A stretch of 64,000 bases of DNA from Saprolegnia diclina VS20 (taxonomy: Eukaryota; Oomycota; Saprolegniomycetes; Saprolegniales; Saprolegniaceae): NCBI RefSeq assembly GCF_000281045.1, contig NW_008246120.1, positions 175,835 through 239,834 of the forward strand. Reading direction: 5' to 3'. The notes beneath the pieces were generated by a model, which saw only the letters and a program-made list of their open reading frames with translations, did no database searches and was not told where the DNA came from. This document shows positions 1 through 64,000 of the stretch, one piece after another. Numbering within the stretch: the stretch's first letter is position 1; every line of letters starts with the position of its first letter. A program made the translations under genes and the position numbers.

Positions 1-181
1 CATGGACAAAGCGATGTACAAGTTGTCGCTAGTGGTCACATCCTAATACGTGGCAAGGCGAGAAGGCGCAACTTCAAGCTTGCCTGATCGTCGAAGATCG
101 GACTTGCCGTTCGATATCCGGATGCGCCGGTTGGGTGGGTCTATTTTTCGGGGGTTCATTTTCTGTCGGCTCGTCGCCGCC

Positions 182-1051
182 ATGGAGCTGCTCGCGAACC
201 AGGACATTTGCCAGAGCCTCCTCGAGATGAGCCCTCCGAGCACCGCGCATGCGCTGAGCGTCGTCGTCCTCTCGACGAACGGCCTCTGCGCGTATGGCGA
301 AGACGATCTCTTGTGGCGGCGGCTGGCGCAGGCCCACTTTAGCGAGGTCAACCCTGCGATTTTGCCGCATGTGGCGCTACCAATGCCGCCGTTCAAGGTG
401 CAGCTCTCGCCCGCGTGCAAGGCCTTTCTCGAGACATGCATCGAGCACGCTATCTTTTCGTCGATGCAGGTCGTCCGCGGCGACATTGGCCGCGTCACGA
501 GCATTGGCAGCACAAAGCTCGACTGCCTCATCTTTCCGTCCAACTCGTCGCTCCTGAGCTTTGGCATTGGCGCGGCCGGCGCCGTCTTCAACCGCGCGGG
601 CAAGGAGCTCACAGTGCTGCTTCGAAGCCCCGAGTTTCGCAACACGCGGCGGTATGTGGCCGATGCGGTCGCGACGCCGGGGTTCAAGGCCGGCGTCGAC
701 CACTTGATCCACTGCGTCGGGCCCTCAACGAACCGCCCCGACTGCGCCGCGACCTTGTACCGGACGTACTTTAACGCGTTTGAGCGCGCGCGCGAGGTCG
801 GCGCCACATGCATTGCGATCGCGTCCATCTCGACCGGGTCACTCGGCTTTCCGGTCCACGAAGCCGCGACGATTGCGATGTGTGTGTACCGCGACTACAT
901 CAAGGCCGTGCGGTGGCGCGCGCGGCTTGCGTTTGTCTGCTACGAAGACCGCGTCTTGGAGGCCATGACGCGCCAGCGCGATGCGATCCTAGCGGCGTTC
1001 AACGCCGGCAGCCTCGAGATGCCGACCGTCGAGCTGCGACGAGCGCCATGA
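182..1051 (+). CDS. Macro-domain (ADP-ribose-binding) protein
   Basis: Single-exon gene of 289 residues. The C-terminal two thirds (about residues 98-240) read as a macro domain, the fold that binds or hydrolyses ADP-ribose and its derivatives. Visible hallmarks are the glycine loop FGIGAAGAVFNRAG and the strand-loop SISTGSLGFPVHEAA, which match the family's GxxGxxGxxxxxAG and ISTGxxGFP signatures. The first 50 residues (MELLANQDICQSLLEM...LLWRRLAQ) look like a weak F-box-like helical region, so a ubiquitin-ligase adaptor role is possible but not established. I chose the ATG at 182 because the reading frame is also open upstream, but that part is low complexity and basic. Substrate and cell location cannot be read from the sequence. 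Confidence 0.8.
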   Translation: MELLANQDICQSLLEMSPPSTAHALSVVVLSTNGLCAYGEDDLLWRRLAQAHFSEVNPAILPHVALPMPPFKVQLSPACKAFLETCIEHAIFSSMQVVRGDIGRVTSIGSTKLDCLIFPSNSSLLSFGIGAAGAVFNRAGKELTVLLRSPEFRNTRRYVADAVATPGFKAGVDHLIHCVGPSTNRPDCAATLYRTYFNAFERAREVGATCIAIASISTGSLGFPVHEAATIAMCVYRDYIKAVRWRARLAFVCYEDRVLEAMTRQRDAILAAFNAGSLEMPTVELRRAP

Positions 1052-1511
1052 TTGTACTACTCTCGACCTCTATCTAATCATCCACCTCCATGCCCTCTGT
1101 CCGCACGTCCTATGTGCACCTTCTCCAGTACCCACCAACGATCTGATGGCCTGCCATTCAGCTCCAGTCGACTCTGCGAGCTCGAATCCAAGCTCCTGCT
1201 GGCATATTATCTCACGAACAGGCTCGACCACTTCCTCGACGCCCTTTGCGAGCTATCGAAGCAGCTAACGTGTTGGCCACGGAATGACGCATTGCAGCTG
1301 GATGGCCTAGTGCATGCGGGCCGACTGCAGCCACAGACACCAAGTGCAAGCAGCATGTATCGTCGATAGGATGGTGTGGACGTCGGTCGCGGGTGGGCGC
1401 AAGGCGCGTCGTCGTCGTTGGCATGGGCCAAGAAGGGAAAAAGACACTATATTTGGCTTGATCACGTCCTAGAAGCGAGTCGATCGAGGTAGCATAGAGG
1501 AGTCCATCCAT
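1052..1511. other. Intergenic gap, no gene seen
   Basis: This is the space between the convergent macro-domain gene and the ribosomal protein gene. It holds only short overlapping frames without recognisable protein features. It presumably contains the two 3' untranslated regions. Confidence 0.6.
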
Positions 1512-1936
1512 TTACGCCTTGAGGGCGTAGCGGCGCTTGGGGAAGTACGCCTCCTTCTTCTGCTGCTTGAGGGTCTTGATGGCCTTCTCCGACTTGGTGA
1601 GGGCACGGCGGATGGCGCGCGTCTTCTTCTCGCGGAGGTCGACCGGCACGTGCTTGCCGTTGCCGAGCTTCTCGCGAAGGCGCTCCTTCTGCGTCTGGTT
1701 GTACACCGTCAAGACGCGGGCGATCGACTTGCGGACCGTCTTGATCTTGGCAAGCTTCGAGGCGGCGCCGCCCGTGACCTTGGCGACACGGAGCTGGGCG
1801 AGTTCCTGCTGGAAGTCATCGAGTTCCGTGAGGAGCTCGGCCTTGGTCTTCGAGCGCAATTCGTGAGCCTTGATCTGGACTACACCATCATGCATGAGCC
1901 TCGTCCTCCTGCTTCCATGCATGCTTACGTACCCAT
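1512..1936 (-). CDS. RPL35: 60S ribosomal protein uL29 (L35)
   Basis: Exons (minus): 1933-1936 and 1512-1879; product 124 residues. The second exon encodes almost all of cytosolic L35: [14 protein letters not shown], the highly conserved [13 protein letters not shown], and the basic tail ending KRRYALKA. The frame is open upstream of KAHELR but gives no family-like start. A 53-nt intron (GTACGT...TAG) joins a four-base exon ATGG to the body and restores the expected N-terminus MVQIKAHEL. The start codon therefore sits in its own micro-exon. The protein is a component of the large ribosomal subunit near the polypeptide exit tunnel. A CCAAT box lies upstream at 2058-2062. The family call is firm; the micro-exon is inferred from splice signals and homology. 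Confidence 0.95.
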
Positions 1937-2369
1937 TATTTATCTTTTGGTTCTTCCCTTTTTTGAATGAAATTCGCTGCCGCCAAGCGCCGTAGTCGCA
2001 CTGGCCAGTCACTCGGTCCCAGCTTTCTGCACCAACCAAGAATTCCCATCTTTTTGGCCAATCCGCACGCGACCCTCTATGAACGAATATGTTTAGCATA
2101 TCAAATGCGACAGGCTGTTGCCAACAGATCGATGCAGTTTACAACAGAGTATGACCGCGCGTCGATTGAACAGCGGCGACCGCGCCGACATGCACACAGC
2201 CCGACACGAGAGCGCTATCAGCAACACAGCGCAAGGTATATCGTATGAAGGTAGATGCACGACAGAAGCGAGAGCGTCGCGGTTCGGCGGGACCATATTG
2301 TTTTAAACACATGGTGCAAACGCGATCGCAAACCTGTATAATACAATTCAAAAGCGGCGCCAAGACACG
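1937..2369. promoter_or_regulatory. Shared upstream region of RPL35 and the LTO1-like gene
   Basis: These 433 bases separate two divergent genes. A CCAAT motif on the plus strand at 2058-2062 lies about 120 bases from the RPL35 start. No other gene is supported here. The role as a bidirectional promoter is inferred from the head-to-head arrangement. Confidence 0.45.
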
Positions 2370-2935
2370 ATGGACGACGTGTTCGACCTCGTCGACCGCA
2401 TCGAGGAGCAGTGCATTGTCCAGGGCCATGCGCAGGGCGTCGAGGAAGGCCGCCGCCTCGGCTTCCAAGAAGGCAACGACTTGGGGTACACCCATGGAAG
2501 ACACGATTTGACATGGACCTGACGAGGCGCGTAGCGAGGTCAAAGGCTACGAGATTGGCAGCGAAGTCGGCTTCTACCATGGCTGCTACCTGCTCTGGAG
2601 CGCAATGCTACTTGCTGATGCGTCGTCGCTGCCGCCGAGGTAGCCGCTCATCCTCTCGACAGAATGGTGTCGCCACAAAATCTTCTGGCACAGAGCGGTC
2701 AAATCGATCGAGTCGCTCGGCCAGCGCATTCGCAACTACGCCCTCGTCGTACGATGATACTCAGATCCTAGTCGTTCTTAGTTGAAATCGTGCGTAGAAC
2801 AGCCTCGATGAGAAGATCCACATGGACCTGCAGCTCATTCGCGCCAAGTTCAAGGTCGTGACGTCGCTCCTCGGGCACCCGTCGCTCGTCTTCAACGAGC
2901 AGAATGTCCTGGACCACAAGAACATGTCCTTCTAG
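2370..2935 (+). CDS. LTO1: LTO1/ORAOV1-like protein, with an in-frame TAG
   Basis: Exons: 2370-2485, 2535-2748, 2798-2935 (155 codons plus stop). The central region is a perfect run of G-x3 units (GHAQ GVEE GRRL GFQE GNDL GEVK GYEI GSEV GFYH G), the deca-GX3 motif of LTO1/ORAOV1. LTO1 works with YAE1 as an adaptor that delivers Fe-S clusters to the ribosome-recycling ATPase ABCE1. The first splice falls inside the repeat and keeps the period exactly, which supports the model. Downstream the frame reads KSIESLGQRIRNYALV, then a third exon ending HKNMSF. An in-frame TAG at 2641-2643 interrupts the second exon after LLADASSLPPR, although the same frame continues with sensible sequence on the other side. 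It may be a pseudogene, an allelic or assembly error, a readthrough codon, or spliced out by an intron I cannot define. Confidence 0.8.
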
Positions 2936-2966
2936 TCGCTGCGACGATTAACTATATCAAAACTGC

Positions 2967-3947
2967 CTACGCGTCGTGCTTGATTGCGGCGAGAAGGGCG
3001 AGCTCGTACGTGACAGCGCCAAACCCTGCATGACGATCGACCATCGCGATAGACTTGGATGACACGTACCGCTGATGTAGCGCAGACCCACAGGGACGGG
3101 CGACGTCTCGGGCGACCCCAGCGGGTTGATCAAGATGACTCGGGCGTGGGAGAGCTCCATAGCGCGTCGGATACCGGCGCCAAGCAGGCCTACGAAGCCC
3201 AATCATGTGCAGATCTGCGAATCGTTTGTAACTTGACGTACCACCGGTGTTGAGGACGATGGTGGTCGACGCAGCGCTGGACAAGAGCACGTCGATCACA
3301 GCGCCTTCGTCGTTGGTGTGCGACGAGGTCAGGGAAACGCCCTTGGCGGAGGCTCGCAGTTGCGCCTCAAGCCGACTCCACGATACCTGCGTCCTAGAGG
3401 AAGCGCATGAGCCATCGACAACACATGACACATGCATGCCGTACCCCGCGAGAACGTTGCCGTGGACGAGCGAGCACGGGCCGTTGAGAATATGCACGTC
3501 ACCAACCACCGTTGACGTGGACCACACAGGCGTCGTTGGTGCTGCCTGCACGGGCGTTGGTGGTGTTGACGTGTAGTGCGCTGGCTGCGGATCAATGTAT
3601 CGAGGCACCGGCGGGCGAGGCTGCTCGATGCGCCGTGGCGACGTAGGATCGTAAGCCGCATCGTCTTCCTTGTCGGGCAGTGGGCCCAAGAGCGATGAGA
3701 GTTCTAAGATCGACGTGCATATGCTGCGCATTCAAGCTCGGGTTGTAGTACCTGCATCGAGGAGGTCCATGTCGCTCTCGTACATCTCCTCGGCTTCGCT
3801 ACGTGTCGGCGCATTCGAAGGCGACAACGTCGTCGAGTGGACGCTGCCAAAAAGGTTGGGCAGAAAGTAGTCGTCAGCCGTCTTCTTCGTCGCGTAGGCA
3901 CGCCGCCATGGACCGAGGCGCCGGGCGGCCGCTCGCACCTGCCACAT
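2967..3947 (-). CDS. Mitochondrially targeted protein related to type II 3-dehydroquinate dehydratase
   Basis: Exons (minus): 3752-3947, 3445-3703, 3242-3393, 3070-3189, 2967-3025; 261 residues. The first residues (MWQVRAAARRLGPWRRAYAT) have the basic amphipathic look of a mitochondrial presequence. After a Pro-rich linker, the C-terminal half follows the type II dehydroquinase fold in order: the first strand VHILNGP, SSHTNDEGAVIDVLL (counterpart of QSNHEGELIDWI), IVLNTGG (counterpart of the INPGA turn), VILINPLGS where enzymes have VEVHLSN, and a final GFGAVTYELALLAAI. The enzyme's catalytic His and the flexible Arg/Tyr loop are not conserved, so a catalytic role in shikimate synthesis is doubtful. 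A longer N-terminus starting at 4043 is possible. All intron phases close and the family match is good; the function is unknown. Confidence 0.72.
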
Positions 3948-4135
3948 GTGCTGCTGCTCGCAGTTGTTCGGATATAAACCGGATTCGGATTCGAAGCTCC
4001 GTTGGGTTGGGACCGATGGCGCACGGCAAGACTCCAACTCCATCGACGTCGTCACGTGAGCATTACACAAGACGCACATCAAACATTATCACTGGACTGC
4101 GCGACGAACAATGCGGCATAAATACGGTCGTCAGC

Positions 4136-4698
4136 CTAGTCCCAGCGCACCACATTGCGGCTGCGCTTGGCCACAGCCACATGGGATTTGGACGACGACG
4201 TGCGTATAAGGCTAGCTTGATGGATGATCTTGCGCGGAAGGCCCGTCGACAAGATGCACGAGCACGTGGGGAGCTTTCGGATGATGCGGATGGCGGGCAG
4301 CATACCATCGCTGTAGAGTTCGTCACAGTCGCCTACGTCAAGATGAGCGCCATCCCAGCGGGCCCACGTGTCAATCGATGTACCTGCGGGATCGGCATGG
4401 GTGTCGCGCTTCCATTGCACCACGCAGCAGCCTTGGGCGCTCTCCCATGTTCGCCGCGCCGCGCCATTGAATGACTAGCAAGCAGCAGTACACGCGTTGA
4501 GGGGACGAGGCATGTAGATATGTCTACCTGGAGGCGGCGCTTCGGGTGCAGGTACATGGGCGCGACGTCTGCGCGGCCGACGTAGCACGAGCTGCTCAAG
4601 GCGCCCATAAAAGCTCTTCGGAAAATGTGGTCCCGTCGTGACTGGACGTTTGTATGCTGTTGAAGCGAGCGAGAAGATTGCAACGGTGATCTGGTCAT
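4136..4698 (-). CDS. Unidentified protein of 152 residues
   Basis: Exons (minus): 4528-4698, 4384-4474, 4136-4332. Two introns of 53 and 51 nt have GTAG/GTAC donors and TAG acceptors and keep one frame open. I do not recognise the family. The N-terminal third is basic (many Arg and Ser residues), which would fit an organelle presequence or a disordered region. The middle reads CCVVQWKRDTHAD and the end is rich in basic residues. It lies head-to-tail upstream of the dehydroquinase-like gene with a gap of about 190 bases. An alternative is that these are misjudged exons of that neighbour. The gene model is tentative. Confidence 0.3.
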
Positions 4699-5775
4699 GG
4701 CTATCCGTACCCGTAACCGGAGGCTCTCGGTATCTAAGATCTTATCAAGCGCTCTTTATTTAAAGCGTGATGTGGGATCGAAGTTCGAAGTCGTGGCGGT
4801 GTGACTGATGCACCGCAAAATGGGTTAATGGGTTAAATAACTTCAGGATTTCCGATCCGAGTCATCATCCCAGCAGGCGGCGGCTTGCATCAAAAACACC
4901 ACCGCACTCGAGTCATATGCTATCGTAGCGAGAGGTTCGCAAAGCACCACATCGTCTTCGAAAAGGTGGCGAGGAGGGCAAGCCGACCTTGCTGCGGACG
5001 AGTGGTCGGCCTTGAAGCACTGAAAAAGTACATCTGGATCTCGTTGTTTGCAGGTGCAGGTTGTCCATGTTGCAGCCCGACGACACCAACGCGACACCCT
5101 GATTGCTTTCCACGCAATGAATCGTAACTTCTTTGGCAAAGAAGAGACACAGAGGTCCACAACTGAGCTCCCCAACGTCCTTCTGCAACCAGCTTCAATT
5201 GGTGCCAGTGGCGACTGGGCGTTCCACGGAAGGGGCACACAACAACGGGCTCATCCCTCTTTGGAGCGATCTCGCACGAGCGATAGCACCAGTGGCCGCT
5301 GACCTCAAGAGCGAGTGTGGTTTGCATCGCAGTCTTGTTTCTGCTACACATTGGGTTGCATCATTTCCAGCGCTCTTGTACGAAGGCTGAAGAGGATGAG
5401 TATACCGCAATTAACGTCGTTTAACGCCTATTTGCGTTGTTTAACGCATGCGCCCTGTGGCCTCGACTCGAAGTCGGGATTCGTGTGCTGTCCATATACA
5501 CTTGGTGTTTCTATGGAAAGTCAAAACTACGACGGCGAAGTTGATGACATGATGACTCCGGCGGCGTTAAACGCGGTCGTATACAACGCGCCAGTCAAGC
5601 GCGATGCTGCTGCGACATGTAGAAAAGGACACCACCAATCAATCGCGGCGGATTTGATTTTTTTGAAGACTTGGAGTTTGTATCGAAAAGCGCGCGATTG
5701 CATTTAATTGCAGCTGCAGGCCGGGCGCCAGACGTGGGCAGTACACGGGTTCCGACGCTCCATCTCGGCGCCAGA
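4699..5775. other. Intergenic gap, no gene supported
   Basis: About 1.1 kb with only overlapping frames that lack motifs or plausible splice structure. At 5408-5448 there are several close TTTAACG/TTAACG repeats, and another GTTAAACG lies near 5567. No tRNA or known ncRNA was recognised. The 3' part should contain the bHLH gene promoter. Confidence 0.5.
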
Positions 5776-7073
5776 ATGGACTTTGAGGATTTGTCGTCGA
5801 TGCAGATCGAGGACCTCGGCAACTTCCTCAACGAACAGATGACCGACGGCGACGGCGACTCGTGGAAAGGCTTCTCGCTCGGCTACTCGGACGAAGACGG
5901 TTCGCCATCGCGGCCACAGGCGCCACCGACGACGACGACGATGGCCCAGGACTTTCACCAGGCGACGGCGTCACTCTTGAGCCTCCCGAATTCGCCGTAC
6001 CCGACGAGCTTCCAGTCGCGCCAGGTTATCGAGTCGGCGATGCTCGAGTTCAACGAGTTCTCGCTCGAAGACAAGATTGCACAGCACACCAAATCCAAGA
6101 TCCATTCGATGACCAACTTTGAGCCCTTCCCGATGCATGGCATGCCGCCGCTGGCTTCAATGCCCCACAAGCCACAGTCTCATCCGCAGCCGACAATGCA
6201 GTCCGCCGCTGAGCCGCGCGAGCAAGTGCCGGCCCACGCACCGCAATGGTTCAAAGCGGCGAGCCCAGTGGTGTCGTCGCATGCGTCGACACCAACGCAC
6301 TCGTCGCACCCGTCGCCGACGACATCGACGACCAACACAATGAAGCGGTACGTGCTTAGGCCATCTTATTCCAGTGGCTTATGGCGTGTAGACCGTTCGC
6401 GACCATGGAGGCCTGCAGCAGCGACAGCTGCAGCACGATTGCTAACAACGACGACGACGACCGCGGGTACCGGAAAAAGTCGCGTGAAAAGATGCGTCGA
6501 CAAGAAGTCAACGTCAAGGTTGGACAAGTCTCATTGAGCTCTGACGGTGCTCATGCCTTCGTTCTCCCACGTAGTTTGACGAGCTCACAAGCCTCTTGGG
6601 CATGAACGACAAGGTCCGGAAGAGCGCCGTGCTCCAAGAAGCCGTTAGCTGCATCAAGAGTCTGCGCCGCGAGCGCGACGAGCTCCGCAACGACCGCGAC
6701 CGGCTCAAGCAAGAGCTGAGCAAGCTCGCGTCCTGCTTGCAGTACTCGCACATGGGCTCGATGGCCGCCGCAAACGCGATGGTCATGTCGCAGCAACTGC
6801 CGCCGCAGCACACCGCACCCATGCCGCCTCCGGTATCTCTCTTTCCATCGACGATCGAACGATTTGAGATCTTACCAACGCGCGTAGGGCGTCTGCTTTC
6901 CGATTGGCGCTAACTTTGGTTTCAACTTTGGCTCGTACATGAACCCGGCGCCGTCGGGGGCATCGACGCCACTGGCCATGTGCCCGCCGATCGCGCCCAA
7001 GCTCGAAGCGTCGCCGGGTGTCGGCAAGCCGCCGTCGTCGGCCACCAATGCGGGTGGCAGCACGCAACTTTGA
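5776..7073 (+). CDS. bHLH (leucine-zipper-like) transcription factor
   Basis: Exons: 5776-6347, 6392-6518, 6575-6832, 6888-7073; 380 residues. A basic helix-loop-helix domain lies at about residues 215-270. The basic part is RKKSREKMRRQEVNVKFDEL, the loop LGMNDKVRKS, and helix 2 AVLQEAVSCIKSL, which runs into a heptad-like coil (RRERDELRNDRDRLKQEL) resembling bHLH-Zip proteins. The domain is split by an intron between the basic region and helix 1, and joining the exons restores it. The N-terminal 190 residues are acidic, then Ser/Pro/His-rich and probably disordered, as in activation domains. The C-terminus is low complexity. It should bind E-box-type DNA as a dimer in the nucleus; targets are unknown. 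Confidence 0.88.
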
Positions 7074-7852
7074 ATGGCGCATCGTAGACCCATAGATATT
7101 GTACTTGGACGAGCTTCGTACGCGCTCGTAGTGGAAGGAGCCTGGCGAGCAACCACGCCGTATTTTGTATGTACATTGCTTTGCATGATCGCATGTTGCT
7201 GGATTGTTCCGTGGGGCATCGCCTGGGTGAGCGTGGCTGGCCACATTGGCGAGGCCGATTTGACGCGAGCAGCTGGCAACGCCCACCGTGGACGACGTTC
7301 TTGAAGCTGTCGACGACAGTTGGATACGACGCTGCCGTGGCGCAGAGGCCAAAGATTCGCGCATCGACGATTGCCGACTGGACAAAGCATGCATCGTGTC
7401 CCATCTCGACCATGCTCGGCAATGGGACGGTGCTCGCCGGCGCGGGTGTCGAGGTGTCACAGCTGGAAAAGTCACACAGTAGCGTGACCGGATGAGCGAC
7501 AGTCGACGGTCTCAGGCTCATGGCGCAGCACAGACGCTAATGTGACGACGTCTTGCGCTCGCCGCCAAGAAGGCCAGCCGGGAGTGTTGAAGTGCCGGCC
7601 GCCGGCGGAGACGTTGCAGCTGACGCTAACCTCAGCGCGTCCGGCGTCCTACCTGCCATTCGCACCTGCTTCAACCGATGGCGCCTGGCGTGGTCATGAT
7701 GCGCCAGCGAGAGCGCGTTCATACCATGTTGATACAAAGGCGATCATCCGTCATGCACGTGCGCGGCCATCATTGCGGCGCTGGGGTTTCGCTCTGAATT
7801 GATAATCCGGTTACTGTCCGGATACCATTCGTGTTCTGTGGTCATATTCCAA
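7074..7852. other. Intergenic gap, no gene supported
   Basis: These 779 bases lie between two genes on the same strand. The longest frames are on the minus strand but are Cys/Arg/Ser-rich, show no domain and have no codon pattern like the neighbouring genes. I see no gene here. Confidence 0.5.
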
Positions 7853-10494
7853 ATGAGCGCCCACGTAGACGATCTCCTCTTCGACGACGACGACGACGAT
7901 GACATGGGTACGTGGCGCCCGGACGCGCGGGGCATGATGCATCGTATCGCGAGGTAGGTGGTGTCGAGGCCATGCAGGGCTTTGTCCACCCGCCGGCGAC
8001 GCTTCTTCAGCCGCCTGCGTCCATCGTCCAGCCACCCGCGTCGCTCGTGCAGCCACCAGCCTCGCTCGTGCAGCCACCAGCCTCGCTCGTGCCGCCGCCG
8101 GCCTCGCTCGTGCAACCACCTGCGTCGCTCGTGCAGCCTCCTCCGTCGCTGATCCAGCCACCGGCGTCGATCGGCATTACGGCGCCGCCGATCGCAGCCA
8201 CGCCCATCGCGTACCAGCCGTCGCCACCAACACAGGCGCTTCCGGACGACAAGCTGCGCAAGCTCTTCCAAATCATTCAGACGCGTATCAAGGACAAGTA
8301 CGTCCCTATCTACAACGAAGTCAAGGCGCAAGGCACGCCGTTGAAGGTCCATCCTTGGCCTGTCCTTCGACACCCTTTCTCATCGTCATCCTCTCTAGTC
8401 GGACATGACGGCGATCCTCGAAGTCGTCAAGAAGCACATTGGCGAGCCAATGCTCATGTCACTCATGCAAGAAATCGGCGGCTTCCCCGTACGAGCCTAT
8501 CTCAATGGTCCATCCTATAACCCCACGCCTGTCTAGATGAACCGCGTCGTCGGTGGTTTTGGCGACGTGCTCAAGACGGAGCCCGCGCGGTTTGCGTCAC
8601 CGCCGCTCCAGCCCGCGCCGACCGTGCGCACGCCGCCGGCCGAGCCCGCGCGTCCGTCCGCAAACGAGTCGGAGAAGATTCGCTTTGCGCGTCACTTGCT
8701 CAGCCATGCGTCGACGTGTCTCGTGACGACGGGCATGTGCCAAGTACGTCGCCGCGCGTGCTTTCTCAAAGTCAACTCAAGAATGCCTTGTAGATCAAAA
8801 AGTGCGATGATATCAAGCGCTTTTTCAAGCACAGCACTGCGTGCAAGCTCGGGCGCGACTGTTCCCACTGCGAGCAACTGCGCACACTGGTCAAGCTCCA
8901 CGCAGAAGACTGCTCGGTGGTGACGCAAGGCCACTGCCCGATTCCGTTCTGCAATGACATTCGCAGAGCCGCCGGTACGTCCCATTGTTGCGACGCAAAA
9001 TGACACGTACTGCAGCCAACCGCGGTGGGCCCAAGACCCCAGTCAAGCCCACGTCGCCGCCCAAGACCATCACCAAGCTGCAGCAGCGCCAGGCCGCCGA
9101 CGAAGACGACGCGCCGTCCAAGAACCAGCCGGCGAAAGCGAGTCCGCCGCCACCGAAAATGGCGCCGCAAGCCGCCGAGTACGGTCGGATCCTGCAGCTC
9201 ATTTTGCACTGCAAAAACTGCTTGGTGCCCAAGTGCCCATACAATGGCTGCATCGAAGCGAAGAGCCACATGCTCGAGATGCGGAACCCGGAAACGAATG
9301 TGCCCCGGGCGCAAACGTTCCGCCAAGTGTACAAGCACTACGAAGCGTGCAAGAACGACGCGTGCCCCGTGTGTACCATGGGTCGCCAGCAGCTCGCAAT
9401 GGACGCTGCGCCGTCGACGCCCGCGGGCAAGATCACACCGCGCAGCACGCCGACGCTCCACGTACCGACCGCGAGCTCGCCGCGGTCGCCAAACCACGGC
9501 ATCGCCAAGAAGAAAACCCCGAAGAACCCGACGACGATTGCGCGGCCGGACCCGACCAAGTCGATGTATGGCATGCCGTCGGCCATCGACACGTCGTCGT
9601 CATCGATTGCTATGCACAGTGGCACCGAGTACGAGGACCTCGTGCCGACAAACGCGAACGATCTGCGGCGTGAGGCCGACGTCCTGACCCACACCAACAT
9701 TGATCCGACGCAGGAGAAGCGCATTATGCTGGCGGGCGTCCCGAAGGCCAACTTGCTCGCGTCCAAGAAGGAAACGTGGATGTACAGCGACGTGTTCCAG
9801 TCGCACGTGCTCCAGCAGACAATGCAGAAGGCGCTTTTGCAAGCCGGTGTGCACGCAACGGACGAAGCGAGCGACATGATGGGTCTCGCGTTGCACGAGT
9901 ACCTCAAGCAGATTCTCGAGGAGATGGTCCACGTGTCCAAGCAGCGCTGTGATAGCCACGCCCTTTTGCTGCCGTCGACCAACGGCGCCGCGACCTTGGT
10001 AGGATGCTCCGGTTCGAAATGGAGCTTTCTCATGTCTCTGGTAGACGGCCGTGGACATCCTCAAGGCGAGCACGGACGATTCGTTTGCAAAGTTGCGCGA
10101 TCTCGACTTGGGCTTGCGCGCCGAGCTGCTCGAAGAGGCCAAGAAGGAGGAGTCGACCGAGAAGGACAAGGGCGGGAAGCGCCGGAAGGCCAAGGTGGCC
10201 AAGACCAGCGCAACGTCGGCGCCGAACCGCAGCGTCTTGGACGGCAAGGACGAGGAGGACATGGATGTCGAAGAACTCGCGCGGAAAGACCTCAAGGCCA
10301 AGCTCGTCTTAGAAGGCGCGGTGATTGATGGCCGTGTGAATGCGTCGATCTCGGTGCGCCGCCCCAAGCCGGTCGAGAACCAAATTACGATGGAGGACGC
10401 CGAGTACTGGCTGCGGTCGCAAAAGCCGTACGTCGACGCCAAGCTCTTTTGCCGGGCTCAAGCCGCGCGCATCCAGACCAAGTCGCTGCAATAA
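7853..10494 (+). CDS. TFIID subunit TAF4-like protein with RST domain and TAZ-like zinc fingers
   Basis: Exons: 7853-7907, 7958-8346, 8399-8488, 8537-8743, 8794-8974, 9016-9998, 10045-10494; 784 residues. Order: an acidic start; eight near-identical QPPASLV heptapeptides (residues 36-92); an RST-like helical segment (LRKLFQIIQTRIKDKY...HIGEPMLMSLMQ); a TAZ-type finger (residues 223-307, FARHLLSHASTC and FFKHSTACKLGRDCSHC); a second Cys/His-rich TAZ-like segment (about 362-442, LILHCKNCLVPKCPYNGC, HYEACKNDACPVC); and a TAF4 C-terminal region (about 524-784) with the histone-fold segment and HVSKQRCDSHALLL. TAF4 pairs with TAF12 in TFIID. TAZ fingers are known from CBP/p300, where they bind activators. 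Finding them in a TAF4 is unusual. Confidence 0.85.
8008..8175 (+). repeat. In-frame 21-bp tandem repeat encoding QPPASLV
   Basis: About eight copies of a 21-base unit encode (Q/P)PPASLV with minor changes (SIV, SLI, PPS). The DNA units are nearly identical at the third codon positions, which points to recent expansion by slippage or unequal exchange. It lies in exon 2 of the TAF4-like gene. Confidence 0.9.
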
Positions 10495-11048
10495 GCACTG
10501 AGATCCTCTGCGCGAAGATCGCCAGCAGTCATTCTTCTAGGGGTAGGGTGCGCTGCCGGATTCGACCCGGTATACAAACTCTCATACAACCCGATCAGAC
10601 GGCAGGTTTATTTTTGGGTTGTTACACTTTTTATTCCGACTGTTTTTTTTCGATACAAACAACAAGATACAATAAAATCCGAATAAAATACCAGGGGTCG
10701 GGGACCCGGCCACCTTTTCACGCGGTCGCTCTTCTTCGATGTTTGACTTGGTATTTGTATACTCGCCCGACACCGCGGCGTGTTTCTATTTTTATCTTGC
10801 GTTACGTGTCGCAAAAAAGGAGAAAATGGTGTTCAAAAAGGGGGTAACGGCACTGCGTACGACAAAAAAGGTGGACGGAAACGTCGCTCACACTAGTGAA
10901 TACTAGGGATGAGACCCCTTTTTGTCAGTGGCGAGGGGCGGAAGATCCACGTCGAAATTCGAAGTTTAAAAAGTCACTGGGACCGAGAGTGGTCTCATTT
11001 TAGCTTTGACGCTGCCGTCCATTTTTAGCGTCGGATCTTCCTAGCACG
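10495..11048. other. Intergenic gap with AT-richer stretch
   Basis: These 554 bases upstream of the MADS gene have no supported gene. The sequence is richer in A/T between 10600 and 10870 and includes the 14-mer CTTGGTATTTGTAT at about 10747, which recurs in two other gaps. It probably holds the MADS promoter. Confidence 0.5.
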
Positions 11049-12433
11049 ATGGGCCGCAAGAAGATCAAGATCCAGCGCATCGACGATGACCGCAACCGCC
11101 AGGTAGACAGTACATGCTGCCTGCGGCCATGGCTGAGCTGCGTGTAGGTGACCTTTGCCAAGCGCAAGACGGGCATCTTCAAGAAGGCCATGGAGCTCTC
11201 CAAGCTCTGCGACTGCGAGATCGCGCTCATCGTGTTCGACTCGAACGATAAGCTGTACCAGTACTCGAGCACGAGCGTCGACCAGATCTTGCTCAAGTAC
11301 ACCGAGTACGGCGAGCCGTACGAGACCAAGGACAATAGCGACGTATGCATCGAGTCTCATGTTGCAGCAGCTCATGATGCGCTCTGTAGTACGACGCGCT
11401 CTTTGGCGAAAACAAAAAGAAGCCAGGCGACAACAGCAGCAACAACAATAGCCCGTACGGTGGCCTCTCGTCGCACGAGAGCTCGCCCGCGTACTCGAGC
11501 ATGGGCACGCCCAACGACCGCATGCTGCCGCATGGCGTGTCTCTCGGCCTCACTAACGACGTATGTGCCATGACACGACGCGACCATCTCGCTCACGCCT
11601 TTGCCCATGTAGCCCGACCAATATGTCCTCAACAACCACCGGAACAACATGGCGAAGAAGCGAACGCCGAAAGGATTTCAGCAATTGCTGCAGAAGAAAG
11701 ACATGCAGTACCTTCCGCCGCAGCTCTACCAGCACAATGTACGCTCTTTCTAAAGCACGCTATGGTCGCTCATGCAACATGCTAGCTCGGGATGCTCTCG
11801 TCGATGCATGGCAGCAACCAAGGCATGCTGGGCGCGCTCCCGAGTCCATCGAATCTGCACGGCATGCTGCCGTCGCCCACGAGTGCGTGTGTCTTGTACT
11901 AGCTCGACAACGAATCTCACGCTGCATGCTACGTAGCTGCCAACATGCTCCTCCGCCACGACTTTAGTCCGCAAAACGGCGACGGCCCGCCCGGCGGCCA
12001 CATGCACCTCGGGTCCATGGGCAACGAGATGGGTGACGACAAGAGCGTGCTGGGGCTCAACCTCGGCCCAAGCGACTTTGGCCACCACAAGCAGTCGAAC
12101 AATATCGCGTACCGCGACGCAGCCTCGGCCGAGAGCCACCATGCGCACATGCAACAGCAGCAGCAGCAGCATAATCGGAACGACAGCATGCGAGGCCACT
12201 TTGAGCAACAGTTGCGCGCGTCCGACGAGATGGTATACGACGACCGACGCAGTCAAGGACACGGCAGCAACATGCACCAGCACGGGTATGACGGACGCAT
12301 GGGCCATGACGTGGGCGATCTGGACGACGACGACGACCGCGGGCGAAAGCGACCGCATCCCGAGTCGGCCAAGCGCGGCCTCGTGCTGGACCCGGACGCG
12401 GTCTCGAAGCGCACGCGCGTCGCATCAATATAA
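11049..12433 (+). CDS. MADS-box transcription factor, MEF2 type
   Basis: Exons: 11049-11102, 11148-11342, 11390-11560, 11613-11738, 11786-11882, 11937-12433; 379 residues. The protein starts directly with the MADS box: [60 protein letters not shown]2-style extension follows ([22 protein letters not shown]). Unlike SRF-type or plant MIKC proteins there is no long N-terminal arm and no K-box. The rest is disordered, with Asn/Met/Gly-rich stretches, a run of six Gln, and an acidic-basic nuclear-signal-like end ([19 protein letters not shown]). Intron 5 uses a GTGCGT donor. It should bind CArG/MEF2 sites as a dimer; target genes are unknown. Confidence 0.93.
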
Positions 12434-12516
12434 CGACGCGCCTTTTGTTGCGTAGCGACGTATTCGTGGTAGATGATGAGAGCGAACACCCTTAATATAT
12501 ATTCGTGGCACCCGTC

Positions 12517-13211
12517 CTACATGCTCGCGACGGCGGCTTCAATGTCGTCCGCTAGCTCCTGGAACTTGTTCCACTGGTCGATCGAGAGCGAAATCCCCTT
12601 GCTGCCGGGCATCTGAACCCCGTCCTTGTCGTAGAACTCGCGGAAGTCAATGAGAAGCATGCTCTTGAACTTGCGGATCGTCGCCCGGCGCTTCGTCGAG
12701 ACCTAGTTATCGTCAGGATGGGCTACTAGTGGAAGAGGAGGCAACGTACAGCAAACGCAATCGAGCCCTCTTCGGCGCCCTTGAGCTTGGCGTGGGCGTA
12801 GTCGCCAGCAATGTCGTCCTGGACCTCGGCGATCGCCGCGTGGATGTCGGCCGTGAGCTCGGCAATCTTCTTGTATTGGTCCTTGGAGAACGAGATGCCC
12901 TTCTTGCCGGGCTTGCGTTCGCCGCCCGCGTCGTAGTACTCGCGGACGTCGACGAAGATCGTGTTCTTCCACGAGCGCACGGTGACCTGCTTCTTGGCCG
13001 AGAGGTCAAACGCGATCGAGCCGTCCTCGAGCTTCTCGCCCCGCGTCGTCTTGGTCTTCTTCACATGCTCGTCCTCCCCATGTGCTTGGGCATCGCCGTC
13101 GTCATCCTCCTCACGCGCACGCTTCGTCTGGCCGACGGGCGCTTGCTTCGTCTGGCCGACGGGCGCTTGCTTCGTCGCGGTCGTTGGCTTGGTGAGTTGC
13201 TTGGAGGCCAT
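12517..13211 (-). CDS. PC4/SUB1 coactivator with two PC4 domains
   Basis: Exons (minus): 12750-13211 and 12517-12702; 215 residues. After a Lys/Gln-rich head with a duplicated APVGQTK octad and a bipartite-like basic stretch, a first PC4 ssDNA-binding domain reads SAKKQVTVRSWKNTIFVDVR, EYYDAGGERKPGKKGISFSK. A 47-nt intron leads to a second copy: TKRRATIRKFKSMLLIDFR, EFYDKDGVQMPGSKGISLSI. Human PC4 has a single copy that dimerises to bind melted promoter DNA. Two copies in one chain suggest an intramolecular dimer. The predicted role is a nuclear transcription or repair cofactor. Family assignment is firm. Confidence 0.93.
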
Positions 13212-13582
13212 GGTCCGAAAATGACCACCGCAAAAATGCAAAAATCGAGATATAAAAAGAAATCAAATTGCTAAAAAAAGACGCGGGAAATCAGTTTATT
13301 GCCGAAATGTATTTCCTGACCTTGGGCTTTGACTGCTCCTACGACTACTCCTCCCCATCAAGACGTTGCTGACCATGCACTCGTACGCTTCTGGTCTTAT
13401 GCAGAGTTGATGGTTGATCTCTGTTGGCGGTCGAGGCCGCCACATCCTCGTACCGTATGGCGACCACCGGCCAGGCTGCCGATCGTACCAATCCTGCAAG
13501 CTGCTCCTAGCACTGCGCAGAGCCACAAACGATAGCAAATGACAGCAATAAACTGGTTGATGTTATGGTTGCCGTGGGATCT

Positions 13583-14283
13583 TCACTTGGGTTCGTTGAC
13601 CAAAATGGCGGCGGCGACCTTGCGGTCCTCGGCGTTGAGGATGTTGAAGGTTGCGCACGCGTTAAACTAGACAATGCATAAGTCGCACGATGGCTGGACG
13701 ATGCTACTACCGAGTCCAAGTACTCGACGACAATCCCGTTGGACTTGAGGTACTCGACGAGCGACGGTTCAAGCTGCTTGGCGATGCGCTTGCCGCAGCC
13801 GAGGACGAGGATTTCTACGCCATATCTTCTCGCCCGTATCCATGCGACAACACAAGCGCCATACCGATCGGTGGGTTGGCGACCGTAAACACGTTGAGGC
13901 TCTCGATCGTGATCTCGTCGAGCGACCGCGGCTTCCACATCTAACGTGGGGTGGTATACGTAATGGCGTCGAGGCGACTGCGTACCATGGCAATGTTGGG
14001 CATGAGAGCGACAGACCCGCGCATGTTCTAGACCGGCAAAGCTCGGCGAAAGCGGCGAGAGACGGCGAACGTACCACATCGTTGACAACGAAGCCGCCGT
14101 CGTCATACTCGGAGATCGAGACCTTGGCCGTACCGGTCATCATTTCCTAGAGGTCGCGCCCATGAGCCGCATTGCACCGCATGCGTCTCGCACCTTGTGC
14201 ATGTCGTGGCCATACTGCAGCCAGCGGACGCCCACACCGCGCTGGAAGGACGCCGGCGCGCTTCGGACCACTCGGCGCAACAT
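13583..14283 (-). CDS. NDUFAF3: Complex I assembly factor NDUFAF3-like (DUF498/Mth938 fold)
   Basis: Exons (minus): 14194-14283, 14075-14146, 13986-14027, 13865-13940, 13711-13814, 13583-13666; 155 residues. The N-terminus (MLRRVVRSAPASFQRG) looks like a mitochondrial presequence. The joined exons give the family signatures in order: ISEYDDGGFVVNDV, MRGSVALMPNIAM, MWKPRSLDEITIESL, EILVLGCGKRIAKQLEPSL, LKSNGIVVEYLDSFNACAT and FNILNAEDRKVAAAIL. NDUFAF3 assists early assembly of the Q module of respiratory complex I with NDUFAF4. Six exons average about 78 bases, and all five introns are 44-51 nt with TAG acceptors. The start of the next gene lies only 128 bases away on the other strand. Confidence 0.9.
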
Positions 14284-14411
14284 GGCAGCGTGTGAAAATG
14301 GCAACCGGATACGCGGGTAGATATGCCGGATATGGCGACTTGGTCTTGCAAGGGTTGTGTGTTTGTCTGTCAACACGGCCATGCTGCCAGTCCGAATCTG
14401 GTACTGGGTGA

Positions 14412-17375
14412 ATGCGACGTGCCGCCTTCCTCGCCGTCGCCGCCGGCGCGACGAGCCTCCACAGCATGGCGTACGTCGACAACACGGCCGAGATCCCGGT
14501 TGACGCATCCCGCTTCTGCGCTGGCGGCGGCGCTTTTGGCCTCTACGAGCGCCAGACCGGGTGCGCGCTTGGCAACTGCGACTGCTTTCCGGTTCTCTTT
14601 GCGTGCGACCCGTCGCTGGGCAATGGCCTTGGCGAGTGTGCACTCTCGGGTACGTGTCAATGACGCTCTGCGCGCGCTAAACAACGGCGTAGGCGTCGGC
14701 GAACTCCTGCTTGTCCTCGCCTTTGTCGTCAACCTTCTCGTGCCCGCGCTGTACGTGCTCTCCCACTTTTACCACGAGAACGACGCTGTTGACGCCCGCG
14801 CCGTGCTCCACGAAGAGCGCAGCGCCCGTCGACCGACCCTCGATCACATGCCATCCGCCATCTCGGACGCGGCCGAGCCCAAGGAGGACCTGGAAGCGTA
14901 CGTACCATCTGCGATCCCTAATTCTAGCGCTCAATTGATGGTTCACATAGGACGTACTTTGACATGACGCAAGTATGCAAGCGCTGCCATGCGATCGTTG
15001 GCGACTGATGCATCCTGCAACTAGTTTCGCCGCGCGATCCCAGACAAGGTATTTGGTCTCGACAAGACGGCCAAAATCAAGCTCGAGGTTATGTCCAAAG
15101 GTACAATGTCGTATCGATCCATCGTTTGGATAGTTTGGATAGCTCACATGGCTACTATCGGATAGGCTGGATTCAGTTTATCTTCTTCTTCATGCTCACA
15201 GCTTTCGCCGTGTGCCTGAGCCTCTTTGCGATTTCGGCCGATACCGTCGAGACGACGATTCCCTTCTCGTCGCTCAACGCCACCGTAAGCAACAAGTCGA
15301 CGACATTCGTGTTTGACGCGGCCGCCGCCAACGCGACGCTGCCCCAAGGCACGCGCTTCGTATCGCTGCACGGCGACCTCTGCCAGCTGCCGCCATCGCC
15401 CGGGGACCATGTGCTCAACGTGAGCTACACGGTCTCGGCGCGCATCGACGGCGGGCTCTTATTTGACACGTTCTCCCACGACCGACTCCTCGTGCGCTGC
15501 GTCTGCTCGGACGTGTCGTGTCGCCCGGTCGCCGGCAGCGAAGACGCATTGGTCTCGATCCCTTGGTTCCAAGATGCCTTCCAAGTCATTGGCCACGACG
15601 TGCAGCACGCCATTTCGCTCCACCTTCATGTGCACACCAACACGACGCTGCATGGTCGCCCAGAGCTTGTGCTGCTGGCGCACCATGCGCGGCTCGAGCG
15701 ACTGATTGAGATCGTCAAGTGGCTCTTCCTCGTCGCCGACGTTGTCGCGCTCGGCTACTGGAGCTACTTGAATCGGCACCGCGGGTGGCGCCGGCTCCTG
15801 CCAGAGCGCCGCCTCTTGTATATTTCGCTGCTCTGCAACGCGCTCGGGTCGAGCCCCGTGCTGCACTTTACCCAAGCGTTCCTCTCGAGCACGTGGAGCT
15901 ACCTCTTTGCCCAAGCGTGGGCCGCGGGCCTCGCCGGCGCGTGGCTCCTCAGCCTCCTCGTGGCGATCGACCTGCAGCGCCAGCGCACCTTTCGCTGTTC
16001 GTTTTTTGCACTCAAAGTGACGGTGCTGGTCGTGGCCATGAGTGTTCGCGGCGTCTCGTTCTACGCGCTCCCGAACGCCATCACGTCGCTCCTCGATCTC
16101 TTCCTTGCGGTGCTGGCCATGGTGCTCTTCCGCGGCGTCATGATGAGCGTGCGCAACGACCTGCGTCGCAAGGCGTACGCCGCGTCCCGGCCCGAGCAGC
16201 TCACGGCGCGCGTTCTGTACTTTATCGCGCTTCAAGTCACCTACGTCTACTTTTTTGCTGCGCTGTTTGCCGACCCGGTCCCAAAGGTCAAGGTGTACAT
16301 GGCGAACGCACGGGTCCTCGCCAACCTTCCGATCCAAGTCATTGCCCGCGCCGCGACACTCGTCCTCTTTCTTATCTTCTTGCCCGTCAACAACAAGAAG
16401 CGACCGCAGCTCCTAGCGACGACGATGGTGTTTACGCGTGAGAACTCGCTGCATTTACCCTCCGTCAAGCGGTCCGTGTCCCAAGGCCATGGAAATGGCG
16501 CTTCGGCGCCGCCCGTCTTGTGCCTCGAGACCGCCTGTGGCCTCTACAACCTCTCTTGCCACGCGTACTATGCGATCCCGAATGCCAAGCACGTGTCGAC
16601 GGACCTCGACTTGGACGTGGCGGCGGTGGCGCGGGACGGCCTCTCGGTCATCGCCGAGCTCTTTGACGGACCGACCGACACGCACGCGCTCGTGTTTATC
16701 GATGCGAAGCGGCTATTGGTTGCGTTCCGCGGGACATTTAGCCGCCAAAACGCAGTCACGGACCTCGACTACAACTTTTGCGCGCCGAGTCTCTTTCTCG
16801 ACCGGTTCCCGACGCTGCGCGTCCACCATGGGTTCTACGCCGCGTACATGAGCATTCGACCGCAGCTCTTGGCGATCCTCGGCGAGCACATGACGGATGC
16901 GCTGCAAGTGTTTGTGACGGGCCACTCGCTCGGCGGGGCACTCGCCACCATTGCAGCCTTTGACCTTGCGACGTCGTACCTCGTGACCGACGTCGTTGTC
17001 TACACGTACGGATCGCCGCGCGTCGGCAACCATGCATTTGCCCACGCATACAACTTGTTTGTACCGAGGACGTTCCGCATTGTCAACGACGCTGACGTGA
17101 TTGTGGGCGGCCCCAAGCAAGCCGTCTTTGGCTGCTACTGCGTTTCGTCGCTCCGGTACAAGCACGTGGGCACGCCCGTGCTGCTCTCGGACCGCGCATG
17201 CGGCACGTTCTTGATCGACCCAAACATTGTTGAAATGGCCTTTATCGCCAAACTCCGCAGCAATGGCTTCTCCCACCTCTTGTCGGCGTACCGCATCAAG
17301 CTCGCGCGCGGCTTGAAGGCGACGCTGGCCGCGCATCCGCCACTAAACGAGACGACGCCGCTGAGTGTCGCATAA
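14412..17375 (+). CDS. Polytopic membrane protein with C-terminal class 3 lipase domain
   Basis: Exons: 14412-14649, 14693-14897, 14951-14972, 15025-15100, 15166-17375; 916 residues. A signal peptide (MRRAAFLAVAAGATS) precedes a Cys-rich luminal segment and a first membrane helix (LLLVLAFVVNLLVPALYVLS). After a cytosolic stretch comes another helix (WIQFIFFFMLTAFAVCLSLF), a roughly 170-residue extracytosolic domain with N-glycosylation sites, and about seven further hydrophobic helices, an arrangement like Wntless/GPR-type receptors. The C-terminal 270 residues are a class 3 (triacylglycerol) lipase: LLVAFRGTFS, the nucleophile elbow VFVTGHSLGGALAT (Ser near residue 768) and YTYGSPRVGNHAFA. 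The protein probably acts on membrane or luminal acyl lipids. The substrate is unknown and the receptor-like part is described only by topology. Confidence 0.82.
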
Positions 17376-17438
17376 GCTACTGCAACAGTGCGTACACGGC
17401 GCTTGTAAAATGTTACATAGTAGGTTATGAGCGAGGTA

Positions 17439-18257
17439 TTAGTAAGTGTTGTTGTCGACGGTCTCGTCGTGCGCACTGTGCCCCGGCTGCGTGGAGATGA
17501 TGCTGCCGATTTTCTTAAATTTGGACATCTTGAAGGGCTCGGGCACGGGCGCTTGCTCGTTGAGGAGCTGCAGTCGCTTGTCTTGCAGCACGGACGCTTT
17601 GGTCTCGCGGGGCATCGGTAGTTTCTACGAAAATCATGGCATTTCGGATATGTTGCGAACGGGATCAGTATGAAGCCGTACGCCCTTGATCTTCATGGCC
17701 GCGAGGTCCGGGTAGTCGATGTCGTCCGAGGTAAAGTTGGTATGACGGGCTTGAATGAGCATCGCAATGTCTTCCGAAGCTCTACAGGATGATGGTGGTC
17801 GGTACCGCCATTTTCGTGTGGAGGTACGTACTGTGTCTTGATGCCGTAAATGACGTCGTTCGTGGGCGTGTAGCCCACTTGCTTCTTCACGGGCGCCTTC
17901 TCGCGAATGTCGGGATGCTCGTTGGCATACATGCGTGCGTCCTTGGCATTGATGCAGCTAGGTACCGCTTAGCCGACTAGAACAACATGCCTGACGAGTG
18001 TACCCGACGGCCAAGGCCCTTCGGTTCGTCTCGACAAAGCTGCGAGACGATTCGACGGCCGGCGACGGGGTTGCTTGCACCCACTTGCCCATGACCTGCC
18101 CGGCGTCTTCCGGGTCGCGGATGATGGGGTAGCCGTAGACATGGTCGGTGTCGCGCGCGTCCGGGAGGTCGTACGAGGCCCGCCGGACGTGGCCGATCGT
18201 GTGCTTGATCATGGTCCGTCGCAGCGGCAGGTTCTTCGGGCCATTGTGCTTGGCCAT
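17439..18257 (-). CDS. CFAP77: CFAP77-like cilia/flagella-associated protein
   Basis: Exons (minus): 18004-18257, 17832-17957, 17682-17781, 17439-17624; 221 residues. The exons encode a basic start (NLPLRRTMIKHTIGHVR), the motif DHVYGYPIIRDPEDAGQVMG, then ESSRSFVETNRRALAVG, the YTPTNDVIYGIKTQ segment and a terminal FKMSKFKKIGSIISTQ. These fit the pattern of CFAP77, a small microtubule inner protein of doublet microtubules, including its YG-x-P, FV-x-LNRAA and MPxFQKV-type segments, though from memory rather than by alignment. Such a gene fits an organism with flagellate zoospores. If CFAP77 is wrong, it is still likely an axonemal small protein. Confidence 0.55.
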
Positions 18258-18537
18258 CGCAGCGAGAGAGAATCAAAGTGGTGACTGGCAACTCAACTTG
18301 GCAACTGCAACGTGGCGTTGGCAACCCAACGGTACTTTCCATTCTATAAATAACTCGCGCTTTAATTGGCTATATTAAAAGTGTTGTTTGATTGGTGCAA
18401 AAGACGAAAAATAGCAAGACGGCTGCTTTGATTGGCTATAGAAGGCGTGCGTCCGATTGGGCAACACGCTTCGGCGAATTGATTGGCACGGGAGCTGGCC
18501 GATTCGCAGCGTTGCGCCAGATACAAATCGGTTGAAG
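18258..18537. promoter_or_regulatory. Bidirectional promoter with five ATTGG (inverted CCAAT) boxes
   Basis: Between the divergent CFAP77-like and NIFK genes, ATTGG occurs at 18365, 18391, 18431, 18456 and 18482, all in one orientation and 25-40 bases apart. CCAAT boxes bind the NF-Y complex. Regulation of both genes is inferred. Confidence 0.6.
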
Positions 18538-19299
18538 ATGAGCAAGGCGACCAAGAAGATGGAGGCCCAGCTGGCCAAGCTCCAGGGCAACGAGTGGGAC
18601 TCGGACGAGAGCGACCGCGAAGAAGCCCCGGCGCCGGTCTCCAAGGCCGCCAAGAAGAAGGCCAACAAAGCCGAGAAGGCCAAGGCGGCGGCGTCGACCA
18701 CCGAGACGACCGATGCGGCGCCGATTCAGTTCGAGTCGCAGGTCGACTTTGTCGAGCTCTCCAAGAAGACCAAGGCCAACCTCTCGAAGGCCAAGACGCC
18801 GGTGCCCGCGGGCGACTCGGCCGTCCTCTACATTGGCCGCATTCCGCACGGCTTTTACGAGAAGCAGATGAAGGGCTTCTTTGGCCAGTTTGGCGGCATC
18901 AAGCGCCTGCGCGTCTCGCGCAACAAGAAGTCGGGTGCGTCCAAGCACTACGCCTTCATCGAGTTTGAAGACCCGGAAGTCGCCGGCGTCGTCGCCCACA
19001 CGATGGACGGCTACCGCCTCTTTGACCGCGTCCTCGCCTGCGCTGTCGTGCCCACCGAGAAGCTCCACGAGCGCATGTTCATTGGCGCGAACCGCAAGTT
19101 CCGCCCGCTTCCGTACAAGAAGATGGCGATCCGTGCGCACAACGCGCCCAAGTCGTTCGAGCAGCAGGAAGCCGCAAACGCGCGCCTTATCGCCAAGGAG
19201 GAAGCCAAGCGCGCCAAGCTCGCGGCCATCGGCGTCGAGTACACCTTTGCGGGCTACGCGGGCGCCTTGCCGGCCAAGGCAAGCCACGTCCAGTTTTAG
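18538..19299 (+). CDS. NIFK: Nucleolar RRM protein NIFK/Nop15-like
   Basis: A single exon encodes 253 residues. An acidic and Lys/Ala-rich N-terminus (DSDESDREE, KAAKKKANKAEKAKA) leads into one RNA-recognition motif at about residues 96-175. RNP2 is AVLYIGRIPHGFYEKQM and RNP1 is SKHYAFIEFED, followed by the conserved KLHERMFIGANRKFRPLP that marks the NIFK/Nop15 family just after the RRM. Yeast Nop15 and human NIFK act in processing of 27S/32S pre-rRNA to 5.8S-25S/28S in the nucleolus. I start at the ATG at 18538, although the frame is open upstream, because the initial residues MSKATKKMEAQL fit and the CCAAT boxes lie just before it. Confidence 0.9.
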   Translation: MSKATKKMEAQLAKLQGNEWDSDESDREEAPAPVSKAAKKKANKAEKAKAAASTTETTDAAPIQFESQVDFVELSKKTKANLSKAKTPVPAGDSAVLYIGRIPHGFYEKQMKGFFGQFGGIKRLRVSRNKKSGASKHYAFIEFEDPEVAGVVAHTMDGYRLFDRVLACAVVPTEKLHERMFIGANRKFRPLPYKKMAIRAHNAPKSFEQQEAANARLIAKEEAKRAKLAAIGVEYTFAGYAGALPAKASHVQF

Positions 19300-19512
19300 A
19301 TTCTACTATTCGTTCCATATTCCCACAACATATTACTATGAAATATTTGAAATTGATACATTCGTGGTGTGCGGCAAAGTGTCCATCATGGACGAGTCGC
19401 ATTGGTGGATTCTCGCAAAGGTTTAATTTAACATGCTTGAAATGCTCGAAATGCTCGAAAATGCTCGATTGGTCGCGTGTTACCTAACAGTCGCACGCAC
19501 AAGCGACGAGTG

Positions 19513-20861
19513 ATGGCGGCACGATCGTACGTGGCCGAGCTCTCGGCGCTCTTTGCCGCCGACCCCGACATGTACGACGTGGCACTAGCGCGATGGCTCA
19601 TCCTGCGCGTAGCGATGAGATTGGCATTATCTACCTCGAGGACCCAGCCGAGGCGTTCGTGCTCGAGGACCACAAGCTTGGGATTGCGCTCGACATGCTG
19701 CCAGCGCTGCACCGCGAGGCCAAAGACGTCTTCTTCGCCGCACGTCGATCCAACGACGTCGACAGCATCCGCGAGGCGACGCGCTGCATGCTCCTCGTGT
19801 GCGCCGACTTTTACACGGCTTGGAATGCCCGGTGCGCATCCATGCCCTGCCCATCGATACCAACATGAATATATCGGATGATGTAGGAAGCAACTGCTCG
19901 TCCAGGGGCTCTTGTCGCTGCGTGACGAGATCACCTTTATGAACGTCGTGCTGAGCCACCACTCGAAGAGCATCGACACGTGGGCCCACCGGTAACGTCG
20001 GTCGTGTTGATTTTGACGCGCATGCATCCGGCGAGTAGGCGCTGGGTTCTGGACCGACTCGTGGTGACGACGCTCACAGCGTCGTTCTTGAGCGACGAGC
20101 TGGCGCTGTGTCTTCGCCTTACCGAGCAGTACCCGCGCAACTACCACGCCTGGTCCTACCGCTACCGCGTCTGCTGCCACTTGTCGCCCGAGGCCGTATG
20201 CTCCAACGCTCCTGGCTACAGATGATGCAAATACTCACAACGTTGTGTGTAGCTCGCGCAGGAACTCGATACGAACCGAACGTGGTGTGAGCGCCACGTC
20301 GCCGACCATTCGGGCTGGAACCACCGGCAGCTGCTGCTTGCGCGCCTCCTTCCATCCGACACACTGCTTGCGGACGAGTTTGCCTTTCATACACCCCTAC
20401 TGCGTCTCTTTCCTGGCCGAGAAGCGCTGTGGTGCCATCGCCGAGCGATTCTGCATGCCTTCCTCACGACTGCTCCGCGACGGTGCGGAGCGGCCCTGGA
20501 AGCATGGTGCGCACGCGCGACGGTGTCAACAGGCCGCGTGCATCTGAGCGACGCGCCGGTCGACGACGCAACTCTCGAGTTTGTTGCACGCGAGCTGCGG
20601 CTCGCTGCCCAGTTGCCGGACGCCAACGGTCTTGAAACGCGGTACCTCGTTTACGCGCTTGAAGCCGTCATGGTACGAGTACAATGCGTCTGCGTCGCGG
20701 TCGCAGCTGACGATCTTACTCTGTAGATGGGCGAGTCGATGTCGCCGCACGTGCGTCAGCTCCACGCGGCACTCTGCCAGACATTGGTTGCCGCGGACCC
20801 GACGCACAGCAACCTGTGGCAGGCCAAGGCACATCTCCCGTCGCTCTGCACCAAGATCTGA
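19513..20861 (+). CDS. PTAR1: Protein prenyltransferase alpha-repeat protein, PTAR1-like
   Basis: Exons: 19513-19571, 19613-19831, 19887-19991, 20039-20195, 20253-20672, 20727-20861; 364 residues. The protein is helical and carries repeated Trp-containing PPTA motifs: SKSIDTWAHRRWVLD, YPRNYHAWSYRYRVC, HSGWNHRQLLLARL and EALWCHRRAILHAF. These are the hallmark of prenyltransferase alpha subunits. The divergent spacing, and the N-terminal ELSALFAADPD...IGIIYLEDP, favour PTAR1, the alpha partner of RabGGTB in the GGTase-III enzyme that doubly prenylates the SNARE Ykt6 and others. A role as an ordinary farnesyl/geranylgeranyl transferase alpha subunit cannot be excluded. Upstream at 19434-19466 there are three to four GAAATGCTC-like repeats and an ATTGG box. 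Confidence 0.85.
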
Positions 20862-21071
20862 GTGTCGTAGTCGTGCTCTTAGCATTAGCGTGCGTGCTCG
20901 ATCGAAGTAGGACTGTCGTAGCAGCCTACAAACATAAGACTATGAAGCAAACAGAAGCTATGCTGCTGTCCTAGAGTGCTTGCACAGTGCTGACGAATGG
21001 TTCACATGCCAGTAGTTTTGAATGAATTGTGCTACCTGGACCGTGCTGGTGCCACGTCATTTGAAACTTAA

Positions 21072-22476
21072 ATGAAGGGCAAACAGAACTTAATTGAACG
21101 ACAAGTGAGGATGGGATCCGCAGCTGACGTCGGTGATGGCCGCGACCGCAAGGACGAGGGTGTATGATACATGTGTAGTACGAGACGACGATACGAGCGC
21201 TCAAGAAAAGCCTTGCGGACGCGCGGAACCAACAGCTTCGCGCCGAGACGGCGCTGGCCCGCACCCAGCGCGACCTCGCGGCGGCGCCTCGGGTCGACGC
21301 GACGACCGACACAATTCTGTGCGAGGTACACGGTTGTAGTGGCAGAGTTGACCAGTTTCTCCATCCCGTGTGGCATAGATTGCTGCGTGCACCGAGGAAC
21401 TCCGTGCAGAGGCGCAAGGGTCGACGGCCCATGCACTCAACTCAACGATCGCCCGCCTTGGCGCGTTGCAGCTCACGGTTGCTGCTGCACAACAGCGCCA
21501 ACATGCAGTACGCGCTTCGACCTTGTTTTGTCTTTGGATGCGGACTACACTGGCTTTACGTAGCACATTGTCGCGCTTGAGACCGACGTCGCGCACCTGC
21601 GAGCCTCCATTGAGCACCAGCCACGACGCAAAGACTACCAAGTAAGCGAACCGTTGATGACCGCTGCCTGTCTTCACGACTCCACACCTTTTAGATGACC
21701 CAGCTGGAAAACCAAGCGCTTAGCCAAGAGAATCTGCGCCTGCGGCGCGAGCTCACCGCGACCCAGGCCCCGGCCGCGCCACCGTCCATGCCCGTTGACA
21801 CGCAGCGCGCGATGCGGCGCGACAAGCTGTTGAAAAAGCTGCGCGTGCAAACGAGTCGGAGGGGCGATGCGATAGCAGGCGACATTGTCCTCGATGGCGA
21901 TATCATTCTGGACAACATTATGCGCCAAAAGGTGGGTTTGCTCTGCATCGACATGATCGTCGACATGAGCCAGCGAGTCGGGAATCCACGCGTCGCCGAG
22001 CTGCCTCGCTACATTGCCAAAATGGCGCACACGTGCGCAACGATCCCGCGCCTTTTGAAGTTTGCGAATTGCGTCGCGACGGCACTCGGCGCACCTGCTC
22101 GTTGCGAGCTCCCGGATCTGGACGCTCTGACCACAGACTTGGTGCACTTTCGCCGTGACTACGAAGCGCTGCAGCTGGCGATGGAGCCCCCTGGGAGCAC
22201 GATCCACGCGCATTTGGTCGACGTGATGAAGGCGCTCAACGTGACGACGCTCGCCGCCATGGTGCCGGCGATCGTGGTATTGTCCATCTTGCCTTCTCAA
22301 GGTACTATAAGATCTGGTAGGAAATGCGGTCGCTGTTAGTGACACAGCGCGAGTTTGCCGCTGCGCTGCGTCAGCTCCTTGGGCTCGCACGTGGCGCGAC
22401 GACGAAAGACATCCTCGACGTCTTGGGCCGGTACTTGACGACGATTGGCCTCCGTCGCCACGATGCGGAACCGTGA
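21072..22476 (+). CDS. Coiled-coil protein of unknown function
   Basis: Exons: 21072-21104, 21179-21325, 21379-21507, 21564-21641, 21695-22276, 22321-22476; 374 residues. The first five exons make a long heptad-rich coiled coil (for example YETTIRALKKSLADARNQQL, VALETDVAHLRASIEHQ, MTQLENQALSQENLRLRREL). A globular helical part follows (DIVLDGDIILDNIMRQKVG, LPRYIAKMAHTCATIPRLL), with a C-terminus ending LRRHDAEP. All introns are in phase 0, so exon joining is simple. The start is the least certain point: I used the ATG at 21072 because its GTGAGG donor and phase fit best. No family was recognised. A centrosomal, basal-body or cytoskeletal role would be a guess. Confidence 0.6.
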
Positions 22477-22804
22477 CATGCACTTCAACTTGGGACAAAC
22501 CCGACGTTTTACCCGTGTAAAACCGACCACCGTCATTCCCATCCTTCAACTGTGATGACTCGCCTTGAAGAGAGCCGCCTGGAACGCAGGCGTACATAGT
22601 ACATACAGGAGACTCCGTCTGAAAGAGTTGATGTGCATTGGTGCAGGTCGTAACGCCACCTACACCCTTGCATCGTTTTGGGCGCATTTCGGTTTTCCCC
22701 AGTATTACATTTCACAGGTCGTCCTGGTTGCAGCTGGCAATATCCGATTTGACGGTAAACCACCGCGTTGAAGTGGACGACCGTCGGGCAGTTGAGAACT
22801 TGCA

Positions 22805-24264
22805 ATGTCGTGTGGAAGCCAAGGCATCGTCGTCTTCACGCTCGGCCTGCTCACGGGCACGGGCACGACGCTGTACGTCGACGCGCTGCGATGCCACGTC
22901 CTTATGCGTCATGTAGCATGTCCAAGGTCATGTACAACATCGACTCGATCGGCAGCGACGGGCTGCTCAAGAAGTTTGAAAAGCCCATTTTCCAGACGTG
23001 GCTCATGTTTGCTGCCATGATCTTTGCGCTGCCGATCCAGTACCTCTACCACATGCATCTCGAGCGGCAATGGCACGCGGCCGGCGGCAAGATCACCGGC
23101 TGTACGTAACCCCTTCTTCTCTGTATTGGATGATGCTGTGTGCCTCATGCGGCGCGTCTAGTCAAGCGACCGGCGCGCGTGCCGATCAAAACGTACTTTG
23201 TACTGGCGCTGCCCGCAGCCTTTGATCTGATTGCAACGTACTTGGCCAACCTCGGGCTGCTCTACGTGACGGTCAGCGTCTTTCAGCTCATGAAATGCAC
23301 AGTCATCATCTTTGTCGCGCTCCTCAAGGTGCTCGTGCTCAAGGACCACCTCCGTGGGTACATGTGGATTGGCATCGCCATGAACACGGCAGCGGCCATC
23401 ATGGTGGGCTTTACAAGCTTCCAGGACACGGACGACCAGCTCAACAGCACCAACAACCCGGGCCTTGGCATCCTCATGATTGTGCTGAGCTGCTTTGTGC
23501 AGTCGGCGCAGTACGTCTTTGAGGAAAAGCTCATGGGCGACGGCATCGACACGGCGCCGCCGCTGATCGTTGTCGGTATGGAAGGCTTTTGGGGCCTCCT
23601 CTTCACGTCCGTCATCGTTTACCCGATCGCGTACTACCTTCCCGGCAACGACCTCGGGTCGTACGAGCGCTTTGACGACGCGCTCACGATGCTCGGCAAT
23701 AGCCAAGCGGCGCAGATTGCCGCTGGGATCTTTGTGTTTGTTATCCTCGGCTACAACGTCTTTGCGGTCTTCGTGACCTTTCTCCTCGACTCGATTTGGC
23801 ACGCGATCCTCGACAACTTTCGCCCGATCACGGTCTGGGGCACAGACCTCCTGCTTTTCTACGTCTTTACGCCCGGCACGTTTGGCGAGGCGTGGACGAT
23901 CTGGAGCTGGCTCGAGCTCGGCGGCATGCTCATGCTCCTCCTCGGCACCGCGGTCTACAACGGGTCGATCCAGCTGCCCGGGCACTATTACGACGAGCCG
24001 GTCGACGGCGCAAGTGGCGCAACGACCACGATCCGAACGCCGCTCTCGATGGCGTCCTCGGCCTTGACGCGCTCCCCGATGATCTCCAAGCAGGCGTTCA
24101 AAGCGGCCGACATTGCGCGCCGGACGCCGGATCCGATGGACCGCGAGCGTGTCCGGAAAGAGTACATGACCGAGTTCCACAAGCTGCAGTCGGGCAAGGA
24201 GAGCTCGAGCGCGTCCAAGCGCCTCGATCCCGCGGGCCACTCGTACGGCTCGATGGAGACTTAG
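22805..24264 (+). CDS. DMT-superfamily transporter, SLC35F6-like
   Basis: Exons: 22805-22872, 22917-23101, 23162-24264; 451 residues. The protein has about ten hydrophobic helices in the drug/metabolite transporter pattern. The first is IVVFTLGLLTGTGTTLMSKV. Internal repeats are marked by LYVTVSVFQLMKCTVIIF (close to the VYASSFQMLRG segment of SLC35F6 proteins), VLSCFVQSAQYVFEEKLM and VVGMEGFWGLLFTSVIVYP. The last segment EAWTIWSWLELGGMLML precedes a cytosolic tail of about 90 residues rich in Ser/Thr and charged residues. SLC35F6 relatives sit in lysosomal or other endomembranes and in mitochondria-associated complexes; the substrate is not established. The two introns carry GTACG donors. 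Confidence 0.87.
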
Positions 24265-25926
24265 TCAACAAGACCTTGCCAAATGCCAAAACGTCGACTG
24301 TAGTTGCGTGCTCGTAGTCCGCCACGTGGAAGGACCATCATTCACACATTGACACAACCCCACACGCAGGCCGTGCAGCGCTTATGCACTCTGCGGCCGT
24401 CATCGCGGTCCCACGCCAAGCCGGCTTCTTTGCTACTCGTCGCATTGGATGGCCACGGCGGCGCGGGCCTGTATGACGGCGTTGGACCATCAGCGCGCGC
24501 CTATGTACTGATCGGCAGCAGCGCATCACTCGGGCACGAGCATGACGTCGGTTCGATGCAGCGCGGATCGCATAGCCGCGCAGCAGTCGATGGAGGAGAA
24601 GCGAAGCTGTCGGAAGCCAGCTCCAAGATACATGGTCGTACCGCGATCAGGTTGATCATCGAAGCACGGAGTAGCCATGGCGGCTGCGTCCATCGCTGTC
24701 AGTGCTTCCATAGGCGCCACAGCACTTGCACGTAGGAAATGCAAGAGGCCATTTCGAAGCGACTTGGCCAGCTGCCAAGGTGATCGCTGCATTACGGCGT
24801 GGTGTATAAAACACGTTCTGGCTTTCTTTAAACAGGCCGCGCGTTCTTTTAATCGGGCAAGATGCCTTGAAGGATGTGCTCGTGTGTTTTTTAAACTCGG
24901 CGGGGGTTTTAAAAGCCGTTGCGCCTCGATTTCATTGGCCAACACAGCGTAAAACGAGTGGCGCTATCCATGTTACGAGCGCGTGTCACGGCCGCTTCCT
25001 GCACCAGCATCGTTGGGGTCTGCGGGCCCCTCGACAGTGCGACCGACCGCCTGTACCGGTAGGCACAACGGTCCTACTTTGCGCGTCGCTTTCGGCTTTG
25101 TCCGAAATGCAAGCTGGTGTTGGTGCGTCGGCGCCGAATTCGAGACGTTGTTGAATTTGAGATCTGACGCCACTGGCTGAAACAGTGTATTTTATCGTGT
25201 GGTATTTTTTTACGCGATCCTGGCGGCGCTTGCGCTATTTTTTCTATCGCGCTTGCTTTGCACTTGGTATTTGTATGGTGTGTGACGCGGGGCCAAAAAA
25301 ACAGAATTCGAAGCCGCCAATATAATGCGCGCCTTCGATCTTTCGAATCTTGGCGTGGATTTTAATTGGTGCACGGATACTACGCGCGCATTTGCGCATC
25401 GGTCGACCTCGCATATATTGCCGGTAGCATACAAAGACCAAGTCTCGACGGTCGCCACGCGCGCAAATTCGTGACGCAAAGCTGACGCAAATCAAAATTG
25501 CGTCGGCGCGACATATTTTGTATTAATATCGGAAGATTGCCAAGATATTAAAATAGCGCGTTCGAAAAACGCCATTTGCGTTTTGACTGGCCAGTAGCGT
25601 ATACAAAACCAAAGATAATTTAATTCGCATCCGCCGAGCATAGGTTCGAGAAGGTGTTGGGCGGCATATATTTTGTTATTTGCCAGCGCGCTGCCAAAGT
25701 CAGACGACCTCGGCGGGACGCGCGATACGACAAGCCCGACCAGCAGCAGCTCCGCGATACCTCCGACCTCGCCTCTGCTGTCACCGCCGCCGCCTACTGC
25801 CGCCGCCGTCTCTGGATCCTACTTTGCTACCTATAACGGCCACCGACCCGACTGTTTTCCATTTTTCAAGGTACATTGCCCACGTCGCAGCTCGTCGCAG
25901 GCGCTCATTGCGCTCTTGTGGACTAG
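24265..25926. other. Long intergenic gap, no gene supported
   Basis: About 1.66 kb. Frames at 24304-24945 are short on both strands and lack motifs. From 25180 to 25680 the sequence is AT-richer and contains the 14-mer CTTGGTATTTGTAT near 25262. The last 250 bases (Ser/Pro-codon-like repeats and a CAGCAGCAG run) probably form the 5' UTR of the CCT gene. Confidence 0.5.
25871..25926 (+). other. 5'-UTR intron of the CCT-motif gene
   Basis: A GTACAT donor after TTTTTCAAG and a GGACTAG acceptor abut the start codon of the next gene. No ATG in frame with it is found in the preceding exon, so the intron most likely lies in the 5' leader. Confidence 0.55.
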
Positions 25927-27156
25927 ATGATGCTCGGATGCTACGCAGAAGACCCGCTGGCCAAACAGAGCCGTCAGCAAGCACACGCCCACGCCGCCTC
26001 GAGCGGCCACGACGTTGGCGCCGACTCGTTTGTCGATGTAGAAAAGGACGGCGAACTCGGCTGGTTTAGCGACGGCAGCCTCCTGCGCATGGACGAGTTT
26101 GGCCACGACATTGAGTGGGTCAACGACGAGCTCGACCAAAGCCTGCACCTGCAATTCGCCCACGGCGACAGCGAAGACCTCTTTGCCCGCGAATTTGCAC
26201 CCTTTGCAGTACCCTCGACGGCGACGCCGCTCGATGTGGCGTCCAACAACCAGCCCACCGCCTCTGGTACGCCACTCTTATCGCATCTCGAATGGGACGA
26301 AGAAGAGGATCTGACCATGCACTTCAACCCGATAGATGGCATGCACTTGGCAAGTGGTGACTTTCGGGCATGCGAGAAGCTCCTCATGAGCTTTGACACG
26401 ATGAGCTACACGTCGCCGTCGCCGATCTCGTCGCCGCGCCGCGGTGATGCATCACTGGACGACGCGATGCTCGATGACGACATGGACGACGAGATGGACA
26501 TTGACGACGACATGTCGCTCGACGACGATAGTGACGCGCTCTCGTCGATGACCGACATGGAAACCGAGAGCCTCAAGGCCGCGCTCGCCAAGCTCTCGCC
26601 GCCCGTCGTCACCAAGGTCGAGCACAAGACCATTGTCGCGCCCGTGAAGAAGATTTTCGAGCCCATTTGCCATCAGCGCACGATTGGCGCGTACACGCCG
26701 GCCGCGCGCAAGCTGCGACTGGAGAAGTTCCACGAGAAGCGGAAGAAGCGCATTTGGAAGAAAAGCATCAAGTACGACTGCCGGAAGAAGCTCGCAGACG
26801 ATCGCCCGCGCATCAAGGGCCGCTTTGTGCGCGTGCTCGAGAACCTCAACCTCGTCAAGTCGGAAGAGGCGGCGACTGTGGTCCCCGACGCCGCCACGGT
26901 TACCGCGACCGTGGACGCGATTCCGAAGGAGGTATCCGCGCCGAGCGAGGCCCCCGTGACGGACGCCGCGCCGGTCGGGACGCCCGCAGGCACGCCGAGC
27001 CCGACCGCCGTCTCGTCGCTGCTCGGCGCGAGCCTGAGCCCGACCGTCAACGCCATCTCGACCAACTTTGGCTTTGGCTTTGGGTCGCCTGTCGTCATGG
27101 TCAAGCTCGAGCAGCCGCCGCCGTTCCCGCTCGTCGGCCGCGCAATCTTGGGCTAG
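25927..27156 (+). CDS. CCT-motif (CONSTANS/TOC1-type) nuclear protein
   Basis: A single coding exon gives 409 residues. A CCT motif lies at about residues 259-302 (AARKLRLEKFHEKRKKRIW, KKSIKYDCRKKLADDRPRIK, GRFVR), with the spacing of plant CONSTANS-like and TOC1 proteins. There is no B-box or receiver domain. The N-terminal half is strongly acidic, with a repeat-like Asp/Met run (DDAMLDDDMDDEMDIDDDM), and could be an activation domain. The C-terminus is Ala/Pro/Val-rich. In plants CCT motifs bind DNA through NF-YB/NF-YC, replacing NF-YA at CCAAT-like sites. Since this window is rich in CCAAT boxes, a similar partnership is conceivable here, but that is inference. The start codon directly follows a probable UTR intron. 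Confidence 0.88.
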   Translation: MMLGCYAEDPLAKQSRQQAHAHAASSGHDVGADSFVDVEKDGELGWFSDGSLLRMDEFGHDIEWVNDELDQSLHLQFAHGDSEDLFAREFAPFAVPSTATPLDVASNNQPTASGTPLLSHLEWDEEEDLTMHFNPIDGMHLASGDFRACEKLLMSFDTMSYTSPSPISSPRRGDASLDDAMLDDDMDDEMDIDDDMSLDDDSDALSSMTDMETESLKAALAKLSPPVVTKVEHKTIVAPVKKIFEPICHQRTIGAYTPAARKLRLEKFHEKRKKRIWKKSIKYDCRKKLADDRPRIKGRFVRVLENLNLVKSEEAATVVPDAATVTATVDAIPKEVSAPSEAPVTDAAPVGTPAGTPSPTAVSSLLGASLSPTVNAISTNFGFGFGSPVVMVKLEQPPPFPLVGRAILG

Positions 27157-27522
27157 CGACATGCTTGTCTGTAGTAGTAGTAGTTCCCCATCCACCAAAA
27201 ACCACCATCTCTGCCGCTCGAAAGCGCGACGCAGAAACATCATAGCGCTAGAACCCGAGTCGCCCGTAGTCCCCTCGAAAATAACACTCTTTCGACTCAA
27301 CTCTCTTCAGCCGACGCTAAGCAGAGCCACTGCCGCTTGCCGTGGAAGAGCACTCGGGGGCTCCTAGGCCAGCTCGTCTCTGGACCGAGACCTCGCTCGT
27401 TGGGGCGCAAGACATGGTCAAATAGCGCGTCAACTTGATACTTGTGGAACTTGATACTTTATTTTGTCTGGCCACCAACCACGACGATACATCATCATCG
27501 TATTATCAACATGGCATCCCAG
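27157..27522. other. Intergenic gap between convergent genes
   Basis: These 366 bases hold the 3' ends of two convergent genes. No gene or structured RNA was recognised. Confidence 0.5.
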
Positions 27523-29408
27523 CTACGTGTGCTGGCCAAAGGGAGGGCGGTACGACTCCATGGCCTTCTCTTCGTCCGAGACGATGATGGCTTCGATCTG
27601 CCGGAGCACTGGCGAGAGCTCCTGCACCTTGCGCGTGAGCACGTCAATGTACTCGCCTGCTTGTTGCCGAAACGCGAAGTCCTGCGGGTACGTCGACGAC
27701 ACCGTGTTGCGCATCTTGAGCACGTCGTTGATAAAGAGGCTAATGCGCGGGTACCGCCGCATGTGGCAAAACTGCATCAGCCGCGTAATGTCCATACCCT
27801 AACCCGACCATGAGACTGGGCGTCGCTGCGAGACAACGACGTACGTTGGCATAGCCCGGCTCGTCGCGAAGGACACATGTAAACGCTTCGCCAAACTTGT
27901 AGTCCTCGGTCGTGTCCTTGATGGCCTTGAGAAAATGGTAATTGAGCCGCCCGATCGCCGACCGGTCGGTCGCAAGCGCTGCGATCGGGACGGGCTTGAT
28001 GACCTACATACCCTTCCATGAGCAAGAGACTAGTGCATTTACGAGGCCTACGTGGGTCTCGCTGCTCATGGTGCGAGGCGCTTCGCTCTTGATGTACGTG
28101 GGTGTCGACGATGGCGCGAGCGACGCATACGCCCGCGGCGGCTCCTGGTACCCGTACCCTTGGCGCGACGACGACGGCGGCGGCGTCAGAAACGATGTGC
28201 GCTGGGCGACCGGTGGCAGCGACGGCGGCGCCATGAACGACGACGACGGGCCGCCGCTGTTGCGCCGGTACATGGCGTCGTCCTCGGGCACGTCGCCCTC
28301 CGAGAGCTGGTAGGCTGACGCGTTGGCCGCCGCACGCCACGCATTTCCGTCGACATTGGGCCGCAGCGGCAGCACCGAGAGGCTCGGGATCTTCTGGAGT
28401 TGCGGGCGATCCCCCGGCGGCGTCTGGTGCGCGTAGGGCGATGGCGACCGGTGGTGCGGGCTGTACTGTGGCTGGTCAAGGCGCGCAAACTTGGCCCGGG
28501 CGTCGTCGACCATTTCGTCTTGGCGGGGGCGGTACTGCTGCGGGCGCGGCTGTGTCGGCAGCGGCTGCAGCATGCCATGGTGCGGCGACGGCGACTGGCG
28601 GTCGTGGATATGGGGCGGTGTGGGCACGCGCGGCGGCGGCTCTTGCTGCTGTAGTTGCTGTAGGTGCTGCTGTTGCTGATGTTGCTGATGTTGTTGCGGC
28701 TGCAGTTGCTGTTGTTGTTGTTGTTGCGGCTGCTTTTGCTGTTCCATGCTTGCCGTCTGCTTGGAGCTAAGCTGCGGCGTGACGGGGAGGAGCCACTTCA
28801 TGAGGGTGTCCCGCGGCAGGTCCTCGGCGTCGCCGTCCGAGTAGGCAACGTGATACTGGTCACCGTACTCTTCCGAGTGCCAATGGCGGACGACCGAGCC
28901 CTGGTACCAGCCAAACCCTTCGAAAAATTTGCGCACTATCCGGCGGATCAGGATCCTCGTCATATAGCAGCAGCACCGTCGTACCTTTGCGGCCAAGGAG
29001 GTTCGACGACGGCTGCGAGACTTTGGCGTCGCTGCGCATCGACATGTGGTGGGCCTCTGTCGTTGGACGTTCGTCGGGCGTTGCTAGCCGCGCGTCGTCG
29101 CCAGAGTTCGTCGTCATGTCGGTCCGGCCATCCATCGGCGGCGGCGACGGCGTCAAGCCACGCATCATACCAACGCTCGCGTTCACTTCGATGCTCTCGA
29201 CGGTCGTGCCGTCGACCGTCGCTTGGTCGGGCGGTCCGCTGAACGGCTTGGTCAAGTCATTAGCCTCATGGAGCCCGCGGATCTTGGCAGGCACGTAGCC
29301 GTCCACATGCGGGTTCTCATGCGACGACGCGTCCGACCGGCGGAAGCCATCGTGCTCGAAGGGCGCGTCCTTGACCGCAAAGACCGCGGATCGTCCGTCG
29401 GCCTCCAT
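27523..29408 (-). CDS. Gln-rich protein with a Tudor-like module
   Basis: Exons (minus): 28985-29408, 28052-28935, 27845-28003, 27523-27798; 580 residues. The first 140 residues are disordered. Across the first intron lies a compact segment (RKFFEGFGWYQGSVV...YHVAYSDGDAEDL), residues about 142-190, resembling Tudor/Agenet-like domains that read histone methylation. A Gln/His run of about 45 residues and a Pro/Gln/Arg-rich region follow. The C-terminal 145 residues are helical and well ordered (IGRLNYHFLKAIKDTTEDYKF, DITRLMQFCHMRRYPRISLF, EYIDVLTRKVQELSPVLRQI) but match no family I know. A chromatin-associated role is plausible. A poly-CAG/CTG-like tract near 28640-28740 underlies the Gln run. 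Confidence 0.65.
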
Positions 29409-29754
29409 CGTGCTTGCTTTCTTTCCAGTGTTACTTTCGGATGCACGTTGACATTATTTAAATTTCTATCCGGATACGTATCCGGATACGGTGGAGCCTT
29501 CCATGGTTTGGGTTGCGATCTTCGACCACCGACCACCGAACGACCGGCATCGACCGCATTTAGCCGGCCGGTCGACCGAGGGCCGCGCCGCGCCTGCGTG
29601 CAACAGCGTCCACCTCGCTACCACCGCGATATGGCGCTGCGTACATGGCGCCCGCGGCCATGAGGATGTTGCGTCAACATGCTCGCCCAAGGGGCTACTT
29701 GGGACTGCACTCATTCTGGTATTAATGCCAAAAGAACGCCGTCGTCTTGGATTC

Positions 29755-31997
29755 TTAGTCGAGATCGCGCTGGAAGATGCCAAAGATGGTATCACGCATG
29801 TCGTCGATCGCGCGCTGGGCCGCGGGCACCAGGTCGCCGTAGATAAGAAAGCCATGGGTGAGGTCGGGCAGCACCTTGAGCGCGCCGGGCACATGGAGGT
29901 TGGAGAGGCGCGTGTGAAAGTCGACGCTGTCGTCGAGGAGCGGGTCGAGGTCGCCGACCATGAGCGTCGTGTGCGGGAACTGCGAGAGGATCGTGTCGTT
30001 GGCGAGGCCGGGCGACACCATTGGGTCGTGGATGTTGTCCTTGTACTCGGCGTCGTCGCCATGCGACGGGTTGTACGACTTGAGCGCGAGCTCGAGGATC
30101 GCCCGCGGCAGCACCGGGTCGCTCTGGTGCAAAAAGCGCGACGGCGACGGCGACATGTTCATGTTGAGCGCCGGGTACACGAGGAGGATGCCGTTGGGGA
30201 GGCGGACGTTCTCAAGCGTGCACTTGACCGTGAGCGCGGCCGCGAGGTTGCCGCCTACGCTACCATGAATGCCACCACATATTGCGCAAGGAGGTACCGG
30301 CGCTCTCGCCAAAGAACGCAATGCTGGACGGAACGAACCCCAGACCGCCATCGAGGACCCACTTGTACACGGTGAAGCACTGGTTGAGCGAGTGCGGGTA
30401 CTGCATCTCGGGCGCCAAGCCGTAATCTGCCTCAGATTTTACACAGTTTGTCCAACCTGGAACGACGTACCAATGTAGACAATGACAGCACCGAGCGCGA
30501 CGGCCCACTCGCTCAAGTTGAAGAGGTCTTTGGCAAGGAACCGCCCGAAAAAACCACCGCCGTGGATGTAGAGGAGCACAGGGCGCGCGTACGGCAGCCC
30601 AATGGCCGCGAGGTTCGCCGGCAGCGTTGACGGCCACGTGCCGTTCTTGACGTGCTCCATCGAGCGGGCGCTAAAGACGCGGATGCCAATGTCACTCGCG
30701 TCGCGCTGGTAGCGCCCGGCCGCGACGCCGTGCGCGTTGACAAAGATCTGGTGCCGCACCGCGAGCTTGGGTGACTGGAGCAGCGCCATGCGAATCGCTA
30801 GAAACGATTCGCCAAAGAGCCGCCAGCCCATGCGGATCGTGTCGACGTCCGGGTTGTCCATGAGGAGGCGCGTGACGTACCGACAGGCCTTCTTGAAGCG
30901 CACGCCGTAGTACGGCACGAGCGCGGCCGAGAGGTACGGGCCGAGGTACGGGAAGAGGTGGTCGCCGACGAGCCAGCGCGCGGTCGCCGCGGACGCAAGG
31001 AGCACGGACGTGCCGGCCTTGAAGGCCGTGAGCCCGACGTGCTCGTGCGACCGGTCGTAGATCTCGGACGGCAGCGGGACACGCTCGATGAGGAGGACGC
31101 TGGCCGACTTGAGGTGGTCGTTGATGTCGGCTTCCATGGGCGCGTCGATGAGAAGGCGCTGCGACTTGGACCGGTTCAAGCGCGTGCGGTCGAGTACGTG
31201 CTGGCAGAGGAGGAAGAGACGTAGCGTCATGAGTACGCGCGAGTGGTGCACCTTGAGCTGGCGCAATTTGGAGAAGCGGTAGAGAAGGCGCCACGCATAG
31301 TCGTAGCAGATGAGGCCAAGAACGCCGGCTTCGACGTGGCGCAATGACGGAAGGAACGTGAGCAAGATCGACCGGAACGACTCGCGGTGCACGAAGCGCT
31401 TCCGGGCCATGTAGAAGAAGATGGCCGTGACGACGAACGGGGTTGCGGACCACCGGTTTTCCCAGAACGGATCGTAGTTGTGCGAGAGCCGCTGGAGAAC
31501 GTCCTTTGTATCCTCCATCGACACGGTCACATGCCGCAGCAACGAGGCGACGCCGCCGGCCAAGATCGCATGACGCTTGTCCATGGGGATGAGCGGAATG
31601 ATGTCTTTGAGTGCCTGCTTGTCGCGGTAGTCGAGGCGCGGGTTGCAAATGACCTCTTCCTTGATGAAGCTGTACAGGACACGCTCAAAGGATGCTACCG
31701 TGAGCGAGAGGTGCTGGAGCTCGCGGCCAACACGACCATAGGCATTTTCACGAATGATGCGTCGCAAAACCTAGTGGTGTATGAGGCTACGGCGATGCGT
31801 GGTCATAGCAGTACCTGGATCGTCGAGAGGACGGCGGTCGACGTTGCAATCAAGAGCGCAACGTCGTCCTTGTGGTCTTTCGCCGAGGCTGGCGAGCCCG
31901 GCGTCGGCGCCTCGAGGCTGCGCTCGTGGCTCGGGCCAATCTGCCCGAGCAGGAGCACCGTGCTGAGCGACTTGGCCATCGCCGCCGGTTCCGTCAT
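29755..31997 (-). CDS. Hormone-sensitive-lipase-like alpha/beta hydrolase
   Basis: Exons (minus): 31815-31997, 30471-31770, 30298-30426, 29755-30254; 703 residues. The C-terminal 290 residues are an HSL-family alpha/beta hydrolase: the oxyanion box LLYIHGGGFFGRF, IDYGLAPEMQYPHSL, the Ser elbow GESAGGNLAAAL (created by splicing), the acid VGDLDPLLDD and the His LTHGFL. The roughly 400-residue N-terminal part is helical, with several hydrophobic stretches (PFVVTAIFFYMARKRF, GLICYDYAWRLLYR), and is longer than in bacterial esterases, as in eukaryotic HSL. The likely role is hydrolysis of acylglycerols or sterol esters at lipid droplets or the ER. The last intron could use either of two TAG acceptors six bases apart; only the second restores GESAGG. 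Confidence 0.88.
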
Positions 31998-32980
31998 CGC
32001 ACTGGTCGCCTTCGAGAACGCTGCCGAGTGGACAGCAAAAATAAAATCTAAAAAAAAAGCGTATCCTGTTTCGTCAGCGCAAAACCTCTATATTCGCATA
32101 TAATATCCATACATAGAGGTTTGCGAGAGCTTGTCTTTGACACCCAACAAGAAAGTGGTCGTGCCGGCAGCAGCTCCCGTGAATGCATCAATGGCGTTGA
32201 CGACCAGCGCTGGGTGGCTGCATACGAATACCAGTGCGATTGGTGCTTGCTGCGGCGTCCGAGCTCCGAGCTCCGAGCTCGGCGTCGTGCGAAAGCGAGC
32301 GATGCGCCGTAGCCAGCTTGAAGTTGGATGGTGCCACAGTGGTCATGCGTCCGCTGCGGCGCACGCACGGTTGATTACTTGACAGAGTGAGATCAGCGAC
32401 AGGCTCCAGAAGAGTGCAACGGATGGCGGCCAGTCGTCGGCCTCATTGGGTCAGCCACGCTGAAGCATGCCACTGCCGTTCGATGAAGCGCTCTGACGTT
32501 CCTAATGGTGGAAGAAACGCGGCTTCAGCGCGGCAGCGACCCTTGTCCTTGGTCGGTAAACGTTATGGCTTGCCTATTTGGAGAACCGGGAGGACCTCAA
32601 CCGCGACCTTGGAGAGATGCTTGACAGGGCACACTATGCGAGGTTGTAGCCTGCGCGGTCACAGTGGTCAGTGAGCTATGGCGATAGCTCGTGCTGTTGT
32701 TGGCAAGCGAGACTCGTCCTATGATCCAACGGCAAGGATCTTGGATGGGCGGTTGATGATGCCGATACGGGCACGTGGGGCTGCCACGTCGAAGCATCGC
32801 GATCTGGATCGGCACGTGATTGGCCAACAAAGAAAACGCTTGCCGACGTTGGTGGCCAACGAGCCAAAAGCAGCGGAGTCTCCATGCCAAGCCATGATCG
32901 TGCCCACGTCGATGCCGACGAATGACGTCGCACCAGTTTCCTGTGCAAGCAGCTGCTTCATCGAACGCTATCATCTCACA
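31998..32980. other. Gap with no confident gene
   Basis: About 980 bases. Several open frames exist on both strands (for example 32719-32961 minus) but none has an identifiable domain or clear splice structure. One hydrophobic minus-strand frame ends at 32088 (IALVFVCSHPALVVNAI...). A GAGCTCC/CGAGCTC 7-base repeat lies at 32262-32282. Confidence 0.4.
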
Positions 32981-33565
32981 TTACTTTTTCTTGTTGCCGC
33001 TGCGCTTCTTGGAGGACTTGGTCGGTGCCTTTGCATCGTCCTCGATCGCCCATTCTTCGAGGAGCTTGGCGGCGGCGTCGGCGGCAGCGACGTCTTTCGC
33101 CCGCAGCTCAAAGGTCGCAATCTTGGCCGTCATGTCCTTGGCCACATCGTTCGGGATCGGAAACGTGAGGTGGTACTGCAGGACGAGCCAGGCGCCGTTG
33201 GCAAAGACGAGCGTGCCCGAGCCGCGCGACGTCGCGAGAAAGTCGGCGCTCACGAGAAGCTCGTCAAAGACGCAGAAGGTCGGCGCGTCGGCCGATGGCT
33301 GGTACGTGACCTTGCGGCTGCCTACGATCGGCCGGTACTCCCAGCCACCACTGCCCTGCGCAAAGTGGGGCTTGGCAAAGTCGTAGAAATCGTTGACGTG
33401 CCAGTTCTCGGACGCGTCCGTACCGAGGAAGCGGCCGTCCTTGTGGTAGCAGCCAAAGTAGCCCTTGAGGTCGCCGACCTTGGCGGCCTCATGGAACGCA
33501 TCGAGGAGCGCGTCGACCGTCGCATGGGCGCTGGCGCCGATCGTCTTGGCGCGGCTCGTTGCCAT
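32981..33565 (-). CDS. SnoaL-like (NTF2 superfamily) protein
   Basis: A single exon encodes 194 residues. The body has the cone-like NTF2/SnoaL pattern: an N-terminal helix (ATVDALLDAFHEAAKVGD), the typical YFGCYHKDGRFLGTDASENW strand-loop, FYDFAKPHF, and later strands with SRGSGTLVFANGAWLVLQYH, characteristic of the SnoaL_3/DUF4440 subgroup. The tail is helical and ends in a Lys-rich stretch (KSSKKRSGNKKK) that could be a nuclear or nucleolar signal or an RNA contact. The start at 33565 gives the shortest family-like N-terminus. The ligand or reaction is unknown. It is divergently transcribed from the sterol dehydrogenase gene across 197 bases with two CCAATCCCATG elements. Confidence 0.8.
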   Translation of the reverse strand: MATSRAKTIGASAHATVDALLDAFHEAAKVGDLKGYFGCYHKDGRFLGTDASENWHVNDFYDFAKPHFAQGSGGWEYRPIVGSRKVTYQPSADAPTFCVFDELLVSADFLATSRGSGTLVFANGAWLVLQYHLTFPIPNDVAKDMTAKIATFELRAKDVAAADAAAKLLEEWAIEDDAKAPTKSSKKRSGNKKK

Positions 33566-33762
33566 TGCAGAGGAATTCAAATTCGGCACTGACAGGCTTT
33601 TGTTGTGGCATATGCCGCCTCTGGATGCCACTTCGAAATGGCGTGTGCGTCTGGCACTGTATTTGAGCCAATCCCATGCGCGGAGAAAGAGGAGTGGCTA
33701 CTTTTTGGCCAATCCCATGGCCGTGCGTATCCGGCTGCATGGACGAGCCCAATTTGCATTTG
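33566..33762. promoter_or_regulatory. Divergent promoter with duplicated CCAATCCCATG
   Basis: The 11-mer CCAATCCCATG occurs at 33668 and 33709, 41 bases apart and in the same orientation, between the SnoaL-like and sterol dehydrogenase genes. Use as a shared CCAAT promoter is inferred. Confidence 0.5.
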
Positions 33763-35500
33763 ATGGCAACTGACGCACAGACGCTGGCGGCGGCCCTTGG
33801 CGCCCTCGTGCTCCTCGCCTTTGTCGCGGTCAAGTACACGGCGAGCAAGGTGCTTGAAGCGCGCATCGAGAAGTTCCAAGCGTCGGCCAGCACGCCCGCG
33901 ACCGAGAAGACGGCCGAATATGGCTGGCTCCACGGCAAGCGCTGCCTCGTGACGGGCGGCAATGGCTTCCTTGGCCGCCACGTGGCCGAAGGCCTCTTGC
34001 GCCATGGCTGCGCCGTGCGCGTCGTCGACCTCGCGCCGTCGACGGACCTCGCCAAGGTTGATTTTGTGCAATGCGACTTGCGCGAGAAGGACCAGGTCGC
34101 CAACGCGTTTGCCGGCGCGACGTTTGACGTGGTCTTTCACTGCGCGACGCCAAGCCCGTTCTCCAAGAACACGACGCTCCTCATGCAAGTCAACGTACGC
34201 CTTCACTTCTTCTTCTTCTAGCCCTGGAGCTGCATGTGTACTAGGTCGAAGGCACGCGCAACGTCCTCGATGCATGCGAGCAGTTCAAGGTCGACCGGTT
34301 CCTCTTTGTGAGCTCGGCCGGCGTTGCGTACGAAGCCATTGATCAAATGAACGTCAACGAAGCTGCGCCGGTGCCCACGGCCTTCCGGTACCCGCCGTCT
34401 TTGTGTCGATGTCATCGTTGACCGCGCAACTTTGTAGCGACGACTACTGCCGCACCAAGTTTCTCGCCGAAGAGCTCGTGCTCAAGCGCAACTCGCCGAG
34501 CTTGCGCACGATTGCGATCCGCCCGCACGGCATGTTTGGCCCGCGCGAAGCCCACTACATGCCGTCGCTCCTCGCCGCGGCCAAGGCGGGCACGACCAAG
34601 TACCAAGTCGGCACTGGCCAGTACGCCTTTCTTTTGTCAACGTCGGTGCTGATGGCAATGGCGTAGCAACCGCGTTGACATGACGTACGTCGGCAACGTG
34701 GTGCACGCGCTCCTCCTTGCCGCCGACACGTTGGCGCCCGGCGCGAAATCGGCGGGCCAATCATATTTCATCACGAACGACGCGCCTGTCTCGCTCTGGG
34801 ATACGATTGGCCACATTTTGATGGCCATGGGCTACAACCCGCCGTCGATCGCGGTGCCGTACGGCCTCTGCATGCTCGGTGCGATATGTCAACACGGACA
34901 ATGGGCAAAGGCGAATGACACTGATGGACGCTGGTCTTAGCGGCCGCGACCGGCCTCGCGCCCGTGTCGACAGCCAAACTCCCGATGCTCGGCCAGCACC
35001 ACTACTACTCGTGCGAAAAGGTACGAGATGAAAACCCTCGTGCGTCAAGCCATCTGACGGCGTGACGTAGGCCAAGCGCGACTTTGGCTACGCGCCGCTC
35101 TACTCGGTCGAGGAAGGCTTGACGCTGACGCTTGCGACCTTCAAGGACGCGCGCGGCCCGCACTCGTTTGAGCAGTTCAAGCCCGCGTACCTCACACGCG
35201 AGTACCGCAAGTACACGCGCGCCGAGGTTGCGACGCACAACAAGGAAACCGATGCGTGGATCATTGTCAAGGACAAGGTCTTTGACATCACCGAGTACGT
35301 CGAGGACCACCCCGGTGGCCTGAGCATCCTCAACGACGTGGGCGGTGACGCGACGGTGGTATGTCATCGTGCCTTCTCCTCAATGTTGAAGAGTGATGGG
35401 TGGTGTCATATAGGGTTTTTACGGTCCGCAGCACCCGCCGACGGTGGCCGAGCACATTCTCGAGTACTTGATTGGCGAGATTGACGACACGGAGGCTTAA
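33763..35500 (+). CDS. Sterol-4-alpha-carboxylate 3-dehydrogenase (NSDHL/Erg26-like) fused to cytochrome b5
   Basis: Exons: 33763-34194, 34245-34387, 34438-34620, 34667-34878, 34941-35020, 35071-35358, 35414-35500; 474 residues. An N-terminal membrane anchor (LAAALGALVLLAFVAVKY) is followed by an NAD-binding 3-beta-HSD domain: GGNGFLGRHVAEGL, VEGTRNVLDAC, SSAGVAYEA, the catalytic YCRTK and the typical VDMTYVGNVVHALLLA. From about residue 375 comes a cytochrome b5 heme domain (YTRAEVATHNKETDAWIIV, VFDITEYVEDHPGG, with a second His in GPQHPP). Erg26/NSDHL removes the C4 carboxyl group after oxidation by the C4-methyl oxidase, which itself draws electrons from cytochrome b5. The fusion therefore joins two neighbouring steps. 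Saprolegnialean oomycetes make sterols, whereas Peronosporales do not. Starts at 33739 or 33676 are also possible. Confidence 0.9.
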
Positions 35501-35603
35501 GAACCACGTCCGGCGACGATACGAGTGGTCGAGAATGATCGAAGCTCGCAATAAGATGGGCTAAGACCCGGAAGAAGACTGACGTGACAGTGTTACTATG
35601 GGT

Positions 35604-36778
35604 CTACGACGCGGTCGGTGGTGGCGGGGCGAGCGCAACGCCGTCGATGATGGGGTGCCGCTTGGCGAACGACGGCGTCTGCGGCGTCTTGGCCAGTGTC
35701 TCGAGGACTGCATGGCGGTGAGCCGGGCTTTCGTGCAAGTGGCGGAACCGCTTGAAGACCTTCATAGCGTAAATGGCGTCGACGACCGGGTCGTGGTCCG
35801 TTTCCTAAAGCGAGGGGTTCGAGCCGCAGATCGCGCGTGGATATACCTGGATCGACTCTTCGAGGAGGTACTTGACAACGTGGCGCAGCGAAAAGTACCG
35901 GTACGACGACTTGGTGTTGGGCATGCGGAAGAGCATCGCGACGTCAAAGATCGCACGGAAATCCTCACCTTCCTTCAAGCCCAGCCAGGCCACATCTAAT
36001 GCATGGTATGCCTGTGAGCGGATGGATGGCGATAATGGGGACGCACCTTTGTCGACCGACTGCCCGACGAGGACACTGTCCTTGGGCAAGATCGCCCGCA
36101 GATCGGTGAGCACCTCGGCGAGCGTTCGCGCGCCTTCCAAATGACTAATACTCGGCTGTCAGTCTCGGGATACACAGTGTGGATACGCACGCTGCCGTGA
36201 TGCCCGTGAGCTGCGTCAAGTAGCTCACGACGGGCTTGGCGGGCTTGACATACGCATCAAAGAGCGTGGATTCGTTTTCCGAGACAATGGCGATCCGTGC
36301 AACATCGCGGTCCCTAATTTGCACGAGCATATCGCAAATGGAAAGGAGTGGCATCGACGTACAAGTGGCCCGTGCCTGTAGCGACGCATTCGACGTCAAT
36401 GGCGAAGAATGGACCGAGGAGGTCCCGCGTGAGCACCGTCTCGTCGGCGATCGAAAGCTGCGTCATGTCGGGCAGCGGCGCCGGCGCCGACACGCTTTCA
36501 TGCGAGAAGCTGCATTGCGCGCCGTTGCGACATTGGCCCTTGAGGAAAAAGCGGCAGGGTTGCTTCCGCGCTGGGCGCGACTTGACCGACGCGGCGCCTG
36601 GAGCCTTGGCTAGCGCAGCGTCGTGGCGGAATTGGCACGAGCTGCCCTTGGCGCATCCCTGCGGCGAGGTGAAGAAGCGACAGGTAGGCGCCGACGCCGG
36701 GTTGTAGATGGCGTACTTGGTCTTGGCCGGCGGCAGCGGCGGCGCAGGACCGGGCGGCAGCGGTGGCGAGGGCTCCAT
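35604..36778 (-). CDS. DEDDh exonuclease with two CCCH zinc fingers (REXO-like)
   Basis: Exons (minus): 36363-36778, 36191-36313, 36047-36144, 35847-35995, 35604-35804; 328 residues. A Pro-rich head precedes two CCCH fingers: CRFFTSPQGCAKGSSCQFRH and CRFFLKGQCRNGAQCSFSH. The exonuclease domain follows with its acidic motifs: Exo I FFAIDVECVATG, YVKPAKPVVSYLTQLTGIT, Exo II LVGQSVDKDVAWLGL and Exo III ETDHDPVVDAIYA. The last carries the His of the DEDDh class. Members of the REXO/Rex group trim 3' ends of structured RNAs. The joined exons restore Exo II across an intron, which supports the model. Two ATTGG boxes lie upstream at 36878 and 36910. Confidence 0.88.
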
Positions 36779-37364
36779 GCTTTTGAGATATCCAACCCCA
36801 CGTCGTCCCCGCGAAACTTGATGCTAGAATATGCATTGCTGCAGGTCATGAAACCGCCGACTTTGAACCTCTTGTGGATTGGCCAAAATGCGGACAGGAA
36901 GCGCAGGGGATTGGCCATCGCAGAGATATTTTTCTCAAACTCAAAAACAAACTCAAAAACTCTTGTATCGTTCTCCAGGACGCTGAGCTCGAGCCAAGCG
37001 CGACGCAAGAGAAGAAGCACGCCGGCGGCGTCCAGAAGCTCATAAACGTGCGCCCATCCAAGCCATGAGCGGCCAATGATGACGTTTTCCGACTCCAAAA
37101 ACGTCATCCGAGTCGGAGAACGGCATTGGGTGGTGCAATGTGTCGTCGATGACGTGGGAGGACGCACGTTCGCTCCAGTCTTACCCTCCTACCCTCCAAG
37201 ACGTCAACCAAGAGCTCACAAACGAGCTGCTCCAGCCCCGGGCGTGTGTTGAGCATTCTTCGTAGCAGGGTGCTCATTGGCGCGCGTAACATAAATCAAC
37301 GTTTCTACTCGTATTACATGGACGTAGGAGGGTTGGAGTGCGCTAGCATGTAAGGAGCTAGCTG
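36779..37364. other. Gap upstream of the exonuclease gene
   Basis: These 586 bases hold the exonuclease promoter with two inverted CCAAT boxes (36878-36882 and 36910-36914). A frame at 36846-37076 on the minus strand is hydrophobic and aromatic but short and unassigned. No gene is supported. Confidence 0.45.
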
Positions 37365-38401
37365 CTAGATTTCAAACACGATGGGTCGGCTCGGCGCGGG
37401 TTGTGGGCGTGTGAGAATGGGGAGGCCCTGTCGCTGCCGAAAGGCCTTGAGCCACGCCTCGGACGCCTTGAAGTTTGTAATGCCCAAGGACGTTGCAATG
37501 TAAATGGCCTCGGCGCGCAAGTTGTCGAGCGTATACTGCAGGTCCTGCTCACTGAGCTCGGCAATGAACGCCATCAAGCCGCGGTCGATTGCGTTGCAAG
37601 CGACGTTTCTCGAACCCCGCGCGATGCGACGGGGTCTTCGTCTGTCGCTAGCAAGATGGGCCGCGCCTTGTTACGGTCCTTGAGTAACCGCTTGATCGTG
37701 GCCGGCTTGATGCCAAAGTGCCTGGCAGCCACCGGGATACTCGGCGGCGTCGGCCCGCCAAACGCCAAGAGAATGTCGAGTCGATCTTGGTCCGTGAGCC
37801 GCAACATGTCTTCGCGATGACTGCGTCTGCCTGCGTCCTCGCCGCTCACATGGGCCCGCGGCGGTCTCTCGAAGGGATTGTTGGCGAAGCGGTTGTACAC
37901 GACCCGCCGCGTTCGCCGGACGTCCTCGGGCGTGGCCAATAGCATTGGCAAGTACTGGTCGCGCTTCCGCACGAGCTGTCGTACCGCTATTTCGTTGACG
38001 TTGTACTGACGCGCCAAGGCACGCGTCGATGGCGGCTTGGGCGTGTCCAGGGCCAGGAGAATCTCGAGCCGCTCCTGGTCTGTCATGCACAGCCCATTGC
38101 GCCTCGGACGATCTGGATACTCGGGTACCTGCAGCGGCTTTGGTGGCGCTGGCGGCGCCTTTCGCCGGAACGTTGTGCGGCGCACCTTCTCGGGCGTCGC
38201 CAAGAGGCGTGGCAGCACCTCGTCCCGCTGCGCAAGCAGCTGACGCAGCGCGGGCACCTTGACGCCGTACTGGCGTGCGGTGCTGTGTATGCCCGTGTAC
38301 TTGGGGCCTGGCAGCGCCAAGAGGATCTCGAGACGCTCTTGGTCGTTGAGACGCCGGGACTTGGGCTTTGCTGGCGGCGCGCTCCGCACCTCGCCCGCCA
38401 T
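37365..38401 (-). CDS. Protein with three HTH repeats and a CENP-B-like HTH (transposase-derived?)
   Basis: The first exon (minus, from 38401) encodes three copies of a roughly 85-residue unit. Each has a helix-turn-helix of Psq/homeodomain type: DQERLEILLALPGPKYTG...ARQYGVKVPALRQLL, DQERLEILLALDTPKPPS...ARQYNVNEIAVRQLV and DQDRLDILLAFGGPTPPS...ARHFGIKPATIKRLL. Each ends LPxLLATPExVRRT or a variant. The frame stops at 37574, but in the next frame, down to 37365, lies a CENP-B/Tigger-type HTH (LGITNFKASEAWLKAF). Joining the two requires a short intron (possible donor near 37628, acceptor near 37568) without the usual GTACG/TAG signals, so the junction is uncertain. It could be a domesticated or decaying pogo/Tigger-like transposase; no DDE catalytic domain is present. 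Confidence 0.6.
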
Positions 38402-38673
38402 GGTCCAGGATTGCACAATGGACCGTACAGAAGCGTACATCAATCGTGTACGGTGGTACATCCAGTACATTCGAGTTGAAGTCCTTCGCGCTCGAATAGT
38501 GTCGGTCATCAAAATAGTGCCATTCATTTTGGCGCGAAATTGCCGATCTTCGAAAGGATATATTCGTTCGGAATGCGTCATCACGAAGCTGATGCACAAA
38601 CCAAAGTGCACATTTACGTTCGAACCGTACATGCCGTTTGGGCTATGGAGCAACGTAGACACATTGTTTGTGC

Positions 38674-41600
38674 TTAAATATCGCTGTCGTCCGAGTCGTT
38701 GGGGTCGGCGGCCGCGTCGACTTCTTTGGGTGCGCCCTTAGTGTCTGCGTCATCTTTGTTATCGGCTTCATCGGCGGACGACACAACAGACGAAATGGCC
38801 TCGGACGCACTTCCGTCATAGTCGTCAGCGTCCAGATCGTCTTCAATCACGTCGCTGAGCTCGCTGTTGTTGCGCGGACTTGGCGGGCGCGGTAAGCCAA
38901 GGTATTGCGCTTGAAAGACGTCAAAGCCAGCGTCCCAGGGCCGTCGAAGCTGCTTCCGGATCGCCTTGATGCGCTGATTGGTCACAATCTAATACGAGGT
39001 ATCTCGCGAATCATCATAGAAGGAGGACGTACGCGATCTCGAATCTCCTTGCCCGTCGTACCCAAAAGCATGTCGACGATCTCAGTGACGTAGTGGTTGA
39101 AGGTCTGGCGGAGCTCGTGCTTGAGTGTCTTGACAACCGCCTCCATGTCCTTGATATGCTCTTCCTGCTGCGCAATATCTTCCTCAATCGTCTTGACGAG
39201 CGCCTAGCATGGCGAGTCAATTGAGTAGACTACATCGAAGCACAAGTTGTTTAGCAAACCTCGGCCGCCTTGGCGTTCTCATCAGTCCACGCGTCACCCG
39301 CGATCGTCTTGTCGAGGACGTTCTTTTGCGTCGCGACCACCACGTCGGCTTTGCGCAGCCCGATGGCTTTTCGAAGCCCCGGGAGTTGCTTCGTGATGCG
39401 CTTCTTGCGCGCCTTTCGCTCGGCCTTGAGTTTTTTTGCCTCTTTAAACAGCCGCGCCTATCGAATTTGATCTCAATAAGTATCGATAAGTATCAATAAA
39501 ATATCAATAAAGTATCAAACTATCAATGTAGCAATATAGCAATAGAGAGAGTACTCGACACCTACCTTGCCGTCGCGCGTGGTAGTGAGGAAGCTGTGGA
39601 CTTGTGCACGGACCTCCTTGAGCGCATGCTCGATCTGCGCGTCCTCCTTGACACGACGTGCTGCCTCTTCGTAGGACGTGAGCGACTGGACGAGGACCCA
39701 GCCAAACTTGTAGCACGGCTCGTGGGTCGTGCCCTTGCGCAGCATGTCTTCGCAGCCGCAGCGGAAGGGCACGCGGTGGTGCGCGATGCCCACAGGACCA
39801 TACACGCCTTGGTAGTGCGTGAGGGCATCAACGACAACGTCGGGCGCATGTCGAAAAGCCTCTTCGGTGAAGCCGCGTCCGACGCGCTTCTCAATCACAT
39901 GCAAAATGCTCGGCACGTCTTCCCAGTCGTCATAGAGCGCGGTGGGATTGAGCATAAAGCACGGCGTCTCTTCCGCGTGGAGCCCCCACGGACGCGTGAG
40001 GTCGTATCGAAAATCCACCTTGTCGAGCCACCTATCTCGTGGGTTATTGCATCTCTTGCAAAATGGCAAGCAGCGGGACCGTTTGGTCTGGATGAGGCGG
40101 CAGAGCTGGAGCACATCCTCGAGGACGGCTCTGCGCGCGGTTTGAGCCCGGTCGTGCTGCGTCGCTTGAAGCTGCTGGACCAAATCGACGCCTCGAATGG
40201 ACGGCGCCTCAAAGAATGCGCCGTTGACGTACTTGTCGACCTTGTCTTCAAATTCGCGGAGGTCGTCGGGCGTCAGAAACGCAAGGTTCGTCGTCAAGAG
40301 GTTGCGGGTGCGGGGTACGAAGTGGTCGCGCTGAAAGCCGTACGGCACGGCATCTAGGAGCGACTGGAGCTCCAGCACACGCTCGACGCGTTTCTGTAGG
40401 TAGACTTGGATGTCGCGGATGCCTTGGGCGAGGACACTCGGCGGCGGCGACCGCAGCGGGTTGCCTTCGAACTCGACCATCTCGAGCGTTTGCAGGTTGC
40501 CAAAGTCGACGGGAAGTTCTTGGAGCTTGTTGCTCTGCATCCAGAGCCGCTTCAGATGCTGCATCCCACAGGCTACCAGTGGAAAGAGCTCAAATCGGTT
40601 GCCCGACCTACACCAAAGTCATCTCAAGACGGATCATGATTTTGCGTAGTACAAGGAAAGGTCGTGGAGGGACGCACTCGCAATGGAAGCGGGCAACGAC
40701 GACAGCGAATTGCGGTTGGCCTTGAACTCGCGCAGGCCGACGGCCGTCGCAAAATCAAACGCTTCGAGCGTCGAAAGACGGTTGTTGGAAACGTCAAGCA
40801 CCCGCAAGGACGCCAGCTGCGCGAGGCTTGACGGGAGGCTCTGTAGATGGTTGTGTGGGGCATGGCACTGCTCCAGCTGCGAGAGTCCGTCCATCGCAGT
40901 CGGCAAACCCGTGAGCAGGTTGCACCCGACCCGGAGCACGCGCAGCTTGGTCGCATGCGCTAACGTGTCGGGAAGGAAGGCGAGGCTGTTGTTTTCCAAA
41001 TCGAGCTCCTCCCACGGACACGGTCTCGGAATGCACGAGGCGTTCATCGTGACCAGTCGGTTCTGGCGTAGGTTGAGAAGACGAAGAGTTGGTAAGAGAG
41101 CCACTTGCGCGGGCACGCTGCCGAGATTATGCCCCGTGAGCCGCAGCTCCTGGTACAAGTGGGCTCCAACGTCGTGCGCTCGGTACACTTGTACCTGCAG
41201 ATGCGAGAGCTCAAACAGTTGCGGTGGCAGCGTCGTGAGGTTGCGCCAATGGCAGTCGAGTACATGGGTCGTCTTTGCTGCGGCAATGAGCTCCATGATC
41301 TCCTTATGGACATGCACGTCGGTCGTCTACATACACACCATACCGAGTCGAATGGAGAGGTATGTCGATGGTACGTACGACGCATTCATCGACGATACCC
41401 GCTTGGACTTGGTGGGGTTCGGGGGGCGCCCCCCGTGCCTCTCTACGAAAGTATGACATCGTCAACGACGACAAGTTGTCTGTTCTTTTACACGTAGATT
41501 TGGTTTTGAATTTCAGCAAAAACCGACGACAGACCCATGGCCTGGGCTGCGGCCGACGGAACGACCAAGGACGGGTTGCCCGTGAGGCGAAGTGTCGTAA

Positions 41601-43434
41601 GCTGCCGGAGCTGCAGCAGGGACCCGGGCACACGCTCAAGATGATTGCTGCTCACGTCCAACACGGTGAGCGTCGCGAGCTTGCCAATGTCCGGTGGCAG
41701 GCCCGCGAGTCGGTTGAGTTTCAGGTCCAGTCTACGCAAATTGGCTTCACAAATGATCCCAAAACTCCGTCGTACTCTTGCAAGAGCGGAAAATGAACAA
41801 AGCCGTCCGGAAGGCTCGTGATGCAATTGGCCGGCGCCAAGAGATGCGTAAGGTTTGCAAGCTGACACAAGGCGTCAGGCAGCGTCCAGAGCCGATTGTG
41901 TCCGACATTGAGCACTTGAAGCGCATGCATGAGGCCCTACATCCTCGCTCGCAGCCGTGGTATCGCTTTTGTGTAGCGTACGAGTGAGACGGGCAGCTCG
42001 TCAATACTGTTGTTGGCGACGTTGAGACGCTTGATGTGCATGAAGCGGTCGTAGCGGTCGAGCTCGGGCGGAACACTAGTGTGCTATAAAGCTTATCAGT
42101 GCGTTTATTAGTATATCGCACCAGGTAAAGGTTTCGTGGGTGCTGTGGTTGCGATACGACGTTCGCGCACCAGGTAGAATCTCCCAGCCGCCTGGAAAGC
42201 TCATCGACGGTGCGTCGGCGGATGGTTCGATGGATTGCTGGTTTGGTGACGGGTGCAGACGTAGCTTTGGTATCGCGTTCGGGTCGGGCCCGAGGACGTC
42301 AGGGCGCTGTCGTGTCACTGTTTTTGTCTTGATGTTGTAGTAGATAACTGCACCACTTGCTGGGTCCGTTGATTCGGACCAATCGGCGACCGATGACGTT
42401 GCTACGGGGTCAGAAGCAGGACCATTGAAACGCCGAGGCGCCGCTGGCATGGGCAGCAGCGCGAGCGACAGCAGCTCGTTTTTCGCACACGACAAGGTTC
42501 GAAGCAAGTGCAGTTCGTAGAGGGCGTTGGGCAGATGCACCAAAAGATTGTGGCTCAAGTCCAAGGTCACGAGATGGACGAGCCGGTGCAAGAAAGGCGC
42601 AGTGCGGAGTCGGTTCCGCGGGACCGAGAGATGCTGCAGCGAGGTTGGGAGCGTCTCGGGCAGCCCGCCAAGTTTGTTGCAGTCGAGAAGCAGTGTATGA
42701 AGCCGGGTCCAGCGGCCGATGTCGTGCGAGAGCGTGATCAAGCTATTTTCGCTAGCGTTGAGCCACTCGCAGCTCGGAAATGCAGCACAAAAGGCACTCG
42801 AGAGCTCACGAAACTCGTTGCGGCTGATGTTGATCTCCTTGATGAAGCGCGCCATTTGCAAGAGAAAGGTCGAAAATACCGTGTCCGGGACCAGGTCGAT
42901 GCGCAGCGCCTTGAGGTCGAGCATGCCGGAGCCGTAGCTTCGACACATGGCGGTTTGAATGGTGCGCGTCTTTTCTTGGGCTTGAAAGTCGGCGTCGTTC
43001 TCGTGCTTGAGCATGTCATCGGCGTGGTGTCGTCGCCGTTCGATGAGCACGGCCATCGTGTTGAGCGTCGGTGGCCCGGTCGTCGCAAGCCTACTCGAGC
43101 AACGACTGAGCCTCGAACGAGATTTCGTTGTGTAGTACCGGGTTTCGAGAAACTTGGTCTTGTACTGCGACGCCTTTTGCTCGCGAAGGTAGCGCTCGTT
43201 GTTGCTCAGCACCTTGGCCTCGTACTTGGTGCTGATCGCATGGATCGTCGCGCGCGCCTGCTCGTAGCTCCCACTCGCCGCATACTCTTTGTGGATGTTG
43301 AGCACCGGCGCCTTGAGCGCGACGCGCTGCCTCGCCTTGGACTCTTCGTCTGGTGGCGTGTACAGGATGTTGTCGCCGCAGAGCTCATCAAACGGGAACG
43401 CATTTGGCGTCGTCGTCGGGTCGGTCGGGTCCAT
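38674..43434 (-). CDS. Large leucine-rich-repeat protein with two WW domains
   Basis: Exons (minus): 43139-43434, 42122-43090, 41982-42075, 41776-41936, 41492-41731, 41379-41442, 41195-41326, 40653-41149, 39566-40607, 39260-39457, 39033-39203, 38674-38988; 1,392 residues. After a coiled N-terminus come LRRs (FLLQMARFIKEINISRNEF, LVTLDLSHNLLVHLPNALY), two WW domains (WSESTDPASGAVIYYN near residue 332 and GGWEILPGARTSYRNHSTHE near 397), then many more LRRs of the SHOC2-like LxxLPxxxxxLxxL type. A 300-residue conserved region follows (DHFVPRTRNLLTTN, FMLNPTALYDDWEDVPSI, CGCEDMLRKGTTHEPCY), then a basic coiled coil and an acidic tail. Similar LRR scaffolds occur in flagellate protists. The specific function is unknown. 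Two introns (41150-41194 and 43091-43138) are multiples of three without stops, so retained forms are possible. Confidence 0.78.
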
Positions 43435-43591
43435 GGCTCGCCGCTTCCGTTTCCGCCAATGGCATCACGCAAAGTGGCAGATCGCGATGCCATTGGATGA
43501 AATAGACAGAAAAGACCTATTGCAGCCCGTGGATTGGTGCAAAAGATGCGTCGGTTACGTGGCGAACGCAACGAACGAGCACATCGCAACC
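43435..43591. promoter_or_regulatory. Bidirectional promoter of LRR/WW and NEK genes with CCAAT boxes
   Basis: The two genes start 157 bases apart in opposite directions. CCAAT is at 43456 (plus) and ATTGG at 43492 and 43533. Shared control is inferred from the head-to-head layout. Confidence 0.5.
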
Positions 43592-46174
43592 ATGGACAAG
43601 TACCGCAAGCTCGAGCGGATCGGGAAGGGCAGCTTCGGGGCCGCGTACCTCGCCGAGAAGAAGGGCGATCCCACGGGCACCAAGTACGTCATCAAGGAGA
43701 TCCCGATCGACCCGAGAGACTCGACGGCCGCGATCCGAGAGGCGCGGCTCCTCGGCGCGCTCGACCACCCCAACATCATTGCGAGCAATGAGAGCTTTGT
43801 GCTGCCAGGTCGCAAAGTCATGTGCATCGTGACCGAGTATGCGGACGGCGGCGACTTGCGCCAGCGCCTTAAGCGCTGCATGGACGCCGGTACGTTGCAT
43901 GCTTTCACCGCCATGGTCCTGCACGCGATGGCTAGGGCGGCGCCTTCCGGAAGACGCAATCTTGGATCTCTTTGTTCAAATCTGCCTCGCGCTCAAGCAC
44001 GTGCACGACCGCAAGATCCTGCATCGCGACATCAAGCCCGAAAACATCTTCCTCATGGCCTCGAACGTGGTCAAGCTCGGTGATTTTGGCGTCGCCAAGG
44101 TCTTGAGCAACACGCTAGCTTGCGCCGACACACAAACGGGCACGCCGTACGTTGAACGACCTATATCAATGCACTGAGGCTATGGTATGCAGGTACTATA
44201 CCTCGCCCGAGATCTGCGTCGGGAAGCGGTACAACCACAAGACGGACGTGTGGAGTCTCGGCTGCGTCTTGTACGAGCTCGTGACGCTCTCCCATGCGTT
44301 CAATGGCCCGTACGATCCAGTGTCTCTATCTCAAGGCTTGCACTCTCTACTTTGAATGCAGGAACCAGCGCCAGCTCTTTCTCAACATTGCCAACGGAGC
44401 GTACGACACGCAGCGCTTGAGCTCGGTTTCGAGCCGGCTCGGTGACCTTGTCCAGGACATGCTGCGCAAGAACCCGCGCGACCGGCCGAGCATCAACGCC
44501 ATTCTCAAAACGCCGTTGATCCGTGACCGCATCCAAGTACAAATCTAGTCTCTGTTCTATCTGAAAGAACATATTGTCATCTAGACGTTCCTCTCGGCCC
44601 AAGAGATGCAAAACGAGCTTGGCCACACGGTGCTCCATGGCCAACACATCTTTCAGCGGCGCGTGAGCAAAGCTCCGGTGCCGTCGAGTCCACGGGCCAT
44701 GAAGCAGCCGCCACCGCCGCCGATCCCGCAAGCCCACGTCCGACCACTCTTGGCCCGGCCGGTTCGTGGCTACGCGGCCCCGACGGCCGTCGTCAAGCAA
44801 CGCCACGAGGTCATGGCTCAGAAGAAGGGACGCGTGCAAGCGCTCGTGCAAAAGCAACGCGCGGACGCTGCACTCCGCAACGCCGAAGCCAAAATCGCCC
44901 TCGAGTGCAAAGCCCGGCTTCTCGCAGCCAAGAAGCTTCACGACAAGAAGGTTCTTGTGGCGTTGTCACATCGATTTGTCATGACGGCGTAGGACTCGCC
45001 GCCAAAGAAGGGACCGCTCGACGTCGGCCGGCGTGTCGCCGCCTTCAACGCGCAGGTGCCGACGTGCACGATGCGCTAAGATCTCAAAAGCGTCTAGTGG
45101 GAGCGCCAGAAGATCGACTTGTTCGCCAACTTGCCTGGGCCACCGCCCAAGGTACGCGATCGTTGCTGTACAGAGTGTGTCACCGGCCACGGCTAGTCGG
45201 CGCCCACCAAAGCCGCCGCCGCCGTCGACTTTAAGCAAAAGATCGAGGTACCATTCATCTACGAAGCAACAACGGCGTCACTGTGCGGCGTAGGCCAAGA
45301 AGGCGGAGCTGCTCGCCGCCCAAGCCGTGCGCGACGCATGCGTCGTCCGCGCGCTGGACGACTCGAGCGTCGGTCTCGGGCCCAAGTACAAGTACCCGCC
45401 GTCGGATCGCGACCTCTCTCGCCTCAAGATGTGCGAGGACATTCGAGAGCGTAAGAAGCAGCTTCAACGCGGCGACGTCAAGCACGCGCTCCAAGACCCC
45501 GTGATCCTCGTGCAGGCGCTCAAGCCGCCGCCACCGGATGTCGAAGTCATGACCGCGCCCGACACGCTGCACTACGGCAGTACCGGTGCATCACCATTTT
45601 CTTCAATTTGGAAATCCGCATATGAAGACCTAGTCGGCGTCGCTGCCGTCCTTTCGCCGCGCAAGCCCGCGCTTCGCATCGACGCGGATGCGGCCAACGA
45701 CGACATGCAGGAGCAGCACGGCCTCGCCTTCCACGTCCAAGAGCTCATGTCGCCCGAGGTCCACACTCGAGACGGCCGTCATGACATTGTTCTGCGTCAC
45801 AACCAGCTCGAGTACGAGCGCATGCTGCTCCAGATGAAGAGCGTCATGGACGCAGCGTCGTCACCGACAACCAACGATGACGACGACGACGACGACGACG
45901 ATGATGATGACGGTGGAGATGACGACGTGTCGACACCGGACGACGTCTCACCGGTGCGTGGCCCTCAACTGCCTGTAGCAAAGGCATCGATGGTTAGGGT
46001 TGCTTTGCGTAGACGCTATTACCATCTCACTTGCCGCTAGCGACGCTGGAAGACCCGGCGTTCGTACGGCAGCTGCAGGCGCTGCTCAAGGACCCGAGCG
46101 CCGTGCCGAGTGGGCTGACGGCGCCACTGCTTACATGGGCACGCGACTATGTCCAGCACGTCCTCTCGTCGTAA
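43592..46174 (+). CDS. NEK-family Ser/Thr protein kinase
   Basis: Exons: 43592-43889, 43936-44146, 44193-44309, 44362-44536, 44585-44950, 44993-45055, 45098-45151, 45197-45247, 45294-45579, 45634-45953, 46013-46174; 700 residues. The kinase domain starts at once: [19 protein letters not shown], the Lys in [26 protein letters not shown]-like text (here [10 protein letters not shown]), [39 protein letters not shown] and [16 protein letters not shown]. The order and the [19 protein letters not shown] run are typical of NEK kinases, which act at centrosomes, basal bodies and cilia. The C-terminal 400 residues contain a basic coiled coil, a linker, and a run of twelve Asp. Several tail exons are only 51-63 bases. 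It shares a promoter with the LRR/WW gene. Confidence 0.92.
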
Positions 46175-46301
46175 TACGCCTTCGACAAGCAAGTACGGGA
46201 CGTCAGTGGTTATATTGACAAAACAAGGTGGCTATTCTTCACACAGGACGGAACAGGACGCCGAACTGACGGCACAGAGACAGAAAAGGAATGGAAAATG
46301 G

Positions 46302-47762
46302 CTACTCGGAGTGGCGCTTGCCAAAGCCGTAGCTGGGCGACGAGCCGCCAGCACTCTTGACCTCCATGTGAACAAGCTGCTCAATGGACGCGGGCGGCGC
46401 CGTGAGGTCCGAGTACCGGTACTCGTCCTCGAGCATCTTGTCGGACGGCATTGGGCTAGCAATCGTGCGCGACCGACGGCGCAGTGGCGGCGGAAGGAGC
46501 TTGATGCGCTCTTCGTAGTCTTCCGAGATGACTTGCATCTTGCGCGCACCTTCAAGGTTCAACGGCGTGTTCGAGTCAAAGGCCGAGAGCTGCCCGATCG
46601 CGAGCGACTTGTAGATGGTGCGCAGGTGAAAGTAGTACTTGGCGTACGACGCGGCCGAGACGCGGACGTTGTACTCGACGGCCGCCAGGTACAGTAGCTC
46701 CAGCGTGTTGATGCGCCGGAGTGGAAACGTGACGTGGCAGATCTTGGAAAAGTCGGCATTGCACATACTGAGGTCGTCCCAGACCTTGCTGGCCATGACC
46801 ATGGACGAGAAGAGGATCGCGTGCCAGTTGCCGGCGTGGATCTGCAGCCCTTTGCCCATCGTCGCTTGCAAGAGGCGCTCGACGTAGATGAGCCCCATGA
46901 TGATGCACTCCGACTCCATTTGCGCCTTGGTGTGCACTTGGTGCATGAACGACACAATGTCGTCGATCGACGGCAGCGGCAGCTTCTTGAGCGACGACGC
47001 CTGCAGCGCTTCCATCGAGAGAAACCCGTGGAAGCGCGGGTCCGCGGGCAGCGGCGTCGCATGGGCCTCGCGAATGTGGCCGCGAATGACATGGGCGACG
47101 CAGAGCATCGTGCTCTTGACGTCCGGCTTGTTCATCGTGCCCATGCGCACGTAGATCGAGTTGGTGCTGTTCGAGCGCATGCGCAGTGGCTGCGGCGGCA
47201 CCACCGCGGTAAACGCCTCGTCGCGGTACGCGCTGCCGTCCGTGAACGACGCCCGCTCGTGCAGCACCGGCGTCCCGCGCTCGCGGTTCTCTGGAATCGG
47301 CGACGGCGGCAGCTTGGACGCGAGCGAGCCATAGACTGGCACGTCTTGGTTCAGGTCTTCTTTTGCCGACAGCGTTCGAAAGAGCCGTGGCGGGCCCGTC
47401 GCGAGTTTCGTGGCAGGCTTGCGGCTGTGCACGGGCGGCGTATCGTTCGTGTCTTCCTTGGCCGAGAGCGTGCGGAAGAGGCGCGGCGGCCCGGCCGCGA
47501 TGACAGCCGCGACGTCGTCACGGCTCGCGACGGGCTCGGGCGAGAGCATGCCCGCGCGCAGCTTGTTCTTGATGTTGTTCTCCATGGTCCGGAAAAAGTG
47601 GGACGCCGCCTCCTTCTCGCGCCGGACGATGCAGGGCGGCTTCTTCCACGTCGTCTCGCGCGTAACCGGGTGGTAGTAGTACGAGCGGCCGGAGCGCGGG
47701 CATTGCGCGACCTTCCACTCGACGTCGGCGGCCATCGTCGTCGTCGTCGGTCCCTCGCCCAT
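46302..47762 (-). CDS. WW-domain protein with cyclin Y-like box
   Basis: A single exon encodes 486 residues. A WW domain at about residues 13-42 (VEWKVAQCPRSGRSYYYHPV, TRETTWKKP) is followed by a linker carrying the motif GPPRLFRTLSAKED twice, 35 residues apart; the motif contains a basic Ser/Thr phosphosite-like core. A cyclin box of the cyclin Y/Pho80-like group occupies about residues 215-400: DDIVSFMHQVHTKAQMESEC, IIMGLIYVERLLQ, WHAILFSSMVMASKVWDD and ELLYLAAVEYNVRVSA. Cyclin Y partners CDK14/16 at membranes. The WW domain would add binding to Pro-rich ligands. This gene has no intron, unlike most neighbours, and its promoter has four CCAAT boxes. Confidence 0.88.
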   Translation of the reverse strand: MGEGPTTTTMAADVEWKVAQCPRSGRSYYYHPVTRETTWKKPPCIVRREKEAASHFFRTMENNIKNKLRAGMLSPEPVASRDDVAAVIAAGPPRLFRTLSAKEDTNDTPPVHSRKPATKLATGPPRLFRTLSAKEDLNQDVPVYGSLASKLPPSPIPENRERGTPVLHERASFTDGSAYRDEAFTAVVPPQPLRMRSNSTNSIYVRMGTMNKPDVKSTMLCVAHVIRGHIREAHATPLPADPRFHGFLSMEALQASSLKKLPLPSIDDIVSFMHQVHTKAQMESECIIMGLIYVERLLQATMGKGLQIHAGNWHAILFSSMVMASKVWDDLSMCNADFSKICHVTFPLRRINTLELLYLAAVEYNVRVSAASYAKYYFHLRTIYKSLAIGQLSAFDSNTPLNLEGARKMQVISEDYEERIKLLPPPLRRRSRTIASPMPSDKMLEDEYRYSDLTAPPASIEQLVHMEVKSAGGSSPSYGFGKRHSE

Positions 47763-47940
47763 CGATCGACGCGCGGCTTCTCTTGTTGTATTTAATAAGT
47801 GGTCTGCGAAGGGGCTTGGTCCAGAAAGGCAGCACCGAATGGCGCAAGGCCATTGGCTGTTAATTCTCTATTTTGACCAATAGAAACCAATGGAAGCCGC
47901 GTTGGCCAATCACATCGCGGGATTGATTTGAATATACGAG
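47763..47940. promoter_or_regulatory. CCAAT-box cluster upstream of the WW-cyclin gene
   Basis: ATTGG at 47852 and CCAAT at 47877, 47887 and 47906 lie 90-150 bases upstream of the start codon on the other strand. This is a dense cluster in both orientations, consistent with NF-Y binding. Confidence 0.55.
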
Positions 47941-49475
47941 GTGAGCAGCGGACGCGTGCGACATGCGTCGCGTTCGTGGCAGAAAAAGAGCGATCGCTTG
48001 CGATCTGTCCTGTACAGCGAGCGCGTTCTCCGTTGTGGCTACTACTGCAACACAGGGCGCGACCTTGATACTTTCCATGTATTGCGCAAAGGGCAAAGTC
48101 AAAGTCAAAAAGGCAAAGTCGAGCGAATGGACCGCAGGGCTCGATACAACACGCCGCACCAGCAGGTGCGCAGAGTCGAACGCGCTGGATGAAAAAAGGA
48201 CACAGGAATGTACGGTGCGGACACGGCGGCTGCACGGCGGCGACAACATCGAATTGCAGCCACGTGGGTGGTCGGTACATGCGGCAGAGGCGGCGACGTA
48301 GCGTTAGCATGCGCGAGAAATCGTGGCCGTCAAAGGCGACAGCACGGCACATGGCAGCTGGTGCGAGCGATAACGCATGACGCTACTGATTCTGAGTCGC
48401 CGCCGCCTCCTCTAGCTTGACACTCTTGTGCATTCGTTGCACGGGTTGAAGGCTATGAACCTCGACAAGTTGTAGTATGTAGGGTCGGGGAGTGGAGTTT
48501 TTCGCGGGTGCGTAAGACCAATGGCGTGCGACTGTCGGGATCGAAGCGGTGGCCAGTACTTGACAGCGTTCGAAATCACATGCGCATGCAATGATGGAAG
48601 CTTGGTCGTGGCAGTATCGCTTCGTGTTGATGGCAACGATCTGGTCCACATTATTTCGTATCTTTCCGACTGCATTGGTGGCATCAAAGCAGCAGGCACT
48701 GGCTCGACCGACATAAGTGAAGGGACTGGCAAATCAACCCACTGGGTCGCTGTTTTTTACTTTGCCCGCTGCACTCTGGGCGAACCTGCGATTTCTCCGC
48801 CTCGTCGTTCTTCATCGCTACCTAGTACCGGTAGTGCGCAACGTACCAGCGTTTGTTTCAAATTCGTCAGCTCACGACGCGTTTGGCGGTCGTACCGAGC
48901 AGTCGCGTCGCTACCGTTGGCGTCAGGTGCGTGCAATGCTTCATCGCGCCGGGCGAGATGCAGCTCCGTCGCCGTATTTTTACTGTACTTCACCAAGGAC
49001 TGTATGTATGGTGTCCATGCGGCGACGAGGAATGTTGTGTTACGAGGAAGAGGCCAAGATGAGATGGTTCGCCCAAGCCTTGTTCGTGTCGTTGTCGCCA
49101 CGCTCGAGTGCGACCTCCCTCGGAACCGTTGGACCGGTCGAGTGTAGTAGGTGGATTAGTTGGTGGAGTCTAGTACAAAGATGTCACCACGACTCAGTAC
49201 AATCCGTCAGTCGTTCAGCAAACAATCAACACTGGAATCAGTGATGCGTCCCAACAGTACTGGGCTCTGGGCTCTGGGCTCTGGGCTCTGGGCTCTGGGC
49301 TGTCCCTGCTTGCTATAATGTGAGTGTGGACCGTCGTATGCACAGGTGGATCGATGACCTAGTGAACCCCAACCCCAAGTGCCTACGAACACTAACTTCA
49401 AATGGAATACAGGTATAGATATATACGTTAGACATACTACTACGATTGCTACGACAACAACGCTTGACAACTTGC
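47941..49475. other. Long intergenic gap, no gene supported
   Basis: About 1.5 kb. The longest frame (48521-49147 plus) has no domain and no neighbour-like composition. There is a small AAAGTCAAAGTC-type direct repeat near 48090-48115, and a heptanucleotide tandem repeat near the end, listed separately. Confidence 0.5.
49261..49302 (+). repeat. TGGGCTC heptanucleotide tandem repeat
   Basis: Six near-perfect copies of the 7-base unit TGGGCTC stand in the gap downstream of the dioxygenase-kynureninase fusion gene. This is a simple minisatellite and is not coding. Confidence 0.9.
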
Positions 49476-52472
49476 TTACACGACCAGCGTCAGCGGCTCG
49501 GGCGTCGCCAGGATCGCGTGCGCTTCGATTACAATGTCGGCGAGTGCGTCGACATCCGCGACAACGTGCTGGATGCCAAAGCCGAGGCGGAGCGACGTCT
49601 TCTTGCGCACGTCGCAGTGAAACACGAGGCGGGACGTTGAAGTCGCGGGGCGGCGCGCGGGCTGCGTGAGGTACTCTTGGATCGCAGCCGCTTGCGAATG
49701 CTGCAGCACAAACGCGTTGGAGATCGTCGCCGGGTCCTGCGTCGCGCGCTGCGTGGTGCTGGCCGAGAAGACCTTGCCAAGGCGCGCAAAGAACCGATCT
49801 TGGAGTCGCAAAACATACGCATGCCGCAGCTGAATCGTCCAGTTGTGCGACGCGTAAAAGGCTTGGACGTCGTTCCACTGGCGCAGCGCGTAGTGAAACC
49901 CGGGGGTGCCCCCCTGGAACTTGAGGTCGGGCGTGTAGCCGACGACCTTGGTCGGCACATGCGTCGGCGAGAGCACCGAGAGGTCGGCGATCCAGCCCGT
50001 GTTGGCCGGCGTCCATGACGTCGTGCTCGGAAATGCGATGAAGCCGAGCCCGGGCCCCGCAGTCGCGTGCTTGATGCCGCTGCCAATGACAAAGAGGTGG
50101 GGAAACTGCGACGGCAGCGCGAGCGGGACGTTCTCGAGCGTCTGCGCCACGTCCAGAATGAACATGCTGCTCGTCGGAAGCGCCGTTGCCACCGACGCAA
50201 TGCTCGCATCTGACAGCCGAAATTGAAAGTTGGAGTACACAACGCTGGCGTACACCACATCGTAGATGCCATTGGCCGCCGCGGCCGCCAGACGCGCGCC
50301 GTACGTCTCGAACGGCGTCAGCGCAATCGTCTCGACCGTGTGATGCGGCAGCGCGTCCATCTGCCGGGAAAACGACAAAAACTCAGCGTCCGAGGTCAGC
50401 ACCCGCAGCGCCTTGCCATGCGGGTGGCAGCTCAGTAGACGCAAGAGGAACTCGTGGCAGTTGGATCCAAAGTTGATGTGGTACGCTGCCGAGGCGACAC
50501 CGAGCGCCTGCTTGATGTACGCGGCCGCCGTTGGCACGTCGTGCGCAAAGACGTGGTCCCACGACTCGTTGAGCGTCGACGCGAGTAGCCGATGTGTTCC
50601 GACGACGCTATCAAAGGACACGTCGGGTGCGAGACCCATGCCGTACGTGGAAAAGTGGAGCGCTTGCGGGTCCTGGAGCGCAAGCGACCGGGCAAAGTAC
50701 GGTCGGAACGGGGACGTCGTCTTGACACCGAGCTCGGCGACGGGTTTTGCCGCCACCTCAACCGCCATGGCCGAGCGCGGGCACATCAGCTGCTGCCACT
50801 GGACACGCTGCTTGAGCTCGCGATGGCGCTGCCGCGCGCCTTCCGAGAGCGTGCGGATGATGCGGCCCTTGAACGACTTGTCGACGGCCAGCTGGGCCGC
50901 GTCGAGCGAACTCGAGAGCTGCTCTTTCGCGTGCTCGCACGAGAGGTACCGGTTGGCGTCCTTCCAGCCGCGCTCAAGCATCTTGACCGTGAGCTCTTGG
51001 GTCCCGGCGGCGCCCGCGCCCAGCACCATGATCGCGAGGTGCTGGTGGCCAAAGTAGAAGCGTCGAACTGCGTTCTCAAGCATCTGGATGGCCTGGACGA
51101 TCTGGATGCACTGGGCGCCCGGCGACACCCGCGACGCAAACATGGTTTGAATCGTTGCGACCAGGTCATGCTTCTCGGTTTCGTCCTCGGGCTTCTCAGA
51201 CCGGACTTGGCTCAGCACATGGAGCATGTCGACAAGGCTCGTGGGGTCGACAGTCGACCGCTGGGCGACGCCAACGAGGCATGTTGGTGCGAGCGGCATG
51301 AGGTGTGCGATGCGGCGTCCGAGCTGGCGCAAGCGCACGCTCTGGCCCCCGCTCGCGCCATGCAAGTGGAGCTTGAGCGTCAAGTAGTCGGCGGCGTCCA
51401 TCTCGCTCAAGATCGAGATGTGGTCAATGAGATACTCCCAGATCTGGCACGCAAAGCGGTACCGGCGCGCGACGCGCGTCAGCACGGCCGCGTTCACCGC
51501 CGTCGACGCGTTTAGGTCCAAGTGGTCGAGGTCGAATTGCGCAACGTCGAGCTGGCGCTCCATGACGCAGCACCACGCCTCCGTGATCTGGTGCACAGTC
51601 GCGAAAAAGTGATCTTCGACGAAATCTTGGTCGTCCTCGTCTTGGGTGCAGTGCGCACGCGTGTGCGTCGGCAGTACGAGCTTGTCGTACGGCAGATGCA
51701 GGCCGTCGGACGCGCCGAGGCCAGGGCCAAAGGGCAGGCCCGAAAAGTGGCAGCTCAAGAGCCCCGAGACGCGCTGGAGGAGCTCGTGCGGCGGGAAGGA
51801 TGCGTTTGGCGCGCTGTCGCGCCACCACCAGTGACCGTCGAGAGCCAAGCTCTCCTTGCTGCCGTCGCGCGTGAGGTCGTACATGGCCGCGATCTGCGCC
51901 TTGTCGTTGACGGCCGCGAGGTCCATGTCCATCACCGTGCGCATCATGAGCAGCTGCGCGCTGAGGTTGCGCATGACGGCGTCGACGCGCGACGCGTGGT
52001 TGACGTACGGCCGGTGCCGGCGAAAGCGCGGCGCCGTCGACTCGACGGTAGCGCCGACGTTGACGTCCATAAACTCGAGCAAGAGCCGCAGTGTAATCTC
52101 AAACGAACTGAGCGCCGGCGCGACGCGGTAGAGCGGACCCGGTGCCGGGCTCAGCGCGACCGGCTCCGAGAGAGGCGCCGAGACCGACTCGATCGGCTCG
52201 AACGGCATCGTCTGCGTCGGCGAGACGTACGACCAGAGACCCCAGACCTTCTCGAGCTCGTGGAGGCGAATGTAGGACGCGTACGTGTTGCGGTGCAGGT
52301 TGCCAATGTACGTGGCGTAGGCTCCGATGGTCGCTGACGTCGAGGCGCGGCCGATGCTGGCACCGTCGGCGGGCTTGTTGGTCGATTCAAACGCGCACGA
52401 GCCGGCGGCTGCGTCGTCGGCGTAGGCGCACGACGGCGTAGAGGAAGCGGGCGTGGTATCGGATACGGTCAT
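49476..52472 (-). CDS. Fusion of a tryptophan-dioxygenase-superfamily (TDO/PrnB-like) domain and a kynureninase-like PLP enzyme
   Basis: One uninterrupted exon of 998 residues. The N-terminal 500 residues follow the heme-dioxygenase superfamily: YATYIGNLHRNTYASYIRLH; DHFFATVHQITEAWCCVMER (residues 287-306), equivalent to the helix of TDO reading FIITHQAYELWFKQIL; ASGGQSVRLRQL (373-384), equivalent to ASGFQSxQFRxLE; and FYFGHQHLAIMVLGAGAAGT (472-491), which aligns with the proximal heme His and Gly-rich loop. From about residue 600 comes a fold-type I PLP enzyme of the kynureninase/class V group: NFGSNCHEFLLRLL, VLTSDAEFLSFSRQ, the cofactor Asp in FILDVAQTLENVPL, and the Schiff-base Lys in VIGSGIKHATAGPG (Lys near 801). 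The likely chemistry is oxidation of an indole or aromatic amine followed by PLP cleavage; the substrate is unknown. The frame extends 36 codons upstream without ATG. The lack of introns may point to horizontal transfer. Confidence 0.82.
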   Translation of the reverse strand: MTVSDTTPASSTPSCAYADDAAAGSCAFESTNKPADGASIGRASTSATIGAYATYIGNLHRNTYASYIRLHELEKVWGLWSYVSPTQTMPFEPIESVSAPLSEPVALSPAPGPLYRVAPALSSFEITLRLLLEFMDVNVGATVESTAPRFRRHRPYVNHASRVDAVMRNLSAQLLMMRTVMDMDLAAVNDKAQIAAMYDLTRDGSKESLALDGHWWWRDSAPNASFPPHELLQRVSGLLSCHFSGLPFGPGLGASDGLHLPYDKLVLPTHTRAHCTQDEDDQDFVEDHFFATVHQITEAWCCVMERQLDVAQFDLDHLDLNASTAVNAAVLTRVARRYRFACQIWEYLIDHISILSEMDAADYLTLKLHLHGASGGQSVRLRQLGRRIAHLMPLAPTCLVGVAQRSTVDPTSLVDMLHVLSQVRSEKPEDETEKHDLVATIQTMFASRVSPGAQCIQIVQAIQMLENAVRRFYFGHQHLAIMVLGAGAAGTQELTVKMLERGWKDANRYLSCEHAKEQLSSSLDAAQLAVDKSFKGRIIRTLSEGARQRHRELKQRVQWQQLMCPRSAMAVEVAAKPVAELGVKTTSPFRPYFARSLALQDPQALHFSTYGMGLAPDVSFDSVVGTHRLLASTLNESWDHVFAHDVPTAAAYIKQALGVASAAYHINFGSNCHEFLLRLLSCHPHGKALRVLTSDAEFLSFSRQMDALPHHTVETIALTPFETYGARLAAAAANGIYDVVYASVVYSNFQFRLSDASIASVATALPTSSMFILDVAQTLENVPLALPSQFPHLFVIGSGIKHATAGPGLGFIAFPSTTSWTPANTGWIADLSVLSPTHVPTKVVGYTPDLKFQGGTPGFHYALRQWNDVQAFYASHNWTIQLRHAYVLRLQDRFFARLGKVFSASTTQRATQDPATISNAFVLQHSQAAAIQEYLTQPARRPATSTSRLVFHCDVRKKTSLRLGFGIQHVVADVDALADIVIEAHAILATPEPLTLVV

Positions 52473-53900
52473 TGGGCTGGTTGGTGTGTTGCTGACAAGG
52501 TAAATGGAGGAATGAGCCGTTGAACGTGCTTGTAGAGGCCGCCTTGTCAGAACATGGAGGGTATTCTCGCCTTTTGACAATATTTACCGTCGTCTTGATG
52601 TTACATAATGTTGCAAAGTCGTTGTTCGCGCATTTGATTGGTCCATTAAATGTCCGGTGTCGAACCACACCCAGCTGTTTGAAACGGGTGTCGGTTACAG
52701 TGCAAAACTCTAAATCTTAGCTTGGTATTTGTATGCAAAGAGATGTGCGGTAATGAATTATTGTTGAAGCTGGTATATATTGTCAAAACGCGCTTACCAT
52801 GGTCGCTCCGACACCCACACGCGACGCATCGTGTAGTACTTGGGGAGTTCTGATCCGGTTCATTGGCAGGCGTTCGTTGTCCGCGCAATAGGAGGCATGG
52901 GTACCTGACGTGCGACTCCTTTTCCGCAGCTTCAACCAGAGTACTACTCACGACGTGTCCTTTGATCGCCTTTCTGGCCGACAGACGCGGGGTACGGAAG
53001 CTGGAGATTACCCCGAGACTCAGCGTGCTCACTTTCAATTGAGTAGAAACGACCGACAACGGCATGCGCGAGAACGTTGAATATAGCAAAAAACCTTGGC
53101 TTCTCGAGAACACTCAGAAGTTGGTTTTAGGGACGTCGTTTCTTTGCCGAGTCGTCAAGTTGGCTGAAGTTTCCTTCGTCATCAACCGACCGTCGCGCTT
53201 TCTTGCACCCAGTTTGCTGCAGAATCGCCGTCAAGTTCAACCCACTAGGCAAGATGTGCTTGCTGTTAAATATTGTCATAAAACCGCCAATCTGTAGATC
53301 CAATTTCAAAATGGGATGCGCCCGCTTCTGCTTGCACATCGAATCGACATGTCGCGCATTTATACTACCCACAGGTCTTGCAATTGCATAGTACGGCCTA
53401 GCACGTTCAAAGCCACTCGATTATGCACTGGTACATATTGTCAAAACGCCAGAGGCGGCGCATGAAGGTTCAGGATCAATCGACGCGTGGATGGGCTTTT
53501 GCGGCGCCTCGTATAATGATACTATTAGTACACCAGCACGTTGCAATAGGAGTTCCAGCGCACGCTGCTCCAAGGAATGGAAATACTAAAAAGTCAAATC
53601 TAGGCGGTGCTAGGAAAAAATGTTAAATATTGTCACAACTCGACAGATAGCGGTCGGTGCTGACGCAATACAGCTACATCTGTACAGGCGTCGGGAGCGG
53701 AGAGCTACTACTACGTAATCTCGTGCAGTGTAGCATGAGGTCCAAGGGCTCGAAAAACCGTCTCGTAATAAGTTAAGGCTCATCGCCCAAGGGACCAACC
53801 CTTTGGCGAATGCCAAGGCAATCCCCAAGTGATTTATCTGAACCATAAAAAGGCCAAACATTTCGTGTGGACTCATACATATTCTTATGCATCATCAACT
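52473..53900. other. AT-richer gap with repeated ATATTGTCA elements
   Basis: About 1.4 kb without a supported gene. The 9-mer ATATTGTCA occurs at 52777, 53270, 53436 and 53628 on the plus strand and once inverted at 52575-52583. The copies at 52777 and 53436 share a longer match (CTGGTAYATATTGTCAAAACGC by eye, split here as CTGGTA, Y, ATATTGTCAAAACGC). The 14-mer CTTGGTATTTGTAT is at about 52721. It could be a decayed mobile element or a regulatory region. Confidence 0.5.
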
Positions 53901-56900
53901 TTACAACTCAAAACTAGTAATGTTATCGACGGCGACGACCTTGGGTACGACGGGCTCGGGCCTCTTGACCTGGAACTCCTCAAAGTCGTCGTCGTCCTCG
54001 TCGTCGTCCTCGTCGTCGTCAAACGTGCCAATGTGCCCGTGTACCTCCTTGGGCGTCGACGGACCCTTGGGCGTCAGCGGCTCCTTGGGCGTCAGCGGCT
54101 CCTTGGGCGTCAGCGGTCCCGTGGGCGTCAGCGGTCCCGTGGGTGTTGAAGGACCCGTGGGCGTGGACGGCTCGGTAGGCGTAGTCGGCGGCGGCGTGGA
54201 CGGCTCGGGCGGGTCTTCCTCATAGTGGTCTTCTTCTTCCTCGAGGATCATAGCGTGTTCGTTGCCGGCTTGAGCGTCGCGGAGGTCCTTGAGCGTTGCT
54301 TGAAACTCTTGCGATTGGTCGCCGAGGTACGAGAAGCGGTCAAAGTGCTTGCCCGACGTGTTGGTGGGCGACGACGGCATCGCGACGGGCGAGTCGGGCA
54401 TGAGCTCTTCGCGCGCCTCGCGCGTCTTGGCAATCGCGCGACTACAGACAACTTGTCCCCACTGCTTCTCTCGACAGTCCTACCTCAGACAGCTCTCGGG
54501 CGTCACGTCTTCTTGGCGATGCGGCGGCCGCGGCACATCGACGGTCTGCGCCATGAGGCCCGTCCAGTCAACGTCGGCAAAGAATTCGTGGCGCTTGATT
54601 TCTTCAGCGCCGAGCGGCCCCGACCCAAGCCGCGTGCCCGCATCCTTGTCGAGCAAGCGCGACACCTAGTCCATTGCCGTCAAGACGCGCAACTTGTAGA
54701 GCGTCGTACGAGGTCCTTGGCGTCCGGCGTGAAGCGCTCGCTAAAGACGCACTCGTCGTTGAGGATCTTCTCAAAGAGCACGGCCGGGTTCTGGTGTCGG
54801 AACGGCGAGTCGCCTTGGATCATCTCGTACATGAGGATGCCAAAGGCCCACCAGTCGACGGCCGTGCCGTACGGCTCCTTGAGAATGATCTCGGGCGCGA
54901 GGTACTCGCACGTGCCCTAGGCCAAAGGCTCAGTTTTCCGAGAGCAACGCAAGTGCGTCGCACGACGAATGACGACGCGCGGCCCGTCTCCTTGTCGACT
55001 TCTTCCTTGGACAAGCCAAAGTCCGTGCACGCAACGTTGCCGTCGGCGGTGAGGACAATGTTTTCGAGCTTGAGATCGCGGTAGAGAATGTTGGACGCAT
55101 GCAGATGCGCAATCGCAAGCAAAATCTAGTTTCGGGTCAGCTCCAGAGTCCACAGTCCAGATTCGAGTGTGGTTGTGGGACACACCTCGGCGAGGTAAAA
55201 GCGCGCGCGTTTGATGCTAAAGCGGCCGCGGCGACGGAGCACTTGGCGCAGCGAGCCGCCGCTGTAGTAGTCCATGACCATGTACAGCTTGTCCTTGTTT
55301 TGGAACGCGTAGCGCAGCTGCACAATGTACGGGTGGTTGGCCTCTTGCAGGATGCGGCGCTCGGCCATTGTCTGCGTCACGAGGTCCTTGTTCATGACCC
55401 AGTCCTTCTTGAGCACCTTCATCGCGTAGAGCTTGCCGTCGTCGTGCTTGCCAACGTCCTTCTTTTGCACGAGGAGCACCGTGCCGCACGCACCCCGCCC
55501 AATCACGCTCACGAGCTCGAAGTCGTTGACCGACATCTTGCCGGGCATCGCAGAGTCCTCAAAGACCGACTCCTTCTCGCCAAGGCGGACCGCACGCGGC
55601 CGGCTCCACGAGATGAGCGACGGAAGGCACTTGCACGTGACGCAGAGCCGGACGCTGCCCTCGAGCTTGGTCGTCTCCATCGAGCTGCACTTCTCGCAGA
55701 CCGCGGATTGGCATGTCCGGCAGTGACGCCGCCACCGACGCATGTTGAACGGCTGCTTGCAGTTGTAGCACATCTTCTCCATGCCGCCCGAGACCGTCGA
55801 GATGCGGAAGCCGGCGTAGCGCGCCTTGAACGTCGAAAAGACCGAGTGCATGACCGACTGGAGCACTTCAATGTCCGAGAGCTCGTAGCCGGCCGAGAGG
55901 ACAATGCAGCCCGCGTCGTACTATCAAGGTGTCAATGTATCAGTGTCCCGCCGGTTGAAAAGGCGAGCCACGAACCTCTTTGGGCTTGAGCCGCGTGAGC
56001 TGGGGCTCGGCCGACGCAACGTACGAGACGGCCCACTGCGCAATCGTCTTGCGCAGCAGGTACGAGTCCTTGGCGTGCACGCAATGCGTCGACTGGATAA
56101 AGGCGATGCCACTCAAAAGCCGCTTCATCTCCTTGAGATGGTGCCGCATCGAGTCGACGAGGAGCCGGCCGCCGTCGCCGTACGCAATGACAAACACGTG
56201 GGAGGCCTGCGACGTGTCGACGTGATCGCGCCACGCCGAGATGAAGCGGTCGATGGCGCACTTCATCTATGCACAAGGCGACGGAGGATGAGGAAGATGC
56301 GATAGGTATGAGGAGATCGTACGACAGACGTGTTGGGCACGGGCGACTCTTTAAAGACGTCGTCGTAGACCATGATGCCAAAGAGGTCGTCGCGCGCGCG
56401 AATGAGGTACGGCAGCATGGACCCGAGACTGCCGTGGTGGATGCCACCGCCTAGATGGAGTGTTGGCTGAGCAATGGGGCGAGAGGCGGTATGCGACGCG
56501 TACCTTCCGAGCCCGAGCGCACACAAAGCTTGGAGCTCCAGATACCCGCGGGCGACCCGCCGCTGTCGCCGACAAACACGAGGAGGCGGTCGGCGTGCGA
56601 GACGGAACGCGACATGAAGAGGTTGCACTCGATCATCGTGTCCTCGCACGGGCTCTCGTCGCGGTAGAGATCGAGCATCTCCTCCATCTTGGCTTGCACG
56701 TTGACCTTGACCGATTCGACGAGGCCGCCCGGGGGTGGTGCTCGCGGCTCGGGTGGCTCGACGTAATTTGAGGACGCGACCAAGGTCGTGGGCTTCTCCG
56801 TTTTGGAGCCCGAGATGCGCTCGCCCGAGCCGCGCGAGCCGCGGTTGGGCATCGACGAGCCCGTCGGCGACAGCATGTTTTCCTCGTCGTCCTCGGCGAA

Positions 56901-57062
56901 TTCGCCCTGACTCTGCGACGTCGAGGAGGGGCTGCTCGTGCTCTGGCCGCGCCCGAAGAGCGTCGTGACCGAGTTGAAGCCCACGAGGCCCACGGACTTG
57001 CGGCGGACGGCGTCGCGGATCGCGCCGACCTTGCTCAGCGGCAGAGATGGCATCTTCGACAT
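53901..57062 (-). CDS. Arb2-like domain, FYVE-like zinc finger and AGC protein kinase in one protein
   Basis: Exons (minus): 56504-57062, 56323-56450, 55976-56266, 55186-55920, 54964-55125, 54710-54916, 54484-54665, 53901-54441; 934 residues. Residues about 150-350 resemble the Arb2/FAM172 alpha/beta fold: [59 protein letters not shown] double-zinc FYVE-like finger follows ([32 protein letters not shown], about 376-425). An AGC kinase occupies about 461-755: [63 protein letters not shown] hydrophobic motif FDRFSY lies near residue 790. The tail has about eight (S/L)TPxxP units and an acidic end. The FYVE-like part suggests membrane phosphoinositide or protein targeting. The domain calls are firm except Arb2, which is moderate. 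Confidence 0.85.
54052..54190 (-). repeat. 18-bp in-frame repeat encoding (S/L)TP(T/K)(G/E)P
   Basis: About eight copies of an 18-base unit encode hexapeptides such as [12 protein letters not shown] and LTPKEP in the tail of the AGC kinase. The units offer repeated Thr-Pro sites, which are potential targets of proline-directed kinases. Confidence 0.85.
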
Positions 57063-57552
57063 CCGCGGCAAAAGAGCTTTTGATGGATCCAACTCTTAGC
57101 GCAGCGTAGTCGAAATGAGATCTCACAGGTTATTCATGGACACCTTTCTGCGTATTTTAATGAAGTTTCATTGACTCTACATACAAAGTGTGGTTAATAA
57201 AATAAATACGCCAACGGCAATGTCCATAGGGACGAAACGTAGTCAGTATAAATCCTGTCGAGTATCATTTCTCGCAAGCATCGGTCGATGGGAGCCGCTG
57301 CCACGCCGCCCACAGTGGTTCACGGCCCTCGCCGCCCGATGAGCGATTCCGCCGCGTCGCGACCGCCTAGAATCCGTCCAAGCATAGGTACGGAGGCGAC
57401 GTCATGGTACAGAAGCCGAGCGACCGAAGCGTTCTCGACGCAGCTGGCTATCTGGCCGAACGACGGCCGTCGCTACGCCAACCACCTTACGACTGTGCGA
57501 TGCAGGGATGGGCAAGACGCGACGACGACAACTTGGGTGGCACTTCGTCGTA
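57063..57552. other. Intergenic gap, no gene supported
   Basis: These 490 bases lie between two genes on the minus strand and should hold the kinase promoter and the 3' end of the SNAPC3 gene. AT-rich near 57150-57260. No gene was recognised. Confidence 0.5.
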
Positions 57553-58837
57553 TTAGTCATCGGGGTAATACGGGTAGACACGGAAGGAGGCATCGAGGAG
57601 CCGCCCGTTGGCATCGTAATGGGCCATAAAGTAGCAGCTCTCACAGTAAAACATCGGGTCTTCGACCGCCATCGGGTCGTCGAACGTGACATGCTTGGCC
57701 GCGTGGTTGTGGCAGATCTATCCGCGTAACAGAATATGAGAGGCGTGCACGGTAGAGATTTAGGCGTCGTACCAAGCATTTTTGGTGCTGCCGCGTCGAC
57801 GCGTGCACGCGGAGAGGGTACTTGGCCGTGTCGACCTCGTCGCGGTCATGCAGCAGCCGCATGTTGCGAAAGTACATGACGTGCTCGCAGCTGCCCAGGT
57901 GCAGGAATAAATAGGGCACGTCAAAGCGCAGGTTCAAATCCGCGAGCCGCGTCGTGAGCATCGGGCGCGGCGGCTCGCGAAAGCCCGGAAACTCATCATG
58001 GAGCCGCAGCATCGGGAGCGTGTCCATCCAGTACGCAATCTCGCCGGCGTAGTGCGTGCTGCCCGAGCCCTCGGGCGGAATCGGGTCCATGAAGACGCTG
58101 TCCAGGTAGCAGAGCTTGCAGCCCGAGTCGTACTCTTTGAGGTGCAAATGGCTCACACAGTAGATCGCATCGACGAGCTCGACGAGCGTTTGGGACGCGA
58201 GCGCCAGCACAAACTGGTTCTTTCGCGGGTTCTGTGTCGGATGGAGGACCTCAAAGAGGTAGAGGACTTCGCTCAATGGCGGGTTGGTCGTGCAGGCATG
58301 GTTGGCGACGAGCCAGGACGGCGTCGTAAACGCTTCGAGCGGGCGCTGTCGCTGGGGCGGGTACTTTTCCAAAAACTACATACAGCAAGCAACCATCAGT
58401 ACCCAAGCCATAGAGGCGAGTTGCCGTACGGCTTGTGTCGCGGCACTGGGCATGTGCTCTGCCCGGTACTGCGCCTCGGACTTGAGGCCACGGAAGACGT
58501 CCTTGATGCGCGTCTCGTCGTCTGTCGCCGCCGGCGCGTCGCTGTAGCCCACGCGTGCGAATGCCAGCGTACTCTCGCGTTGCTCCTTGGGGCGCAAGGC
58601 TTGTACAGCTTCCAATGGGCTAATGTCGTTCCACGCAGTGAGCGCGGCCTCGATCGACGCTTGCATGGCATCTGTCGCCGTCGTGAGATGCAGGTCGTCC
58701 GTGCTAAGGTCCAAGGAGTCGTCGTCCTCGCGGCCCTTGGAGAAGCGCGGGAAGTTGTTCAGGAAGACCGTCGCCGGGTTTGGCGGCGACCCGACGCTGC
58801 TGCCATCCTGCGCGATCGCATTTTCGGGCGCTTGCAT
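57553..58837 (-). CDS. SNAPC3: snRNA-activating protein complex subunit 3 (SNAP50)-like
   Basis: Exons (minus): 58430-58837, 57773-58375, 57553-57717; 391 residues. After a disordered acidic N-terminus the conserved domain includes VELVDAIYCVSHLHLKEYDS, the region of LLYLDSVFMDPI-type text (here KLCYLDSVFMD), RFDVPYLFLHLGSCEHVMYF (counterpart of GFPYLYCHQGDCEHV), VDTAKYPLRVHAS and a terminal Cys/His cluster (QKCLICHNHAAKHVT, DPMFYCESCYFMAHYD). SNAPC3 is the zinc-containing DNA-contacting subunit that recognises the proximal sequence element of snRNA promoters for Pol II and Pol III. The first intron is taken as 58376-58429; a 27-nt alternative is less likely. In-frame ATGs at 58885 and 58891 could extend the N-terminus. 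Confidence 0.88.
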
Positions 58838-59102
58838 GAGATTGGTTCGCTGCTGGCCGCGAGCCACGTTCGTAATATAATGCATTGGCATACAAAGTGC
58901 AAGTCGGATTGTATTAAAATTAAAGTGGCGTGCGTTTCTTCACATACCTCTTGCACAATATTACGAGGGGATAAAAACACCGTGCACAACTTTGCGCCGA
59001 AATAACGTTAACATCAAGCCGATAAAAAGCCATGCATATAAAGTTGATCCCAATATACCTGACTTAACAGAGCACTGTACGTTACGACGTGGCCAGTTTG
59101 CG

Positions 59103-60818
59103 ATGCTTGCTACCGTCCTCGGTGGGCTCGTGCTCGCGGCCACCGCCATGGCCGTCGACGTCGACGTCTACCACCACTTTGAGCACCACGACTTCTTCAG
59201 CATGCGCATGATGGGCGACGATGGCGCCTTCCGATGGAACACTTACAGCGCGGTGCAGGAGTTCGCCATGGACGCCGGCGGCGAGGTGCTCATCTCGGGC
59301 GTGAGCGCGACGCACCCGATCTCGTTCTCGCTCTACACGTACGAGCAGTGGGATGTCTACCGGTCGCTTGTCTTCCAGATCACGTCGATGGCCGCGTACG
59401 ACGAGACCATGGCGCTGACGTGCATGTACCCGGCGGCCGCCCGCATTTCGTTCGACCCCAAACGCAGCAACGCCTCTGCGACGATTCGCATCCCGATCAC
59501 GGTCGCGAGCCAGTACACGCTGCAGATTGAGAGCTGCCTGCCCGCGTACAACCTTGTGCAGGTAGGCCATCTTCCTCGTTCGACGTCCTCGTCATGGCCG
59601 CGACAGGCCAAGGTCGTCATGCGCAACGTGGCCTACGACGGCAGCGTCACGGAGCACTTGGGAGTCGACCAGCTCGGGCTCCTGCCCGTGTATTCAAGTA
59701 CGCGTCTCCCCTTCTCGCTGGCTCTTTCAAACGGGACGCGTAGTCGTGACGGCGGCCTTCGTCTTGATGACGACGTTGTGGGGCATCGACTGTCTCCGCA
59801 AGGAGCGCCCTACCTACGTACGCATCTGCCTTTGCGCCTTCTTGCTAGCGCCGTGCTTACCTTGCTCTTCAGGCCATCCACGGTGTCTTTGGTCTCTGCC
59901 TCGTCGTGCGCACGTTCGAGTGCTTCATCAAGGTACATCTAGCGTCCTGCGGAAGGCCCACGGCAGCATGTTGTAGCTGTGGCATTACCACGTGCTGAGC
60001 AAGTCAGGCCGGACGCGGTCGTTTCTGAGTGTCGGCAAGGACATGTGTGAGCACATGACGACGACTGTGCTCCTCCTCTTCCTCCTGCTCTCATATCCTT
60101 TGAACGGTCTCTCCTCGCTGCACGTTCGTATGCTTTTTGTGTTCCTGAACCACAGTGTACCTCGCTCGGCTGGTCGATGCGGCGCCGGTACTTGACGCAG
60201 AGCGAGCGGCGGATCGTCCAAGCATGCTTTGTGCTGTACGTGTTTGTGGCCATGACCAAGGCGACGTGCGACAGCCGGAACCAAGTGTGCCAAGGCTACA
60301 TGGTACGACGACTAGAGCCGATCGATCCACTGCTATTTGCGTGCACGTAGCTCACCGAGTATGTGCTCAAGTCGCTCATGCTGCTCGGAATCATCATCAC
60401 GCTCAACTACTCGATCGCGCAGCTGCAAACCAAGCTCGAGAGCGACCACGGGCGCTGGAACGAGTCCAAAATCCCGAAAATGCAAGTCCGCCTCAATCTC
60501 TATCTGTCGCTACGCTATAGCTTCCTCGCCTACCTCCTCCTTCCCACGGCCGTGCTCATGATCAACGTACGGCTTGTGTTTTCGAGAGGCGGTATCTTGA
60601 GATTTGTTTGTAGCTCGGGGTGATCAATCCGCCGGGCACATGGCGCTACGTCTGGGCCACATACCTCTTTGAAGAGGTCGTCATGGGCTGCATCTTTACC
60701 CACCTCGCGCTTGTGCTGCGCCCGGTGCATCCGATGACGCTCGAACTCGTACGTGCTTGTATCCAAGCCGACGCTCATGCGATGATATGCCCAGCTGACG
60801 CAGAAGAAGGCGACATAA
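59103..60818 (+). CDS. Seven-transmembrane GOST-family (Lung_7-TM_R/GPR107-like) protein
   Basis: Exons: 59103-59561, 59607-59697, 59744-59817, 59873-59932, 59977-60123, 60156-60302, 60351-60566, 60614-60748, 60795-60818; 450 residues. A signal peptide (MLATVLGGLVLAATAMA) precedes a luminal beta-rich domain of about 170 residues with Cys and an NAS glycosylation site, like the GOLD-type domain of GOST proteins. Seven hydrophobic helices follow (VTAAFVLMTTLWGIDCL, FGLCLVVRTFECFI, MTTTVLLLFLLLSYPL, VQACFVLYVFVAMTKATC, LKSLMLLGIIITLNYSI, FLAYLLLPTAVLMINLGV, VVMGCIFTHLALVL). The chain ends LTQKKAT, with Lys at -3 and -4, a classical KKxx signal for COPI retrieval to the ER. The intron at 60124-60155 (32 nt) is unusually short and is the weakest join. 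The family is inferred from topology and the SLGWSMRRR loop. Confidence 0.72.
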
Positions 60819-60843
60819 ATAAGAGTTCATGGTTCGTGTCGGT

Positions 60844-63800
60844 CTACTCGGCCAACGACGCCTCGCCCGGTCGAAACACGATCGACTGCGAGAGACGGCG
60901 CATGAGACTACTTTCGCTGAGCTGTACGATCGAGCTGCACCGATTCGCCGTCATAAACTTGCACTTGAACACGCCTTCTTTCGGAATGTCGTTGTCGCTG
61001 AGCCAGACCGCATGGAGGTTCTCGACGTCGGCGCCGTTGAACGTCACGTCGTGAAGCGACCCTTCTTGGGCGCGCGAGAGCTGCAGCAGCAAGGTGGCCA
61101 CATAGCGCTGGTCGTGCTCGTCGAGACTCAGATCGTACTTGCCGCCGGGCGAGAGCGGGTTGAAGACCTAGGCGCCCCATCAACAAGGATCGAGCGATCG
61201 TCGTACTTGGACAATGCCGACGCGATCCAGGAGCTTCTTGCGGGCCTTGGCGTCGAGGATGCTGAGCGCGTCCGAAAAGTTGGCTTCGTCGACGATGCGG
61301 TTGAGTAAAATCACAAACACTTCGAGGCGGACGAGCGCATTGTCGATCTTTTCGTACGGCGAAAAGTACTCCATGAGGCGCTGCGCGTGGCGCGCCGTGA
61401 AGAAATACCTATCAACATGTTGTCGCGTTGAAACATTGACACTTTGAAACATAGGTACAAGTTGGAAATCGCGCGGAGGCCCACGAGCTTCATGTCGGGA
61501 ATGGCTTTAAACTCTTTGAAAAATTGCTCGAACGCCGCGTCCGACAGCGGGATGGCGCCCGCGGGCGGTCGACGGGTCGCGACAAAGTCAAATTCGAGCA
61601 CGCCGAGGCGCGGCAGGGACCACGACGCGTCGAGTGAAATCGGCTTGTGGTTGTACCTACAATAGCACCTCTTTCTATCAATCTATCAACACGTCGAAGG
61701 CACGAGACCGCGCGTTGCGAAACCCATTGTTGTTGCCGTGCTGCGAGACGTCTGGGAGCTTGTTGACGGCGCGGAACCGACGGTCGGCGACGTTGGCTTC
61801 GATGAGCTTGAGCATGATCCGGCGGTCGACAAAGTTGGACATGTTGAGCCGGTAGAACCCCGTCGGGTTGGTCGGGTTGAAGGCGATCCACTTGCCGAGC
61901 TTTTGCTCGACATAGCCTTGCTCGATCTACAACCAAAGACAAAATATGAGAAAGCGAGCACGACGGCATCGAGACCTGGTCGAGGCCTTGGAGACCGACG
62001 AGGACGGTGATGTCGCCGCACACATCGATCTTGCCGTCATTGTCCTTGTCTTCAAAGAAGACACCGTTGACGGGACCCGGACTCCCGAGGTACGCGTCGC
62101 GGTCGATGCTATGGTGGTGCGAGTTGGAGATTTGAGGGATGAGCGCCGCGGCCGCCGACGCCTTCTCGGCCTGGCACGTCGGCGAGCTAAAGAGCGCGAG
62201 GAGCGTGCTCGCTTGGTTGACCGTCACGCAAAAGCCGTCGGCGAGGATCTTGATCATCGTCATCTTCTTGTGGTCGTCCAAGTCGAACGAATGGCCGATG
62301 AGGTCCTTGATTTTGCAAAACTCGGTGTCCCGCAAGTGCAAGTCGGGGCTTGCTTCTTCGTCCTTGGTCACATGCAAGGCGAGGATGCCAGAGAACGGGA
62401 TTTGGCCGCGCTCGACTTTGGTCGTTGCGAGGTGCGGCGGGAGCACACTGGTGCCCTTCGCCAACGCAAAGGGCTGGCCGTTGAGCGACACGTTTGAAAA
62501 TGCAATGCGGTTGGCAGCGTGCATGCTCAGAAGCTCCTTGAGCACGACGTGGTCGCTTCGGTCGGCCAAGTCGAGCTTGTACGGGCCGGTGCAGTACGTC
62601 GGGCTGTACAAATACTCTTGAATCTCAATGTTGCAATTAGAGAGGTCCCAGATGCACTGCATGCTCGCGGTCGCCATCGCATGCAAAATCGCTTCGACGG
62701 CGGCGGTGCCGATCGGGTTGCTGCTTGCGTCCAGGTGCGCGATCGACGCGTTCGACTTGCACATGTCGACAAACACAAAGATGGCGCGGCCTTTGATGTG
62801 GTTGTTGCTTACGTTCAAGTTCGTGAGCGTCGAGTTCAGAACGAGGCTCGTCGCGAGCTCAATGTCGGCGCCACCGCTGTTGCCGAGCGAGTTGTCTGAG
62901 AGCACGAGGTCGAGAAGCGTGTCGTTCTCAGCCATCGCCGTTGCCAAGTGACACGCTGGGTCGCCTCGGATTTGATTCCATGACAAATCCAAGTGCGTCA
63001 ACGCGGTTTTGACCCGGAGAAGGTCGCCGAGGAGCTTGGCCGAGTGAAAGACCTTGTTGTGGCTCAACACGAGGGACGTGAGCGTGCAGCGTTTCAAGAG
63101 GGCCTTGACGAGCGCCGTCACGGACTGATCGCCGAGTTGGTTGTTGCTCAGATCGAGCACTTGGAGGTTCAGCGATGTGTCGTCGAGCACCGTATTGAGC
63201 TTCATGTACCCTTTCGCGCCAATGTGATTGTGGGCAAAGTTGAGACGTAGCAAGTCTTCCTTCTTGACGCCGGTGACGATGGCCGCCGAGCCCTGGCCAG
63301 AGATCCCTGCATGCGTCATCGCGATGCTTGAAATGCGAACTGGAAGCAGCTCGAGCGCATCGCCGAGGGCCTCGGCGCGCCTGTCGCCCAGAAAGTAGTT
63401 GACGTACGACAGTCCGCCGTCAGCGCTGTAGTGGGGTTGGGGCGCCTTGTGCAAGCGCAAGTCCAGGAGAGGCAACGGCAAAAGCGCTTCGTCTTCGCAA
63501 TGCCGAAGATACCGTCCGCGGGACGAGTCGGGGCGCTGCACACGGCGCGCGCCGTCTTGGTAAATGCGCCAGAAACGGTCGTTGACGTCGTCGCAGAGGT
63601 AGTCGGCGTCGGTGGGCGGATCGATTTTGGGCTCGTCGAGGAGCGTCTCGTCGAGCAGCGGCGACATGATCGCGGACTTAACGGGCACGAGCTCCACGGC
63701 GTCGTCCGGTATGATGCGGTCCAAGCACGAGCTCGACTTGGGTGGCGACAGGATCACATTGGAGAGCGGGGCCAGCGTACTGTTGGCGATCGCCTTGCCG

Positions 63801-64000
63801 CTCTTGCCGCCGCCGCCGCCCACGTTGTACATCGAGAGACGCCGGCTCACGCGCGGGACCTTGGCTTTGAGCGGTCGCTGGTTGGCTGCGCGGCGTGGCA
63901 GCGGCGGCGACGTCGGCGCGATCGCCGGCATGCGCTGGGACGCGGTCGAGGTGCGCCTGTCACCGTCGTCCTTGCGCGCGGGCGCCTCCGCCTTGTCCGC
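60844..64000 (-). CDS. RNI-type leucine-rich-repeat protein (partial, 5' end outside window)
   Basis: Exons (minus): 61976-64000 (open at the edge), 61709-61926, 61459-61656, 61207-61408, 60844-61167. The frame stays open from the ATG at 63931 to the window edge, so the true start may lie outside. About ten ribonuclease-inhibitor-type LRRs are visible (LQVLDLSNNQLGDQSVTALV, LTSLVLSHNKVFHSAKLLGD, LTHLDLSWNQIRGDPACHLA, LTNLNVSNNHIKG). A helical region follows, with an EF-hand-like EDKDNDGKIDVCGD loop, then conserved-looking exons ending in FKCKFMTANRCSSIVQLSES. RNI-LRR proteins with such calcium-loop-like inserts occur in flagellates as axonemal or scaffold proteins, but no specific function can be assigned. 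Its 3' end lies 25 bases from the convergent GOST gene. Confidence 0.75.

What the first reader, a model, noticed from the sequence alone, without database searches (positions are those of the whole stretch)
49476..52472. Single polypeptide joining a tryptophan-dioxygenase-superfamily domain to a kynureninase-like PLP domain
Seen: one 998-codon intronless frame carries TDO/PrnB-type motifs (VHQITEAW, ASGGQSVRLRQL, FGHQHLAIMVLGAGAAGT) followed by a kynureninase/class V PLP motif set (VLTSDAEF, LDVAQTLENVPL, GSGIKHATAGPG). Known: TDO and kynureninase are steps 1 and 4 of tryptophan catabolism, with a formamidase and a monooxygenase between them; PrnB is a TDO-superfamily member of pyrrolnitrin synthesis. 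From memory, unverified: some bacteria encode a TDO-fold protein (DUF1864/PrnB family) beside a kynureninase-like gene. Inference: an oomycete fusion, possibly of two neighbouring bacterial genes, forming a two-step enzyme on an unknown indole or aryl substrate. The absence of introns among intron-rich neighbours fits transfer.
Basis: partly seen in the sequence, partly recalled or inferred. Interest (0 to 1): 0.85.

Follow-up and report, generated by a model that had tools for sequence, protein, structure and literature searches.

The report
Fused tryptophan-dioxygenase-like and kynureninase-like enzyme
In water moulds one protein joins a tryptophan-dioxygenase-like half to a distant kynureninase-like half, and bacterial relatives of the second half go together with tryptophan dioxygenase genes, so the two halves probably carry out linked steps in breaking down tryptophan or something like it.

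Summary
The 998-codon uninterrupted frame is real and conserved in Saprolegniales: six near-full-length relatives. Residues 260-527 model as the tryptophan-dioxygenase (TDO) fold and keep heme-ligand His, distal His and substrate Arg. Residues 585-990 model as a class V PLP fold, kynureninase first but tied with other class V enzymes. The C half's bacterial relatives (about 30% identity) form a kynureninase-like family that I found described nowhere: in 49 of 80 loci it follows a TDO gene, in 7 more it lies beside one. In an even draw of 398 Pseudomonadota all 20 carriers have TDO against 108 overall, 8 of the 20 side by side. Of 30 carrier genomes, 30 have TDO and 3 a canonical kynureninase over cut-off, a fourth split over two contigs. 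The oomycete C half lost the kynureninase Tyr and His, so its chemistry may differ. No second TDO was found in the assembly, but a canonical kynureninase was. Catalysis is untested.

The parts
49476..52472 (-). Open reading frame, 998 aa: TDO-superfamily domain fused to kynureninase-like PLP domain
51696..52325 (-). Helical N-terminal extension, residues 50-259, conserved in fusions and stand-alone paralogues, no Pfam match
51591..51593 (-). H294, aligned with distal His (H55 of X. campestris TDO; role and numbering recalled)
51327..51329 (-). R382, aligned with substrate-carboxylate Arg (R117 of TDO; role and numbering recalled)
51045..51047 (-). H476, aligned with the heme-ligand His (H240 of TDO; role and numbering recalled)
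50712..50882 (-). Tail of the N half and linker, residues 531-587; 562-582 low confidence in the model
49479..50711 (-). Kynureninase-like class V (fold type I) PLP domain, residues 588-998
50151..50153 (-). D774, PLP-ring Asp (D201 of P. fluorescens kynureninase)
50070..50072 (-). K801, predicted PLP Schiff-base Lys (K227 of kynureninase)
50073..50075 (-). I800, where kynureninases and the bacterial relatives have Tyr (Y226)
49992..49994 (-). W827, aligned with W256 of kynureninase (numbering recalled)
49587..49589 (-). R962, aligned with carboxylate-binding R375 of kynureninase (numbering recalled)

Best explanation
A two-domain enzyme of Saprolegniales that does linked steps in the breakdown of tryptophan or a close derivative. 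Shown by computation: the N half has the TDO fold and keeps the heme-ligand His, distal His and substrate Arg; the C half has the class V PLP fold with PLP-Lys, Asp and carboxylate Arg in place; bacterial cousins of the C half are genetically tied to TDO. Inferred: the N half opens the indole ring to N-formylkynurenine (or an analogue); the C half takes the alpha-amino acid product, directly or after deformylation, and cleaves its side chain as kynureninase does, giving alanine plus (formyl)anthranilate; fusion keeps the two in fixed ratio and close together. It is degradative or signalling rather than for NAD, because oomycetes are reported to make quinolinate from aspartate.
Confidence: 0.48

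Rival explanations
1. The C half has changed its chemistry: with Tyr226 and His204 gone it is another PLP lyase or hydrolase acting on a TDO-type product, so the protein makes a dedicated indole-derived metabolite rather than anthranilate.
For: 10 of 10 oomycete C halves differ from 98 of 98 bacterial rows at these sites; stem of 3.17 changes per column in the tree; a canonical kynureninase is present separately.
Against: PLP-Lys, Asp, Trp, Phe and carboxylate Arg are kept; kynureninase is still the first fold hit.
Confidence: 0.3
2. The N half is a heme- or ligand-binding regulatory or scaffold domain (as may be true of plant Hs1pro-1) rather than an oxygenase, and only the C half is an enzyme.
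For: PF07014 is the best Pfam family; P0012 and P0013 carry a degenerate N half without heme-pocket His on an intact C half.
Against: Heme-ligand His kept in 16 of 18 records, all three residues in 15 of 18; the TDO core is the best conserved part of the fusion across genera, 60-62% against 50-53% for the C half in P0005-P0007.
Confidence: 0.15
3. The C half is a cysteine desulfurase or selenocysteine lyase, as database names of P0003 and P0006 say.
For: Names; class V folds tie; seven of ten bacterial rows get weak desulfurase or selenocysteine-lyase NCBIfam scores.
Against: Those scores are 15-30 bits against cut-offs of 377-661; the Cys in the HCDVR stretch is Ser in P0012; the bacterial family goes with TDO.
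Confidence: 0.05
4. Annotation artefact: two genes read through as one frame.
For: Stand-alone N halves exist (P0008-P0011, P0035, P0036) and P0015 is a stand-alone C half.
Against: One uninterrupted frame here, and records of the same layout from four genera; the stand-alone records listed come from Aphanomyces and Achlya.
Confidence: 0.02

Closest known systems
Tryptophan 2,3-dioxygenase (KynA/TDO2; PF03301)
   Same: Fold, heme-ligand His, distal His, substrate Arg
   Different: 26.1 bits against the TIGR03036 equivalog cut-off of 390.7; about 210-residue helical extension; fused to a PLP domain
Plant Hs1pro-1 (PF07014)
   Same: N half passes the Hs1pro-1_C cut-off; stand-alone paralogues of 546-571 aa, though P0036 stays below the cut-off
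   Different: No Hs1pro-1 N-terminal model was listed; no plant sequence could be compared; fused PLP domain
Kynureninase (TIGR01814; 1qz9, 2hzp)
   Same: First fold hit; PLP Lys, Asp, Trp, Phe, carboxylate Arg in line
   Different: No TIGR01814 match at E up to 1; Tyr226, Tyr228 and His204 replaced
Bacterial TDO plus kynureninase-like gene pair described here
   Same: Two activities of the same kinds; C halves homologous (E 5.2e-54)
   Different: Two genes, often apart; partner is TDO itself; the bacterial PLP protein keeps the kynureninase Tyr and His
AntN/AntP of antimycin biosynthesis (TDO plus kynureninase)
   Same: A dedicated TDO and kynureninase encoded together, as told in PMC3869250 (passages)
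   Different: Separate genes in Streptomyces antibiotic clusters; no sequence comparison made here
PrnB and MarE (heme-dependent aromatic oxygenases)
   Different: PrnB ranks below TDO and MarE for this model; PrnB was not searched for in the bacterial loci

Membership tests
TDO / heme-dependent aromatic oxygenase superfamily | TDO-type helical fold | tested here: met
TDO / heme-dependent aromatic oxygenase superfamily | Heme-ligand His | tested here: met
   H476 aligned in the profile comparison; kept in 16 of 18 records, absent in P0012 and P0013
Tryptophan 2,3-dioxygenase (equivalog) | TIGR03036 score over 390.7 bits | tested here: not met
   26.1 bits; four of five bacterial partner TDOs also fail this strict cut-off
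Tryptophan 2,3-dioxygenase (equivalog) | Distal His and carboxylate Arg | tested here: met
   H294 and R382
Hs1pro-1 | PF07014 over gathering score | tested here: met
   38 bits, cut-off 29.3
Hs1pro-1 | Hs1pro-1 N-terminal domain | tested here: inconclusive
   Not listed at E up to 1; no plant sequences available for comparison
PrnB | Closer to PrnB than to TDO | tested here: inconclusive
Kynureninase | TIGR01814 score over 246.4 bits | tested here: not met
   No TIGR01814 match at E up to 1
Kynureninase | PLP Lys, ring Asp, carboxylate Arg | tested here: met
   K801, D774, R962 in 10 of 10 oomycete rows
Kynureninase | Active-site Tyr before the Lys (Y226) | tested here: not met
   Ile 8, Val 2 of 10; kept in 98 of 98 bacterial rows
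Kynureninase | Cleavage of kynurenine to anthranilate and alanine | not testable with these tools
   Needs an assay
Cysteine desulfurase / selenocysteine lyase | Catalytic Cys loop | tested here: inconclusive
   A Cys nearby is Ser in P0012; no structural check of the loop

The most novel reading that the evidence does not exclude
There is a second, so far undescribed kynureninase family in bacteria, coupled to TDO and present where canonical kynureninase and formamidase models mostly find nothing over cut-off, which acts straight on N-formylkynurenine; the Saprolegniales protein is the fused descendant or cousin of this two-step shortcut, giving an enzyme that goes from tryptophan to alanine and an N-formylanthranilate-type product without leaving one polypeptide.
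Probability: 0.18. Interest if true: 0.82.

Novelty: new variant of a known kind. Interest (0 to 1): 0.62.

Why it matters
It would give Saprolegniales, in a phylum reported to make quinolinate from aspartate, a candidate way of opening tryptophan, and it points to a bacterial kynureninase-like family that may complete the pathway in TDO-bearing bacteria in which the canonical kynureninase model finds nothing over cut-off. It also links the plant-named Hs1pro-1 Pfam family, whose function is unclear as far as I recall, to a TDO-like active site, which can be tested directly.

Tried and rejected
PF07014 in 398 Pseudomonadota genomes: 0 over cut-off, 20 weak; 18 of the 20 places coincide with a TDO gene listed, the other two (G085, G201) have a TDO whose place was not listed, so no bacterial Hs1pro-1-like donor was found. 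IDO and 3-hydroxyanthranilate dioxygenase in the own assembly: no match, but no control genome rang, so absence is not shown. Kynurenine formamidase TIGR03035: 0 of 30 genomes over cut-off, 13 of 30 with weaker matches; controls rang in 7 of 14 but none over cut-off, other formamidase families exist, and G023 and G025 at 158 and 142 bits may be real ones, so the 'no formamidase' idea is weak. Canonical kynureninase in the same 30: 3 over cut-off, 13 with some match at E 0.001, and G020 has one split over two contigs (168 and 88 bits), so four is the likelier count. Ten ORFs flanking the pair in seven loci: no formamidase; four matched no Pfam family, two of these (L050, L053) look SbnI/serine-kinase-like, two (L043, L081) stay without match and may be spurious frames. 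The A5 search scored at most four candidates per genome, so carriers may be missed. In L065 and L078 my ORF for the TDO runs through the PLP gene, so the exact place is unresolved. The first fold list could not test the N half because the C half filled it; done again with the N half alone. In one search one of four canonical kynureninase rows (L098) was read in the wrong frame; corrected; the residue statements use the other three. The T282 column of oomycete rows is probably off by one. Profile comparison of A1 with the single own kynureninase gave 3% probability, of A5 33%. PADLOC: no match. Literature: searches (10 of 34 papers listed in 86) showed no title or abstract start on this fusion or the bacterial pair; passages only were seen of PMC12633357, PMC11791213, PMC4217691, PMC3869250, PMC5023847 and PMC3681718 (the last two hold neither 'kynurenin' nor 'tryptophan').

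Full report
What is there. The minus-strand frame 49476-52472 encodes 998 aa without interruption. The window lies in a 54.15-Mb assembly of 169 contigs; its protein is 88% identical over its full length to SPRG_01493 of Saprolegnia parasitica, so this is a Saprolegnia or near relative. One search listed 14 proteins, the query included. P0002-P0007 have the same two-part layout, P0004 being a partial record and P0006 of unnamed origin; P0008-P0011 are N halves alone; P0012 and P0013 are a C half with a degenerate N half; P0014 holds parts of both. Searches added P0015, a C half alone, P0035 and P0036, N halves alone, and the shorter records P0016 and P0037. The named members belong to Saprolegnia, Achlya, Thraustotheca and Aphanomyces, all Saprolegniales (genus placement recalled; order). 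Only the 7,996 or 7,997 candidates sharing most words were scored in each search, so distant eukaryotic relatives may be missed.

The bacterial family. The search for related loci kept the best 80 of 545 confirmed relatives. In those 80, a TDO gene ends within 159 bases upstream on the same strand in 49, lies upstream on the other strand in 7, is not seen in 21, and the contig is cut in 3. In 13 the gap is zero; in L041 and L073 stop and start codons overlap by reading the DNA. Of 30 genomes that I picked from these loci, 30 have a TDO over cut-off, 3 a canonical kynureninase over cut-off and a fourth, G020, one split over two contigs, and 0 a TIGR03035 formamidase over cut-off (no control over cut-off). 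In 398 Pseudomonadota drawn evenly, 108 have TDO (E 1e-10) and 20 this PLP family (E 1e-20), and all 20 are among the 108 (hypergeometric p 1.2e-12; the centre genome G004 was one of the 20, without it 19 of 19; shared ancestry not corrected for). In 8 of the 20 the two genes lie within 400 bases of each other, in 12 they are apart: co-occurrence is complete in this draw, adjacency is not. By sequence the family's best solved relative is kynureninase 1qz9, E 3.9e-14, the next C-DES at 6.1e-05, but curated NCBIfam models do not claim it. I read it as a second bacterial kynureninase-like family working with TDO.

Origin. In a tree of 54 rows the ten oomycete C halves are one clade (100/99) on a stem of 3.17; the 40 bacteria group at 83/85; four canonical kynureninases are separate behind a root branch drawn as 4.1 on each side; the program warns that long branches meet. 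P0012, P0013 and P0015 lie inside the oomycete clade beside the Aphanomyces fusions, so the degenerate and stand-alone forms most likely come from a fusion that was already there. No donor is visible. Base composition and frame length fit the neighbourhood.

Function. The assembly has no second PF03301 match (control rang in 2 of 14), no IDO match (no control rang) and one canonical kynureninase (274.6 bits) that is closest to 1qz9 (445 bits). Published analysis says Oomycota appear to use the aspartate route to quinolinate (PMC4217691, passages), so this protein is not expected to serve NAD synthesis. The best reading is a tryptophan-opening dioxygenase joined to a PLP enzyme that takes the amino-acid product. 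Whether the C half still performs the kynureninase reaction is open, because the Tyr that in kynureninase stands before the PLP-Lys is gone; a changed reaction is the main rival. A precedent for TDO and kynureninase encoded together is AntN/AntP in antimycin clusters, where the passages seen take N-formylkynurenine to anthranilate by AntP without naming a formamidase (PMC3869250). No paper on the fusion turned up in ten searches (numbers under Tried and rejected).

Noticed in passing
46302-47762 (-): Uninterrupted 486-aa frame joining a WW domain to a cyclin domain (PF00397, PF08613).
   Followed up: no
42076-43434 (-): 452-aa frame with leucine-rich repeats and a WW match below cut-off.
   Followed up: no
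L083:1462-2745 (own assembly, contig C69): A separate canonical kynureninase in one frame, far closer to P. fluorescens kynureninase (445 bits) than to human (109 bits); a bacterial-type gene in an oomycete.
   Followed up: partly
P0012, P0013 (Aphanomyces stellatus, A. euteiches): Paralogues with an intact kynureninase-like half but an N half that has lost both heme-pocket His residues; P0012 seems to neighbour the intact stand-alone N half P0008 by locus tag.
   Followed up: partly
L010-L081 (bacterial loci): A kynureninase-like family tied to TDO in several bacterial phyla, with canonical kynureninase over cut-off in 3 of 30 genomes tested.
   Followed up: yes
L052, L058, L076: In three Chlorobiota-type loci no TDO is near; a frame containing MTKIIRDESTTSAYW follows the family member, and in L052 and L076 a cytochrome-b-looking frame lies upstream (identity guessed, no family search).
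   Followed up: no
L050:3441-4223, L053:9163-9945: Downstream of the TDO pair in an Acidimicrobiia and an Acidobacteria locus: a SbnI/serine-kinase-like protein far below the curated cut-off.
   Followed up: partly
53887-54225: Low-complexity repeats of GVSGPVGVSG type, on the other strand PSTPTGPLTPKEP.
   Followed up: no
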